A stretch of DNA of 64,000 bases. It comes from Anastatus disparis (taxonomy: Eukaryota; Arthropoda; Insecta; Hymenoptera; Eupelmidae). Location of the stretch: positions 186,001 through 250,000 of the forward strand of contig JAFFSR010000091.1 of NCBI GenBank assembly GCA_017163975.1, written 5' to 3'. Under the pieces are notes generated by a model. It saw nothing but the letters and a program-made list of their open reading frames with translations. It had not been told where the DNA came from and made no database searches. Of this stretch, positions 1 to 64,000 are shown in pieces. The stretch's first letter is position 1; every line of letters starts with the position of its first letter. Position numbers and translations under genes: made by a program.

Positions 1-96
1 TAGACACATTTGAAAAGAGCGGAGAACCGGAGAACCGGAGATCCGGAGAAAAACGTGGTTCCACTTTAATATAATATAGGATTGTTTTATACCGAA

Positions 97-337
97 TTAA
101 CCCTTTCAGTCACGAATTATTTTCGCAAAAACACGTATTTTCTATCATAAATTAATTTTTTAGATTTATTTACAATCATATATTCAAAAGATATCATATG
201 ATACTTATAAAATGAACACTCATTTATATGAAAATGCAAAAAGAATAAAGATTAAACTTAAAGTGTGAATCAAAGAATAAAAAAAAGAAAATAAGAAAGG
301 GTGCCACTATAGTGGCTCCTGTGACTGAAAGGGTTAA
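97..337. mobile_element. TTAA-flanked short inverted-repeat element (piggyBac-type MITE)
   Basis: The element begins TTAACCCTTTCAGTCAC and ends with the inverted GTGACTGAAAGGGTTAA, so terminal inverted repeats of about 17 bp are bounded by TTAA, the target site of piggyBac-family transposases. It is about 240 bp with no coding capacity. The left flank (19-51) holds short GGAGAACC tandem repeats and nothing else recognisable. Confidence 0.7.
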
Positions 338-360
338 CTATTCTGTAATACTTTTTTTTT

Positions 361-753
361 TTAAGAGCAGGCCGGATTCGCTGTCCTTGTCTAATTGGCA
401 TTTTTGTTATTTACTCAAGTACTAATCGGTGTATCTGCAAATTGAAGGTTAAGCGCAATAGATATTATTATTACAAATATTTATGCACAAGAAAAAAAAA
501 ATCTATCGCTTTGTATTTGAGAAAAGTAAGGAACGCGAAAATATTATAAACATAATCTTTTACTTCAGCGTTCCTTACTTTTCTCGAAAACAAATCGGTA
601 GATTTTTCTTTTCTTGTGCATAGATGTTCATAATAATAATATCTATTGCGCTTAACCTTTATTTTAAAGATACACCGATTAATACTTGAGTAAATAACAA
701 ACAACTCAATTGTTACTCAGTCGGTATCAGGTTCTACTCCGGCCTGCTGTTAA
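361..753. mobile_element. TTAA hairpin element, copy 0
   Basis: Almost the whole 393 bp is an imperfect palindrome: TTAAGAGCAGGCCGG at the left is matched by CCGGCCTGCTGTTAA at the right, and the arms (about 361-540 and 570-753) pair along most of their length. TTAA sits at both ends. Termini match four further copies in the window (25777, 27482, 31364, 34387). It has no coding capacity; a transcript would fold into a long hairpin. Confidence 0.8.
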
Positions 754-862
754 ATTCCAATACTTTTATAATAATTAATTTTAATCATTTATATTTAATA
801 TTTCTGTAATTAAATACTTAATTTGGTATTCTATAATTTTACATAAATGTTTCTTTTATTCT

Positions 863-1921
863 TCAAGTTTTTGTGGATTTTCCCATATAGAATGGTTTTA
901 AGTTATTTATGTGGAAGTTTCCCTTCAATTTTTCATTTTCGTTTATTATCTTATATGTATCGTCGTTTATAACATTTTTGACCATATAAGGTCCATCGTA
1001 TACATCAAAGAATTTCGCTATTTTGTAATTATTTGCATCAGATAGTTTCTGTGCTTTAATTAATACTTTATCTCCGATTTTAAATTTAAAGTGTTGTTTT
1101 TTTTCATTCTTTTTGTTCGCTCGTTTTTTTTTAAATTTGTGTGCTTTGTCTCTTGCTAGGAATATTTTTTATGTATGTGTTTTTGTGTCTGGTGTTTTTG
1201 GTATTTTTATGTATGGTTCCCATGCTCTTTCAGGTCTTTTTCCTGTATGAATTTCCACCGGTGTGAATCCTGTGGTTTCATGATAAGTTTCGTTAATTCT
1301 TTTTTGAATTGTTGGTACGTATGTCGCCCATGAAGTATGTTTATCGTTTATGAATGTTCTAAAAAATCTACCTAATTCGCGGTGTACCCTTTCTATTACG
1401 TTCGACTGTGGGTGTCTTATTGATGAGAATACGGTTTTTATGCTTTCGTTACTTAGTTTTTCTATCCATTTAGGTGAGGTAAATTGAGTACCGTGATCTG
1501 TTATTATTGCTTTTGATTTTTCGTAGTTTAATACGTAATTATTGAATATTTTCTTTATTACTGTGATCGTATTCGCTTTTTTAATTGGGTATAATATTAC
1601 ATATTTTGAAAAAACGTCGATTGTTGTTAAAATATATTTTACACCCGCCGTTGATGTTGGTAGTGGACCAAAGAAGTCTATTGATAACAGTTCGTGTGGT
1701 TCATTTGTTATTATCAGTTGATATTTTTTGTTGAATTTCACTGTTAGATATTTACTTTTTTGGCACGTTATGCATGTTTTTAATGTTTTGTATGTTTCTT
1801 TTCTTAATTTGGGTGCATGAAATTGCTCTGTTAGTAGTTTATATGTCTTTTTAGGGCCTATGTGTCCGTAAGTTTCGTGTATTACTAGTATTAATTCTTT
1901 AAGTATTTGACTTGGTATCAT
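863..1921 (-). pseudogene. gypsy-type integrase (relic, element A)
   Basis: This is the integrase part of a Ty3/gypsy pol on the minus strand. From 1921 downwards the frame shows an H2C2 zinc finger (HETYGHIG then CITCQ), and the DDE core: Asp in SIDFFGPL, Asp in TDHGTQF, Glu in HPQSNVIERVHRELG. After a frame break near 1168 the C-terminal GPY/F-type module (VYDGPYMVKNV) continues in another frame to a stop at 863-865. All catalytic residues are present, but the frame break makes the gene non-functional as it stands. It continues upstream into RNase H and RT, so it is the 3' end of a single degraded pol. Family assignment is firm; lineage within gypsy is not resolved. Confidence 0.88.
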
Positions 1922-1929
1922 TATTTTTA

Positions 1930-3420
1930 ATCCTTCTATTGTAACTTTTGTTACTATGTCGTTTTCTACTTTATATTTTGTTTTAATTTTTTCGTTATTC
2001 TGTTTTAATTGTTCTATAATTTTTGAGATTTTTTCATTTTTTTGTTGTAATTTATTGATATTTTTTTAGCTTTTTCGCTGTGCCTGGTTTTAATTTGTAT
2101 TTATTTATTGCTGTTATTATTATTTCATTTTCATTTTTTGGTTCGAGATTATTTACGTGTAGCTGTTGACTTGAGTAGTCTGCTACTGCGTTTTCTTTAC
2201 CCGGTAAATATTCTAGTTTTAAATTGTAGTTTTGTATTGCAGGATTCCATCTGGTTAATCTCGCGTTTTTAAATTTACAATTTTTTAAGAAGGTTATTGC
2301 TTCATGATCTGTTCGTATTATTATCTTTTGCCCCCCTTACATATGTATTTAGTTTTTCTAATGCCCATATTATTGCCAACAGTTCTTTTTCTGTTGTGAA
2401 ATAATTGCATTCACTATTTTTTAGTGTTCTGCTAATGAAACATATTATGTTTTCATCTGATTCCTCTGATTTTTGCGATAGTACTGCTGCTATAGCAAAA
2501 TCGCTTGCGTCAGTTGTTAGTATAAACGGTTTTTTAATATCTATGTATTTTAGTATTTTATTACATTTTGATCAAATAATTCTTTTATGTTATTAAATGC
2601 TATTGAATGTTCGTTCGTCCATTCATATTTTGCATTTTTTCTTAGCAAGTTTATTAACGGAATTGTTTTTTCTGCATAATTTTTTGCGAATTTCGTGTAA
2701 AAGTTGACGAATCCAAGAAATGCTTGCAATTCTTTTACGTTTTTTGGTTGTCTAAAATTTTTTATGCTGCGAATTTTTTCTGGATTAGGCATAATGCCCT
2801 AAAAATTCGATTTTTTCTTTGAAAAATTTTGATTTTTTAAAATTAAATGTTAAATTTGCCTTTTGCGCTTTTATGAATAATCTCTCTAAATGTTCTAAAT
2901 GTTGATCAAATGTGCTTGATCTAATATGCAGATCATCTACGAATGTTATTAGAAAATCTTTTAAGTCATCTGTTATTTTAGTAAGACCTCGTAATAATGC
3001 TGCACTAGACGTATTGATTCCAAAGGCTGCTACATTAAATTCATATATCTTATTGTCTAACTTGAAAGCTGTATATTTTTTGCTTTCTTCGGTTAGTTCA
3101 ATTTGCCAGTAACTACTGGTCAAATCTAAACTCGACATATATTTCTGTTTATTACATTTGAGAAATATTTCCTCTATGCCTTGTGGCGCTTCATAATCAT
3201 CTGCTAATTTTTCATTTAGCTTTCGAGCATCCAAGCATAGCCTTACTGATCCGTGTTTTTTCTTTACTACTACGATTGGGTTGATATAATAGCTTTTCGA
3301 CCTTCTTATTATTCCTAGGCTTAGCGTATTTTCAATTCCTGCTTCTACTTTATTTCTGTGATTAATGGGTACTAGATACGATCTCGTAAAGAAAGGTTTA
3401 TCATTGATTATTTCTAGTTA
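1930..3420 (-). pseudogene. gypsy-type reverse transcriptase and RNase H (relic, element A)
   Basis: Minus-strand pieces of one RT/RNase H region in several frames. RT is clearest at 2785-3234, where the FVDD active site lies in FLITFVDDLHI after the AAFGINTSSAA fingers/palm segment. The thumb/connection follows at 2550-2792 (LQAFLGFVNFYTKFAKNYAEK). RNase H at about 2150-2545 shows TDASDFAIAAVLSQ, TEKELLAIIWAL and, after a frame break near 2330, RTDHEAI and LEYLPGKENAVADYS. At least three frame breaks (near 2330, 2550-2570 and 2785) separate the pieces, so no active polymerase can be made. The coding strand is extremely A-rich. Confidence 0.85.
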
Positions 3421-4396
3421 ACATTTATAGTTTTTTAACGATCCTGGCCTTTTTTGAAACACATTTTTATATTTTATAATTAATTTTTTTAATTTTTCTT
3501 TTTCTTTCTCTTCTAGTTTTACAGTTTTGTTTATTTTTTCATTTATTTCTGTTTCTGATAATTCATATGTCATGTAATTATCATTATTTGATAATGTTTT
3601 ACTTTGTTTTCTTTGTTTAATTCTTCGATCTCTATGCATAGAGTCGAGTATTCATTTTTGTTTATATTTCTTATTTTAAATGATATTATATCATCTTTAT
3701 CGTTTACTTGAAACTGTATTTCTTCTATCATGGTATTTATTAGCATTTTAAGGCTTTTTTGAGTGTCGTATCCAATTATGCATTCTTTTATAAATTTTGG
3801 TACTATCATGAATATTATTTTTATTTCTGAATTATTTATTTTTACTTTTGCCAGTATTTGTTTTTTTATACGTATTGATTTTGTGCCGGTGGCGTTTTTT
3901 ATTACTTTGCCATTTATTGGCATTGTTGGGAAATTTTTAAAAGTTTTATAATTATTTAAGTAAAATTCTTCTGATATACCTAGGTTACCTCGCTTCCTGT
4001 GTCTATTGAAGCTGTTGTTTCTACATTTTCAATTTTTAATTTTATTTCAGGGCATTGAGTTACTTGAGACTCTTCTCCTGATGGTACTATGTCGTACAAC
4101 AAATCTTTACGTTCATTTGTCAATGGTGCTATTCTTATTTTGGTATACGTTTCTTTTATGTCTTTTGATTCATATTCGTTAAAATTTAATATAGATTGGT
4201 AATTTTTCAGCCAATCTGTAAAATCTTCGTTTGTTTGGTTATCTATGTATAATTTTTTAGCTGTATTTAATCTATCTGCTAAATTTGATTTATTTAAATT
4301 CAATTCATTTGTTTCTGTTTTATTGATTTTGCTTGTGTTTTCAGTTGCGTGCTTTATTATTTCTTTGTTATTAATTATTCTGTTATTTTTTTCCAA
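3418..4396 (-). pseudogene. gypsy-type protease and linker region (relic, element A)
   Basis: The 138-aa frame 3980-4396 ends in ASIDTGSEVT, the catalytic DTG(S) motif of a retroviral-type aspartic protease. The next frames (3570-3923 and 3418-3639) carry the rest of the protease and the pol N-terminus in shifted frames, for example IIGYDTQKSLKML, which resembles the second half of a protease. The order on the minus strand (protease, RT, RNase H, integrase) is the Ty3/gypsy order. At least two frame breaks are present. The protease call rests on one motif plus position. Confidence 0.65.
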
Positions 4397-4953
4397 TTTA
4401 GGGTACGCAACTGCTATCTGTTTTCCGACCTAGATGTGCTTTGTTCTCCATTTTGTGTTGTATTCATGTTTTGTGTTGTATCAGTGTTATTTGTGGTTTT
4501 TATTGTTGGTGTTTTCTGTCTTTGTGTTCCGTTGTATTGTGATCTATAATTTTGTGTTCTATAATTTTGTGTTCTATAGTTTTGTGCTCTGTAGTTTTGT
4601 GCCGCCCTTGTGTGTTTGAATTCCTTTGTTTTTTATTTTCAGTGTTTGCTGTCTGTATATGATTTATGTAGTTTATGTTCTGTGTGCACCATGGGTTTGT
4701 TTCTTGATTGGTGTGATATTGGTTATGTGTATATATGTTACTATTGTGTGTATTTTCTTTAGTATTTGTGTATGTTCTTTAATTCAATTTCCAATTTTCT
4801 TATTTCGTATTTTAAACGATGTGTTTGTTGTGTTTGTCTTAATAATGTTGTTACTTTGTTATATAATATTTGTTGTTTTTGTGTGTTAATGTTTTCATTT
4901 TTATTTTTGACAGAATTTTCAATAGATTCTGCTGTTTTAATTTTATTTTTCAT
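4397..4953 (-). pseudogene. putative gag remnant (element A)
   Basis: A minus-strand frame starts with ATG at 4953 and runs to 4759; it is Lys/Asn/Gln-rich and predicted helical. Downstream, 4440-4620 is low-complexity DNA that on the minus strand encodes Asn/Thr/Gln/Tyr repeats (a repeated TTCTATAATTTTGTG-like unit). No CCHC knuckle or capsid motif is visible. It is called gag from position only: immediately upstream of the protease and downstream of a short leader. Confidence 0.4.
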
Positions 4954-5046
4954 CTAGCTAAATTCTTTGATTTACAAAATTAAATATACTTAATATCTTG
5001 TTTTCTGATTTATCCTTAATATATCTTTTCACAAATATTTTGTTTA

Positions 5047-8000
5047 TAGTCCGCAGTACGGAACTCTTTTTAAAAAATGATTACCACATACTTAGAACTT
5101 TGTAAGCGGCTTCATTTTGTCAAGTCTACCAAACATTTCATCTACGAAAACTCTCGAAACCGCTGCGTTTTTTAATAATTAATTATTAAACATGTCGATT
5201 CGACGATGTATTGTTATGCAATGACCACATACTTTTTTTTACATGGAACTAAAAGATATTTTTATAACAAAAATCAAATAATGTATGGCCGACAAAAATA
5301 ATTCTGCGTTAGATGAGTCTACCATTTGAATTATGTCGATAGGACAGGGTTATGTTATGCGATGACCACAGCCAATTTTCATAGGATTACTTGATAATTA
5401 ATTATGAAACCATAAGATCATAATGTCCGACAAATTTTCTGCAGATTTTTTTCAGTCCGACAATCGGAACATGTCATTGTTACGAGGTATGGTTTTGTGA
5501 TTACCATATGTCGGACAATGGTATGACGTGTCACATAATATTATTTTATGTATTAAAAGGGCAATGACCGACAAAAATATTGTATCTTTACGTCAGACCG
5601 ACAAAAAAAGATTTATAATTAACCCGTCACCTATGTATGTGTCATATAACACGTAGTTCAAAATTATCTAATAAAATTTAAATTTATATTTTGCACAAAT
5701 GAAACTAGTTACTATGATCAAGTATAGACATAGAAAAATACATTCACATTTTTTAATTTTTGAAATTAATTTTTTTTTTCCAATTTTTACTGATATTTTT
5801 ATAAGTACGAAAATGAAAAAAAATTAAATTCTTAGAATAATCTAATTTTGCAGCTATGGTTATTATTTTCATAACGTCAAAAATTATACGTCATTTTTGT
5901 GTCATCTTAATAAAAGATTTTCATAGAAGGATCAAAATACTATTAATAAAACATGCCTCTTATTTTTTAATATAATTATCTGATTAAGGGGACCAGGTAC
6001 TATTAAAACTCGAAAAATTCAAATATGAATAATTAAAAATTTATTGCTTTTATCCAAAGGAATAAATTTTTTGAAAAAAATACTTATGTTTCAGAAGACT
6101 TTTATTTCTGAAACTTTTATCTATTTTAAAAATTCAACTTATGGTCCCCGTTAACATTCTGGTACTAAAAACAGATTGGTCGCAAGGTTTTTTTAAGAGT
6201 TTTCATCTGATCTTGATGAAATTTGGTGGAGATTTCCAAAATCATCTTAGAATCCACATGAGCGAGAGACATTCCTAAAAAATTCAAATGATAAAAAAAT
6301 TTTCTATTTGTTTATTTATTTTTATAAATAATAAGTTAATACACAAATTAGCATATATGTATTTATAATTTGCTATGCTCATTAATTCTAATATAATTTT
6401 AAAAATCTCCACCAAATTTCATAAAGATCCGATGAAAATTCATGAAAAAGCTTTGCGACCAATCTGTTTTTAGTACCAGAATGTGAACGGAGACCATCAG
6501 TTGAATTTTTAAGATAGATAAAAGTTTCAGAAATAAAAAGTCTTCTGAAAAATAAATATTTTTTCAAAAATTTTTTCCTTTTGGATAAAAGCAATAAATT
6601 TTAAATTATTCATATTCAAATTTTTCAAGTTTTAATAGTACCTTGTCCCCTTAATGGGGCATTTAGAGAGTAGGTATGTGTTGTACGCGGTACATGCGTA
6701 GATAATGACATGAAATTAATTATTTGTTATTAACTATTTATTATTCGTTATAGATAATAAAATTCTTAACAAAATAAATCGTTAATCCCTTATGTGTCGT
6801 TTACGACACATTACAGAAAATGGGCTTATGGATGCTTTAGGTTTCTTAAACTACCGAAGGAACCTAGAGGAACTCAAAATAAGTCAAACATATGAAAAAA
6901 TATTTACTTTTTAAATGGGAAAGGGGTCTCGGACTCAATAGGTTAAAATAAAAAATGAAATTTCTAAAAATTTCATTCTTTGTAAAAAAGTAAATTTGCA
7001 GTGTTAAAAATAATTCATGTTAATTTGAAATCATTTTTTTTTAATTGTCTATTAAATCGATATTTTTCCATTTTTTATAATTTAACATTTTATCGCTAAA
7101 ATATACAGCATGAATTCTTTCTTTATAAAGATTTAATTATGAATATTTTTCTAAGATCACATTTTAATCCTCGAAAATGAGCATAAAATGTTATTATTTT
7201 ATCAGCATTACATAGGTAGAAAAACATTTTATATTGGTTAAAGAAATAACTCTTCATTTCAAAGCAATAGGCATAAAATGGTAAAAAGATCGTTTTAATT
7301 TCTACTAGGGTATTAGACTGATAAATAATTCTATACATACCACTAAAATATTTCTTTATATGAAACTTAGATTTTAGTGTTTACTTATCAATTAAAGAAT
7401 CGTTATTATTATTAGAAATATTAATTCATTGTTCATATTTAAGTATTTAATAATTAAACTTTTAAATACATAATTTTTTAAAGGAATTTATAAAAAAATT
7501 AAGTTTTTTTCTGACACATTGTTAATATAATGTGGGAATGCTTGAAAATCTCAAATTATAATATTGTAAAAGACATACTGCAATTTAGTAAACGAATTTT
7601 AGCAAACGAATACAACAAAAGAAATGAGAAATGATAATAATTTAAAAGTCATAATATTATATAAAATTTAATAGTGTTAATGATATTAAATAAAACATTA
7701 ATTAACAACATGCTTTAAGAAAAAAATTCATTTTTGATTTATTCATAAAATTAAAAGTTTTGCTCATTTTTCTCATATATAAGTTATTTATTTTTATTGC
7801 TATTTATAAATTTTTGTTAAATAAGTTTTTCAAATTTAATATATTTATGTCTTATTCAGAATAATTTAGATATAAAATAATTGTCCTTAAACAGTTGAGT
7901 TCTACAGGGTACTACTACTTATTTTCAATTAATTTTCTTGTGATTTCCATTAGATTTCGGTAGCAATTTTGTCGGCCGCATATTCTAGTGTACTCTACAT

Positions 8001-8496
8001 TTTATTTAAAACAGAAAAAATCCCAGATTGGACATGTGGTAATCACAAAACCATACCACGTAACAATGACATGTTCCGATTGTCGGACTGAAAAAAATCT
8101 GCAGAAAATTTGTCGGACATTATGATCTTATGGTTTCATAATTAATTATCAAGTAATCCTATAAAAATTGGCTGTGGTCATCGCATAACATAACCCTGTC
8201 CTATCGACATAATTCAAATGGTAGTCTCATCTAACGCAGAATTATTTTTGTCGGCCATACATTATTTGATTTTTGTTATAAAAATATCTTTTAGTTCCAT
8301 GTAAAAAAAAGTATGTGGTCATTGCATAACAATACATCGTCAAATCGACATGTTTAATAATTAATTATTAAAAAACGCAGCGGTTTCGAGAGTTTTCGTA
8401 GATGAAAAGTTTGGTAGACTCGACAAAATGAAGCCGCTTACAAAGTTCTAAGTATGTGGTAATCATTTTTTAAAAAGGGTTCTGTACTGCGGACTA
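5047..8496. mobile_element. 3.45-kb non-coding transposon with about 470-bp terminal inverted repeats
   Basis: Left arm 5047-5520 and right arm about 8028-8496 are near-perfect reverse complements. The ends are TAGTCCGCAG and CTGCGGACTA, each flanked outside by TTA (5044-5046, 8497-8499), a likely 3-bp target duplication as in PIF/Harbinger-type or CACTA-type elements. The arms are built from units of about 140 bp: a TGA(C/T)(T)ACCACA box recurs near 5080, 5221, 5362 and 5500, and CCGACAAA boxes recur between them. The interior has no coding ORF and contains a second element (5984-6654). The remaining interior is featureless AT-rich DNA. It is a non-autonomous transposon; superfamily is uncertain. 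Confidence 0.8.
5984..6654. mobile_element. Nested TTAA inverted-repeat element
   Basis: TTAAGGGGACCAGGTACT at the left matches AGTACCTTGTCCCCTTAA at the right, and inverted homology continues for more than 200 bp on each side (5984-6240 and about 6400-6654), with a short loop. TTAA lies at both ends. It is inserted inside the 5047-8496 transposon, so it is the younger of the two. No coding capacity; an apparent 68-codon frame on the minus strand is a by-product of the arm. Confidence 0.8.
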
Positions 8497-8521
8497 TTAG
8501 TTATGTTATGGGTAATGCTCG

Positions 8522-8669
8522 TTAACCTTTTAAGGACGGGGATTTTGACGTTGAAATTCGACTTTTTTTTTAAACAATATTTGTGCATAAAATGAAAAAA
8601 TATATCACGTGGAGTGCCTGATAAAATTGGTGGTCGATATATCGACCAGTCCCGTCCTTAAAAGGTTAA
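8522..8669. mobile_element. 148-bp TTAA inverted-repeat element
   Basis: TTAACCTTTTAAGGACGGG is matched by CCCGTCCTTAAAAGGTTAA, giving 19-bp inverted ends bounded by TTAA. A second small dyad, GGTCGATATATCGACC, lies near the right arm. There is no coding capacity. It sits in the leader of gypsy element A, between the probable LTR and the 3.45-kb transposon. Confidence 0.75.
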
Positions 8670-8683
8670 TACTGAAGACCAAG

Positions 8684-9090
8684 TGCCTCAGTATGCGGGG
8701 CCTTACCCTTTAGAACGGGACAAGGTGAGGTGTTGCTCGCCACAACTCTTTATTTAATTTATACAAAATAATGATACAGCGTAAAGTTAATCAACGTGCG
8801 AGCATAGAAGAATCATCAACGATATTGGTGATTCTTCGACGCTTGACGTGTTCTTTAAATGGCAAAAGCGAGCCAAGTTGAGCTGAGGCAAGGCAGAAGA
8901 GAGCCTTTCTCTCTGCTGGCCCGCTTTTATAGGCGCTGGACTCCAGTCCTCTCTTCTCTAATAGCTTGGCACCGCCGGCGTTTGCGTGTCTTGCTTTTCT
9001 CATGCGCGCTAAGCCAATATAAGGCTGAAGCGCGTTCTCGATGTATGATGTGCACACATGTATATCTTTGAGTGTGTGTGCGTTTCAGGA
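8684..9090 (-). repeat. Probable 5' LTR of gypsy element A
   Basis: Read on the minus strand, this GC-richer block has promoter and polyadenylation signals in LTR order: CCTATAAAAGCGG (about 8925-8937), then AAATAAAG (about 8748-8757), then an inner end ...GAGGCA at 8684 followed within two bases by TGGTCTTCAGTATT, which suits a primer-binding site. Joining the short flanks left by the 8522-8669 and 5047-8496 elements gives a leader of roughly 140 nt before the gag-position ATG at 4953. The outer end (about 9090) is approximate, and no partner 3' LTR lies in the window, so this is inference. Confidence 0.5.
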
Positions 9091-10058
9091 GCGTATGAAC
9101 TCTTCGCGCTTATGCTTTTATTTTTTTAAATTATACTACTTTAATTATTAATTAGTAAACTATCTTAATTCTTATTTATAGATTATTATCTAATTATGCT
9201 ATTTATCGCGTGTAAATATATTATATTTATTAGATTTAGCAATTAAAAGTCTATAATATGACTGCGCGCTCACAAGTATTATTCACAAAAGTTGGAACTA
9301 AAGCTTGACTTTATAGATGACCGTGAGTGTTGAGTATAAAGTCAAACTTAAATTTCGTTACTTGAGTATCAGTAGTTACTTCAATGGAGTATTACGTCTT
9401 TCCTGACAATCAAGGCTGGAATTCATGGATTTAACTCAAGTAATGATTGCTACTAAGATTTTTTTCTGGTTTAGTCTCTCTAAAAATGAAAAAAAAGCAG
9501 ATGATGCAACTGTGGCATGAGTTAAGTCTATAAATTCAAGCCTAATTTATCAGTGTCATGAACAGTCAAGAAAGTTATAACTTATACGCAAGTAATGGTA
9601 CTTGAGTTTCAAGTAATACTTAATATTTATATTATGTTTTTAGAACCAAATTTTTGGCTGAAATTCATAGACCAACTCAAGTAACAGTTTTATTATCTAT
9701 CTTTTTTTTCGTCATGATAGAGATAAAAACGAAATAAAATTTAGGTCGCAAACACTAATACTTGTGTTTATCAATTCCAGCATTATAGACAAATATCAAT
9801 TATCATTTTATGTATTATGAAGATTGTCAAGTTCCAAACATAAAATTGTAATTGCACAGTTGTCAGTTCCAATAAAATCAAATATAGCATACAGCTTTTG
9901 ATTATTTCATGGTTAATGATTTATATTTTTTTAATGATTTAAATGGAATTCAGTAAACTGATTTTAAATGTATCATGATGATATGATTTTCATTTAAACA
10001 ATTTTTACGTCAACTTGAATTAATACTTTTTTATATAAATATAAAAACTTAATATAGT
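9091..10058. other. Non-coding AT-rich spacer with degenerate repeats
   Basis: No gene is seen. Two imperfect direct copies of a segment with GGCTG(A/G)AATTCAT and AACTCAAGTAA lie at about 9413-9444 and 9650-9686, with further ACTTGAGTA/CAAGTAAT fragments between them, so this is probably an old repeat. The last bases, ATAGT (10054-10058), are the left target duplication of the next element. Confidence 0.5.
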
Positions 10059-11431
10059 TGTTACATCCGCATAATCACGGATGTACGAAAAATCATTTTT
10101 CATCTTAATTTTTTTTTTTGTAAATTGTTATACATATAAATGTGCGTACGTATATATAATTATATATACGCATATACATTATGCATGCATATAAACATAT
10201 AAACATATTTATTTGCAGTTCTCTCCCTAAATAACATTAATAAATACATATAAGTAGATAAATAAATGAATCTTTTAGTAATAAGGAATATACTGTATTA
10301 AAAAATAAATTTAATTTCTTGTAATAGTCTTAAGAGAAAAGCAGTAAGTTCGCGCGCCGTATACGCTACCTCAGCATTTTTAGGCGTGATAAGAAGATAT
10401 CTTCTGTCACCGAATGTGAGATTTTAAAGAGTTTCTCACGGCCGAACTGACCAATGGGACTCTTTTAAATTTTGACAAACTTGCATTTTATTTCTAGATT
10501 TGTACCTTTCTTGCAGAGAAAATTAATTTTAATAAGTCAGTCTGCAGTCAGTTCTCCCGAGTAACAGTACAAGCAAAAGAGAGAACCTCAATAAAAAAAC
10601 TTGTAAACTCGCGCCGAATTCTACTACGCTAATAGTTTTTTTTGTTGCTTCTTAAATTGATTTCTTTTACGTAAAAAGGAAATCAAGCAACGCAAGTTCG
10701 GAACGCGCTTAGATCAACAAGTTATTTTCTTTTTCGCCGGTTTATCTCTCAATATATGCGACTTACTGTGTTTAATATATTTCTGCAAAATTTAATTGCA
10801 AAGTGCCAATAATAAATAAAAAAGGAGAATTTTAACAAAAAAAAAGGAACTGCGCGACTCACCTCTTTTACGATTAAATTAAATAAAACAAATATAAATC
10901 TCCAATATTCTGTACGTAAATAATAAACCAATCTACGGAGAAAAAGGACATTTTTTTTGAAAATTTTTCGTAGCTGCGCGATTGAACTTACAGCTTACTA
11001 ATCAATTTAACAATAAGAATAAATAAACAAATTGCGCAAATAATCAAAAATTATAATTAAAAAAATATTCGCTAGTAATCGCACAATCGACTTGTTTATG
11101 AACTGTAAATCAAAGTTTTATGAATATAATTATAAAATATATTTTTCGAATCGTGCTAGTGAAAAAGTTCAACTCAATAAATAGATTTTAATTAACTGGT
11201 TCTTGGTCATAATTTATTTAACAACCCAACCAACTACAAGCAGGCAACCAGAGGGGAGCACCACGCCACATTTCAACACTAATCAACAAAAATTTAAGTT
11301 ATCTACGACCACGCAGCCAACCCATAAAAAGGTAAGTGATTCGGCTCCTCTACCCTGCATACGAGACAAGAAATATCTCACGATTGAATACAACGTCCGA
11401 GTAAACCTATTTAAGGTGACCGGACATAACA
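10059..11431 (+). repeat. 5' LTR of element B
   Basis: It is bounded by TG...CA and matches 22341-23712 base for base except for an A-run length change near 10845 and substitutions near 10974, 11391 and 11419. An alternating purine-pyrimidine tract lies near 10130-10200. A consensus splice donor (AAAAAG/GTAAGT, GT at 11332-11333) lies near its 3' end, a possible donor for a spliced envelope mRNA. A 78-codon frame at 11203-11439 extends across the LTR end and is not considered a gene. Confidence 0.95.
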
Positions 11432-11433
11432 AA

Positions 11434-11451
11434 TGGTGACAGCGACGGTGG
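11434..11451 (+). promoter_or_regulatory. Primer-binding site of element B
   Basis: TGGTGACAGCGACGGTGG begins two bases after the CA end of the 5' LTR, the position where a tRNA 3' end would prime minus-strand DNA synthesis. The tRNA was not identified. Confidence 0.7.
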
Positions 11452-11532
11452 GCTATTTCTTGTCAAATAACTAATAAACACTAACAAATTTTTTTTATCA
11501 CTGCTTTTTATACTAATTAATTACACTCGAAA

Positions 11533-12030
11533 TGCTCTCTATCACAGGGAAACGCTAAATAATATTAGACAAAATACTTGTTTTAGATGAGCATAGAGTA
11601 AAGATTTTTCGATCTGTTAACTTATTTATAAGTTGATAAATCAAAAATAAAATCTAATAACGACTTTCTTATTTGAAATACATTGTTCAAAACGTTCTCT
11701 ATCGCAGGGAAACGCTAGGTAACTAGACAAAATACTTGCTTTAGATGAACGTAGAACTAATATTTTCAACTCTTGATTTGTTTATAAATTAATTACTCGA
11801 AAACCAAATATTCGAAGCGTTCTCTATCACAGGGAAACGCAAGACAAAATACTTGTCTTAGATGAGCGCAGAACTAGTGTTTAAGATATTAATTTATTTA
11901 TAAATCAATAATTTGGAAAAGGATAAATAAAGAAAAAGAAAGAATACTAAATAAATTGTTCAAAACGTTCTCTATCGCATGGAAACGCTAGATAACTAGA
12001 CAAAATACTTGCTTTAGATGAGCATAGAAC
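11533..12030 (+). repeat. Leader repeat family 1 (four copies)
   Basis: Four imperfect direct copies lie at 11533-11597, 11693-11757, 11818-11874 and 11966-12030. Each holds CTCTATC(A/G)CA(G/T)GGAAACGC, then AGACAAAATACTTG and TTAGATGA(A/G)C. They are separated by about 60-95 bp of AT-rich DNA. Position in the untranslated leader recalls the protein-binding repeats in the Drosophila gypsy leader (Su(Hw) sites), but the sequence is different and no binding protein is implied. Confidence 0.8.
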
Positions 12031-12441
12031 ATTTATTTCAATTCTTATTTATTTGTACATAAATTAACAAACAAATCAATAAATCTAACATTAAGTAAAA
12101 GTAAATACTTTACTTTTTCCTGTTTCTATAACTAACATTTTTCTGAAGTAACAAACTTTACCTTACAAATAGCTAAAATAAAAACTCAGTGAATCAGCTT
12201 ATCTAACGCAAGGCGTAAGATTAAACTAACGCTTATACATTTACTTTTAATTTTTCCTTTGCTACTTTTTTTTTCTTATGTTAATATGAAGTGAACCATT
12301 TTTATTTTTTGCGAATATAATTCTGCACTAAATAAGTTAAAAATTAATGTTTTTTTTTCTTTCTTTTTTCATTTTTTTTAAGTTTTTTGTTCCTCTTCTT
12401 TCTTTTTTTTTTCTCTCTCTCTGACAGGGTTTGCAGTTTTT

Positions 12442-12764
12442 GAGCCTCACGGCATAAAGCTCGTAAATTATTTTTTCATGCTTAACAGCATTTAAAAATT
12501 TTCTGGTGGAGAGTAAAGAAAAAATTTTTTTTCTTTTCAATCATAACGTTTTATTTCTTGAGGGTCTTGTAGGTCTTGAGCCTCACGGCATAAGACTTGC
12601 AATTCGCCGTTTGTGCTTAACAGCACGAAGGGCTCAACCTGAATAAAATAAAAAACGGAAGAAACAAGTTGACCCTATATCTGAAAGTTTATTTTCAATT
12701 TTGGGCTTGTATCTATTGAGCCTCACGGCATATAGTGCTAGTCCTCTTTTATCGCTTAACAGCG
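12442..12764 (+). repeat. Leader repeat family 2 (three copies)
   Basis: Three copies start at 12442, 12578 and 12718. Each begins GAGCCTCACGGCATA, has about 20 variable bases, then GCTTAACAGC ending near 12490, 12626 and 12764. The variable middles can pair locally with bases around the AACAGC end, so each copy may be a small stem-loop. Function is unknown; packaging, translation or insulator roles are all possible. Confidence 0.7.
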
Positions 12765-12954
12765 GCAAAAGACTTGGAAAGAGAAAAGAGACAATTAGGT
12801 GTTGGAGCAACTTTTTCTAATAAATATTTTTTTCTTTCTCCTCTTCTTTTTTCTTTTCTTCCTCTCTTCAAATAATCATTTTTTTTTTCTTTTTGGTTTT
12901 GTTTTTTTTTTTTTTTTTTTTTTTTTTCTGCTTTCCCCTTTATTTCTCCAGTAA

Positions 12955-13329
12955 ATGACAGATAATAAAAGGAGAGGCCTTGGCCCTAAGATAAGGCAAA
13001 CAGCAGATAAGCTAAGTCTGCAAGGAGAGGCCAGAGCGCGGTTTATAGGGTGGGTCAAAGAAAACGACATTGATCTAGAGCCACAATTTCTACTACCGAG
13101 AAAGAAAATCGGCCCAAAAAGAGGTCTAGTCGTTAACCCATACGTAATCGACACGCCAGCTAAATATTTAATAACTCCCCCCCGGATACAACAACCGCAA
13201 CAGCAGCGCGTTGTAATCGATTTGAGTCTCGAAGAACTACAACCCGCACCAGCTCCGCTATCGCCCTTGCAAGTTGACCAAGCCGGTCAACATATGCAGT
13301 CGGAAAATAATCTAATTACTATCGATTAA
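12955..13329 (+). CDS. ORF0, small protein upstream of gag (element B)
   Basis: A 124-codon ORF starting with ATG at 12955, directly after a long polypyrimidine/poly-T tract. The N-terminal half is basic (KRRGLGPKIRQTADK), the C-terminal half is Pro/Gln-rich and ends in an acidic tail. I do not recognise a domain. It lies 192 bp upstream of gag in the same frame register but is separated from it by stops, so it would need separate initiation or splicing. It may be an accessory protein or a remnant of an extended gag. Translation is not proven. Confidence 0.5.
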   Translation: MTDNKRRGLGPKIRQTADKLSLQGEARARFIGWVKENDIDLEPQFLLPRKKIGPKRGLVVNPYVIDTPAKYLITPPRIQQPQQQRVVIDLSLEELQPAPAPLSPLQVDQAGQHMQSENNLITID

Positions 13330-13521
13330 AAAAATCTTCTTATATCGCGTTTCCTTTCTTCTATAAGGAGCATTTTATTTGAAATTTCTTTTTCTTCTCC
13401 TTTTTCTCAAAATTAACCTAAGAAATTAATCTTTATATATATAAATAACAATTTATAATAATAATTGCACAAGCGATAGTCTATTTTTTTTAAATAGCCT
13501 AGATTTTAAATATCTTATAAA

Positions 13522-14991
13522 ATGGCTACCGGAGGAATTAACGACAAAGATTTGCCGCTCACCGAAGAGGAGTTAAGACTATATGCTAACAACTTAAAAG
13601 AACGCGAACAAAGAATTAAGGATTTAGAACAAGCGCTAGGGAATCGTGAGAAGGAAGTCCTAAGTGAGGCAGAACGGTTAAAGCAGGACGCGATGGACTC
13701 GTTAAATGTAGAAAAGGAACGCGTTCAAATGCTTGAAAAGGAACTCGAAAAAGAAAGAAAACGACGCGAAAATCTTGAAATTACCATATCAGACACTGCC
13801 TCTAGTGTATCAAATTTTCCCTTAGCACAAGCTAATAAAATAGATTTGGGATCTCAAAATAAAACGAATTTGAGGTTAAAGCCAATAGACAAAACCGAGA
13901 AGTCGACAGAGGACGTGCTAACGCAATTAGCAAAAATGCGCCGTGACATAGATCAAATGCGTGCAACTCGCTCAACGTCTCCCGTACCGCAAGCACAGCA
14001 GACATTACCACCAGACCCAGCATCAAGACCTCATAATAACCTAGCAGAACCACAGAATTCCTGGACTGTGCCACCAAGCATTTACATAAAGGAGGCCTTG
14101 AACAGCATACCAAAATTTGACGGAACAAACTTAATACCTTTTGTCAGAGCATGCAAACGCGCAACTCAAATAGTTCCTCAGCACCTTGAGAGAGAGTTAA
14201 TAAAGTTAGTGAAAAATAAACTCGAAGACAAAGCGTATATCGCGTTCGAGCACAATAATTTCGGAACATTGGACGAATTCGTCGATAGACTAAAATCCGT
14301 TTTTGCCCCCACAGAAACTCTAAACAATCTAAGAGGTAAACTTGATCAAATTTATAAGGGAAGGAACGAGTCACTACTTAATTTTATTACACGAATCGTT
14401 GACCTTAAAGAAGCTATTATCGATCGAAAACGTTTCGATATCAGCAATGAATTAACTCGTGACGTACTTTCTGAAATCGAAGGAGATATAATCGAAAGAT
14501 TTCGAGACCGCTTACCGCCGGAATTTAGGCAAAGGCTTAAAAACCCAGCAAACTTAACTCTGAACGAAGTATTCGACGACGCAATCGCGGTAGATAAGCA
14601 GATTGATAGGGACAACTTGAAGCATGGATATAAGATCAACGAAAGAAATAAAAATCTTTATGAAAACAGACGAGATATGAACGAAGCAACAGCTGCAAAA
14701 CCGGATGTGCCACGAGCAACCACATCTAATCAGGGGAGATATAACCAGACTAACAACCAATCAAGTGACAGCAACAAAAGTCATAATAACAATTACCAGA
14801 TAAAAATATGTGCCTATTGCAAAAACAGAGGTCATGTAAAGGAAGAGTGCCGTAAATTAAAATGGGTCAAAGAGAATCAACACAAAAACGAGACGAACGC
14901 TCCAGCGAAGGGCGCTCCTGGAGCGGCAACCGAGAAAACGCGTCCAGTGAACGCGATTGTAACAGAACTTACATCTACACCGTCAACTTAG
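13522..14991 (+). CDS. gag: Gag (element B)
   Basis: A 489-aa structural polyprotein that would form the virus-like particle in the cytoplasm. Residues about 20-90 are a charged heptad-rich coiled coil. Residues about 190-370 resemble a gypsy capsid region (SIPKFDGTNLIPFVRACKRA, then helical segments). A single CCHC zinc knuckle, CAYCKNRGHVKEEC, lies near residues 429-442 and would bind genomic RNA. The ATG at 13522 is the first in the frame. The 3' end overlaps the pol frame by 130 nt (14862-14991), and pol is in the -1 register, so pol is probably made by -1 frameshifting. No clear slippery heptamer was found. Confidence 0.9.
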   Translation: MATGGINDKDLPLTEEELRLYANNLKEREQRIKDLEQALGNREKEVLSEAERLKQDAMDSLNVEKERVQMLEKELEKERKRRENLEITISDTASSVSNFPLAQANKIDLGSQNKTNLRLKPIDKTEKSTEDVLTQLAKMRRDIDQMRATRSTSPVPQAQQTLPPDPASRPHNNLAEPQNSWTVPPSIYIKEALNSIPKFDGTNLIPFVRACKRATQIVPQHLERELIKLVKNKLEDKAYIAFEHNNFGTLDEFVDRLKSVFAPTETLNNLRGKLDQIYKGRNESLLNFITRIVDLKEAIIDRKRFDISNELTRDVLSEIEGDIIERFRDRLPPEFRQRLKNPANLTLNEVFDDAIAVDKQIDRDNLKHGYKINERNKNLYENRRDMNEATAAKPDVPRATTSNQGRYNQTNNQSSDSNKSHNNNYQIKICAYCKNRGHVKEECRKLKWVKENQHKNETNAPAKGAPGAATEKTRPVNAIVTELTSTPST

Positions 14992-15734
14992 AAGAAACAA
15001 CGCCAATCGTCATCGTGGAATCCTCGCAATTTCTACATAATTTCGTTGAAGCTATGGTTGATTCAGGTGCGCAGCCCAATATAGCCAAAATAGGCATTTT
15101 TAACGGAGACGTAATGGTTAACGAATCAAACCGACCATTGTTAAGAGGAATATCGGGAACCGATATACCTTCGATTGGTACATGCGTCATTGACATATAT
15201 GGATCCCCAACAGAGATCATTATAGTCGCCAATGATTGTCCGATGAAAACAGAAGCAATTATAGGTTCAAACTTCTGTAAGCAGCACGGTGCGAGCCTCG
15301 ATTTCTATCGAAAGGCACTAATTTTCGAGGACAAAACCTTGCCTTTCGTAAATTTAAAAGACGTTAAAAGAATACCTGCTCTAGCAACCGCAACTGTACG
15401 TTTCCCGTTGAATAACCCAGAAGATGAATATGGCTATATTAGGAAAATAAAATTTAACGAAAAAGGCATAGTGGCAGGAAACATCATGGCAATTAACGAC
15501 CAAGGCTACGTTGACATAGAGGTATTCAATACCAATATCTTTGATATCGACCTAAAAATAACACCGCTAACTCTAGAACCAACACAGAAATATTATCAGC
15601 ATCGTAACGAGAAAATTTTTATAGACAAAGATAGCACTCTCTTCATGGATATAGAAGATATAAAAGAAGTTAACATCACGAACCAAGCACCTTCTCTTAT
15701 TTCTATGCAGGCCAATGTAGATGATACGAGGTAA
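14862..15734 (+). CDS. pol: Pol part 1: aspartic protease region (element B)
   Basis: This 290-codon frame overlaps the end of gag in the -1 register. It carries the protease active-site motif AMVDSGAQPN (DSG form) and the later hydrophobic IIGSNFC, as expected for a retropepsin that cleaves Gag and Gag-Pol. It ends at a TAA (15732-15734), but the same reading frame stays open on the far side right through RT, so the stop is one isolated nonsense codon rather than a natural gene end. Read-through or a recent mutation are both possible. Confidence 0.85.
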   Translation: MGQRESTQKRDERSSEGRSWSGNRENASSERDCNRTYIYTVNLEETTPIVIVESSQFLHNFVEAMVDSGAQPNIAKIGIFNGDVMVNESNRPLLRGISGTDIPSIGTCVIDIYGSPTEIIIVANDCPMKTEAIIGSNFCKQHGASLDFYRKALIFEDKTLPFVNLKDVKRIPALATATVRFPLNNPEDEYGYIRKIKFNEKGIVAGNIMAINDQGYVDIEVFNTNIFDIDLKITPLTLEPTQKYYQHRNEKIFIDKDSTLFMDIEDIKEVNITNQAPSLISMQANVDDTR

Positions 15735-18095
15735 GCCGATGAACTAATCAATTACTTAATTACTTTCGAATATGGTGAAGAATACGATCAAGTCTTTCAG
15801 AGACGCTACTCAGACAGAACTATTTGCTCATCTTCCGAAGAAGACCTTCAAATTCAAGAAAATATAATTCCTAAATCTAAGGTTCCTGTGCAGGTGTTAC
15901 CCAATTCTGCAACGTCATGCGTTGAGTCCGAAAATGCTTCGCGCGACACGGTAGACGATGACGCTCCGAACTCTATCGCAAATTTAATCGAATCCCCCGG
16001 CCGAAATCCAAAACCATCGTACGCAAAGCCCGAAAACGCCCCGCGCAACACGGTAAGCGACGATGATAATGTGCGACATAGCACCCACAAGACTTATGCT
16101 AAGCCCGAAAAAGCTCCGCGCAACACGATAAGCACAAGTCTAACAAAAGGGGAAATTGAAATATCAGATAACGAAAGCACAGAAACCACTGAAGAAGATA
16201 TAATAATTCGAGATTTCCTTCCAGGTGCAAATTTGCTGGACTATATCGAAATAAATCAGGTGAATCAACCAATAGAAACTTATGTAAATTACTCTGATAT
16301 AGAACCATGCATCAACAGAACTATCTTAGACATAAATACTGTCACTGAATTCTACGTCAAGCCATATAAAAAGGATAATCGAAGTTCAAAACACAAAAAT
16401 TTTGAGCGAATATACAATGCTAATGTCAAAAACAGAACAGAATGTATATTAAACGACATACCTAAAAACCATATAGCGGAAGAAAACGAAGCAAGGCTGC
16501 AGAAGCTCATTGAAAAAACTGCTGATGTTTTTCATTTGAAAGGAGAACCCCTTTCTGCCACTAACATAATCGAACATAAAATCAAAACCTACGACGAAGA
16601 ACCAGTGAACGTAAGACAGTATCCAATACCTCAAAAATTGCAAGAAGTTGTTAACGAGCAAATAAGTAAATTGTTAGAATCAGATATAGTCGAAAGAAGT
16701 GAATCGCCTTTTAACAGTCCTCTCTGGGTTGTCAAAAAGAAAGACGATATTGAAGGGAAGCCACAGTGGAGAGTTGTAGTCGATTTCCGAAAATTAAATG
16801 AAAAAATCAAGCCATATCCACATCCAATCCCATATATTACGCATTTAGTCGAGCAGCTCGGCGGGGCTCGCTATTTTATCGTCGTGGATATGTATTCAGG
16901 TTTCCATCAGGTGATGATTAGAGAAGAAGACCGAGAGAAAACAGCCTTTTCTACTCCTTATGGTCACTTTCACTTCAAAAGAATGCCTTTCGGAATTCGA
17001 ACAGCGGCAAGTACTTTTCAAGAATCAACCAATAAAATATTAGGGCATAAACCGTTAGATCTAAGCTCGAAAGGAAAAGGAAAGCTAGGATATATTGATG
17101 ACGTCATACTATTTGCGAAAAATCTAAACGATCTAGACGAATTATTTCTGGAATTCACAGAGACTTTAAGGAAATCTAACCTAAAATTAAATCCCTTAAA
17201 GTGCCAATTTTACGAAACATCAGTGACATTTCTTGGTCACGAGATTAGTCATAAAGGCATGAGACCAGACCCAAATAAGACCCAAGCTGTCGAAAAATTT
17301 CCTCGTCCACGAAATGTCAAGGGAATACGCCAATTTCTTGGTCTGTGCGGATATTATCGACGTTTCATCCCAAATTTTGCAACGATCGCAAAGCCATTGA
17401 CAAACCTTTTGAAGAAAGCAGTAGCTTTCAATTGGTCAGATGAACAGGAAATAGCTTTTGAGACGCTCAAAAACTGCCTAATTAATGAACCAATTTTGCA
17501 ACATCCAAACTTCGAAGAGGAATTCTTTGTAACAACAGACGCCTCAGACTACGCAGTCGGTGGTGTCCTATCTCAAAAGAAGGAAAATTCAGATTTACCT
17601 GTAGCTTACGCAAGCCGATTGCTTACAAAAACCGAGATGAATTATAGCACTATCAAAAAGGAACTACTCGCAATGCGATTTTGCGGCGATCAATTCGACT
17701 ATTGTCTGATTGGCCGACATTTCACCTTTATAACTGACCACCAACCTCTCGTTTGGCTGCACAAAATAAAGGACTGTACATCTAAATTAAAAAAATGGTA
17801 TTTTGAATTAAGAGACAAATTTGACTTTACAATCAGATATCTTCCAGGAAAAATTAATTTCGTCGCCGACGCTCTATCACGTAACCCTCCGGATAACGAA
17901 GTGCAAAATATACGCGAATCGGAAACTAAAGAAATCGTTAAGATAACTTCCGAGGAAAATACGTGTAAACCGGTCTATAAAATAAACGCTTTAGAGTCAA
18001 TCGCAACCGAGACACTGTTTAAAAAGAATGACTTTCTAGCAGTAAGAAACAGTAAGGACAGTTTTTTATTTGTGCCAAAGCAAACAGTACATTAA
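15735..18095 (+). CDS. pol: Pol part 2: reverse transcriptase and RNase H (element B)
   Basis: The frame continues from the protease across a single TAA. After about 200 residues of variable linker with short repeats (AKPEKAPRNT-type, 15940-16140), RT follows: QWRVVVDFRKLNEKI, MPFGIRTAASTFQ and the YIDDVILFAK active site near 17092-17120. RNase H shows TTDASDYAVGGVLSQ, KELLAM, TDHQPL and NFVADALSRN. All catalytic residues seen are intact. The frame stops at 18093-18095, and integrase-type coding resumes one register away, so an indel near 18080-18095 separates RT/RNase H from integrase. It would copy the RNA genome into DNA in the particle. Confidence 0.9.
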   Translation, partial: ADELINYLITFEYGEEYDQVFQRRYSDRTICSSSEEDLQIQENIIPKSKVPVQVLPNSATSCVESENASRDTVDDDAPNSIANLIESPGRNPKPSYAKPENAPRNTVSDDDNVRHSTHKTYAKPEKAPRNTISTSLTKGEIEISDNESTETTEEDIIIRDFLPGANLLDYIEINQVNQPIETYVNYSDIEPCINRTILDINTVTEFYVKPYKKDNRSSKHKNFERIYNANVKNRTECILNDIPKNHIAEENEARLQKLIEKTADVFHLKGEPLSATNIIEHKIKTYDEEPVNVRQYPIPQKLQEVVNEQISKLLESDIVERSESPFNSPLWVVKKKDDIEGKPQWRVVVDFRKLNEKIKPYPHPIPYITHLVEQLGGARYFIVVDMYSGFHQVMIREEDREKTAFSTPYGHFHFKRMPFGIRTAASTFQESTNKILGHKPLDLSSKGKGKLGYIDDVILFAKNLNDLDELFLEFTETLRKSNLKLNPLKCQFYETSVTFLGHEISHKGMRPDPNKTQAVEKFPRPRNVKGIRQFLGLCGYYRRFIPNFATIAKPLTNLLKKAVAFNWSDEQEIAFETLKNCLINEPILQHPNFEEEFFVTTDASDYAVGGVLSQKKENSDLPVAYASRLLTKTEMNYSTIKKELLAMRFCGDQFDYCLIGRHFTFITDHQPLVWLHKIKDCTSKLKKWYFELRDKFDFTIRYLPGKINFVADALSRNPPDNEVQNIRESETKEIVKITSEENTCKPVYKINALESIATETLFKKNDFLAVRNSKDSFLFVPKQTVH

Positions 18096-19998
18096 ATCAA
18101 ATAATAAAGTAATATCTATACGATGGTTAACGCGTCAAGACGGAGACGAACATATATATTCTTTTGACTATGACGATAAGATACCCTTCGACAGTATACT
18201 AACAAGCGTAAAATTGACTAAAATCGAGCAAGACAGATATAAACTGCCAGCCGACGAACTGTCACGGACGCTAGACATCCTTAAGGAATCTTTAGAAGCT
18301 ATAGCAAATAAACCACCCGAAGACGCTCACGTGACTGACGATGCTATGAATGAAAATACAAATATTTCTGAGGATCATCAATCGCTCAGGGACGAATTAC
18401 ATTCAAATCCGTCCAGGGCGAATGAAGCTCCTCTATCTGTTGAGTATGAGATAGGTCGAGACGAATCAAATCGACCTCGACCATCACGAAATATAATCGA
18501 AACGAGAGATAACTTTCTCATGGCAAAAGACAATCTGACCTATTTCATAACACAAAAAAATCAACCTCTCGACTCAGGAGCACTTTTTCTGCAACAAGAA
18601 CAAAGACTTCCGCCCCTGCAAGATATTGTCCTTGCAAGAGCAAAAGTCATTGAAAATAACAAAAAGATTCTGATAGATTTGCCAATTAAAGAAAATCTGC
18701 ATATACAAACAGATAGAGAAATTTTCAAGGATGCTATTTTTTCACTGCTAGACGTATGCCAAACAACGTCTCTGGTATCCTTGAGAATTTCAAAAACAAA
18801 ACAGATAGACGATATCACGTGGAGTGAAATTGTCGATCTGTTGAAGGATATATTTTCAGATTCTCAAACTAAGATAATAATCTGTAAAAACTTGATACAA
18901 ATACCAGAAGTAGATCTGCGTGAACAAATTATACGCGAAATTCACGAATCACCAATAAACGGTCATAAAGGTATAACAAAGACATATAACCGAGTTAGAC
19001 AACACTATTTTTGGCCAAATATGAAAGCGGGAATCCAAAATTTTGTCAACGCTTGTCGCACTTGTCAACTAAATAAACTAGTTAGAAATAAGGTTAGGCA
19101 ACCTATGGTGTTAACAGACACACCGAGTTCTAGCTTCGAAAAAATTTCGTTAGATATCGTAGGTCCATTGGACAGGACCAGAAATGGGAACATGTACATT
19201 TTGACGATGCAAGATTTGCTAACAAAATTCTGTATAGCTGTCCCTTTAGATTCCACTACGTCAACGGCAATTGCCGATGCTTTTCTAAAACGATTTGTTT
19301 TTATTCATGGGTCACCAAGGATAGTCCTGACGGATCAAGGTGCAAATTTTATCAGTTCATTAATGAAAAACGTCGCGAAAATGTGTAAAATTAAAACATG
19401 TACTACCACCGCAATTCACCCTCAATCCAATGGATCTATTGAGCGAATGCATCACTCGTTAAAGGAATGGTTAATGAACTATGTATCAAATATACGACAA
19501 TGGGATGGATGGTGTGAATGTGCGACATTTTCCTACAATACCAGCGTTCATGAAGGGACGAAGCTCACCCCATACGAATGCGTATATGGGAAGATAGCTC
19601 GCGTTCCATCAGCGAGGGCGGTATTGGGGGAAAATACTACCGATACTTATTATGACTATTTGACTAGATTAAGATCAAAATTGTTAGAAATACACGAATT
19701 AGCTAAAGAAAATCTAAATAACGCAAAAAGACGTTCCAAGGAATATTACGATAGGAAGTTAAACCCGTGTAATTTTAAGGTTAATGACCACGTAATGTTA
19801 TTAATAGAACCTAGAAAGGGAAAATTCCAACCGCAGTATACCGGGCCACATAGAATTCTCGAAATATTAGAAAATGGTAGAAATATTAAAATTTCTTTTA
19901 AAAACACTACGAAAATTGTACACCCAAATAAATTGCGCTTAACGAAACTAAGATCTGAAAGCTCGATCGATAATGATCAGAACTCTACATTTGACTAG
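18079..19998 (+). CDS. pol: Pol part 3: integrase (element B)
   Basis: Open frame to 19998, in a different register from RT/RNase H; the true N-terminus is inside pol, so no start codon is assigned. A long linker precedes the H2C2 finger (HESPINGHKG with CRTCQ). The DDE core has Asp in SLDIVGPL, Asp in TDQGANF and Glu in HPQSNGSIERMHH. The C-terminus has a GPY/F-type segment (YTGPHRILEILENG) typical of gypsy integrases. It would insert the cDNA, giving the 5-bp duplication seen. The catalytic set is complete; only the upstream frame break would stop its synthesis as part of Pol. Confidence 0.9.
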   Translation, partial: SKQYIKSNNKVISIRWLTRQDGDEHIYSFDYDDKIPFDSILTSVKLTKIEQDRYKLPADELSRTLDILKESLEAIANKPPEDAHVTDDAMNENTNISEDHQSLRDELHSNPSRANEAPLSVEYEIGRDESNRPRPSRNIIETRDNFLMAKDNLTYFITQKNQPLDSGALFLQQEQRLPPLQDIVLARAKVIENNKKILIDLPIKENLHIQTDREIFKDAIFSLLDVCQTTSLVSLRISKTKQIDDITWSEIVDLLKDIFSDSQTKIIICKNLIQIPEVDLREQIIREIHESPINGHKGITKTYNRVRQHYFWPNMKAGIQNFVNACRTCQLNKLVRNKVRQPMVLTDTPSSSFEKISLDIVGPLDRTRNGNMYILTMQDLLTKFCIAVPLDSTTSTAIADAFLKRFVFIHGSPRIVLTDQGANFISSLMKNVAKMCKIKTCTTTAIHPQSNGSIERMHHSLKEWLMNYVSNIRQWDGWCECATFSYNTSVHEGTKLTPYECVYGKIARVPSARAVLGENTTDTYYDYLTRLRSKLLEIHELAKENLNNAKRRSKEYYDRKLNPCNFKVNDHVMLLIEPRKGKFQPQYTGPHRILEILENGRNIKISFKNTTKIVHPNKLRLTKLRSESSIDNDQNSTFD

Positions 19999-20309
19999 AG
20001 ATTTCTTAAAGTGAATACACATAACGATAATTAACGTAAATCTGCGTATTATTTATTTTTTTTTATCATCCAATTTCTTTGTTTTGTGATACGTATGCAT
20101 ATCCAAATTTGTCTCTTCTTTGGATGTAATAACGAATAAAGAAACTTAAGCAAGTTGGTGAATTCACTTTACCTAATCACGCATCTTTAAAAGTTATCTT
20201 AGTAATTGGGTACAAATGCTTATAACCTCAATCAACTGTAACTACGCAACATAATAACCATACCTGTATCAGCATAAATTAAGGAATCTGCGAATAATCT
20301 TAAGTTATT

Positions 20310-20323
20310 TTTCTTTGTTATAG
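20310..20323 (+). promoter_or_regulatory. Candidate splice acceptor for the envelope mRNA
   Basis: A pyrimidine-rich stretch (TTTTTCTTTGTTATAG) ends in AG at 20322-20323, four bases before the envelope ATG. This is where a subgenomic env mRNA would be spliced, as in errantiviruses. The likely donor is GT at 11332-11333. Motif-level evidence only. Confidence 0.45.
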
Positions 20324-20327
20324 GAGG

Positions 20328-22172
20328 ATGAACTGCAAATTAATGTTCTTTTTGTACACTTATATTCGAGTCGCCATCACTTTTACGACATATGAATGCG
20401 GATCTGCCACCCCCAACATAACAACTATAGTACTTACAGAAGTCGGAGACTGCGTGCTATCCGACGCAGAACCTGCTGAAGAAGAAATATACCTACAGCT
20501 GCTACAACATACTCAATATTTCAAGGTCCGAGCTTACCAATGTAGAATAAAGGTAGAGCAGGAAATTACGTATTGCGGTATGCATTCGCACAACTCAAAA
20601 GTAAAAGGAGGCTCTACTACATTCATGGAGTTGGCAACGAGAGAAGCATGCGAAGATCTCGTTAGGTATGGCCAATATAAATATGGACGCTCCGTAATAA
20701 ATAATCTATTGGTGAACGCGACCAATAGAAGGACTGTCACAGTCGCCGGAAGATTGGATGCAAACGGATATTGTGAGGGTACAACTTACAATGATAATGG
20801 ATATGAATACGAAAAAGTAGTCGTAACTGCGAAGCTGGAGATCAAAGCAACAGACTACGAGGTCACCGTAGATAAAAAAAAGAATATGGTGATCCTAAGC
20901 ACCGGAACTCGATGCAGCTACACCAGTGGTAGATGCATTGATGAGGAAGAAAGCTACATTTTCTGGACCCCAGTAATGGGATCCACATGTAAGTTCGATG
21001 AATTCACCATCCTATATGAAGGTATAGGGACACGTATGGTTGATAGCAATTCGAACGCTCCTGTTATCTACTTTGGTAATTCAACTGGGAAGATAAATTT
21101 TGGTCTAACCAAAACTGGAGAAGAAATGCTATGCGGATATAAATTAATTAAAACGGATCAAACAGAACTATTCATTTTGGAAACCACAAGAGGCAAATCA
21201 TTCACCACCCAAAAAAGCTTGGAGGTACCAGATATCATCCTTACTACATATTTTAACGCAAAAATAATGAATCTCGGAAGACATCTCGATAAACAACTAG
21301 GATCACTATATCGTGACATAGTCCTACACCGATGTATATTGGAGAAGCAAATCATAGAAAATGCTCTACCTCTGGCGTTCTCAAATCCAGACCTTTTTGC
21401 TATGAAAGTTATGAAGAAGCAAGGTTATTCAGCCATAGCAGCAGGAGAAGTCGCCCACATAATTCAATGTGTACCACGATCCTGCAAAATAAGAAAAACG
21501 GAACAATGCTACTACGAAGTACCAGTGACTTGCGATGACGAAGCTTACTTCGCCAAACCTATCAGCAAGGTGCTAGCACAAATAGGAACGATTAGAGATT
21601 GCAACGCACTTATACCAAGTATCTTCAAAATCAGCGAGAAATGGTTTAAGATTCATCTTACAGCAACGGAGGTAAACCTACCGCAAACCCTAAAACCATT
21701 TGTCCAACCGACCTGGAAGCACGCCAGCATCTCAGAAGTCTTGGAAAATGGAATATACACACCGGAAGACCTGCAAAATCTACGCGAACATTCGATCTTT
21801 CCAGCCGAAAAGCCTGCAATGCTGGAAGCAATAGCGAGACGGCTTAACGACAGAGAAGCAAGGACGCGCTCTGTAAAGTTTAACAACCTGTTGACGCCAG
21901 AAGAAATGGAAACAATGATGGAATCCACACTTAACAAAATGTGGAACGGGTTTCAAAAATTTGGCCAAATCTCGGCAGGAATATTAATGATTATCCTGTT
22001 ATGCCAAGTAATCAAACTAATCTTCGACACCATAATCCGCGGATACACTCTATACACGGTATATGGATGGAGTACAAGACTCCTGGGAGCCATTTTCGGA
22101 TCGATAACACATTTGCTTACGAGCCTGGCTAAGCCCGAACGTACAGAGAAGGATAAAACATCAGAACACTGA
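20328..22172 (+). CDS. env: Envelope-like glycoprotein (element B)
   Basis: A 614-aa ORF in env position between integrase and the 3' LTR. The N-terminus is a hydrophobic leader (about residues 1-18). The ectodomain is Cys-rich with N-glycosylation sequons (NITT, NATN, NSTG) and a CGMHSH segment. One strong membrane span lies near residues 547-566 (ILMIILLCQVIKLIF) with a short tail. The Cys pattern and the CGMHSH region look more like class III-type glycoproteins of insect negative-strand RNA viruses (chuvirus-like) than the baculovirus F-like env of Drosophila errantiviruses; that is from family knowledge, not from an alignment. The frame is intact. It would allow the particle to bind and fuse with cells, if expressed. 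Confidence 0.75.
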   Translation: MNCKLMFFLYTYIRVAITFTTYECGSATPNITTIVLTEVGDCVLSDAEPAEEEIYLQLLQHTQYFKVRAYQCRIKVEQEITYCGMHSHNSKVKGGSTTFMELATREACEDLVRYGQYKYGRSVINNLLVNATNRRTVTVAGRLDANGYCEGTTYNDNGYEYEKVVVTAKLEIKATDYEVTVDKKKNMVILSTGTRCSYTSGRCIDEEESYIFWTPVMGSTCKFDEFTILYEGIGTRMVDSNSNAPVIYFGNSTGKINFGLTKTGEEMLCGYKLIKTDQTELFILETTRGKSFTTQKSLEVPDIILTTYFNAKIMNLGRHLDKQLGSLYRDIVLHRCILEKQIIENALPLAFSNPDLFAMKVMKKQGYSAIAAGEVAHIIQCVPRSCKIRKTEQCYYEVPVTCDDEAYFAKPISKVLAQIGTIRDCNALIPSIFKISEKWFKIHLTATEVNLPQTLKPFVQPTWKHASISEVLENGIYTPEDLQNLREHSIFPAEKPAMLEAIARRLNDREARTRSVKFNNLLTPEEMETMMESTLNKMWNGFQKFGQISAGILMIILLCQVIKLIFDTIIRGYTLYTVYGWSTRLLGAIFGSITHLLTSLAKPERTEKDKTSEH

Positions 22173-22330
22173 ACAGCCACCGGGTCAACGGAATCATTGA
22201 ATCCGCCAAGAAGAGGACTCAGCAGATCTAACTCTATGCCACCATCAAGAAAAACCATCCGAGACATCGAGCTCAAACTGTTGGGAACCCCAAAAGCAAA
22301 ACAATTAAAATCTTATTGCTTTGTTTTCAC

Positions 22331-22340
22331 GGTGGGGAGG
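22331..22340 (+). promoter_or_regulatory. Polypurine tract of element B
   Basis: GGTGGGGAGG lies directly before the TG of the 3' LTR, the site for plus-strand DNA priming. Confidence 0.8.
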
Positions 22341-23712
22341 TGTTACATCCGCATAATCACGGATGTACGAAAAATCATTTTTCATCTTAATTTTTTTTTT
22401 TGTAAATTGTTATACATATAAATGTGCGTACGTATATATAATTATATATACGCATATACATTATGCATGCATATAAACATATAAACATATTTATTTGCAG
22501 TTCTCTCCCTAAATAACATTAATAAATACATATAAGTAGATAAATAAATGAATCTTTTAGTAATAAGGAATATACTGTATTAAAAAATAAATTTAATTTC
22601 TTGTAATAGTCTTAAGAGAAAAGCAGTAAGTTCGCGCGCCGTATACGCTACCTCAGCATTTTTAGGCGTGATAAGAAGATATCTTCTGTCACCGAATGTG
22701 AGATTTTAAAGAGTTTCTCACGGCCGAACTGACCAATGGGACTCTTTTAAATTTTGACAAACTTGCATTTTATTTCTAGATTTGTACCTTTCTTGCAGAG
22801 AAAATTAATTTTAATAAGTCAGTCTGCAGTCAGTTCTCCCGAGTAACAGTACAAGCAAAAGAGAGAACCTCAATAAAAAAACTTGTAAACTCGCGCCGAA
22901 TTCTACTACGCTAATAGTTTTTTTTGTTGCTTCTTAAATTGATTTCTTTTACGTAAAAAGGAAATCAAGCAACGCAAGTTCGGAACGCGCTTAGATCAAC
23001 AAGTTATTTTCTTTTTCGCCGGTTTATCTCTCAATATATGCGACTTACTGTGTTTAATATATTTCTGCAAAATTTAATTGCAAAGTGCCAATAATAAATA
23101 AAAAAGGAGAATTTTAACAAAAAAAAGGAACTGCGCGACTCACCTCTTTTACGATTAAATTAAATAAAACAAATATAAATCTCCAATATTCTGTACGTAA
23201 ATAATAAACCAATCTACGGAGAAAAAGGACATTTTTTTTGAAAATTTTTCGTAGCCGCGCGATTGAACTTACAGCTTACTAATCAATTTAACAATAAGAA
23301 TAAATAAACAAATTGCGCAAATAATCAAAAATTATAATTAAAAAAATATTCGCTAGTAATCGCACAATCGACTTGTTTATGAACTGTAAATCAAAGTTTT
23401 ATGAATATAATTATAAAATATATTTTTCGAATCGTGCTAGTGAAAAAGTTCAACTCAATAAATAGATTTTAATTAACTGGTTCTTGGTCATAATTTATTT
23501 AACAACCCAACCAACTACAAGCAGGCAACCAGAGGGGAGCACCACGCCACATTTCAACACTAATCAACAAAAATTTAAGTTATCTACGACCACGCAGCCA
23601 ACCCATAAAAAGGTAAGTGATTCGGCTCCTCTACCCTGCATACGAGACAAGAAATATCTCACGATTGAATATAACGTCCGAGTAAACCTATTTAAGGTGG
23701 CCGGACATAACA
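22341..23712 (+). repeat. 3' LTR of element B
   Basis: It starts TGTTACATCC and ends ACATAACA, followed by the target duplication ATAGT (23713-23717). It is one base shorter than the 5' LTR and has about four differences in total. The apparent 94-codon frame at its 3' end is the same non-genic frame as in the 5' LTR, running into flanking DNA. Confidence 0.95.
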
Positions 23713-23717
23713 ATAGT

Positions 23718-24532
23718 CATAACTGCAATACAAAAATTCAGAAGTTAAGGCAATACTTTTTCACTTAAAAATTGGCTAATTCATACATTTTAATAAAATA
23801 AATGAAAATCTAACTGAGTGACGTATAGGGCACAGTAATGAAGTTAATTTTGAGTACTGAATAAAATTGAAAATAATTTGATTAAACATAATATAAAAAT
23901 ATATGTGCGCATGTGCTTAAAGTAAAAAAGCGTATAAGTTATTCCATCAAGTGACTATTTCTTACTCTACTTCCATGAGAAAAACAAAGATAGTACGATA
24001 TTTGATATAAATAAACTGGGAACTGAATTTGAATTATGAAATTAATTTTTACGTGAAACATGCTTAAAAAAAAATTTCGTGTTTATTTTTAATAAAAATA
24101 TCTTCAAAAATTTATTTTATTTATATGGAATACGAAATTTAAATAGAAAAAACCATAAGATTAAAATACACATTTTTGGTTAATTTTAAATTCGAATATT
24201 TCAGAATAATAAAATAACCATTCGCAATGAATTAACAATCCTTTTAGCATCTAATATAAAATTTTTATGAGATACAAATATTACAAAGTGTATGTATCAC
24301 AAGTAAGGTTTGCATATCATAAATATTATAATTTCTAGGAAATTCTTGATATTAATAGATCATTAATTAGAAAATTTAAATATTTTCTTATTGATGACAA
24401 GTAACTTTTTAAATATATTTAAAATATTACTGTAAATGTCAATCAAGTAACATTTTAATCAAAATAAATTTCAATGCTATAATTATTAAAATAAACATTT
24501 TTATTTAACTACAATCTATTGTAAGAATTATT

Positions 24533-24584
<52 letters not shown>

Positions 24585-25071
24585 AATAATAATTATATTT
24601 GATAAACAGTCATATAAATATTATATCTTTATAATTGTATCACTTAATTTATTCCTTTCAGAACCAATGTACGTTACAATGTACATTGACATTTTTTGTT
24701 TTTTTTTTAAATTGTGCAAAAGTGACTTCAAATTTTGTAAAAAAAATATGTGTATGAGATTGAAGTGGACTATTTCCGATCTCAAACTGGGGGCCTAAGT
24801 TATTATATCTGTGATTGAAACTGAGAAAACTTGAAAAGGAAAAAATTTAAAAAAATTTTTTTTATTGCAAAAATTGCTTAATAAATGAACACTCATCATC
24901 GCTAAATGGTTATTAGAACTTTTCATGATGAAATAAAAATTCAGTTCTGAAAGGGTTATTAAATTAAAATATTCAGTTATCATTCAGAGGGTAAATTATT
25001 TAAATTAGTTTTCATGAAAATATATTTAAAAAGTTCCTTTTCAAAAATTTTTTATAAATAACATACATTTA
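23718..25071. other. Non-coding AT-rich spacer with (TA)n
   Basis: No gene is seen. A (TA)n microsatellite (about 24537-24580) forms the core of a perfect AT palindrome that extends to 24525-24593. CCTTTCAGAAC at 24654 is inverted as GTTCTGAAAGG ending 24956, a possible old inverted-repeat element of about 300 bp without a clear TTAA boundary. Confidence 0.5.
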
Positions 25072-26387
25072 TCCTATTGAAAATAATCATGTGATCTTTT
25101 CATGTGAAATTTTCACCTAAAATTTTTACATGATTTTTGTTTCAATTTGTCACATGATTTTTTAGGTGATTCTTTTAGGTGATTTTTTAAGTAATTTTTT
25201 TAGGTGATTTCATGATGGAATTCCAATTGAAATTCATTGTGATTTTAGAAACCCAACGTAAGTTTATGGATATTTTTGAGCGATGGAAATAATATTTCTT
25301 TTAAATTAAATTTATGTTTTTTATTGCGACCTATAAAAATATTTCTGTTTACTGAATAGAATAGAACGTGAGAAAGCAGGCCGAATGATCGTCATTTTAG
25401 ACCAAATAAAACTGTTAGTTTATAAGCTCTAAACTCTTTTATTCTTTCTGTGCGCGTTCGCTTGCCATAAGAAAGTCAATAAGTCGAAAGCGGAGTAGCC
25501 CTCTGACGGTTAATTACTAGCACTATTATATAAATTTGTAGATTCATATTCGATGATTAACTGCTAGGGGGCTGCGACGCTTTTTATGTATTGACTTTTT
25601 TATGGCAAGCAAACTCGCACGAAAAGAATAAAAGAGTTTAGAGCTTATAAATTGACAGTTTCATTAGGTCTAAAATGACGATTATTCGGCCTGCTTTCTC
25701 ACGTTCAATGAATAGAGATATTTTTATAGGTTGCAATGAAAAACATAAATAAATTTAATTTTAAAACAATATTATTTTAAGAGAAGGTCGAGTATATCTG
25801 TCCTTTTCTAATCAGAGAGATGATTTTTTTTACAAAAATTATTAATTGTAGCAAAAAATAAAGAGATAGCCCCATCTTGCATCATAAAAAGCAATATTAT
25901 CTTTGATGAGGAAAAATTATTTTTATCGATTCGTTTTGAAGAAAATCTTGAAAAACTTGAATAATAGAGGTTATGATGGTCAATTCAGTTTTTCAAAGTT
26001 TTCTTAAAAACGAATCGATAAAAATAATTTTTGCTCATCAAACAAAATATTGCTTTTTATTTTACGAGATGAGGCTTTCTTCTAATTTTTTGCCACAATT
26101 ATTAGGTTTTGCAGAAAAATGTATTTTTTGTTAGGAATGGATAGAGATATACGACCTGCTCTTAATCTCTTTAAAATATACATAAATTTACTTTGAATTT
26201 CTAAAATCACAATAAATTTCAATTGGAATTCCATCATCAAACTACCTACTTAAAAAAATTACCTAAAAAAATTACCTAAAAAAATCACCTAAAAAAATCA
26301 TACATGTTACGAATTGAAACAAAAATCATGTAAAAATTTTAGGTGAAAATTTTACATAAAAAAATCACATGATTATTTTCAATAGGG
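25072..26387. mobile_element. Foldback element with palindromic-word arms, carrying two nested hairpins
   Basis: The ends are TCCTATTGAAAATAATCATG and the inverted CATGATTATTTTCAATAGGG, flanked by TA on each side. The arms (25072-25260, 26190-26387) are imperfect inverted copies rich in repeats of the words TCACATGA and TTTAGGTGA. Between them lie two further palindromes: 25290-25770, whose core (25366-25708) ends in AACGTGAGAAAGCAGGCC inverted, and the TTAA hairpin 25777-26165. TA flanks suggest a Tc1/mariner-like or foldback element. Confidence 0.65.
25777..26165. mobile_element. TTAA hairpin element, copy 1
   Basis: TTAAGAGAAGGTCGAGTAT at the left matches ATACGACCTGCTCTTAA at the right; the 389 bp fold into one long hairpin with a small central loop. 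TTAA bounds it on both sides. Same family as 361, 27482, 31364 and 34387. Confidence 0.85.
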
Positions 26388-26573
26388 TAAACATGTACAT
26401 TATTATTTGATTGAAGTAAATTCGGTGAAAATTGTAAACTTCTTGATTTATCTGCTATAAATTTTTTTTTTATTCTACACAATTTTTAAACACTGGTTTA
26501 AGTTAAACTAATCTAATTTTTTTTACTTATTCATAAAAATTAGAATTTTCGCTTCAAATTTCTGCCTTGAAAA

Positions 26574-28055
26574 ATGAACCGTCTAACTGATCGTTATCGC
26601 ATTACTATTCTTATGATGAAGGGTGCGGAGATAGACATCGATCGCATAACGAAGTAGTAACTTTGTTCAATAATACTTTTAGGGTTAATGTTACAGGTAT
26701 TTCATGGGCAACTGTAGGAAAAACTATAACACGCTTCGAAACAACTGGTACTGTTAAAGATCGACCTAAATCTGGAAGACCTGCAACTGAAGCAAATGGA
26801 GTCTCGTTGAACGTGGCATTGTTTGTTGTTGAAAACCAGCATATATCTATCCGTCGTGTGGCTGCTGAACATGAAATTGGAATAAGTTCTGTACACTGAA
26901 TATTAAAAAGGAATATCTTTCATCCATACAAAATTGATTCAGTTCAAGAATTTAATGAAGACAATCCTGATCGTAGACTAAAATTTTGTGAGTCAATGAT
27001 GAATAGAATAAATGCTGCACCTAACTTTTTGAACAATATTGCATTTTCAGATGAAGCTACGTTTCAACTAAATGGAAATGTAAATCGACATAACTGTAGG
27101 TTTTGGTCAGATCATAATCCTCATTGAATGTTGGAAGCAAACACGCTCAAGAGGGAAGCAATATCCTCAAAAGTTAAATGTTTGGACAGGTATGATTTAT
27201 AATACTTTAATCGGTCCTTTTTTATTAAAGGAAATTCGAATGCCGAAATTTATGAAGAAATGTTAAGAAACCAAATAATGCGAGCTATACAGGCTATTGC
27301 TGGTAAAAATATGGGTAATATTTACTTTCAGCAAGGTGGTGCTGCACCACATTATGCGCGAAACGTACGCACATACTTAGATCAAGTCTTTAATGGATGA
27401 TAGATAGGAAGAAGAGGCGCCATTGAGTGGCCTGCGTGATCGCCTGATCTGTCTCCACTCGATTGCTTTTTGTGGGGCTACTTAAGAGGAGGTCGAGTAT
27501 ATCTGTCTTTTTCTAATCAAAGAATTGATTTTTTCACAAAAATTAATAATTGTAGCAAAAAATAAGAAGAAAGCCCCATCTCGTATAATAAAAAGGAAGA
27601 TTTTCTTTTATGAGGAAAAATTATTTTTATCGCTTCGTTTTTAAGAAAACCTTGAAAAACTGAATCGTCCATCCTAACCTTTATTTTTTAAGTTTTTCAA
27701 GGTTTTCTTCAAAACGAATCGATAAAAATAATTTTTTCTCATCAAAGAAAATCTTCCTTTTTATTATACGAGATGGGGCTATCTCCTTATTTTTTGCTAC
27801 AATTATTAGTTTTTGCAAAAAAATAAATTCTTTGATTAGAAAAGGATAGAGATATACGACCTGCTCTTAAGAAGTAGAGTTTATGTGCCACCACCTGCAA
27901 ATTTAGATGGACTGCGGCGTCGCATTGTTAAAGAGGCTGCTTTAATCAACCAAGATGTTATTCAAAGTGCAGTCTAATCATTTTATTATCGTCTAGGTTA
28001 CTGTCAAGTCGAAAACGGAAGATAGTTTAAACCTAAACTAAAAAAGAAAGAATAA
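26574..28055 (+). pseudogene. mariner-type transposase relic
   Basis: Starts ATG at 26574. The N-terminal helix-turn-helix region (TITRFETTGTVKDRPKSGRP, 26720-26785) is followed by a DDE catalytic domain: Asp in IAFSDEATFQ is kept, the second catalytic position reads QQGGAAPH (Gly where Asp is expected), and SPDLSPLDCFLWGY carries the third acidic residue. Several stops and frameshifts interrupt it, including TAG/TGA codons near 27400-27440 and a TAA at 27975. A TTAA hairpin (27482-27870) is inserted between the WGYLK segment and the C-terminal part, which resumes at 27871 and ends at 28053-28055. It is dead and older than the hairpin. Terminal repeats were not identified. Confidence 0.85.
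27482..27870. mobile_element. TTAA hairpin element, copy 2 (inside the transposase relic)
   Basis: TTAAGAGGAGGTCGAGTAT and ATACGACCTGCTCTTAA form the ends of a 389-bp near-perfect palindrome. Removing one TTAA plus the hairpin restores continuity of the surrounding transposase homology, which proves insertion into a TTAA site with duplication of those four bases. Confidence 0.9.
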
Positions 28056-28867
28056 ACACATAAAAAACTGATAATTTATTTAAATCTATTATACTCTGCT
28101 TATCATCATTATAAAAATTAAATACAAAAGTTATAAATATAATAAGAATGATATATGGTAAAAGCAAATCTTAGAAAATAAAATTACAGAAAATTAAAGT
28201 AAAATAAAAAAAAACAAAAAAATTTTTTTAAAAAATTGTTTAAAAATATAAAATAAAAAAAAATATTGAAAAAAAAAGTTAAAAAAAAAGAAGAAAAAAA
28301 AAAGAAAATGGAGTCAAAAGCTGACACGTCCTCGTTGTGACTCTGGTTATACTGAGATCAGCTACATATACCCTACTGAAGTTTAAATGTACCTGCTAAA
28401 GTTATAATATTTTATCTTCGAATACAAGAAAAATAGAGTTTGAAATAACCTGAAGAAATAACTTTGGGGTCAAAGCCAAGGTTACCTGTCAATTCCTTGG
28501 ACCATATTTAACCAAACTGTACGACTGCGTTCTGTAACTTATCTTATAACACAGTCTGCTTCAATTTTTCTATCTAAACTTTAAATGACCTTCATGCGAC
28601 CCCTAGGGGGTAATTTTGACCCACGGTCAAATACGTATCTGGACGTGAAATTTCCCGATCTCATCATTTCCGGGGTCAAAATTAGGGGTTTCCATGTAAA
28701 AAAAAAATTTGACCTTGAAATAACCTTGAAAAATAACTCTGGCGTCAAAGCCAAGGTCAATTGTTAATTTCTTGGATCAAACCTAACAACTTTTGCTAAA
28801 CCCATTTTCTTAGAAAATGCGATCCTGAAAAGTTATTCAGGGAAATCCATTCTTTTAAAACACCCTG

Positions 28868-28936
<69 letters not shown>

Positions 28937-29173
28937 GTTGAAAATAACCATTGTTTTATCTTTATATTATTTTTACAAATTTTATTATTATTTTTTTATC
29001 ACATTACAATTAATTCATAGCATTTTTCATAACTTCTTTTATTTTTCAGTTTTTAAAAGTAAAAAGGTAGTAAATTGAATTAGTTAATATAAAAGCAATT
29101 CTATTATGAATATCTTTGAAAAAAGTTCATTGAAAATAAATAAATTTTATTAAAAGAATTTCAATTTTCAATA
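28056..29173. other. Non-coding repeat debris and (AT)n
   Basis: A segment containing TTGAAATAACCT and GTCAAAGCCAAGGT occurs twice in direct orientation (about 28440-28506 and 28712-28778). The block ends with AAACACCCTGTATGT directly before an (AT)n run (28869-28934); CACCCTGTAT-type ends are common on insect DNA transposons, so this is probably a non-autonomous element of unknown class. The 60-codon frame at 28585 is not supported. From 28935 to 29173 nothing else is recognisable. Confidence 0.4.
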
Positions 29174-31363
29174 ATGGTTTTGACTGAGAGAGATAAATTG
29201 ATTTTTAAAGGACAGGGATTGTATAGTGAAATTGCTTTCATATTAACTGATATTCATATTTTAGAATTTAATAATGTTTTAAACCGGTGCACCTCATTTT
29301 ACAAGCAATCAACTTAACTAATTAAAAGACCATAATATATTAACTCAGTACCGCCCACACAGCATGGAAGGTTTCACTGAAATATTTCAAATTATTCCAC
29401 TGGAATATTTCAATGGAACCTTCCATGCAGATTATTGGAAGTCTCCACGGAATATTTCAAAATATTCTACTGGAATCATCCAATGAAAACTTCTAAGAAT
29501 ATTTCAGGAATATTTCAAAGGCATGTTCAAAAACATTTTCGAAATATTACATGAAATATTCACGGAAGATTTCTCAAATATTTCATGAAATATTCCATGT
29601 AATGATTATAAAATATTCCAGTGAAATATTTCATGGAAGATTCCAGGACGATTCCATAAACATTTTGCTGGAAGATTTCGAAAAACTTTTAAATCGTACA
29701 GCGGAAGATTACATAAATTTTCCATAAATATTTCATGAAAGATTTCAGGAAGGTTCCATAAACATTTTACTGGAAGATTCTGAAAAACGTTTAAATCGTA
29801 CAGCGGAATATTACATAAATCTTCCATAAATATTCCACGAAATATTTCACGCAAAAAATTTAAGTAATCTTCCAGTGGAATATTTTATGAAAGATTTCAG
29901 AAAGATTCCATAAACATTTCACTGGAAGTTTCCAAAAAACTTTAAAATCGTACAGCGGAATATTACATAGATCTACCATAAATATTCCACGAAATATTTC
30001 ACAGAAAGATTTTAGTAATCTTTCAGTGGAATACTGCATGAAAGATCCTAGAATTATTCCATGAAGTTTACGTTGGAAGGTTGCGCGGAAAGTTACGGGA
30101 GGTTTTCAGTGACGCTGATATGTTGACGCTGATATGTTGACGCTGAATGTTCGTAAAATGGGAGTTTTATCCCCAAGCGGTTCGAAGATATATCACCTTC
30201 TATATAAGCGAAAGGGTATCGATGTTTTGATGTGTACAGTCGAAGCGAATATGTAAATACGATTTTATAACTAAAGGTTATGTATGCGTATATGTATTGA
30301 TGTATAAGTTTAATGTATTATTATATATATATATATATACTATCCTCTCTCAGCATTTCACAACCTTTTATGAAATATTCCAGTAATATTTCGTGGTAGA
30401 TCGGAAACTCTGAATCTTCCATCGAAATCTTCCAAAAATCTTCCAGAAACATTTCATGAAAGATGAGAGATAACCCAAACCTTCCATTGCCATATTCTTG
30501 AAATCTCTTAAGAATATTCCATGGAATATTCCAATGTAAGAAGAATTGAAGACATACAAATATTAAAGGAATATTTCATGAAAGATTCCTGAAATATTCC
30601 AAATCTCCCGTGCCAATATTCTGCGAATCTTCTATAAATATTCCACGGAATATTTTACGGTAGATTTCTAAAATCTTCCAGAAATATTTCATGGAATATT
30701 TCATGAAAGATTCCTTAGATCTTTCGTGCATATTCCATGAAAGGTTTATGAAATGTTTTAAATCTTTCCTTTCAATATTCCCAAAATCTTCCATGAATAT
30801 TCCAACGGAATATTTCATGAAATATTCCTGCAAGATTCCTGAAATATTTCAATGGAAGATCTGAGATGTCCTAAATCTTCCAATGAAATATTCTTGAAAT
30901 CTTCCAACAATATTCCATGGAATATTCCAACGTAGGAAGAATCAAGGACATACGAATATTACAGGAATATTCCATGGAAAATTCCTAAAAAATTTCAAAT
31001 CTTCCGTGCCGATATTTCAGGAAGCTTCCATAAATATTTTATGCTGCGTGGGCGATTGATGGAGAATTCATACAGTTATTATTTTCCAGAAATTTAAAAA
31101 AAGGTCATTGGATTTGTATGTATTATAATAATAAGGTAATTTATATATATGACAGTTTAATTCTTAAACATCTACAAGATGAGCATAAGATTTATATAAA
31201 CAGATTATTCCCAAACAGAATACTCAGAATTTCGAATACTATGCTCAATTCCAGAATTGGCATAGTATTCGAAATAGTACAATCACAAACAAATAATTAT
31301 GATTATTGTGTTTTCGCAATTGCTTTTGCTATTGCAATACTTTATAATTTATGTCCATACTGC
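29174..31363 (+). pseudogene. Ulp1/adenain-like cysteine protease relic, copy 1
   Basis: A coding relic homologous to 50440-51807. It starts ATG at 29174, is interrupted by a 1.7-kb insertion (29354-31052), resumes with a segment like CVYYNNKVIYIYDSLILK, and ends in QSQTNNYDYCVFAIAFA. In Ulp1/adenovirus-protease-type enzymes (family C48/C5) a Gln, then Asp-Cys-Gly, marks the active site; here the Cys is displaced and the Gly lost, so it is presumably inactive. The right end is truncated by a TTAA hairpin at 31364, beyond which the sequence is satellite. The original gene probably belonged to a mobile element; which one is unknown. Confidence 0.6.
29354..31052. mobile_element. 1.7-kb element with 12-bp inverted ends and an iterated GGAATATTCC interior
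   Basis: Ends are CCCACACAGCAT and ATGCTGCGTGGG, flanked by CG on both sides (29352-29353, 31053-31054). The paralogous sequence near 50611-50626 has a single CG at the same place, an empty site. The interior is almost entirely short degenerate repeats of (G)GAATATTCC, ATTTCATGAA and CTTCCA words, with a (TA)n and a small non-repetitive patch at 30100-30360. GAATATTC matches the paired GAAnnTTC arrangement of heat-shock factor sites, perhaps by chance. There is no coding ORF. Confidence 0.75.
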
Positions 31364-31752
31364 TTAAGAGGAGGTCACGTATCTCTGTCCTTTTCTAATC
31401 AAAGAATTGAGTTTTTTACAGAAACTAATAACTTTAGCAAAAAATGAAGAGAAAGCCGCATCTCGTAATAAAAAAAGCAATATTTTCTTTGATAAAAAAG
31501 AATTAATTTTATTGCTTCATTTTCAAGAAAACCTTGAAAAACTTAAATCATAGAGGTTAGGGTGGACAATTTAGTTTTTCAAGGTTTTCTTGAAAACGAA
31601 GCAATAAAATTAATTTTTCCTTATCAAAGAAAATATTGCTTTTTTTGATACAAGATGCGGCTTTCTCTTCATTTTTTGAGAAAGTTATTAGTTTTTGTGA
31701 AAAAATCATTTCTTTGATTAGAAAAGGACAGAGATACGTGACCTCCTCTTAA
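31364..31752. mobile_element. TTAA hairpin element, copy 3
   Basis: TTAAGAGGAGGTCACGTAT pairs with ATACGTGACCTCCTCTTAA; the 389 bp form one long hairpin with TTAA at both ends. The left flank is the Ulp1-like relic, where the paralogue at about 51298 has a plain TTAA; the right flank is satellite DNA. The two flanks therefore come from different loci. Confidence 0.88.
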
Positions 31753-33228
31753 ATTAAGCGAGAAAAAGAATTTTTCTCTTGCAAATGAGAGAGCGAAAAG
31801 TTCTTTATTTCCGCCAAATGTAATTTCTCTGAAAATAAGGGGGCGAAAAGTACTTTACTCCCGCAAGTCAAAATTCTCTTAAATGAAGAGGGAGCTGTGT
31901 ACTTTTCTCCCGCAAATTCAGAGGGCAAACAGTTCTTTACTCCCGCTAAATTTAATTTCTTTGAAAATAAGCGAGCGTAAAGTACTTTTATTCCGCAAAT
32001 TAAATTTTTCTTAAATTAAGCGAGAAAAAGAATTTTTCTCTCGCAAATGAGAGAGCAAAAAGTTCTTTATTTCCGCCGAATGTAATTTCTCTGAAAAGAA
32101 GGAGGCGAAAAGTACTTTACTCCCGGAAGTCAAATTACTCTTAAATGAAGGGGGAGCTGTGTACTTTTCTCCCACAAATTTAGGGGGCGAAAAGTTCTTT
32201 ACTCCCGCTAAATTTAATTTCTTTAAAAATAAGGAAGCACGAAGTACTTTTCTCCTACTAATTGGACGGGAGAAAAGTACTTTTCGCTCGCAAATTCAGA
32301 AGGTAAAAAGTTCTTCAGTCCCGCCAAATTTGATTTCTTTAAAAATAAGCGGGCGTAAAATACTTTTATTCTGCAAATCAAATTTTACTTAAATTCAACG
32401 AGAAAAAGAATTTTTTTCTCGCAAATGAGAGGGCGAAAAGTTCTTTATTTCCGCCAAATTTAATTTCTCTGAAAATAAGGGGGCGAAAAGTACTTTACTC
32501 CCGGAAGTCAAATTACTCATAAATGGATGGGAAGCTGTGTATTTTTCTCCCGCAAATTTAGAAGGCGAAAAGTTCTTTACTCCCGCCAAATTTAATTTCT
32601 TTAAAAATAAGGGGGCGAAAAGTACTTTACTCCCGCAAGTCAAATTACTATTAAATGAAGGGGAAGCAGTGTACTTTTCTTTCGCAAATTCAGAGGGCGA
32701 AAAGTTCTTTGCTCCCACCATATTTAATTTCTCTGAAAATGAGCGGGCGAAAAGTACTTTTCTCTTGCAAATGAAATTTCTCTTAAATCAAGCCAAAGCA
32801 AAGTATTTTTCTCTTGCAAATTCAGAGGGCAAAAAGTTCTTCACTCCCGCCAAATTTTATTTCTTTAAAAATAAGCGGGCGTAAAGTACTTTACTTTTGC
32901 AAGTCAAATTACTCTTAAATGAAGGGGGAGCTGTGTACTTTTCTCCCGCAAATTAAGAGGGCGAAATGTTCTTTACTCCCGCTAAATTTAATTTCTTTAA
33001 AAATAAGCGAGCACGAAGTACTTTTCTCCTACTAATTAGACGGGAGAAAAGTACTTTTCTCCCACGAATTCAGAGGGCGAAAAGTTCTTTATTCCCGACA
33101 AATTTAATTTCTTTAAAAATAAGCGGGCGTAAAGTACTTTTATTCCGCAAATTATATTATTCTTAAATTAAGCGAGAAAAAAGAATTTTTCTCTCGCAAA
33201 TGAGAGGGCGAAAAGTTCTTTATTCCCG
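31753..33228 (+). repeat. Satellite block 1 (plus orientation)
   Basis: Tandem degenerate copies of a unit of about 132 bp containing three related boxes of the form GGCGAAAAGT(T/A)CTTTACTCCCGC separated by AAATTTAATTTCT(T/C)T(G/A)AAAATAAG. Two alternating versions give a higher-order period of about 265 bp: one carries GGGGAGCTGTGTACTTTTC, the other AAGCGAGAAAAAGAATTTTT. Frames of up to 115 codons cross the array because the unit is close to 44 codons long; they are not treated as genes. Confidence 0.9.
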
Positions 33229-33521
33229 CTCATATGAGATCTCATATAGATTTTTCAGTCGGGGTTGAAAATATAAAGTATATATGAGATCTCATTTATA
33301 TTTCTTAGTAGGGTTGAAAATAGAAAATATATATGAGATCTCATACGGGATCTCATATGAGATCTCATTTATATTTTTTAGTGGGGTTGAAAATGTAAAA
33401 TATAAATGAGATCTTATATGAGATCTCACATGAGATCTCATATGAGTTCTCGTGCCAAAATCTCATATGCGATCGCATGTGAGATCTCATATGAGATCTC
33501 ATATATATTTTTCAGTAGGGA
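33229..33521. repeat. ATGAGATCTCAT palindromic-word repeat
   Basis: About 290 bp built from repeats of the 12-bp palindrome ATGAGATCTCAT and variants, separated by segments such as TTTTTCAGT(A/C)GGGGTTGAAAATA. It ends with TTTTTCAGTAGGG, like the ends of 25072-26387 and 50106-50240. It directly follows satellite block 1. Confidence 0.75.
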
Positions 33522-33529
33522 AACAAAGA

Positions 33530-33675
33530 CTATGCACTCCACGAATGATAATTCATTAAAAAAACAAATTCTATTTACCAGCAAAACTAGGCATTCTACG
33601 AATGATAAATCGTAAAAGAAAAGCGAAAATTGCAAAAAAGCAAAATCTAAGCACTTTACGAATAATAAATAGAAA
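33530..33675. repeat. Three-copy tandem repeat of about 58-60 bp
   Basis: Three copies of a unit with (A/G)GCA(C/T)T(C/T)(C/T)ACGAAT(G/A)ATAAAT start near 33532, 33590 and 33650. They have no coding meaning. Confidence 0.6.
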
Positions 33676-34170
33676 AAAACTAAAGAATATATATAAAATA
33701 TAAAATAACATTATGTCAAACTGTTGAAATTAATTCTGTAATAATAAAAATCTAAATTTCCTTTCATATATGTATTAGGGCCGTAGGAACAACAATTGGT
33801 AACTTATGTATTGTATTAGCAGTTGCGTTTAGGGGAATCACAGACGCGACGGAGTCTTACAGCGTTGAAATGACTACCTCTTCGCTTCACATGTTACACT
33901 GATATTAACTTTGGTTTTACACGTATTTAACACGCTTATAATTGTTATTTATTTTGAAAAATATCGATATTAAAGAGTTGCAATAATCAACACCTTATTA
34001 TTATCGATGAATAAACTCTTAAAAATAATCCAGATATCAAAATATCGCTTATTATAAGAGCATGATTTAAGTGAATTCAGCGTTATATTCATTATCGAAC
34101 AGCGTAAAAATTTATCGTTTAACTATCGGCTCAGCGGGATTTAAGCGCGGATTTAAATCACGCAGTGCTA
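33676..34170. other. Unassigned single-copy DNA
   Basis: No gene, inverted repeat or known motif was recognised here. GC content is slightly higher around 33780-33900. Confidence 0.4.
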
Positions 34171-35335
34171 TAAAGTTCTTTACTCCCGCCACATTCAATT
34201 TCTCTAAAAATAAGCAGGCGTAGAGAACTTTTTTCTTACAAATTATCTCCTAGATCAAGCGGAAGAAAAGTATTTTTTTTTTGTAAATTCAGAGGGCGAA
34301 AAGTTCTTTACATCCGCCAAATTCAATTTCTTTAAAAATTAGCGAGCGAAAAGTACTTTTATTTCGCAAATTAATTTTTTCTTATATTAAGAGGAGGTCA
34401 CGTATCTCTGTTCTTTTCTAATAAAAAAAATGATTTTTTTACAGAAACTAATAACTTTAGCAAAAAATGAAGAGAAAGCCGCATCTCGTATCAAAAAAAG
34501 CAATATTTTCTTTGATAAGAAAGAATTAATTTTATTGCTTCGTTTTCAAGAAAACCTTGAAAAACTTAAATCATAGAGGTTAGGGTGGACAATTTGGTTT
34601 TTCAAGGTTTTCTTTAGAACGAAGCAATAAAATTAATTTTTTCTTATCAAAGAAAATAATGCTTTTTCTGATACAAGAAGCGGCTTTCTCTTTATTTTTT
34701 GCTAAAGTTATTAGTTGTTGTAAAAAAATCATTTCTTTGATTAGAAAAGGACAGAGATACGTGACCTCCTCTTAAGCTAGAAAAAAGTATTTTTCTTTCG
34801 TAAATTCAGAGGGCGAAAAGTTCTTTACTTTCGCCAAATTTAATTTCTCTAAAAATAAGGGGGCGAAAAGTACTTTACTCCCGCAAGTCAAATTACTCTT
34901 AAATGAAGGGGGAGCTGTGTACTTTCGTCCCGCAAATTCAGAGGGCGAAAAGTTCTTTACTCCCGCCAAATTTAATTTCTATAAAAATAAGCGGGCGTAA
35001 AGTACTTCACTCCCGCCAGTCTAATTACTCTTAAATGTAGGAGGAGCTGTGTACTTTTCTCCGGCAAATTTAGAGGGCAAAAAGTTCTTTATTCCCGCCA
35101 ATTTTTGTTTCTTTAAAAATAAGCGGGAGAAAAGTACTTTTCTTTTGTAAATTCAAAAGGTGAAAAGTTCTTTACTCCCGCCACATTTAATTTCTCTAAA
35201 AATAAGCAGGCGTAAAATAGTTTTTTCTCACAAATTAAATTTCTCTTAGATTAAGCGGAAGAAAAGTATTTCTCTCTCGTAAATTCAGAGGGCGAAAAGT
35301 TCTTTACATCCGCCAAATTTCATTCCTTTCAAAAG
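34171..35335 (+). repeat. Satellite block 2 (plus orientation)
   Basis: Same family and orientation as 31753-33228, more degenerate at the edges. It is interrupted by the TTAA hairpin 34387-34775; the satellite unit reads continuously across that insertion if one TTAA is kept. Confidence 0.88.
34387..34775. mobile_element. TTAA hairpin element, copy 4 (inside the satellite)
   Basis: Ends TTAAGAGGAGGTCACGTAT and ATACGTGACCTCCTCTTAA bound a 389-bp palindrome very similar to copy 3. The flanks CTTATA and GCTAGAAAAAAG join through TTAA to give the normal satellite segment, so the target was TTAA within a satellite unit. Confidence 0.9.
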
Positions 35336-36890
35336 AAATGGCCACTTAATTAAGTCGAAAATTGTTCTGAGAAAAGCCATAACTTATGTCTACAATCTAG
35401 CGGGAGTAAAGTATTTTTCTCCTGCCAATTCAATTTCTCTTAAATTTACTTATTTAATTTCATCTTGCAATTTCAGAGGAAAATAATTTTTTTTTTCTGC
35501 CAAATAAAAAATTCATTAAATTGAAGAAATTATTGAAAATTTTAATTAAAAAATCTCCTGTTAGGCAGGTTTACTATCAAAATGAGCTGAATTGATTCAA
35601 AACTTAACGAAGCGAAAACTACTACATAGGTTTTTAATTTCAAACGTAAATTTCGTTAAATTCAGAGATTTTTTAAGCATTTACATTAAAATCTTAAGAG
35701 AGATTTTGTAACTTAAGTTTATTTTAAATCTTCTCTGAGAAATTTGGGATCAATAAGTCAAAATAATTAAAAAATGTAATAATATATTTATTTGATATAA
35801 ACTATTTTATTAGAAAATTAGCATTTTCTGGTTTAACATTAAATATTTACTTAAAATTTTTTTGTAATAGATCCACTGTTACAAACAGCTAAGTAGAAAC
35901 TTTTTAAATCTTTTAAATTATGAGATTGATTCATTACTACGTTTACTTGGTACTTCTTTGAAAGTAATTTTTTAATATTTATTGTCAACCAAGCGGACTT
36001 ACACTTAGCGGAAAGGATATTTTTCCGAATGTTAACCTCAAATGGCAACATCGCATATTTTATCACAGGCATAAAAAAATTCCAAATTATAGAGCAAATA
36101 TCGCATCATCGTTACTCATTACTTAATGACATAATTTTAGTAAACAAACAATATTACTTTCTTCTTTCATGATTCGAATTATTATTTTATTAAATAAAAT
36201 TTTTATTTCTTAGTTCAATAAACATATAGAATTTAATATTGTGAATTTAAATTATATGAGCAATAAAATTTAAATTGTTATCATTTAAATTTTGCATGAA
36301 TAACCTATAAGAATAAACAAAATAATCATGATGCGAAACTCAATGCATAATTCGAAGTTTTCGTATGTCGGTGGTAAAATATGCGGCGCTGCCATTTGAG
36401 GTACACATTTGGAAAAATATCCTTTCTTTCGTTTCCTGAGTTAATGAAGTGGCCATTCCTGTTAAGGTCCAAATAAAATAGAATACGATGCCAGTAGGGT
36501 GTGAAGTCGTATTTTTCTCCCGAGTGTGAATTCAAAACCCTAGTAAGAGAAGCGGAGCAGGGGAGTAAATACCCGAGGAAGAAATAGGACTTACGTTATT
36601 TTTTTATGAACTTGGACAAGAAATTAGATATCAAGCTCGACAAACCTAACCTTGAAATACGAAAGTTTATCTTATAAGCTTCTATGTATACTATTTTCGT
36701 ACATTTCTACGGTTGACCGCACTAGAGTTTAATCTTACAAACTTTTTCTTTGCAGCAAAAGAATTCGATTCAACGCATCGTTTATTCATAAGTTAGACTT
36801 AAAAACATTAGTAGAAAGTGAGCAGCTTCATCATGCCCTTAATGGTAAAAAATTCAAAATCATTATTTTTTTAAAACGGTAATAATTTAT
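35336..36890. other. Spacer between opposite satellite orientations
   Basis: No gene is seen. An inverted pair of about 60 bp (36005-36075 and about 36358-36430, containing GGATATTTTTCC and the matching GGAAAAATATCC, plus CCTCAAATGGCA inverted) bounds a 350-bp stem-loop. At 36585-36800 lies a dispersed repeat that recurs in the opposite orientation at 51822-52035. Short frames on the minus strand here are not supported. Confidence 0.5.
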
Positions 36891-39800
36891 AAAGTACTTT
36901 TCGCCTCCTTACTTTTGAAGAAATTAAATTTGGCGGGAATAAAGAACTTTTCGCCCTTTGAATTTACAAGAGAAAAATACTTTTTCTCGCTTGATTAAAG
37001 AAAGATTTAATTTGCGAAATAAAAGTACTTTACACCCGCTTATTTTTTAAGAAATTAAATTTGGCGGGAGTAAAGAACTTTTCGCCCTCTGAATTTGCGG
37101 GAGAAAAGTACACAGCTTCCCCTTTATTTAAGAGAAATTTGACTTGCGGGAGTCAAGTACTTTTCACCTGCTTATTTTTAGAGAATTCAAATTTGGCGAA
37201 AGTAAAGAACTTTTCGCCCTCTGAATTTACGAGAGAATAATAATTTTTTCTCGCTTAATTTAAGATAAATTTAATTTGCGAAATAAAAGTACTTGACGCA
37301 CGCTTATTTTTAAAGAAATTAAATTTGGCGGAAGTAAAGAACTTTTCGCCCTCTGAATTAGCGGGAGAAAAGTACACAGCTCCCCCTTCATTAAAGAGTA
37401 ATTTGACTTGCAGGAGTAAAGTACATTTCGCCCCTTTATTGTTAGAAAAATGAAATTTGGCGGAAATAAAGAACTTTTCGCCCTCTCATTTGCGAGAGGA
37501 AAATTCTTTTTCTTGCTCAATTAAAAAAAAATTTAATTAGCGAAATAAAAGTACTTTGCCCACGCTCATTTTTTAAGAAATTAAATTTGGTGGGAGTAAA
37601 GAACTTTTCAACTTCTGAATTTGCAAGAAAAAAGTACTCTTCTCCCGCTTGTTTTTAAAGTAATTAAATTCGGCGGGAGTGAAGAACTTTTCGCCCTCTG
37701 GATTTGCGGGATAAAAGTACACAGCTTCCCCTTCATTCAAGAGAAGTTTGACTTGCGGGAGTAAAGTACATTCCATCCCCTTTTTTTTAGAGAAATGAAA
37801 TTCGGCGGGAATAAAGAACTTTTCGCCCTCTTATTTGTGGGAGGAAAATTCTTTTTTCTCGCTTGATTTGAGTAAGATTTAATTTGCGAAAAAATAGTAC
37901 TTGACGCCTTCTAATTTTTTAAGAAATTAAATTTTGCGGGAGTAAAGAACTTTCCGCCCTCTAAATTTGCGGGATAAAAGTACACAGCTCCCCCTTCATT
38001 TAAGAGTAATTTAACTTGTGGGAGTAAAGTACTTTTCGTCCCTTTATTTTTAGAGAAATTAAATTTTGCGGAAATAAAGAACTTTTCGCCCTCTCATTTG
38101 CGAGAGAAAAATTCTTTTTTCTTGCTTGGTTTAAGAAAGATTCAATTTGCAAAATGAAAGTACTTGTCAACCGCTTATTTTTAAAGAAATTAAATTTTGC
38201 GGGAGTAAAGAACTTTTCACCTTCTAAATTTGCATGAGAAAAGTACTTTTCTCCCGCTTAATTTTAAAGAAATTAAATTTGGCGGAAGTGAAGAACTTTT
38301 CGCCCTCTAGATTTGCGGGATAAAAGTACATAGCTTCCCCTTCATTCAAGAGAAGTTTGACTTGCAGGAGTAAAGTACATTTCGACCTCTTATTTTTAGA
38401 GAAATAAAATTTTCCGGAAATAAAGAACTTTTTGCCCTCTGAATTTGCGGGATAAAAGTACACAGCTCTCCCTTCATTTAAGAGTAATTTAACCTGTGGG
38501 AGTAAAATACTTTTTGCCCCTTTATTTTTAGAGAAATTAAATTTTGCGGAAATAAAGAACTTTTTGCCCTCTCATTTGCGAGAGAAAAATTCTTTTTCCT
38601 CGCCTAATTTAAGAAAGATTTAATTTGCGAAATAAAAGTACTCTTCTCCCGCTTGTTTTTAAAGTAATTAAATTCGGCGGGAGTGAAGAACTTTTCGCCC
38701 TCTGGATTTGCGGGATAAAAGTACACAGCTTCCCCTTCATTCAAGAGAAGTTTGACTTGCGGGAGTAAAGTACATTCCATCCCCTTTTTTTTAGAGAAAT
38801 GAAATTCGGCGGGAATAAAGAACTTTTCGCCCTCTTATTTGTGGGAGGAAAATTCTTTTTTCTCGCTTGATTTGAGTAAGATTTAATTTGCGAAAAAATA
38901 GTACTTGACGCCTTCTAATTTTTTAAGAAATTAAATTTTGCGGGAGTAAAGAACTTTCCGCCCTCTAAATTTGCGGGATAAAAGTACACAGCTCCCCCTT
39001 CATTTAAGAGTAATTTAACTTGTGGGAGTAAAGTACTTTTCGTCCCTTTATTTTTAGAGAAATTAAATTTTGCGGAAATAAAGAACTTTTCGCCCTCTCA
39101 TTTGCGAGAGAAAAATTCTTTTTTCTTGCTTGGTTTAAGAAAGATTCAATTTGCAAAATGAAAGTACTTGTCAACCGCTTATTTTTAAAGAAATTAAATT
39201 TTGCGGGAGTAAAGAACTTTTCACCTTCTAAATTTGCATGAGAAAAGTACTTTTCTCCCGCTTAATTTTAAAGAAATTAAATTTGGCGGAAGTGAAGAAC
39301 TTTTCGCCCTCTAGATTTGCGGGATAAAAGTACATAGCTTCCCCTTCATTCAAGAGAAGTTTGACTTGCAGGAGTAAAGTACATTTCGACCTCTTATTTT
39401 TAGAGAAATAAAATTTTCCGGAAATAAAGAACTTTTTGCCCTCTGAATTTGCGGGATAAAAGTACACAGCTCTCCCTTCATTTAAGAGTAATTTAACCTG
39501 TGGGAGTAAAATACTTTTTGCCCCTTTATTTTTAGAGAAATTAAATTTTGCGGAAATAAAGAACTTTTTGCCCTCTCATTTGCGAGAGAAAAATTCTTTT
39601 TCCTCGCCTAATTTAAGAAAGATTTAATTTGCGAAATAAAAGTACTTGACGCCCGCTTATTTTTAAAGAAATTAAATTTGGCGGGAGTAAAGAACTTTTC
39701 GCCCTCTGAATTCGCGGAAGAAAATTACACAGTTTCCTCTTCATTTAAGAGTAATTTGACTTGTGGGAGTAGAGTACTTTTTGCCCCCTTATTTCTAGAG

Positions 39801-39939
39801 AAATGAAATTCGGCGGCAATAAAGTTTTTTTCGCCCTCTCATTTGTGAAAGGAAAATTCTTTTTTCTCGCTTAATTTAAGAAAGATTTAATTCGCGAAAT
39901 AAAAGTACTTGACGCCTGCTAATTTTAAAAGAAATTAAA
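36891..39939 (-). repeat. Satellite block 3 (minus orientation)
   Basis: The same approximately 132-bp unit as blocks 1 and 2 but on the opposite strand: GGCGGGAGTAAAGAACTTTT, CGCCCTCTGAATTTGCGGGAG and AAAGTACACAGCTTCC recur throughout. It contains an apparently exact 1,004-bp tandem duplication (37637-38640 and 38641-39644). The block continues after the 3.2-kb palindrome (43174) and after the BEL/Pao element (49758). Confidence 0.9.
37637..39644. repeat. Recent 1,004-bp tandem duplication of satellite
   Basis: Sequence from TCTTCTCCCGCTTG at 37637 recurs at 38641, and two 79-codon frames 1,004 bp apart are identical. Both copies end in AAAAGTAC. The 1,004-bp period spans about 7.5 satellite units and looks essentially identical, against clear divergence among single units. 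Confidence 0.85.
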
Positions 39940-40721
39940 GAGTACCCACCGTTAAGATAGGTAAAATGCCCTCCCTCATATATTTCAAAACTAATATTCT
40001 TTCTTGTTTTTATAGTAATTAAGATTAGGTTTTGTTATATTTATAGTTTCCTAACACATACCCTAACCTCAACATAACCTAAAACTCACTTTTTTTATAA
40101 AATTTTTTTTTTATCTGGAAGGATGAATAATATTAATCCCGCGAAAATCATATGACTAGGACTTAGCACTCTCTTATACTGTGATTTTTTGCGAGTCCTA
40201 GAAAGCAGTTTTTCTAACCTAAAAATAACATTCAAATCATAAAATCTCCGTAACTTTGCTCTGGGAGAGGCTACAAGTAATTTTCTGGGCTTAAAATTTG
40301 TATTTTTAAAAAACAAATAAAGTTTATGATGACCAAAAATTCGATTCTGGCATGGCGCCATTGCGAAAAACTCGAAAAACCATTTTTTCATAGGTTTTCT
40401 GTCGGTTATTGGTCTCTAGCAACTCACAAATCATTTTTAGAGAAAAAAACATAGCTTTATTATATTCTACATGAAAAAATACATTGAAAATGTACATGAT
40501 TACTTTAGGAATACTTGGATGCTGTTACAAAACAATTAAAAAGATAAAATAATTCTAAAATTATTACATAGCTACTTTGCGTCGTTGCTGCATTTTATGT
40601 TTCTATGACCTTGGTCATCTCTTTAGAGTCTCAAAGCTACTATTCAATGTATCCATAGGCAAATTATGTCCACTACACCCGAAAAACAGAGACAAATACT
40701 ACTAGACAGATAACTATAACT

Positions 40722-40765
<44 letters not shown>

Positions 40766-41447
40766 GAATAACTTGCTATCCCTCGTATATACATAAGGAA
40801 TGGCGAGTTGTTCTTAGGGAACGCAAATTATTTTTCTTATACATAGATAAAAAACCAATGTTTATCTATTCCTGTAACTATTCTTTTTAGTGTTCTTTTT
40901 TAGCTTGTAAGAGACCTAATATGTTTTCTGTCCTCCATAAATCACGAACTCGATAGATTTGAACAATTAAATGATTCCAATTAAGTTCCAAATTCAAAAA
41001 TTAAAAGATCATTATCTCTTTAGAGTCATAAAGCTACTATTCGATGTATTTACAGCTAAATTACGCCTATTGCACGCCAAAATAAGATCTTTAAACATAA
41101 CAGAAGTAACGGTCGTATCATCTGTCTTTTTGTATTACAGTAGACTCTGGATACAAGAGAATCAACGGGCCTTCAGGAGAGGAATTTTCTTGAAAATTCT
41201 TTCATACAAAAAGTCCCCAACACGCTTGAGTCAAGAGTGATACCCACACCTACTGTTTTGTTGTGTGAGTTGTATCCAACATGCGTGTATATTCTGTCTC
41301 TCTCACTTTCATAGTGGTGGGATAACGCAAATACTTAGGCTCACGCCCATATTCAGGAGAAAGAGCTCGAAATCTCTTATATCGCAATCTCTTGTATCGA
41401 GAGATCACTGAATCATTAGAGAGACAAAGACGGAATAAGGTTTTAGT

Positions 41448-41514
<67 letters not shown>

Positions 41515-43173
41515 AAGAATAGTGAGCTATTGCTAGGAACTCTAAGAGCTATTGCTTCTCATATATATATACAAAGAATAGTGAGCTGTTGCTAGAAACA
41601 ACGCGCTTGATTCTCATATATGTAGAAGCAATGTATTTCTTATATCGGTTGCTACTCTATTTTTTGCGTATAATGGCCTGAAGACAAATATAATTGTGGC
41701 AGTTCTAACAAAGAATATAAATGCTTACATAGAAGTGTACTTTCAGGCTCGAATTTATAGACCCAACACGATTGTTACTAAAACCTTATTCCGTCTTTGT
41801 CTCTCTAATGATTCAGTGATCTCTCGATACAAGAGATTGCGATATAAGAGATTTCGAGCTCTTTCTTCTAAATATGGGCGTGAGCCTAAGTATTTGCGTT
41901 ATCCCACCACTATGAAAGTGTGAGAGACAGAATATACACGCATTTTGGATACAACTCACACAACAAAACAGTAGGTGTGGGTATCACTCTTGACTCAAGC
42001 GTGTTGGGGACTTTTTGTATGAAAGAATTTTCAAGAAAATTCCTCTCCTGAAGGCCCGTTGATTCTCTTGTATCCAGAGTCTACTGTAATACAAAAAGAC
42101 AGATGATATGACCGTTACTTCAGTTATGTTTAAAGATCTTATTTTAGCGTGCAATAGGCGTAATTTGGCTGTAAATACATTGAATAGTAGCTTTATGACT
42201 CTAAAGAGATAATAATCTTTTAATTTTTGAATTTGGAACCTAATTAGAATCATTTAATTGTTCAAATCTACCGAGTTCGTGATTTATGGAGGACAGAAAA
42301 CATGTTAGGTCTCTTACAAGCTAAAAAAGAACACTAAATAGAATAGTTACAGGAATAGATAAACATTGGTTTTTTATATATATGTGTACATATAGGAGTT
42401 AACGTTATCTGTCTAGTATTTGTCTCTGTTTTTCGGGTATAGTGGACATAATTTGCCTATGGATACATTGAATAGTAGCTTTGAGACTCTAAAGAGATGA
42501 CCAAGGTCATAAAAACATAAAATGCAGCAACGACGCAAAGTAGCTATGTAATAATTTTAGAATTATTTTATTTTCTTAATTGTTTTGTAACAGCATCCAA
42601 GTATTCCTAAAGTTATTATGCATATGTTCAATGTATTTTTTCACGTAGAATCCAATGAAGCTTTTTTTTTTCTTTAAAAATGATTTGTGAGTTGCTAGAG
42701 ACCAATAACCGACAGAAAACCTATGAAAAAATGGTTTTTCGAGTTTTTCGCCATGGCGCCATGCCAGAATCGAATTTTTGGTCATCATAAACTTTATTTG
42801 TTTTTTAAAAATACAAATTTTAAGCCCAGAAAATTACTTGTAGCCTCTCCCAGAGCAAAGTTACGGAGATTTTATGATTTGAATGTTATTTTTAGGTTAG
42901 AAAAACTGCTTTCTAGGACTCGCAAAAAATCACAGTTAAAGAGTGTGCTAAGACCTAGTCATATGTTTTTCGCGGGATTAATATCATTCATCCTTCCAGA
43001 TAAAAAAAAATTTTATAAAAAAAGTGATTTTTAGGTTATGTTGAGGTTAGGGTATGTGTTAGGAAACTATAAATATAACAAAACCTAATTTTAATTACTA
43101 TAAAAACAAGAAAAAATATTAGTTTTAAAATATATGAGGGAGGGCATTTTACCTATCTTAACGGGGGGTACTC
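39940..43173. mobile_element. 3.2-kb palindromic element inserted in the satellite
   Basis: It begins GAGTACCC and ends GGGTACTC; arms of about 1.5 kb (39940-41500 and 41690-43173) are reverse complements of one another around a (TA)n-containing centre. The flanks, ...GAAATTAAA and TTTGGCGGG..., join without gap or duplication to give the normal satellite unit. Frames in the arms occur in mirrored pairs and are not genes. Two (TA)n runs (40723-40762, 41454-41511) lie within. It may be a foldback transposon or an insertion of an already palindromic segment. Confidence 0.8.
41138..42086. mobile_element. pogo/Tigger-like inverted-repeat core of the palindrome
   Basis: CAGTAGACTCTGGATACAAG at 41138 and its inverse ending CTACTG at 42086 are each flanked by TA, and the start resembles the CAGTAGACTC-type ends of pogo/Tigger elements (family knowledge). 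Because the surrounding DNA is itself palindromic, the inverted arrangement is not independent proof. There is no transposase. Confidence 0.4.
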
Positions 43174-43535
43174 TTTGGCGGGAGTAAAGAACTTTTCGCC
43201 CTCTGGATTTGCGGGATAAAAGTACACAGCTTTCCCTTCATTCAAGAGAAGTTTGACTTGCGGTAGTAAAGTACATTTTGCCCCCTTATTTTTAGAGAAA
43301 TGAAATTAGGCGGGAATAAAGAACTTTTCGCCTTCTCATTTGCGAGAGAAAAATTCTATTTCTTGCTCAATTTAAGAAATATTTAATTTGCGGAATAAAA
43401 GTACTTTGCACCTGCTCATTTTTAAAGATATTAAATTTGGCGGGAGTAAAGAACTTTTCGCCCTCTGAATTTGCGGGAGAAAAGTACACAGCTTCTTCCT
43501 TATTTTAGAGTAATTTGACTTGCGGGAGTAAAGTA
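43174..43535 (-). repeat. Satellite block 4 (minus orientation)
   Basis: This continues block 3 in the same orientation after the palindrome. It ends at AAGTA (43531-43535), the left target duplication of the BEL/Pao element. Confidence 0.9.
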
Positions 43536-43799
43536 TGTCGCGTTAATATTACATAAGTTCTCTATACGTATGCGCGCGCATCCTTCATCATAACTGCCAC
43601 GCGAATTATACGTTATGGTGGGAGGTCATATATAAAGACGGCCGAAAAGAAGCGAAAAAAGAGACTTAGGCTTGGCTTGAATAAGTGAACGCGTGCGCAA
43701 CGTTTTTGTATTTTTCTAACCTTTTATATTTCTCATAGCTTTATCCAAATAAAGTTTATATTTAAATCAATAATTACAAAATTTTATTTGTACCCAACA
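43536..43799 (+). repeat. 5' LTR of the BEL/Pao element
   Basis: 264 bp, TG...CA. A TATATAAAG box lies near 43627-43635 and an AATAAAG polyadenylation signal near 43747-43753. It is followed at 43803 by TGGCGACTGCGTGACAGG, the probable primer-binding site. Confidence 0.93.
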
Positions 43800-43802
43800 A
43801 AT

Positions 43803-43820
43803 TGGCGACTGCGTGACAGG
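43803..43820 (+). promoter_or_regulatory. Primer-binding site of the BEL/Pao element
   Basis: TGGCGACTGCGTGACAGG starts three bases after the LTR end. The priming tRNA was not identified. Confidence 0.65.
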
Positions 43821-43864
43821 ACTAGTGTTTGTAATTATTGGATTTTCGTGAGTGATTTTTAAAA

Positions 43865-45368
43865 ATGGATAAAGCCAAGAAAAGAAGGACAGTGCAGCGT
43901 GCAGCATTCACAAAAGCATTGAATAATTTTGATCAAGCCGTTAGTGAAGATTCTGTTGAGCCTCGTAACGTAAAAGTATTGTTTCGTATACTCGAGCAAA
44001 AAATGACTGAATTATCGAATAATACTGAAGGTATTATCAATCTTTCACTTGATGTGACGTCTACAACTGATGAAGATTTACAGAAAGAATACGATGAAGC
44101 CGAGGAATACAAAAACAAATTTTTTGCGGCTCAAGTGTTGTTTGAGGAATTTTTAACACCTCAAGGAAGTGATTTACCTGCTCCGCCAGTTTATCCAACT
44201 AATACATTAGTGCGTGTTGAAGAAGATACTTCTTTTAAATTGCCAAAATTCAACCAACAACGTTTAATGGTGAAATTAGTGGTTGGCTTAAATTTTGGAG
44301 TTATTTCAAAAAGATTCACGAGAAACCGAAACTTTCTAAAGAAGAAAAGTTTCAGTATCTCATCAAAGCGATGGTTCCTGGATCTAAAGCAGATCTACTA
44401 GTGTCAAGTTATCCACCAACTGAAGAGAATTACGATAAGGTGATAGCTAGTTTAAAGTCTTGCTTTGGTAGAGAAGATTTACAAACGGAATTTCATATGA
44501 GTCAGCTTGTGCAATTAGCCATAGACAATGCTACTAGTGATCGACCTATCCAACTTGATGTAATGTATGACAAGCTGGAAACTCAAATAAGAGCATTAGA
44601 ATCGCTTGGTGTAAATAATGATAAATTTGCAGCCGCGATATTACCTTTGGTTGAATCAGCATTGCTGGAGGAATTTTCAAGAATTTGGCAACGAAGCTGT
44701 AGCGCGAATATAGTGTTAAATAGAAATGAAGGAATTTCCGCGAACTCGAAGGAAAGGCTCACACAGCTTATAAAATTCTTAGAAACGGAAGTTCAAAGTG
44801 AAACACGTGTATCGATGGCGCGCAAAGGTTTTAGTGTATCGCACAACGATTCTCAGAAAATTGACAAATCTAAAATTCCGCATAAAAGTGAAAAGAAAAA
44901 TTTACCTAGTGGTATAGACTTAATGACTGTGAATAAAGTTAAACAGTGTATTTTTTGTAATGGCAGTCATTCGAGTGAAAAATGTGAAAAAGCTGAAAAG
45001 CTAAGTTTTTTAGAAAGACAAGAACTTGTTTTTAGTATTTTTATGTATTTTTTCAACTTTATTTGTAATTTTCACGCTTTTTTGTAATTATAATACAAAA
45101 TAAACAATATCTAATCTAATCTAAAAACTTGTTAAGAAAAAAAAATGGCTGCTTTAACTGTCTTAACATAGGGCATGGTTATAAAACGTGTAAAGTAAAA
45201 TTATGTTGCCCGAAATTTTCGCGTCGTCATGTGCTATTAATGTGTCGTGATTCGCAGAAAAGCGAAAATATTAATACTGTGTCTTCTAATAATACTGAGA
45301 ATTCTAATATTGATTGTAATTTGGCAAATCTTGGTGTATGTCAAGAAGTGTTTATGAAGACGATTTAA
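43865..45368 (+). pseudogene. gag: BEL/Pao gag region (broken)
   Basis: ATG at 43865. The N-terminal helical region runs to about 44250, where the frame shifts; the capsid-like region follows in another register (44371-45020). A CCHC-type knuckle (CIFCNGSHSSEKC) lies at 44948-44986, and a second Cys-rich knuckle (CFNCLNIGHGYKTC) follows at 45150-45191. Between them a 95-bp insertion (45031-45125) breaks the frame. A TAA at 45366-45368 ends the frame before the protease. BEL/Pao gag-pol is normally one ORF, so these are lesions, not gene ends. Confidence 0.8.
45031..45125 (+). mobile_element. 95-bp insertion with 8-bp target duplication (truncated LINE-like tail)
   Basis: AACTTGTT occurs at 45023-45030 and again at 45126-45133. 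The inserted 95 bp include an AATAAA signal and end in ATCTAATCTAATCTAAA, a short tandem tail like those at the 3' ends of some non-LTR retrotransposons. The gag reading resumes exactly after the second copy. Confidence 0.7.
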
Positions 45369-46020
45369 GTTAAATTAATAAATGAATGTTCTGAAATAGT
45401 GGTTCGTGCCTTTATCGACAGTGGCTCGCAAAACTCTTATATAAGGAAAGAGGCGGAGAAGAGGAAATATGCAATATGAACCTGTGGCCGAACATCATAT
45501 GAATATCATATGTCTCATTTATTATTCGGTGGTCAACGCACAGAGACTGAAACATTGTAAATATAGAGTGCGTCTGTGTTCGTTAGATAATAGCTATCGA
45601 TGTAACTTTCTTGCTATGGATCAAAATATTATATGTGAAAATATTAAACCGCCGCGTAAAGGTATCTGGTGTGAAGAACTCCGAAAGACTAATATTAACA
45701 TTAATGATTTAAATTCTCATAACAGTGAAATTTCTATTTTGATCGGAGCAGATATTATCCGTAAATTGTACACCGGTCGTATAGTGAATCTACCGTGCGG
45801 TTTAGATGCGATGGAAACTCGTTTCGGCTGGGTACTTTTTGGAAAGGTACCGCATAGTACTGAACGTACTGATGCTGCTGCCGTAGCCGTATCTTTGTTT
45901 GTGAGTAACGACAAAGTAACTGATTTATAGAATTTAGATACGCTCGGCATAAAAGACCCGATTGAATGTAAATCGCAAAAAGAACGCAATCATGAACTTA
46001 ATGAACGTTTTTCGAAAACA
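45369..46020 (+). pseudogene. BEL/Pao aspartic protease region (broken)
   Basis: The catalytic motif FIDSGSQNSYI lies at 45410-45442. A frame break follows near 45465, and the rest (ISILIGADIIRKLYTG and FGWVLFG, 45735-45850) is the conserved C-terminal part of the BEL/Pao protease. A TAG at 45928-45930 is a single in-frame nonsense codon: the same register stays open beyond it into RT. Confidence 0.75.
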
Positions 46021-47106
46021 GTGACTATTAATAATGAGGGTCGTTATGAAGTGCAGTTACTTTGGCTAGAATGCCATCCTTTTATAAATGATAATAAATA
46101 TATGGCTGAAAAACGCTTAATATCCACTACAAGAAAATTAAAGGTTCAAGGTTTTTATGAAGAATATAACGCTGTCTTTGACGAGTGGCTTTCCGAAGGC
46201 GTGATTGAGCGTGTACCGCCTGTAGAAGAAGATGAGTGGGGGCATTATTTGCCGCATAGGCCAGTCATCAAGGACCAGAGTACTACCAGAATACGCCTGG
46301 TATTCGACGCATCGGCTAAAGATCTACAGTCACCGTCGCTGAACGAATGCTTGAGTATTGGACCTAATTTAATCGACCTCGTGCCATCTATTCTTTTACG
46401 TTTTAGGTTAGGTAAGATAGGCGTTATTGCTGATATTATAAAAGCGTTTCTTCAAATAAGTGTAGATGCTAAAGAACGTAATTTTTTAAGATTTCTTTGG
46501 TATGATAAAAACGGTAAAATAATTGTTTATCGTCATTGTCGTGTTGTTTTTGGCGTTTCTTCCAGCCCTTTTATTTTAAATTCGGTTATTAATTTACATT
46601 TAAACAATGTTATTAAACGTTTAATGCCTTGCAATAATGATAATTCTATATGTTCGAGCGAAAATATTTCAAAATTATCAAACAGTTTTTATATTGATAA
46701 TTGTGTAACGAGCGTGAATTCCGTGCGACATTTAGAAAATTTTATAACCGATGCAAAAACAGTTATGTATGAAGCAAAATTTGACTTGAGAGGGTGGGAG
46801 TATAATAACGATAATTCTGAAAAAAATAAAACGACTGTACTTGGTATAATATGGGATAAACTCTCTGATCACTTGAGTGTTTATGTACCTTCTTTAAATG
46901 TAGTTGAGAGTAATGAAATAATAACAAAACGTAATATTCTTTCTTTTGCGCATCGTGTGTTTGATCCGTTGGGATTTATGTGTCCAGTTGTACTTTAATC
47001 TCAACTTTTACTTCAAGATACTTGGTCAGAGAATTTATCATGGGACGATAAAGTTCGCGAAAATACTAAAATTTCATTTTTAAAGTGGGTAAACGAACTT
47101 AAAGAT
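46021..47106 (+). pseudogene. BEL/Pao reverse transcriptase (broken)
   Basis: Shows RLVFDASAKD, IADIIKAFLQI and FGVSSSPFILN, the BEL/Pao RT palm motifs, and an active site reading SFYIDNCVTS near 46684-46713 (YIDN; a D-to-N form at the second Asp that occurs in some BEL lineages to my knowledge). A TAA at 46996-46998 is an isolated nonsense codon; the same frame resumes and is open to 47406. Confidence 0.85.
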
Positions 47107-47695
47107 TTGTCTAAAATTCAAATACCACGTTGTTTCTTAGGAAATGTAAGTAATGATGCTAATATAAGTATTCATACATTCTGTGACGCTAGTATGAGTG
47201 CGTATGCTACCGTGATTTATTTACGTGTACAAGATGGTTCGAATGTTAATGTATACTTTGTGCAAGCAAAAAATAGAGTCGCTCCGACTAATTATAAAAA
47301 ACTTGATGGACGAAAAAGTATACCACGCCTTGAATTGTTAGCTGCGACTATAGGTGCGCGCTTGACTAGTGTAGTGTTAGACGCGTTAGATTTTAAAAAT
47401 TGTTAATGTTTATTACTGGTCTGATTCTAGCACCGTCTTAGCGTGGATACATCGTCAATGTAATTGGGATGTCTTTGTTTATAACCGTGTTAGTGAAATT
47501 CACACGCTCACTAAACCCGAGCAGTGGCGTTTCGTCCCTGGCGAATCTAACTCAGCTGATTTGCCATCTCGAGGCTGTAGTGTAGCTCAACTTTTAAAAT
47601 CAAAGTGGTGGGAAGGCCCGACGTGGTTACGCGAAGATTCTCGCAATTGACCTGACACGCATTATATTGTTGATGAAAATGCGGTTAACGTTGAA
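47107..47695 (+). pseudogene. BEL/Pao RNase H-like region (broken)
   Basis: It contains IHTFCDASMSAYATVIYL and IPRLELLAA, typical of the BEL/Pao RNase H, then a frame break near 47400, after which YYWSDSSTVLAWI and FVPGESNSADLPSRG follow in the integrase register. A TGA at 47648-47650 interrupts again. The retained acidic residues are as expected, but the region cannot be translated as one piece. Confidence 0.8.
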
Positions 47696-49324
47696 ATGAA
47701 GAAAAATCAAAAAAATAATATTACATGTAATGTTTTAAGTTTGTTATCTTACGAAAGTAATAATGAACGATGGTTTGATAAATTTTCTAGTTTTGAAAAA
47801 ATTGTACGTATTACTGCTTGGTTGAAAAGATTTTGTTTTAATTGTCGAAATAAAATAAAAAGTGAACGTAAAATAACTGATTTAACTTATGATGAGATTA
47901 AACAAGCTGAAATTCATTTGTTAAAAAATATTCAAGATAATGCTTTTACGGGTATAGAAGATTCTCGCATAAAACATCTCGCACCGTTTATTGACGAAAC
48001 GGGTTTGATTAGATTAAAAACGAAAATTGTAATGCGAGACGATGCTTTTGATTTTAAATACCCGATAATTTTGCCAAAAAATGATAAAGTTGTTCGTTTG
48101 ATTATTAAAAGTAAACATGAAAGTTTAAATCACGCGGGTACTCAAATAACATTAAACGCGCTACGTGAAAAATTTTGGGTGCTTGGTGGTCGCAGAATCA
48201 TTCGTTCTCTGATACAGGATTGTATTATTTGTCGCCGTCATGATGCTTCACATCTTGAAGCTATAGCTGCTCCTTTGCCGCTTAACCGTGTAAAAGACGC
48301 AACTGTCTTTGAAATTATTGGTGTAGATTACACGGGGCCTATTTATTTAAAAAATAATAAAAAATCGTGGGTTTGTTTATTTACATGCGCGGTGTATAGG
48401 GCCGTGCATCTTGAGCTAGTTACTTCTTTATCGACAGCGACATTTATGATGGCTATTAGACGTTTCATTGCGCGTAGAGGTAGACCATCTATAATCTATA
48501 GCGACAATGGGAAAAATTTTGAAGGTTTGAATAACGGGCTTCAAAGAATTAATTATACAAAGTTAGCTAAAAGTTTTGCTATTGAGGGTATAGAGTGGAA
48601 GTTTAATCCACCGGTCTCGCCTTGGCGGGGAGGTTTCTGGGAGAGATTAAACGGCATTTTAAAACGTCTAATAAGACGTACATGAAGAAAAACGTGTTTA
48701 GATTATGAGGAAATGCAAACTGTTCTATTAGATTGCGAGTCCGTCATAAATTCCCGGCCTATAACTTTTTTGTCTGACAATAAGCAAGATTTTGTACCTT
48801 TTTCTCCGTCTATGTTCTTGCAAGAGGTTAAAGATATAGGTGTAGTGGATCTTGATAAAATTGATCAAATTGACTTTAACAAGCGGTACATATATCGTAA
48901 AAATGTAATGGAATCTTTAAGAAAACGATTACATGTAGAATATCTTGGTGCGTTAGTATGTAAGAATTCTAAAATTAAAAATTGTAACAGTGTGAGTGTC
49001 GGTGATATTGTATTAATCGAGTGTGATAATTTAAAAAGAGTGAGTTGGCCTTTAGCACGCGTAAAAGCTTTAATTCCCGGTGTAGATAAATGTGTGCGCG
49101 TAGTTCGTTTGAAAACGGCAACTGGTGAACTTACACGGCCTATACAAAAGGTTTATCCTCTCGAGGTAAAATTAAATGAAAACAATCACGAAATTCATGA
49201 AAAAATTGTTAAAAATTATAATAAATTCGAACAAGATCAGACAGTTAAAGAAAATGTAAAAATAATGGTAAACAGTTGCGATTTACGAGAAGTGGTCGTA
49301 TTTGTAAGTCACCTGACAGATTAA
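47696..49324 (+). pseudogene. BEL/Pao integrase with C-terminal domain (one nonsense codon)
   Basis: H2C2 finger (HESLNHAG with CIICRRH), then the DDE core: Asp in GVDYTGPI, Asp in IYSDNGKNF, Glu in GGFWERLNG. A TGA at 48683-48685 interrupts just after the core; the same register continues as the C-terminal domain (PITFLSDN and WPLARVKALIPG, the BEL-typical segment) to 49324. Catalytic residues are intact apart from that stop. Confidence 0.85.
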
Positions 49325-49493
49325 TATACTATTAATGTTCTATACGTCTTATTTCGCTTTAAACTTGTAATACTGTAAAGGATTTTTTATTTCATTCTTC
49401 TATTTTTATCTTTTGTAATAGTTGTATGTAGAATTGAGATGGAAAAATTATATTGTTTTTATGTTTTGATTTTCATCTCAATTGGTGGGAGGA

Positions 49494-49757
49494 TGTCGCG
49501 TTAATATTACATAAGTTCTCTATACGTATGCGCGCGCATCCTTCATCATAACTGCCACGCGAATTATACGTTATGGTGGGAGGTCATATATAAAGACGGC
49601 CGAAAAGAAGCGAAAAAAGAGACTTAGGCTTGGCTTGAATAAGTGAACGCGTGCGCAACGTTTTTGTATTTTTCTAACCTTTTATATTTCTCATAGCTTC
49701 ATCCAAATAAAGTTTATATTTAAATCAATAATTACAAAATTTTATTTGTACCCAACA
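49494..49757 (+). repeat. 3' LTR of the BEL/Pao element
   Basis: 264 bp, preceded by the purine-rich tract GGTGGGAGGA. It has one visible difference from the 5' LTR. It is followed by the duplicated AAGTA and satellite. Confidence 0.93.
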
Positions 49758-50105
49758 AAGTACTTTTCGCCCCCTTATTTTTAGTGAATTTAAATTTGGC
49801 GGGAATAAAGAACTATTCGCCCTCTGAATTTGCGGGAGAAAAGTACACAGCTTTCCCTTTATTTAAGAGAAATTTGACTTGAAGGAGTAAAGTACTTTTC
49901 GCCCCCTTAATTTTAGAGAAATTATATTTGGCGAAAGTAAAGAACTTTTTGCCCTCTGAATTTGCAAGAGAAAAATACGTCGCTCTGGCTTAATTTAAGA
50001 GAAATTTAATTTGCAAGAGAAAAGTACTTTTCGCCCGCTTATTTTTAGAGAAATTAAATGTGGTGGGAGTGAAGAACTTTTTGCCCTCTGAATTTGCGAG
50101 ACAAA
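49758..50105 (-). repeat. Satellite block 5 (minus orientation)
   Basis: Continuation of blocks 3 and 4 after the BEL/Pao insertion, same orientation, ending at about 50105 in the palindromic-word repeat. Confidence 0.88.
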
Positions 50106-50240
50106 AGTGATTTTTCACAAATGACCACATGGTCATGATGACCACATAGTTAAACCACATGGTTTCACTACATGGTTTCACCACATGGTTAAACCATGTG
50201 GTAAAACCATGTGGTAAAACTATATGGTTTTTTTTCAACA
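50106..50240. repeat. CCACATGG palindromic-word repeat
   Basis: About 130 bp of iterated ACCACATGGTTT words, mirrored halfway (AAACCATGTGGT), ending TTTTTTTTCAACAGGG and followed by TA. The ending resembles 25072-26387 (...TTTTCAATAGGG, TA flank) and 33229-33521 (...TTTTTCAGTAGGG). No matching left end was found; the left side is satellite. Confidence 0.65.
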
Positions 50241-50439
50241 GGGTACCTTATCTACATTTGAATTATGCATTTTAATAAAAATTTAACTATTTTTGACTAA
50301 AATCCATAGAAGAGGCACATTCTTAACATTCTAAAGAATTTATTGCAACGTTAAAAGACAGAATAAAAGTGAAAATGAAGACAAAAACTGCATAATACGA
50401 TTATTCATAACCACATTAAAAAGTTTTGATTATCAATAA

Positions 50440-51062
50440 TGGTTTTGACTGAGAAAGATAAATTAATTGTTGAAGGACAGGGATTGTATACTGGAATTGC
50501 TTCCATGTTAACTGATATTCATTTATTAGAATTCAATACTATTTCAAACCGGTGCACCTCATTTAACATGCAATTAACTTCACTAATTCAAAGACCACAA
50601 TATATTAATTAAGTACCGATTGATAGAGAATTTATACAGTTATTATTTTCCGAAAATTTAGAAAGAGGTCACCGGATTTGTGTGTATTATAATAATAAGG
50701 TAATTTATATATATGACAGTTTATGAGAGCGCGGTGGCGTAATGGATAGAGCTCTTGCCTTCAACGCGGAGGGCATGGGTTCGAATCCTGACCAGGTACC
50801 TCTAACTTTTTTTTCGAAAGAAAATAAGTGTATGTGCCATTTATATCGCGACTCTTTAAAAAATCCGACCTCATTGGGTATCGGTTGATTGTTGGTTACA
50901 AAAGTGGCTGACCATCCATCGGTAGTCAAAGTTTTCGGTATGGTGGGTCTGACAGTCCTAGCCTGATGTAATGTGTTAAACAGATGCCGGGCGGGGGACT
51001 TCCTCGACTTCACCATATATAAAAGGTTAATCATATAGAGGACAATATCCTTTATATATTAA

Positions 51063-51109
<47 letters not shown>

Positions 51110-51807
51110 TATATGACAGTTTAAATCTTAAATATCTACAAGATGAGCATAAAATTTATATAAACAGATTATTTCCAAACATATCAGAATTGAGCATAGT
51201 ATTCGAAACAGTACAATCACAAACAAATAATTATGATTTTGGAGTTTTTGCAATCGTTTTTGCTGTTGCAATACTTTATAATTTAAGTCCATGTTGTTTA
51301 AGATATGATGTTTTTCAAATGCGATTACGTTTATCAAGAATTTTGAAAACGCAACAAATAAGAATGTTTCCAGTATTACAAAATTATAATAATGCAAATA
51401 TTAATTACGATAATCCACCGGACATGATAAGGAGGAGTTTTTGTCATGAGCAACGTCTGAATCAAATACCATTAAATTTAGATTTCACCGAGCTTGAATT
51501 ATTAAAAAAAAACTTACAAATGTATTTATTGGCAGAACAAAAAAAAATCATGGAAATGTATTTTAACAAAAGAATTCATGAAACAATTTTGATGGAAATT
51601 GACAATGACATTTCAGATACAAATTTTTTAAAACCAGATAATGATGTAATTAGAATCGATGATATCCACTTGAATTATAACGATAGTAAAATTAGGACTG
51701 TTGAGATTAAATTAAATGAAGAAAAAAAAGAATCAAAAGAAATAGATGAAAAAGAAGCTTTATTTGCAACAGGACTTCAGAACATGACGAAGCTGCCCGC
51801 CTTCTAA
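50440..51807 (+). pseudogene. Ulp1/adenain-like cysteine protease relic, copy 2
   Basis: Starts ATG at 50440 (MVLTEKDKLIVEGQGLYTG), is split by a SINE (50724-51105), and resumes with a region ending QSQTNNYDFGVFAIVFA, where the catalytic Cys of the Asp-Cys-Gly motif is Phe. A catalytic-type His is visible in the CVYYNN segment (RGHRICVYY). An in-frame TAA lies near 50608-50612. The C-terminal part (51300-51807, Lys/Glu/Asn-rich) has no recognised domain. Copy 1 is at 29174. Proximity to a PIF1-like helicase relic suggests, but does not prove, a shared Helitron-like origin. Confidence 0.6.
50724..51105 (+). mobile_element. tRNA-derived SINE with perfect 18-bp target duplication
   Basis: The head (about 50726-50798) has an RNA polymerase III A box (TGGCGTAATGG) and B box (GGTTCGAATCC) in tRNA spacing. 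A body of about 260 bp follows, with poly(A) from about 51069 to 51105. The 18 bp TATATATATGACAGTTTA occur on both sides (50706-50723, 51106-51123), and the paralogous relic at about 31140-31162 has only one copy, an empty site. LINE machinery acting in trans would have mobilised it. Confidence 0.93.
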
Positions 51808-52106
51808 TAATATTTCCAATCCTAACTTATGAATAAACGATGAGATTAATCGAGTTTTTTTGTTACAAAGTAAAAATGTGTAAGATTAAACTCTAGTTCG
51901 GACAACTCAAGAAATCCACCAAAATATTATACATATAAAATTTTAAAAAAACTTTCAATGTAACGTATATTAAGATCAGGTTTATCGAGTTTGATATCTA
52001 ATTTCCAATCCAAGCTCATAAAAAATAATAAGTCTAAATGATATTTATTTTGACAAAAATTATTGTATTAATATAATTTTAGTGCGGACAAGTCATTATA
52101 TATATA
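51808..52106. repeat. Dispersed repeat shared with 36585-36800
   Basis: Sequence from about 51822 to 52035 is the reverse complement, with moderate divergence, of 36585-36800: both contain CTAGAGTTTAATCTTAC and TTAGATATCAA(A/G)CTCGA in the matching orientation. Inside it, TTTCCAATCC(T/A)A occurs at both ends as a direct repeat. The class is unknown. Confidence 0.6.
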
Positions 52107-52310
52107 TTTTTTTTTTTTTAATTATATCCACGGGCATTCCTGCCGTTTTTAACACATAGAAATTCATTTTTAAAACAACACAATTTGACGTATTATTTAA
52201 CGTGGTGTCAGCCCACGGCAGAGACAGCGAAAAAGCGACCAGACGGGGAATCGATCCCGCGCCAACGGGAATACGAGTCACGCGCCTTAGCCACTACTCC
52301 ACTGAACTCT
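52107..52310 (-). mobile_element. Second tRNA-derived SINE (minus strand)
   Basis: On the minus strand an A box (TGGCTAAGGCG, about 52280-52292) and B box (GGATCGATTCC, about 52248-52258) lie in tRNA-like spacing, followed by a body and an A-run ending at about 52107. The family differs from 50724-51105. A convincing target duplication was not seen because both flanks are TA-rich. Confidence 0.7.
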
Positions 52311-52610
52311 ACATATATTATATTTGTTTAATTTATGAACTTAAAAAGACGATGATAAAATAAAAGAAGCAAAACTCAATTGCTGCAGCTCCGACATCCC
52401 GTTAATAGCAAAATGGTAACAGAACAATCATATAAATATAAAAAAATTTCAGAAAAAGACATTATTATGAAAATGCAAGAAAAAAAGTAATGATTAATTA
52501 GAACTGATACGTGTTCAAGAAACTTTACGTAAGAAAGAAACTTATATGAAAATGAAAAAAGGACAACCAAATGAATATAAATAGAAATTAGAAAATATTA
52601 AGATAACAAA
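52311..52610. other. Short unassigned stretch before the helicase relic
   Basis: AT-rich with broken Lys/Glu-rich frames that may be a decayed upstream part of the helicase gene. No motif was recognised. Confidence 0.3.
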
Positions 52611-53796
52611 ATGACAAGTGGTAAAAGCTACTTATTAAATACAATTATAACTTATCTAAAAATTCATGGAATTAACTATTTAGTTGTATCATGGACAAGT
52701 ATAGCGGCTAATTTATTACAAGACGGTGTAACAGTACATACAGCATTTAATTTACCGTTGAACATATCTGAAGACACAATATGTAATATTAGTGCAAACA
52801 GCGAAATAGGTAAAAAATGAAAAATGTATCAATTATTATCTGGGATGAAATCACAATGACATCAAAATACGCTTTTGAAGCCGGCGATCGCATGTTTAAA
52901 GATGTGTTTGGTAATAATTATCCATTTGGAAGGAAAACATTTGTCCTATCAGGTGTTTTTAGACAAACATTACTAATAGTAAAACATGAAAATATAAATA
53001 AATAGTAGAAAATTGTGTCAAAAAAAGCTATTTATGAGAACATTTTCAATGTATGTCTTTGAAAGAAAATGAACGTTTGACGGCATCAGATGGTAAATTT
53101 AAAAATTGGTTACTAAATGTAGGAAATGGTAATTTTCATTCAAAATATGAAATCGAAAATAAAGTTATCAAATTCCAAAAGAAATATTGTCAAATAGCAA
53201 TCTAATTGATGAAATTTACGGTCATAATATAAATATTAAAAATTGTGACTATTACAAAAATATTATTTTAGCACTGAAAAACGTAGATGTAACAGAAATG
53301 GATGAAAAAATTTTATCAAAAATAAATGAACCAGTAATAGAGTACTTGAACATTGGCTCTGCAAATGATGCAAATGAAGAAAGTTTAGATGCCATTTTTC
53401 CAACAGAATTTTTAAATTCTTTAATGCCCAACGGTCTACCTACACATAGATTACAATTAAAAAAAGGAGCTATAGTAATGCTTCTAAGAAATGTTAATTT
53501 AAATGAAGGACTTTGTAACAGAACTCGATTAGTAATGACGACATTAGAACAATTTACTATTATTGCACAAATATTAACAGGGAGTAAAAAAGGAAACACT
53601 ATATTCTTACCTCGTATGACCTTATCAGCAAATGATCAACTGCCATACCAGATGACCAGGAAACGATTTCCTGTAAAACTTGCTCATGCAAAAGTCACAA
53701 GGACAATTATTTAAAAAAGTAGGAGTGTATTTACCAACACCAATTTTCAGTCATGGGCAGTTATACGTGGCACTTTCAAGGATGACTAATAAATAA
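52611..53796 (+). pseudogene. PIF1-like (Helitron-type) helicase relic
   Basis: Fragments in three frames of an SF1 helicase. Walker A is seen as SGKSYLLNTI at the start, then VVSWTSIAANLL and TVHTAFNLPL; Walker B as IIIWDEITM at 52826-52852; FVLSGVFRQTL; then, after frame breaks near 53003 and 53190, LKKGAIVMLLRNVN with GLCNRTRL, and finally [13 protein letters not shown] ending TAA at 53794-53796. These are PIF1 motifs in the correct order. Stops and frameshifts make it inactive. Such domains form the C-terminus of Helitron Rep-helicases; no Rep domain was found. Confidence 0.8.
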
Positions 53797-54014
53797 GAAT
53801 TGAAAATATTATTAACAGAAAAATAAAAAAAAATTAAAGATGAAATGGTCTATACTGAAAACATCGTTTACAATAAAATATTATGAAACCACAATACAAA
53901 AATTAAATATAACAAATGAGAAAATGAAATCAAACATATTTGAAACTCTAATATAACATTAAATATAAAAAAATAAAAAATTTTGAAGCAGAGTTTAGCG
54001 CTGTGTGGTAAAAA
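53797..54014. other. Non-coding spacer
   Basis: A/T-rich spacer after the helicase relic. No feature was recognised. Confidence 0.4.
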
Positions 54015-54760
54015 ATCATGGCTGTTATTGTTAGTACTGTACCATTAAAAAAACACGATTGCTTATTTAAATATGTATTTATAAAAAACATGGCAGCTAT
54101 TGTAAGTGCTGCAATGGGGAAGAAAGCTGAAACTACTGTAAGAGCTGTGTAATTAGGAATTCGCGACTGCTATTCGAGCATTATTTTGTTTAAAAACGCA
54201 GCTCCTATTTTTAGAGCTAAAAATAAAAAATGCAGCAACTATTGTAAGCGATGTGTAATTGAAAAGTCGCGGCAGCTATTTTAAGCTCTGTGTAGTTAGA
54301 AAAACGCGGCTGCTATTGAAAATTCTGTGTAGTTTAGAAGCACAAAAACTATTGTAAGCACTGTGTAATAACTAATTCGTGGCTGCTATTGCAAGCGCTG
54401 TAAATTACAAATTCACGGCTCCTATTTTGAGCGCTGTGCGGTTAAAAATACGCGGCTGCTATTGCAGGCCCTGTGTAATTAAGTATTAATGGTTCCTATT
54501 TTGTAACGCTGTGTATTACAAATTCGCGGCTGCTATTTCAAGCGCTGTGTGGTTAAAAATACGCGGCTGCTATTGCAGGCCCTGTGTAATTAAGTATTAA
54601 TGGTTCCTATTTTGTAACGCTGTGTAATTAAAGGAACTCGACCACCAATATGAGCACGGTGTTATTAAAAAAACGCGACTTATATCGTTAACGTTGTATA
54701 ATAAAAATAACACAACTACTATACGTAAGCGCTGGGCAATTAAAGAAATGCGGATATTAA
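54015..54760. repeat. Minisatellite of GCGGCTGCTATT / GCGCTGTGTAATTA units
   Basis: About 17 degenerate copies of a unit of roughly 40-45 bp with the core GGCTGCTATT(G)...AAGCGCTGTGTAATTA. A longer exact piece (about 54436-54513) recurs at 54548-54625, a local two-unit duplication. It lies about 220 bp after the helicase relic. There is no coding frame. Confidence 0.8.
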
Positions 54761-55302
54761 TATCAGTGCTTAGCACAAAAAACCTGAAATTATCATCAAA
54801 AATAACGTCTAAAGCAGGATCTGTTATTAAAAAAAAGACAATATGAATAAGTCAAATGAAAGAGAAAAAAAATGTAATTCACAACAATCACTGAAGAATC
54901 GAGCCTTGATGTGCCCTCCATAGAAGCTTTAGTTGCTGATTTTTCAGAATGCTTCCAATTAAAAAAAGATATGAGTTCAGAAATAAAAACATTTATCTAT
55001 AAATATTTAAAATTAAAATAAACTATAATTATAGCTATTTATTTAGATTGTCTTCTCTTACAAAGCATTACTGGTGAGTCCTATAAACGGATCTTTGATG
55101 AAACGCAAAATTTGAATTTCATTTAACTATAAAAAAATGGTCATTATCATCATCATGAACTCAAAAATCAGCATCAATGTCAAGACGTCCATGTGTATTG
55201 ACATAAGTAAAGAAAGTCGAAAAGCGACATCAGAGTCATAAAACGATTTCATATGAGAAAGTGAAGAAGACAGACACAAAGACCAATTGACAAAGACGGA
55301 TA
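54761..55302. other. Unassigned DNA
   Basis: Only a short helical frame near 54865-55020 (DVPSIEALVADFSECFQLKK) hints at former coding sequence. No family was recognised. Confidence 0.3.
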
Positions 55303-55720
55303 ATAAACCATAAACCCGTAAACCATAAACCCATAAACCCATAAACCCATGAACCCATAAACCCATAAACCATAAACCCATAAACCATAAACCCATAAAC
55401 CCATAAACCATAAACTCATAAACCATAAACCCATAAACCTTAAACCCATAAACCATAAACCCATAAACCATAAACCCATAAACCAAAAAATCCATAAACC
55501 ATAAACCCATCAACCATAAATTAATAAACCATAAACCCATGAACCCATAAACCATACACCCATAAATCATAAACCCATAAACCATAAACTCATAAACCTA
55601 TAAACGATAAATCCATAAACTATGAACCCTTAATCTATAAACCCATAGAATATAATCTCATGAAAAATAAACCAAAAACCGTAAACCCATCAACCATAAC
55701 CCATTAACCATGAACCCATA
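55303..55720. repeat. (CCATAAA)n-type heptamer minisatellite
   Basis: About 400 bp of ACCCATAAACCATAA words, based on the 7-mer CCATAAA with an interspersed extra C. Long Met/Tyr/Gly/Phe/Trp frames on the minus strand are translations of this repeat, not genes. The unit is one base away from the plant-type telomere heptamer CCCTAAA but is not the insect telomere repeat. Confidence 0.85.
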
Positions 55721-57725
55721 AACCTGTGATGTATAAAATACATCACAAGGAGTAAAATTTGAATAGATTAGTTATTAAGTATAAAAAGCGAAATTATAAC
55801 AAGCGAGCGCACTTATTTTTTAATTCATAAATCTTGTTTTATTTTTGTAATGTTTTTTTTTAAATGATTTTTCTCAAGCGTAAGAAATTGACAGATGTAA
55901 AGAAAAGTCGAGAAAACTGCAGGGGAAAACCAGAAATGAAAATAAAGTAATTAATAATTATTTAAAGAAAAACAAAATATTCATCGTAAACTAAGAGTAA
56001 GAGCAGACGCAAAGACAGAAGCACAGCAAGAAGGATCAGCTGTAATGATGCACATAAGTGAGAAAGAGAAAGAAGATTATGATCATGCGTGCGGCAAATG
56101 AAAAAGGCATCAGGAACACGACGCGTATATATACAGATACTAGATGCACCAAAAACTCAAGATTAACGTCCACGAGAAACATTTCATAAACGAATCACGA
56201 AGAGTTACAACGAAGCGGCAACACGAAATTGAAAGCGACGCGACGTAACATAAACTGTCATAGCGACAGCATACGAGCGAGAAGGATAGATAGCACAAAC
56301 GCATTCAGGCTCAACACACAAAAGGAACAGTCTGTACAGTAAATACATATGTATATATATATATATACGCATACTTAGATATTTCAACGCCACGCCATGT
56401 GAGGAACATCTATGAGTAGAAATCTACGAAAATCGATGTTTTTACTGCGTGAAGCAACAGCCACTTCGAATACAGTATAAAAATTTACGAGAGTGATAGA
56501 GATAAAAAATCCGCGACCAAGAGTCGATTAAGCTGTCAATAGCGACTCATAACTGAAGAGATCAAAGTAGAAACTAAGACGCGGCGAAAAATAAGGATAG
56601 AAAATGCAGAGTAGCTAAGTGCGACAGAGATGGACAACAAAGCGAAGGGGAATGTAATTTCCTTCTTCTTGAAAGAGATCATTTTGGTATTAGCACTCGT
56701 TGAGTACACTCGAGTGAAGTTGGAACTCACCTTTTTGTTGAATATTATCAGTGAAGCTAAGGAGTAAAAAGAGAAACGAGAGCAGAAAAGTCGTGGACTA
56801 GATAAAAGGAAAAGAAGAAATAAAGAGAAAGAAAGAAGGCTGCGGTGAAACACCTCCAGAGACGACGACTCAGCGACCGGGTGCGACCATCTCTTGGAAC
56901 CAACATCGTTTCCGTTCTTTTGACCACGCCATTTTCTTCTTCGACCAGTGTCACGTTTTTTTTTCGTTTTCGACTACTGAGAGGGAATCTGCAGCAAGCA
57001 ACTGTAAATGGGATCCTACCAGCGGGTTAGCGAGTAAGAAATAGTATTTTCTAATTCTGTTGGTTTTCCTCGATACCTTTTTCGGTTCTCCTTAAGAGAT
57101 ATATTTTTGTGTTGTTACCTTAATACGATAGTTTTTTTTTCTTGATTTCGATCGCGAGTAGATTAAAAGTAAAATCAGTGCGGTTTAGTGAAAATACGAA
57201 TAAAGACATTAAAAATAAGTGTAAATTAAAAGAATAAAGAGAAAACCACGTGCGAAGGCGTTCATGCATGGCGACGCTACGCTGTTTGTGTTAGAAATTA
57301 AATAAGAAACCCGTAATTATTAAAGTCAATAAAATCTGCTTTTGTTATATTCTGATTGCTAACATTTGTATTACCGAAAATTAGTTAAAGTGAAATAAAT
57401 AGACGACGCGACGGCCATTGTGAAATTGTGCGAGCGAGATAGCTATACGTTAGCCATTAATTGAATTTAAAGTTCTTCCTCTTTGTACAGAGTAGCGCGA
57501 GCGATACTAAGATTATTTCTTTTAATATTTATTTTGAGTGCAAGTTATAAGTGCCGGGTTGTGCGACCGCGCAGTAAGGAAATAGAGCGTCGCGTGATTA
57601 AAATCTTAAATAATTATTATTCAATCTAATAAGTGATTGACGAATTACACGTGTAACGAAAGAAAGTGCTCTTTTTGTCTTCTGCGCATGCGCACAGCCC
57701 AAGTGCGAGAAATTAATTAAGCGGA
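55721..57725. other. Non-coding, CpG-containing region left of the Maverick-type genes
   Basis: There is no supported gene. Base composition is more balanced than elsewhere, with many CpG and GCGAG-type words, so it may be a terminal repeat of the Maverick-type element or an unrelated promoter/5' exon. A (TA)n lies at 56348-56366. Several frames of 60-105 codons overlap on both strands with no recognisable motif. GCACAGCCCAAGTG at about 57694 recurs in the hairpins that follow. Confidence 0.35.
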
Positions 57726-57862
57726 GTAGATAGGCTATAGGCATACTGGCACACCCCCGGATTCTAGCACAGCCAATGGTGTGTTAGAACCCGTACGGAT
57801 TCTAGCACAGCCCAAGTGTTTTAGAATCCGAATGTGAACTAGTATGCCTATAGCGTTTTCTA
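57726..57862. repeat. Nested hairpins flanking the capsid gene cluster
   Basis: An outer inverted pair, GCTATAGGCATACT (57734-57747) and AGTATGCCTATAGC (57841-57854), encloses two tandem hairpins. One reads CGGATTCTAGCACAGCC with GTGTGTTAGAACCCG (57759-57793), the other CGGATTCTA...TAGAATCCG (57797-57830). The loops share CACAGCC(C)AA. It lies 28 bp beyond the last minus-strand gene, so it could be a 3' end/terminator, an origin-like structure or part of the element end. Confidence 0.7.
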
Positions 57863-57889
57863 CTTTTTCTACTTTTTTTTTTTTTCTTC

Positions 57890-58363
57890 TTATGAATGGT
57901 TTTGTGAGAGATAGAATAATTTCATGAGTCTGACATTGTGTAGTGCACAGACAGTCTTATGAATTGGATTATGGTTTGTACACACAGTAACGCATTTGAA
58001 AGATGGGTTTAATGGGTATCCGTATTCATTGATGTTATAAACGGGAAATTTGAATCTTAGCAACCATTTTCGTTTGAATTCATTAATAACAAAAATTTTT
58101 GTAGCATCATGTAAATGTTCACGGAGTAAGTTTGCAATTTGAGAGTAATCTAGTCCATCAGTGTTCCAAGCTATTCCATGATTATGTTTGAGTCGAATGT
58201 TTTCTTCTTGCAATTTGTCAGAGAGCCTTTTCCATGAAAAAGGTTTTTTGAATAAATGAACGATGGGATCACCACTGTCGTTGAGAGGAATGATTGCTAT
58301 TTCCTTTAGAACATATTCACCACCCATTTGCTTAAAACCAATCATGTCTACCGCATATTCCAT
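57890..58363 (-). CDS. Unrecognised 157-aa protein of the Maverick-type cluster
   Basis: ATG at 58363, intact to the stop at 57890. It starts MEYAVDMIGFKQMGGEYVLK and has an HGIAWNTDGLDY segment, a central AT(K)IFVINEFKRKWL segment and several Cys/His in the last 30 residues (CVTVCTNHNPIHKTVCALH), which could bind metal. The layout, an acidic N-terminal motif with an hD start and a later H/D-rich part, is loosely like a nuclease fold, but I do not assign one. It is the last gene of the minus-strand block, 39 bp after the capsid-like gene, and is followed by the hairpins at 57726-57862. Confidence 0.75.
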   Translation of the reverse strand: MEYAVDMIGFKQMGGEYVLKEIAIIPLNDSGDPIVHLFKKPFSWKRLSDKLQEENIRLKHNHGIAWNTDGLDYSQIANLLREHLHDATKIFVINEFKRKWLLRFKFPVYNINEYGYPLNPSFKCVTVCTNHNPIHKTVCALHNVRLMKLFYLSQNHS

Positions 58364-58402
58364 TTCGAAATATTAATTTTTTTACGTAAAAGTGAAGATA
58401 AT

Positions 58403-59644
58403 TCAGACAAGCTTCCGAACATCTCCACTAATAGGATTGTACTGAACGATGCGATCGTGTAAGATCATGCAATAAGCTGAAGTATTAGCTGGAAAGTCAG
58501 TTTGAGACTCAAATTCTAGACGTACATCGACAGGAGCGCTCTTTAGAGATTCGTTTTGTCGTAAACAGTCAATAACTATGAGTGGTTCAAAGTTGATAAA
58601 CTGAGACTTTGTCAACAATGGTTGTGAATCTCTTCCGTAATAGCTTTTCTGAAAATTAGCATACATATCATATAGAATAGCAAATTGATTCTTAGATATG
58701 TCAAGAGTGAGATTGTTGTACGGATAATATTGCGAATTCAAGAAAAGTCTCACATTATTAATATTACAGTGGTCAAAGCGACTGGCATTTTTAGGTCTTG
58801 AACCTTTTTTTCCCGATTGTAATCCAAGAATCACGAAACGTGGTTTTTCCAATTGATTTGAAGTTTTTACCGTCCAGACGTGTTTATTTGTTGTTGGAAG
58901 AAGAGGATATTCAAATAACTCCCATGAACGAAAACTCATAGAAATAGGATTATCTTTGCCAATGAAATTTAACAGCTGGATTTTTTGTTTATCTGATGCA
59001 ATAACATATGGCATTAACCACTCTATCTTTGATATTTTTATTTGATAAGGTTCATATGTGGTTGCATTGTTGGCTACAGTACCTTCCTGTACTATAGCAT
59101 TCAGGTCATTTCTTGATCTTGTGAGAATGAGTTCATGCTTCATATTAACAACAATTTTCTTGTAATCTTCTGCGAAGCCTAAAATCATACTTAGTGGGAT
59201 AGAAACGTCAAAATTTCCATGATCATCTACAATTGTTTTGTTTCCTTCTTCAACACCAAGCCAGCCTGCATTTTCTAATGTTAGAGTCTGATTTGGATTA
59301 AATGAAGTGCATCCCTTCATGAGACTACTCAGACCAACATTTTTACTTTTATCTATCTCTACAGCATTAAGTTCATATCGAATTTCATCAAACAGATGAC
59401 AAATGCCATTGTTAACGAAATTAGTTTTAGTTAGTGCTTGTCCATCTGGTTTTTGTAATTTTCCACATACATGGATGTAACTACATGATGGTAAGAGGCA
59501 TAAATCTTGATGCTGAATAGAAATACGGATTTCATCACTGTTATTGAAACTTAATGTGGAGTATGGTTGATGTGCGTGAACCTCATAATGAGCAATAGAC
59601 TCATCGAATGCGACACCTGATTGAATGCTTAGAATTTCGTCCAT
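58403..59644 (-). CDS. Major capsid-like protein (double jelly-roll type)
   Basis: 413 aa, ATG at 59644. It starts MDEILSIQSGVAFDESIAHY and continues as a beta-rich protein of the F54H12.2-like family, which in Maverick/adintovirus elements is the hexon-like major capsid protein. That assignment is from recognition of the family pattern (GICHLFDEIRYELNAVEID, WLMPYV, GRDSQPLLTKSQF and the C-terminal VRLEFESQTDFPANTSAYC), not from a structure. It is somewhat short compared with double jelly-roll capsids of large DNA viruses. No transmembrane segment or signal peptide. It lies between the 48-aa peptide gene and the 157-aa gene, a virion-morphogenesis block. Confidence 0.8.
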   Translation of the reverse strand: MDEILSIQSGVAFDESIAHYEVHAHQPYSTLSFNNSDEIRISIQHQDLCLLPSCSYIHVCGKLQKPDGQALTKTNFVNNGICHLFDEIRYELNAVEIDKSKNVGLSSLMKGCTSFNPNQTLTLENAGWLGVEEGNKTIVDDHGNFDVSIPLSMILGFAEDYKKIVVNMKHELILTRSRNDLNAIVQEGTVANNATTYEPYQIKISKIEWLMPYVIASDKQKIQLLNFIGKDNPISMSFRSWELFEYPLLPTTNKHVWTVKTSNQLEKPRFVILGLQSGKKGSRPKNASRFDHCNINNVRLFLNSQYYPYNNLTLDISKNQFAILYDMYANFQKSYYGRDSQPLLTKSQFINFEPLIVIDCLRQNESLKSAPVDVRLEFESQTDFPANTSAYCMILHDRIVQYNPISGDVRKLV

Positions 59645-59674
59645 TTTTCTGAAAGCAGCAGAGAATGATACAAT

Positions 59675-59821
59675 TTATCTTTTTCCACGTACTTTGAGAC
59701 CTATGCTTTTGAGAAACTGGATGCTCTTCCGTGTTAACGGTTTGAGTACCTTTGGACGACTGATGGTGGGTTGACATGATGGCTGACTTATATGCACACT
59801 TGAATTATAAACGATTCCCAT
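59675..59821 (-). CDS. Small basic peptide of 48 aa
   Basis: ATG at 59819-59821 overlaps the stop of the penton-like gene (the bases read TATAATG, where TAA is the upstream stop and ATG the start). It ends at TAA, 59675-59677. The C-terminal half is strongly basic (KVLKPLTRKSIQFLKS, then KVRGKR). It lies 30 bp upstream of the capsid-like ATG. Its size, charge and place suggest a small core or cement-type virion peptide; function is not established. The overlap with the upstream stop and the tight spacing argue that it is a real gene. Confidence 0.6.
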   Translation of the reverse strand: MGIVYNSSVHISQPSCQPTISRPKVLKPLTRKSIQFLKSIGLKVRGKR

Positions 59822-60510
59822 TATACAGATTTTATGTGAAGTCTAACAGTAATTTCCTCTCCTCGGAAATTCACTAAATTTCCGTCTTGATCAACGATTC
59901 GGATTTGAAGATGATCTATACTTTTAACATTGAGTGGTAAATATATGACATGCGATGGAACTTCTATGATTTTATATCCTGGAGGAACTTTTGGGAAAAA
60001 CTCATGGATCGTGTGAACTTTTTTGTCGTTGATGTAAGCACCTGTAGTAATATTACACTCTACTCTGAGTGCGTTTATTTTCAATATCTTCACAGGTAAA
60101 TCAGAGCTGTGATGAATGTCTTCATGAAGAACGCGACGAGTGAAACCGAGAAGACTGCCTATTGAATCGCGAGGTCTAAGATCTATCTGATGGCTGCAAT
60201 AAATTTCACTTCTGAGAGTATTGTTGTTAGCTTTCAAGGAAAACTCGACGTCTTTAGATTTCAAATCTTTTTGCAAAAATTGATTAATAGCATCAATTTC
60301 ATAACTGCCAGTAGGAATAATAATAATCTTCTCTCCGTTTATATGAAGTTTATTATTCGAATCGTCAACATTGGGAATCGAGTTGAATGTTAAAAGTTCA
60401 ACTAAACCCAAAACAAAATTCTCATGCTGTGGTAGTTCTATTGAAGGAAAATATTGCGCTTCTAAGATAGAAGATTTGCCTGAAAAACTCAAAGTGAAAC
60501 TATCTTCCAA
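59821..60510 (-). CDS. Penton-like minor capsid protein
   Basis: About 229 aa; the open frame reaches to the segment EDSFTLSFSGKSSILEAQYF. It is beta-rich, with GSYEIDAINQFLQ, LRPRDSIGSLLGF and, near the C-terminus, LQIRIVDQDGNLVNFRGEEI. This fits the single jelly-roll penton protein found next to the major capsid gene in Mavericks/adintoviruses (inference from pattern and position). No ATG is present near the expected N-terminus: the best candidate start is TTG at 60508-60510, one base from ATG. A TATAAAAG box lies upstream at 60553-60560. The stop overlaps the start of the next small gene. Confidence 0.7.
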   Translation of the reverse strand: MEDSFTLSFSGKSSILEAQYFPSIELPQHENFVLGLVELLTFNSIPNVDDSNNKLHINGEKIIIIPTGSYEIDAINQFLQKDLKSKDVEFSLKANNNTLRSEIYCSHQIDLRPRDSIGSLLGFTRRVLHEDIHHSSDLPVKILKINALRVECNITTGAYINDKKVHTIHEFFPKVPPGYKIIEVPSHVIYLPLNVKSIDHLQIRIVDQDGNLVNFRGEEITVRLHIKSV

Positions 60511-60552
60511 GACTGTTTGAAAAAGAATGATCCTGCTTGTCTGAAAACTCTT

Positions 60553-60560
60553 CTTTTATA
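60553..60560 (-). promoter_or_regulatory. TATA box overlapping the protease-gene stop
   Basis: Minus strand TATAAAAG; its TAA is the stop codon of the PLA2/protease gene (60556-60558), and it lies about 45 bp upstream of the penton-like start, a suitable distance for a core promoter. Confidence 0.55.
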
Positions 60561-61701
60561 GTCTTTCACACAAGAATTGAAGACAAAGATGTCCACAAAT
60601 AAATGAGTCAAAATTTTGATATCTTTTATAGTTGTATTTCACTTCTTTCACGTTAAAATATAACATGAGATCTATAGGGGGTTTAAGATCACCAAAACTA
60701 TCAAAATAAATCACTTCAGAACCTCGTTTTCGATAACATACCCAGTGAGTGCCTTTGTTTTGAAAAGCATCTAAGTTAACTATAGCAGATTCGTTATGCC
60801 ATGGGCCATCAGAAGGTAGATTATTTCTCATGAAAACACCTCGAAAATATGGGATTTGCATCATACGAGCATACTTTATAAGATCATAGTCAGTCAGTGC
60901 ACGATTTGGCAAAGTTAAATCGAAGTTTTTTTTTTTAACTTGACCATGACCGATATGAGGTTTCATAAATAATCCCATTCCAGTTTTATATGGTTTAAGA
61001 TAGAGACCTTTTCCTAGAGCAATAGCTTCCATAGTTTTATTATGTCTCTTACTTTCTTCATAATTTTTCTGTGCAGCTTTAGCCTCATTTACTGCTTTAG
61101 CTATTCCAGCAGCTCCTCCAGCCAGAGCACCAGTTGCACTTAGTGCTGCGAACAATGGTATGAGAAAAGGCAGAGCGCCACCTATTTTTGATGGAACAGG
61201 TAGAATACGTGGAATGATAATTTTTTTCTTACTGCCAACAATCTTGAGAGCTTCACGTGCACCTTTTAAAGCGGACTGTATAACTTTGCGAGAATGTTTA
61301 CTTGGTTTTAATGATTTTTTACTTGCAGTTACTAATTTACTCAATTTTACACCCATTACTGTCTTTCCTTTTAATTTCATAGCATTTGCAACAACAAAAG
61401 CAGTTGCTTTTTCGTTAAGACTTGCATCTTTGGCTCTAACACGCTGCCAAGCTTTATCAGCGAGTTTCATGTCAGCTACTTTTCGATCAGCATTTTTATC
61501 AGAATAAGATATGTCATGTTCTTTGCATGCTTGCTCAAGTGGATTGATGCCTGCATCACCTCTTTTTAGACGCTTTTTCAGTTTTGTTCCGGGACCACAA
61601 TATTGATATCCAGGAATATGCATTTCAATAGGTAAGTTATTGATTACTTTATCAAGTAACCCTTTACCCTTAGGGTGCTTCTGTGATTTGTGTACGAGCA
61701 T
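60556..61701 (-). CDS. Phospholipase A2 / adenain-like cysteine protease fusion
   Basis: 381 aa, ATG at 61701. Residues 30-75 are a parvovirus-type secreted PLA2 domain: the Ca2+-loop YCGPG (34-38) and the catalytic HD dyad in ACKEHDISY (His62, Asp63). Residues about 130-175 are very Lys/Arg-rich, and about 181-211 form a hydrophobic Ala/Gly-rich helix (PFLIPLFAALSATGALAGG), a possible membrane-active segment. The C-terminal third is an adenovirus-protease/Ulp1-type domain with GTHWVCY (His319), YFDSFG (Asp334) and FICGHLC (Cys369). The PLA2 would help membrane breach at entry; the protease would mature virion proteins. The gene is intact and shares a 98-bp divergent promoter with the ATPase gene. 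Confidence 0.85.
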   Translation of the reverse strand: MLVHKSQKHPKGKGLLDKVINNLPIEMHIPGYQYCGPGTKLKKRLKRGDAGINPLEQACKEHDISYSDKNADRKVADMKLADKAWQRVRAKDASLNEKATAFVVANAMKLKGKTVMGVKLSKLVTASKKSLKPSKHSRKVIQSALKGAREALKIVGSKKKIIIPRILPVPSKIGGALPFLIPLFAALSATGALAGGAAGIAKAVNEAKAAQKNYEESKRHNKTMEAIALGKGLYLKPYKTGMGLFMKPHIGHGQVKKKNFDLTLPNRALTDYDLIKYARMMQIPYFRGVFMRNNLPSDGPWHNESAIVNLDAFQNKGTHWVCYRKRGSEVIYFDSFGDLKPPIDLMLYFNVKEVKYNYKRYQNFDSFICGHLCLQFLCERL

Positions 61702-61799
61702 CTCTCTTCGAGCGCTGATTTACAACTGATGATCAAAATATAAAACAAGCGTTTCTATTTTGAAAAGGTCAATCTTAGATTTGACTTTGTTACGTAAAC
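61702..61799. promoter_or_regulatory. Divergent promoter between the two gene blocks
   Basis: 98 bp separate the PLA2/protease ATG (minus) from the ATPase ATG (plus). AAAATATAAAAC (about 61735-61746) offers a TATA-type element in both directions: ATATAAAAC on plus and TTTTATATTTTG on minus. Confidence 0.55.
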
Positions 61800-62495
61800 A
61801 TGGATTTTACTGAGCAGAACGTCAAACTTCCCGTCGCCAACTTTGATTTTGAGAAAATGAAAAGAAAAAAGCGACATGGGGAGTTACTTCCAGATAATAT
61901 ACGAGCAGTATTCTGTGGCCCATCGAACTGTGGAAAAACTAATAGTTTATTGGCTCTAATTACACACCCTAATGGTCTTAGATTTGAAAATTTGTATGTA
62001 TACTCTAAATCCTTAAATAAACCGAAATACCAATTTCTTCAAAAAGTTTTAGAGCCAATTGAAGGTATATCATATCTACCGTTCAGTGAACATGCATCTG
62101 TAGTGTCTCCAGATGAAGCCCTACCAAATTCAATTATGATTTTTGACGATGTGGCTTGTGAGAAGCAGGATAACGTCAGAGCTTTTTTCTGTATGGGGAG
62201 AAACAAAAGTGTAGATAGCTTTTATCTATGTCAGTCATATGCTCATATACCGAAACATCTCATCAGGGATAATATTAATTTGATGGTAATTTATCGTCAA
62301 GATGATGTTAATCTTAAACATATCTATGAAGACCATGTGAATACTGACTTAACTTTAAATGAATTTCGAAATCTTTGTACTGAATGCTGGAAGAATGACA
62401 AGTATGGATTTGTTGTTATTGACAAAGATAGAGCAATGAATGATGGTAGATATAGAAAAGGATTTGACTGTTTTGCCATTAAAAAGGAAGTATAA
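61800..62495 (+). CDS. Genome-packaging ATPase (A32/FtsK-HerA type)
   Basis: 231 aa, ATG at 61800. Walker A is GPSNCGKT (residues 40-47); Walker B is IMIFDD (112-117), followed by the sensor region CMGRNKSVDSFYLCQSYAHIPKHLIRDN. This order and the short length match the packaging ATPases of Mavericks/adintoviruses, related to poxvirus A32 and FtsK/HerA. It would drive viral DNA into the capsid. It is intact and begins the plus-strand block. Its stop TAA (62493-62495) lies inside a TATAAA box for the next gene. Confidence 0.9.
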   Translation: MDFTEQNVKLPVANFDFEKMKRKKRHGELLPDNIRAVFCGPSNCGKTNSLLALITHPNGLRFENLYVYSKSLNKPKYQFLQKVLEPIEGISYLPFSEHASVVSPDEALPNSIMIFDDVACEKQDNVRAFFCMGRNKSVDSFYLCQSYAHIPKHLIRDNINLMVIYRQDDVNLKHIYEDHVNTDLTLNEFRNLCTECWKNDKYGFVVIDKDRAMNDGRYRKGFDCFAIKKEV

Positions 62496-62496
62496 A
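62491..62496 (+). promoter_or_regulatory. TATA box overlapping the ATPase stop
   Basis: TATAAA; the ATPase stop codon TAA is bases three to five. It lies 43 bp before the ATG of the following gene (62539). Confidence 0.6.
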
Positions 62497-62538
62497 TCTT
62501 AATCTTTGCAGTTCGATTGTAGACAGCATCTTGTCAAC

Positions 62539-63534
62539 ATGCCTGACTTTAAGAAAGAAAAAAATGTTCTTAGCGAGCTCTTACGAGCACGTAAGGCTAT
62601 TAAAAAAAAATACTCTTTATTAAAAAAGGAGAGAGATGATTTTGAAAAGGTTATTGGTGATACTTTAAAACCAGTTATTACACCACTTGAAAAGCTTGTC
62701 GATTCGACAACTGAAAGTGTGTCACGTTCTAATCACATTTCAGCTATAGACAGTAACAGAAAATCGGCAAAAAAAAGATTGAGATTCGACGAATCAAGTT
62801 ATATTTTAAACGATATTAATGACTCGGGTTCTGCGTTTGATAATAATGCTTCTAATGGCGATGATTTTTCTCCGATAAATAGCACAATGATGAATTCATC
62901 ATTCAATTCTGCAAATTCATCATTCAAATCTATATATTCACCATTTGTACCTGCGCACAAAGAAACTGAACCGACAGACTTTTTATCAATGCTAAATGGA
63001 AGCCGCAGCAAAATCGATAACATATACGGAGTGAGAAAAGTCAGTGGGGTATACATGATGGGTGATTCACAAATTCAATTTGATGATAAAATAATAAAAG
63101 TGAAAGATTTTAGTTATCCTAAAAGCAGTGGTCTAATGGAATTGCTTTTCAAAAAAGAACCAGATGATAATCTTTTAAGAACAACAGATCGCAAGAACTA
63201 TCGCATTATCCTGGAAGCAACAAATGCCCATAGAAAAAGACATAGCAAAAGTGAGAATATACGCTCTTCGAAGAGTAGAAAATATTCAAAAATCATAGCA
63301 CCAATGTTCCGCAGTGATCGCAGTAGAATGTCTACCAGCGGAGGGGGTCTCATACCTAAATATAAAATAGCAAAAAAGAATACTTCCATAGATCTAGTCT
63401 ACTGGGATGATCCGAATGAGCTTGTCGAAAGACTGCGATTATTAATAGCCAAACGATCTGCTGGAAATAATAATCACAACAATGAAATCCAATCAATCAT
63501 AGAGGAACTACGTGAAGCTGGGCATATATATTGA
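62539..63534 (+). CDS. Coiled-coil protein of the Maverick-type cluster (331 aa)
   Basis: The first ATG is 62539 (MPDFKKEKNVLSELL). Residues 1-40 are a Lys/Glu-rich coiled coil (RKAIKKKYSLLKKERDDFEK). A Ser/Asn-rich, probably disordered middle (residues 70-140) has short repeats (NSSFNSANSSFKS). The C-terminal part has a conserved-looking motif VYWDDPNELVERLRLL and IIEELREAGHIY. Proteins with this C-terminus accompany Maverick-type genes in insects and cnidarians and are annotated as an unknown-function family (DUF8207, from memory). Function unknown; it may be a scaffold or minor virion protein. It ends TGA, 63532-63534, beside a TATATAT box. Confidence 0.8.
   Translation: MPDFKKEKNVLSELLRARKAIKKKYSLLKKERDDFEKVIGDTLKPVITPLEKLVDSTTESVSRSNHISAIDSNRKSAKKRLRFDESSYILNDINDSGSAFDNNASNGDDFSPINSTMMNSSFNSANSSFKSIYSPFVPAHKETEPTDFLSMLNGSRSKIDNIYGVRKVSGVYMMGDSQIQFDDKIIKVKDFSYPKSSGLMELLFKKEPDDNLLRTTDRKNYRIILEATNAHRKRHSKSENIRSSKSRKYSKIIAPMFRSDRSRMSTSGGGLIPKYKIAKKNTSIDLVYWDDPNELVERLRLLIAKRSAGNNNHNNEIQSIIEELREAGHIY
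63525..63531 (+). promoter_or_regulatory. TATA-like box at the stop of the coiled-coil gene
   Basis: TATATAT is immediately followed by the stop codon TGA (63532-63534), about 35 bp before the next ATG (63566). Confidence 0.45.
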
Positions 63535-63565
63535 CGTACACAATTTTCAAATCAATAGTAGTAAC

Positions 63566-63955
63566 ATGAGTCTCGATGTGTTTGGAAGAAAACTTGAGGG
63601 CTCGCAAGTGAGTCGTGGTCCTCGAGGTATTGGATTCAATGTTACATCAGATGGTGATTTTGATTTAGAAAATAAGCGGCTTTGCGATATTGGAGAGGCT
63701 AATGATTCAAATGATGCCATTAGTTTGAATTCACTAAATAATATCCTACAGAAAGAAGTTGATTACTTATCTTCTAAAATTATAGAAGTTGCTAAAGCTA
63801 TACAAGAATATGAGAACAAAGTTGAAATATATAAAGCAGAAATAGACGAAAAATTAACTTATGTCTATGATATGACTCAACGAAATTTTGCAAGTATTGA
63901 ATATATAATTAAAGAAATGAATAGACGATCGGATATTGCTAAAGTTGAAGTTTAA
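63566..63955 (+). CDS. Fibre-like protein (129 aa)
   Basis: The ATG at 63566 gives MSLDVFGRKLEG at the N-terminus, followed by a GPRGIGFNVTSDGDFDLENK segment. The FDLENKRLCDIGEANDSNDAI stretch is like the N-terminal attachment motifs of phage and viral tail/fibre proteins. The remaining 80 residues are a long coiled coil (NNILQKEVDYLSSKIIEVAK...). That arrangement, a short docking segment plus a trimeric-type stalk, suggests a spike or fibre anchored to the penton; it is inference. It stops at 63953-63955, one base before the next ATG. Confidence 0.6.
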   Translation: MSLDVFGRKLEGSQVSRGPRGIGFNVTSDGDFDLENKRLCDIGEANDSNDAISLNSLNNILQKEVDYLSSKIIEVAKAIQEYENKVEIYKAEIDEKLTYVYDMTQRNFASIEYIIKEMNRRSDIAKVEV

Positions 63956-63956
63956 G

Positions 63957-64000
63957 ATGGAACGTCAAAGAGTAGTTGAAGAGCTACACAAGCCAGCACG
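63957..64000 (+). CDS. Start of an integrase-like gene (cut by the window edge)
   Basis: ATG at 63957 opens a frame of 15 codons to the window edge, reading MERQRVVEELHKPAR. The RVVEELHKPAR opening is familiar from the N-termini of Maverick/Polinton integrases in insects (family knowledge). Only one base separates it from the upstream stop. Very short evidence; the gene continues beyond 64000. Confidence 0.55.
   Translation, partial: MERQRVVEELHKPA

What the first reader, a model, noticed from the sequence alone, without database searches (positions are those of the whole stretch)
60556..61701. One intact gene fuses a parvovirus-type PLA2 to an adenovirus-type cysteine protease
Both halves keep their visible catalytic residues (His62/Asp63; His319/Asp334/Cys369) and are joined by a basic region and an Ala/Gly-rich hydrophobic segment. 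A virion protein carrying its own maturation protease and an entry lipase would couple assembly to membrane breach; the protease might release the PLA2 by self-cleavage. Separate PLA2 and adenain-type genes are known in DNA viruses; I cannot tell whether this fusion has been described.
Basis: partly seen in the sequence, partly recalled or inferred. Interest (0 to 1): 0.78.

Follow-up and report, generated by a model that had tools for sequence, protein, structure and literature searches.

The report
Virus lipase-protease gene with slippery joint
In an integrated insect virus-like element, a membrane-cutting enzyme and a virus-maturation protease read as one protein, but the two halves meet at a long run of A's whose length decides, copy by copy, whether they stay in the same reading frame.

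Summary
The ORF is real: 381 codons, minus strand, 60556-61701. It has a parvovirus-type PLA2 domain, a segment weakly like adenovirus protein X, and an adenain-fold protease, inside a Maverick/adintovirus-like element (double-jelly-roll capsid protein and packaging ATPase beside it). The named catalytic residues are kept.

The fusion is not a fixed property of this gene. The domains meet at an A11 tract (60926-60936). In sister copies of the same genome the tract varies widely (longest A21) and its length sets the frame: of the 150 scored copies nearest the window's PLA2 half, 38 run on into the protease, 106 do not, 6 are unclear by length. In two other sets, 26 of 26 readable split copies have no Met between the stop that opens the protease frame and the protease domain. 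The protease is about as often intact in split as in fused copies. Of the best 120 public relatives, 30 are fused, some with no Lys run at the joint.

Best explanation: PLA2-pX and protease are joined at the tract by slippage (transcriptional or ribosomal), as retroviruses join Gag to Pro; the window copy is the in-frame state. Slippage is inferred, not shown. Main rival: neutral drift of a hypermutable homopolymer.

The parts
60556..61701 (-). single ORF, 381 aa: PLA2 - basic linker - pX-like hydrophobic segment - K-rich joint - adenain-type protease (stop included)
61411..61626 (-). parvovirus-type phospholipase A2 domain, residues 26-97 (YCGPG loop, His62-Asp63, Asp77)
   Evidence: PF08398, E 6e-10; 26 of 26 fused proteins
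61099..61182 (-). adenovirus protein-X-like hydrophobic segment, residues 174-201
   Evidence: weak (E 0.65 here; 0.0027 for the best relative)
61114..61125 (-). candidate adenain-like site LAGG (residues 193-196), cut would follow G196; consensus recalled, cleavage not shown
   Evidence: [MIL]xGG in 108 of 118 pX segments (found in 118 of 121 proteins), 10.2 expected by shuffling, but the sequences share descent
60926..60936 (-). A11 tract (A in the mRNA sense) at the PLA2-pX / protease joint; longest homopolymer between the PLA2 loop and the protease His
60559..60912 (-). adenain-type cysteine protease, residues 264-381 (His319, Asp334, Gln362, Cys369)
59821..60510 (-). 229-aa ORF, probable minor capsid/penton protein by position only (no Pfam family at its cut-off); no ATG start in this copy
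58403..59644 (-). double-jelly-roll major capsid protein, 413 aa
   Evidence: PF21738, E 1e-117
57890..58363 (-). 157-aa ORF in the place of Sf-Maverick ORF8
   Evidence: position compared with PMC5803895
61800..62495 (+). packaging ATPase (Pox_A32-like), divergent from the fusion ORF
   Evidence: PF04665, E 2e-6
62506..63534 (+). 342-aa ORF following the ATPase (place of Sf-Maverick ORF2)

Best explanation
The element encodes a membrane-active core protein (PLA2 + pX-like segment) and its maturation protease as two ORFs that meet at a homopolymeric A tract. Slippage at the tract (RNA polymerase slippage, ribosomal frameshifting, or both) makes some PLA2-pX-protease fusion besides PLA2-pX alone, much as retroviruses make Gag and Gag-Pro. 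The fusion would carry the protease into the particle with the entry lipase. In the window copy the tract happens to be in phase, so the fusion is read directly. SHOWN: domains, frames, tract lengths, absence of a Met before the protease domain in many split copies, purifying selection on the protease over the copies compared. INFERRED: slippage, its products, packaging, cleavage. Because both +1 and -1 states are common here, transcriptional slippage is the one mechanism I know of that could serve all copies; ribosomal -1 frameshifting alone could serve only the rel2 (-1) copies.
For: Tract length decides the frame in otherwise matching flanks (a few copies with a further change beside the run, such as L026, L030, L084-L086 and L095, depart from the simple rule). 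Counts not selected by frame: 38 of 150 scored copies run on into the protease (27 full length, 11 altered inside it), 63 rel1, 43 rel2, 6 unclear by length; for two other queries, open frames of 335 aa or more in 23 of 138 (tallied) and of 374 or more in 31 of 137 (tallied; 4 partial rows dropped). Readable split copies with no Met between the preceding stop and the protease domain: 12/12 (L051-L080), 14/14 (L121-L140), 18/38 (L081-L120, window family) = 44 of 64 (rechecked in 108); 6 of these 90 loci were unreadable and 20 fused. Protease intact in 26 of 37 readable split copies (40 fetched) against 27 of 38 in-frame copies. Protease dN/dS, pairs with dS 0.08-1.5: median 0.137 for 36 fused-fused pairs, 0.134 for 43 mixed pairs. 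The longest homopolymer between the PLA2 loop and the protease His lies at the joint in 71 of 72 loci, 27 of 27 outside the window's family, in families down to 62% protein identity. In public relatives, 82 of 90 split proteins have a K3+ run in the last 30 residues (41) or Lys-Asn in the last 7 (41), and fused forms without a Lys run of three exist in contig-derived, presumably unspliced proteins (P0009, P0011, P0028, P0031). In the second family the 7 split copies of L051-L060 keep the 229-aa ORF whole in 6 and the ATPase in one stretch in 7, one of these with a stop.
Against: No RNA or protein evidence of slippage exists here. Long A-runs are unstable in this element anyway: an A9 run inside the 342-aa ORF is A9 in only 25 of 41 copies. 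In the window family all 20 readable rel1 copies of L081-L120 do have a Met just before the tract, so those could make a separate protease. Downstream RNA in the window folds little better than average (z -1.2 for 125 nt). AAA is the usual Lys codon (333 of 454 codons in 9 representatives), so pure A-runs are not very improbable; the third Lys column of the joint is AAA in only 5 of 9, and other Lys columns are AAA in 9 of 9 too. Tract length changes faster than flanking substitutions (at least 26 changes of frame class on the tree of 86 copies), which also fits neutral drift. Split-split dN/dS rests on 6 pairs, 5 with one copy (L080) of shortened protease frame (median 0.43); pN/pS within rel1 copies is 0.72.
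Confidence: 0.5

Rival explanations
1. Neutral homopolymer drift: the ancestral working gene is a plain in-frame PLA2-protease fusion; the A-run is hypermutable and out-of-frame copies are decayed copies carried by other elements' proteins.
For: Run length differs between copies whose 425-base flanks are identical (10 copies: A11 x6, A12 x3, A9 x1; 9 copies: A11 x5, A12 x2, A13 x2). A9 in another ORF of the element also varies. Fusions without a Lys run exist in public proteins.
Against: Split copies are the majority in all three query sets (106 of 150; 115 of 138 under 335 aa; 104 of 137 under 335 aa) and in the window family their protease is about as often intact as in fused copies. 90 of the best 120 public relatives lack the protease motif too. 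The long run sits at the domain border and not elsewhere in the gene in 71 of 72 loci.
Confidence: 0.28
2. Two separate proteins: the protease is translated from its own start (own mRNA, reinitiation or splicing), overlapping the PLA2 gene; the in-frame window copy is an accident.
For: Sf Maverick 1 and 2 were described with CAP (PLA2, 258 aa) and PRO (133 aa) as separate neighbouring ORFs (PMC5803895). In the window family rel1 copies have a Met ahead of the tract in 20 of 20 readable. 289 protease relatives of stand-alone length were found, the best 120 listed.
Against: 44 of 64 readable split copies have no Met before the protease domain. Many of the 120 listed stand-alone proteases begin inside the domain (MRN..., M.IP.FRG) or just before it, where the M may stand for GTG or TTG (reading of the list; others there do start with a Met near the Lys run).
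Confidence: 0.15
3. Assembly artefact: homopolymer errors in this assembly create the frame differences, including the window's in-frame state.
For: Homopolymers over 10 bases are error-prone in any technology (general knowledge); no reads could be inspected; flank-identical copies differ in run length.
Against: Most runs of 5 to 6 bases are stable in the same copies. The tract spans about A8-A21 in other families, too wide for error. Public proteins from other data show both fused and split states.
Confidence: 0.07

Closest known systems
Insect Maverick/Polinton CAP (PLA2) and PRO genes, e.g. Sf Maverick 1/2 (PMC5803895)
   Same: PLA2-type CAP directly followed by adenain-type PRO; ATPase, an ORF7 of capsid-protein length and ORF8 in the same relative order; PLA2 residues and protease triad reported conserved there
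   Different: There CAP and PRO are two ORFs, the small ORFs all on one strand, and the authors took CAP for the capsid protein; here PLA2 and PRO are one ORF in this copy, joined at an A-tract, and the ATPase is divergent
Parvovirus VP1 unique-region PLA2
   Same: PF08398 domain, Ca-binding loop, His-Asp dyad
   Different: VP1 PLA2 is tethered to a single-jelly-roll capsid protein (recalled); here to a pX-like segment and a protease
Adenovirus adenain (peptidase C5) with its pVI cofactor
   Same: Fold; His/acid/Gln/Cys with Gln-Cys 7 apart (adenain spacing recalled); in adenovirus too a membrane-active core protein and the protease are coupled (pVIc cofactor, recalled)
   Different: Asp instead of Glu as the acid residue (recalled for adenain), shorter C-terminal end, covalent fusion instead of a cofactor peptide
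Retroviral Gag-Pro frameshift arrangement
   Same: A structural protein ORF overlaps a protease ORF at an A-rich slip-prone site; here the protease ORF often has no start of its own
   Different: dsDNA element; tract is a long homopolymer of variable length; no marked downstream structure in the window; frameshifting unproven
Adintovirus Hexon-Adenain ('Hexain') frameshift idea (PMC11071296, section 16 read)
   Same: Slippery sequence proposed to fuse adenain to a capsid protein in the same virus group
   Different: Partner there is Hexon and the prediction is by KnotInFrame; here the partner is PLA2-pX and the site is an A-tract with mixed frames

Membership tests
Parvovirus-type PLA2 (PF08398) | significant domain match and catalytic His-Asp with Ca loop | tested here: met
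Parvovirus-type PLA2 (PF08398) | phospholipase activity | not testable with these tools
   needs an assay
Adenain / peptidase C5 | adenain fold | tested here: met
   best five PDB hits adenovirus proteinases, E 5e-6 to 9e-5; E 0.0018
Adenain / peptidase C5 | Pfam C5 model at its curated cut-off | tested here: not met
   no hit for the window protein; 3 of 26 fused proteins, best E 0.091; so filed as adenain-like
Adenain / peptidase C5 | His, acid, Gln, Cys residues | tested here: met
   26/26, 25/26, 26/26, 26/26
Adenovirus protein X (PF05829) | significant match | tested here: inconclusive
   E 0.65 here, 3 of 26 fused proteins with best 0.0027
Maverick/Polinton (adintovirus-like) | double-jelly-roll capsid protein, A32-like ATPase and adenain-like protease in one cluster | tested here: met
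   ATPase and 229-aa ORF beside the gene in L051-L060
Maverick/Polinton (adintovirus-like) | PolB, integrase and terminal inverted repeats | not tested
   expected beyond the window's right end; not fetched
Gag-Pro-like recoding | overlapping ORFs meeting at a slip-prone tract | tested here: met
Gag-Pro-like recoding | no independent start for the protease | tested here: inconclusive
   no Met in 44 of 64 readable split copies; Met present in 20
Gag-Pro-like recoding | stimulatory RNA structure downstream | tested here: inconclusive
   window z -1.2, -1.3 and -0.2 for 125, 95 and 65 nt; no pseudoknot search; the two other sequences of that call were not at the junction and are dropped
Gag-Pro-like recoding | measured frameshift or slippage product | not testable with these tools
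   no reads or proteomics

The most novel reading that the evidence does not exclude
Insect Maverick/adintovirus-like elements use an A-rich recoding site (long A tract, or in other insects possibly A AAA AAC) between an entry lipase-pX protein and the maturation protease, making a PLA2-pX-Pro polyprotein that doses and packages the protease: a Gag-Pro strategy in a dsDNA virus lineage, with tract length acting as a mutable switch between obligate fusion and slippage-dependent fusion.
Probability: 0.42. Interest if true: 0.8.

Novelty: new variant of a known kind. Interest (0 to 1): 0.62.

Why it matters
Maverick-like elements carry capsid, ATPase and protease genes, but how the protease is dosed and packaged is, as far as I know, open. 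A coupled entry lipase and maturation protease, joined by a slip-prone tract, would be an unexpected parallel to retroviral Gag-Pro. It could also explain why proteins of these elements turn up as 'fused', as 'two genes' and as 'protease without start', and it can be tested with ordinary RNA reads and a reporter.

Tried and rejected
Chance loss of a stop: rejected as the cause; the frame follows the A-run length. DNA of relatives from viral contigs: two scans, no relatives. Counting fused proteins with the protease region of P0001: 11 hits among only 22 candidates, and known fused proteins were missed, so not used as a count. The 108 copies are not used as a fusion rate: the full-length query ranks in-frame copies first. 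RNA folding for L055 and L062 used wrong coordinates and is dropped. Selection by frame state is weak evidence because the state flips faster than substitutions occur; that script set the class by run length modulo 3, so two copies with a substitution beside the run (L084, L085) were counted as in frame. A-run purity by codon columns is suggestive only. The script count of fused proteins with and without a Lys run (8 and 22) is not used: its motif missed several joints and took one run that is not at the joint.

Papers: PMC5803895 section 11 part 1, section 14 and passages; PMC11071296 section 16 and passages; PMC4642659, PMC3671162, PMC11071308, PMC8363768, PMC4061559, PMC12567637, PMC5009743 passages only; the adintovirus founding paper (veaa055) is not held. 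That PLA2-protease fusion or an A-tract recoding site between them is not in print rests only on searches of an open-licence library, whose lists I saw and of which I opened only the papers named.

Full report
WHAT IS THERE. The ORF at 60556-61701 is on the minus strand, 381 aa from ATG to stop. Beside it on the same strand lie a 229-aa ORF, a double-jelly-roll major capsid protein (PF21738, E 1e-117) and a 157-aa ORF; the divergent plus-strand gene is an A32-like packaging ATPase (PF04665, E 2e-6). This is a Maverick/adintovirus-like element in a 939-Mb eukaryotic assembly. PolB, integrase and terminal repeats were not looked for.

DOMAINS. Residues 26-97 are a parvovirus-type PLA2 (26 of 26 fused proteins). 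Residues 174-201 weakly resemble adenovirus protein X (E 0.65 here; 3 of 26 fused proteins, best 0.0027). Residues 264-381 are an adenain-type protease: profile match to 1avp E 0.0018, predicted fold with the five best PDB hits all adenovirus proteinase, block mean pLDDT 80-96 from residue 261 on. The Pfam C5 model itself is not met by the window's protein. Catalytic residues over the 26 fused proteins: His62 and Asp63 26/26, His319 26/26, Asp334 25/26, Gln362 26/26, Cys369 26/26.

THE JOINT. Between the halves the mRNA-sense DNA reads GTT-A11-CTTC, at 60926-60936. In the same genome the sister copies differ at this tract. In the window's family A11 and A14 put the protease in frame, A12 and A15 put it one base on (rel1), A10 and A13 one base back (rel2), apart from a few copies with a further change beside the run. 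A search with the PLA2 half only, which does not select by frame, scored 150 copies. By open-frame length 27 are fused and full, 11 run through the joint but are altered in the protease, 63 are rel1, 43 rel2 and 6 unclear (one of these, L021, is in frame with a stop in the protease). With P0020 as query, 23 of 138 copies have open frames of 335 aa or more; with P0117, 31 of 137 have 374 or more (4 partial rows dropped). So the fused state is the minority in each of the three query sets. The 108 copies look almost all fused because the full-length query ranks in-frame copies first.

IS THE PROTEASE READ SEPARATELY? In split copies I read the protease frame back to the stop before it. In L051-L080, 12 of 12 readable split copies have no Met before the protease domain (15 fused, 3 unreadable); in L121-L140, 14 of 14 (5 fused, 1 unreadable); in the window family (L081-L120, all chosen as split) 18 have none and 20, the rel1 copies, do have one just ahead of the tract (2 unreadable) (63 of the 64 rechecked). 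In 44 of 64 the protease can therefore be reached from an AUG only through the tract or through some other event such as splicing.

ARE SPLIT COPIES DEAD? The protease is intact in 26 of 37 readable split copies of the window family (40 fetched) and in 27 of 38 in-frame copies (by open-frame length). For pairs with dS 0.08 to 1.5, protease dN/dS has a median of 0.137 (36 fused-fused pairs) and 0.134 (43 mixed pairs); split-split pairs are only 6, median 0.43, five of them with L080, whose protease frame is shortened. Within the window family pN/pS is 0.31, 0.72 (rel1), 0.26 (rel2). In the second family the 7 split copies of L051-L060 keep the 229-aa ORF whole in 6 and the ATPase in one stretch in 7, one with a stop. 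On a tree of 86 copies the frame class changes at least 26 times, and copies with identical 425-base flanks differ in run length, so the state is too short-lived for state-wise selection to be read.

IS THE TRACT SPECIAL? It is the longest homopolymer between the PLA2 loop and the protease His in 71 of 72 loci, 27 of 27 outside the window's family; the second longest there is 5 to 7 bases in 69 of those 71. Representatives down to 62% protein identity keep it. Against this, AAA is the common Lys codon (333 of 454), the third Lys column of the joint is AAA in only 5 of 9 representatives, and an A9 run inside the 342-aa ORF also varies (A9 in 25 of 41 copies). Most runs of 5 to 6 bases are stable, so the assembly is not generally bad at homopolymers, but reads were not available.

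OTHER INSECTS. Of the best 120 public relatives of the whole protein (of 1465 hits), 30 carry the protease motif and 90 do not. Of the 90, 41 have a run of three or more Lys in the last 30 residues, 41 others have Lys-Asn in the last seven, and 8 have neither. Several fused proteins from contig collections, presumably unspliced (P0009, P0011, P0028, P0031), have no run of three Lys at the joint, so plain in-frame fusions seem to exist; several named ones (e.g. P0022, P0026) may be gene models joined by annotation.

MECHANISM. I favour slippage-made PLA2-pX-protease, alongside PLA2-pX, with the window copy in the directly fused state. Transcriptional slippage is preferred to -1 ribosomal frameshifting in this genome because both +1 and -1 states are common; RNA downstream of the tract in the window has no marked structure (z -1.2). 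IS elements, potyviruses and retroviruses use polymerase slippage or ribosomal frameshifting in similar overlapping layouts (PMC5009743, passages). The protease could then be carried into particles with the lipase; adenovirus couples protease and membrane-active pVI through the pVIc cofactor (recalled). The candidate LAGG|A site inside the pX segment ([MIL]xGG in 108 of 118 pX segments, 10.2 by shuffling) could separate the PLA2 from the rest, but shared descent alone could explain its conservation.

KNOWN OR NEW. PLA2 in Polintons is known (PMC4642659, PMC3671162, passages), and CAP (PLA2) next to PRO as two ORFs is known in Sf Mavericks (PMC5803895, sections 11 and 14). A slippery Hexon-Adenain fusion has been suggested in adintoviruses (PMC11071296, section 16). 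I found no paper on a PLA2-adenain fusion or on an A-tract between them in searches; the library lacks most subscription papers and the founding adintovirus paper. I rate it a new variant of a known kind.

Noticed in passing
62602-62610 and 62558-62564 (342-aa ORF): A9 and A7 runs inside this ORF also vary among copies (A9 in 25 of 41, A7 in 20 of 41), so its frame is probably broken in many copies.
   Followed up: partly
60677-60681 (protease, G5 on the plus strand): A one-base-shorter form of this run recurs in several haplotypes and ends the protease frame early (the 348-349-aa open-frame class is 10 of 150); recurrent deletion, recombination or sequencing error was not resolved.
   Followed up: partly
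59821-60510: In the window copy the 229-aa probable minor capsid ORF has no ATG start; 43 of the other 49 copies of L001-L050 keep one, 6 were unreadable at this place, so this copy may not be fully intact.
   Followed up: partly
P0091 (Molorchus minor gene model, 557 aa): Model continues from PLA2 and a partial protease into a sequence that looks by eye like the next gene of the element (the 229-aa ORF); could be a three-gene fusion or an annotation join.
   Followed up: no
43865-49324: Series of ORFs that look like a retrotransposon with reverse transcriptase and integrase (name from reading, not searched).
   Followed up: no
55127-55585 (-): 152-aa ORF made of a short VYGFM-type repeat; probably a tandem repeat read as protein.
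   Followed up: no
own genome G000: Hundreds of related Maverick-like copies in one genome, in several families: representatives share 62-98% of the PLA2-protease protein (the lists overlap in part).
   Followed up: partly
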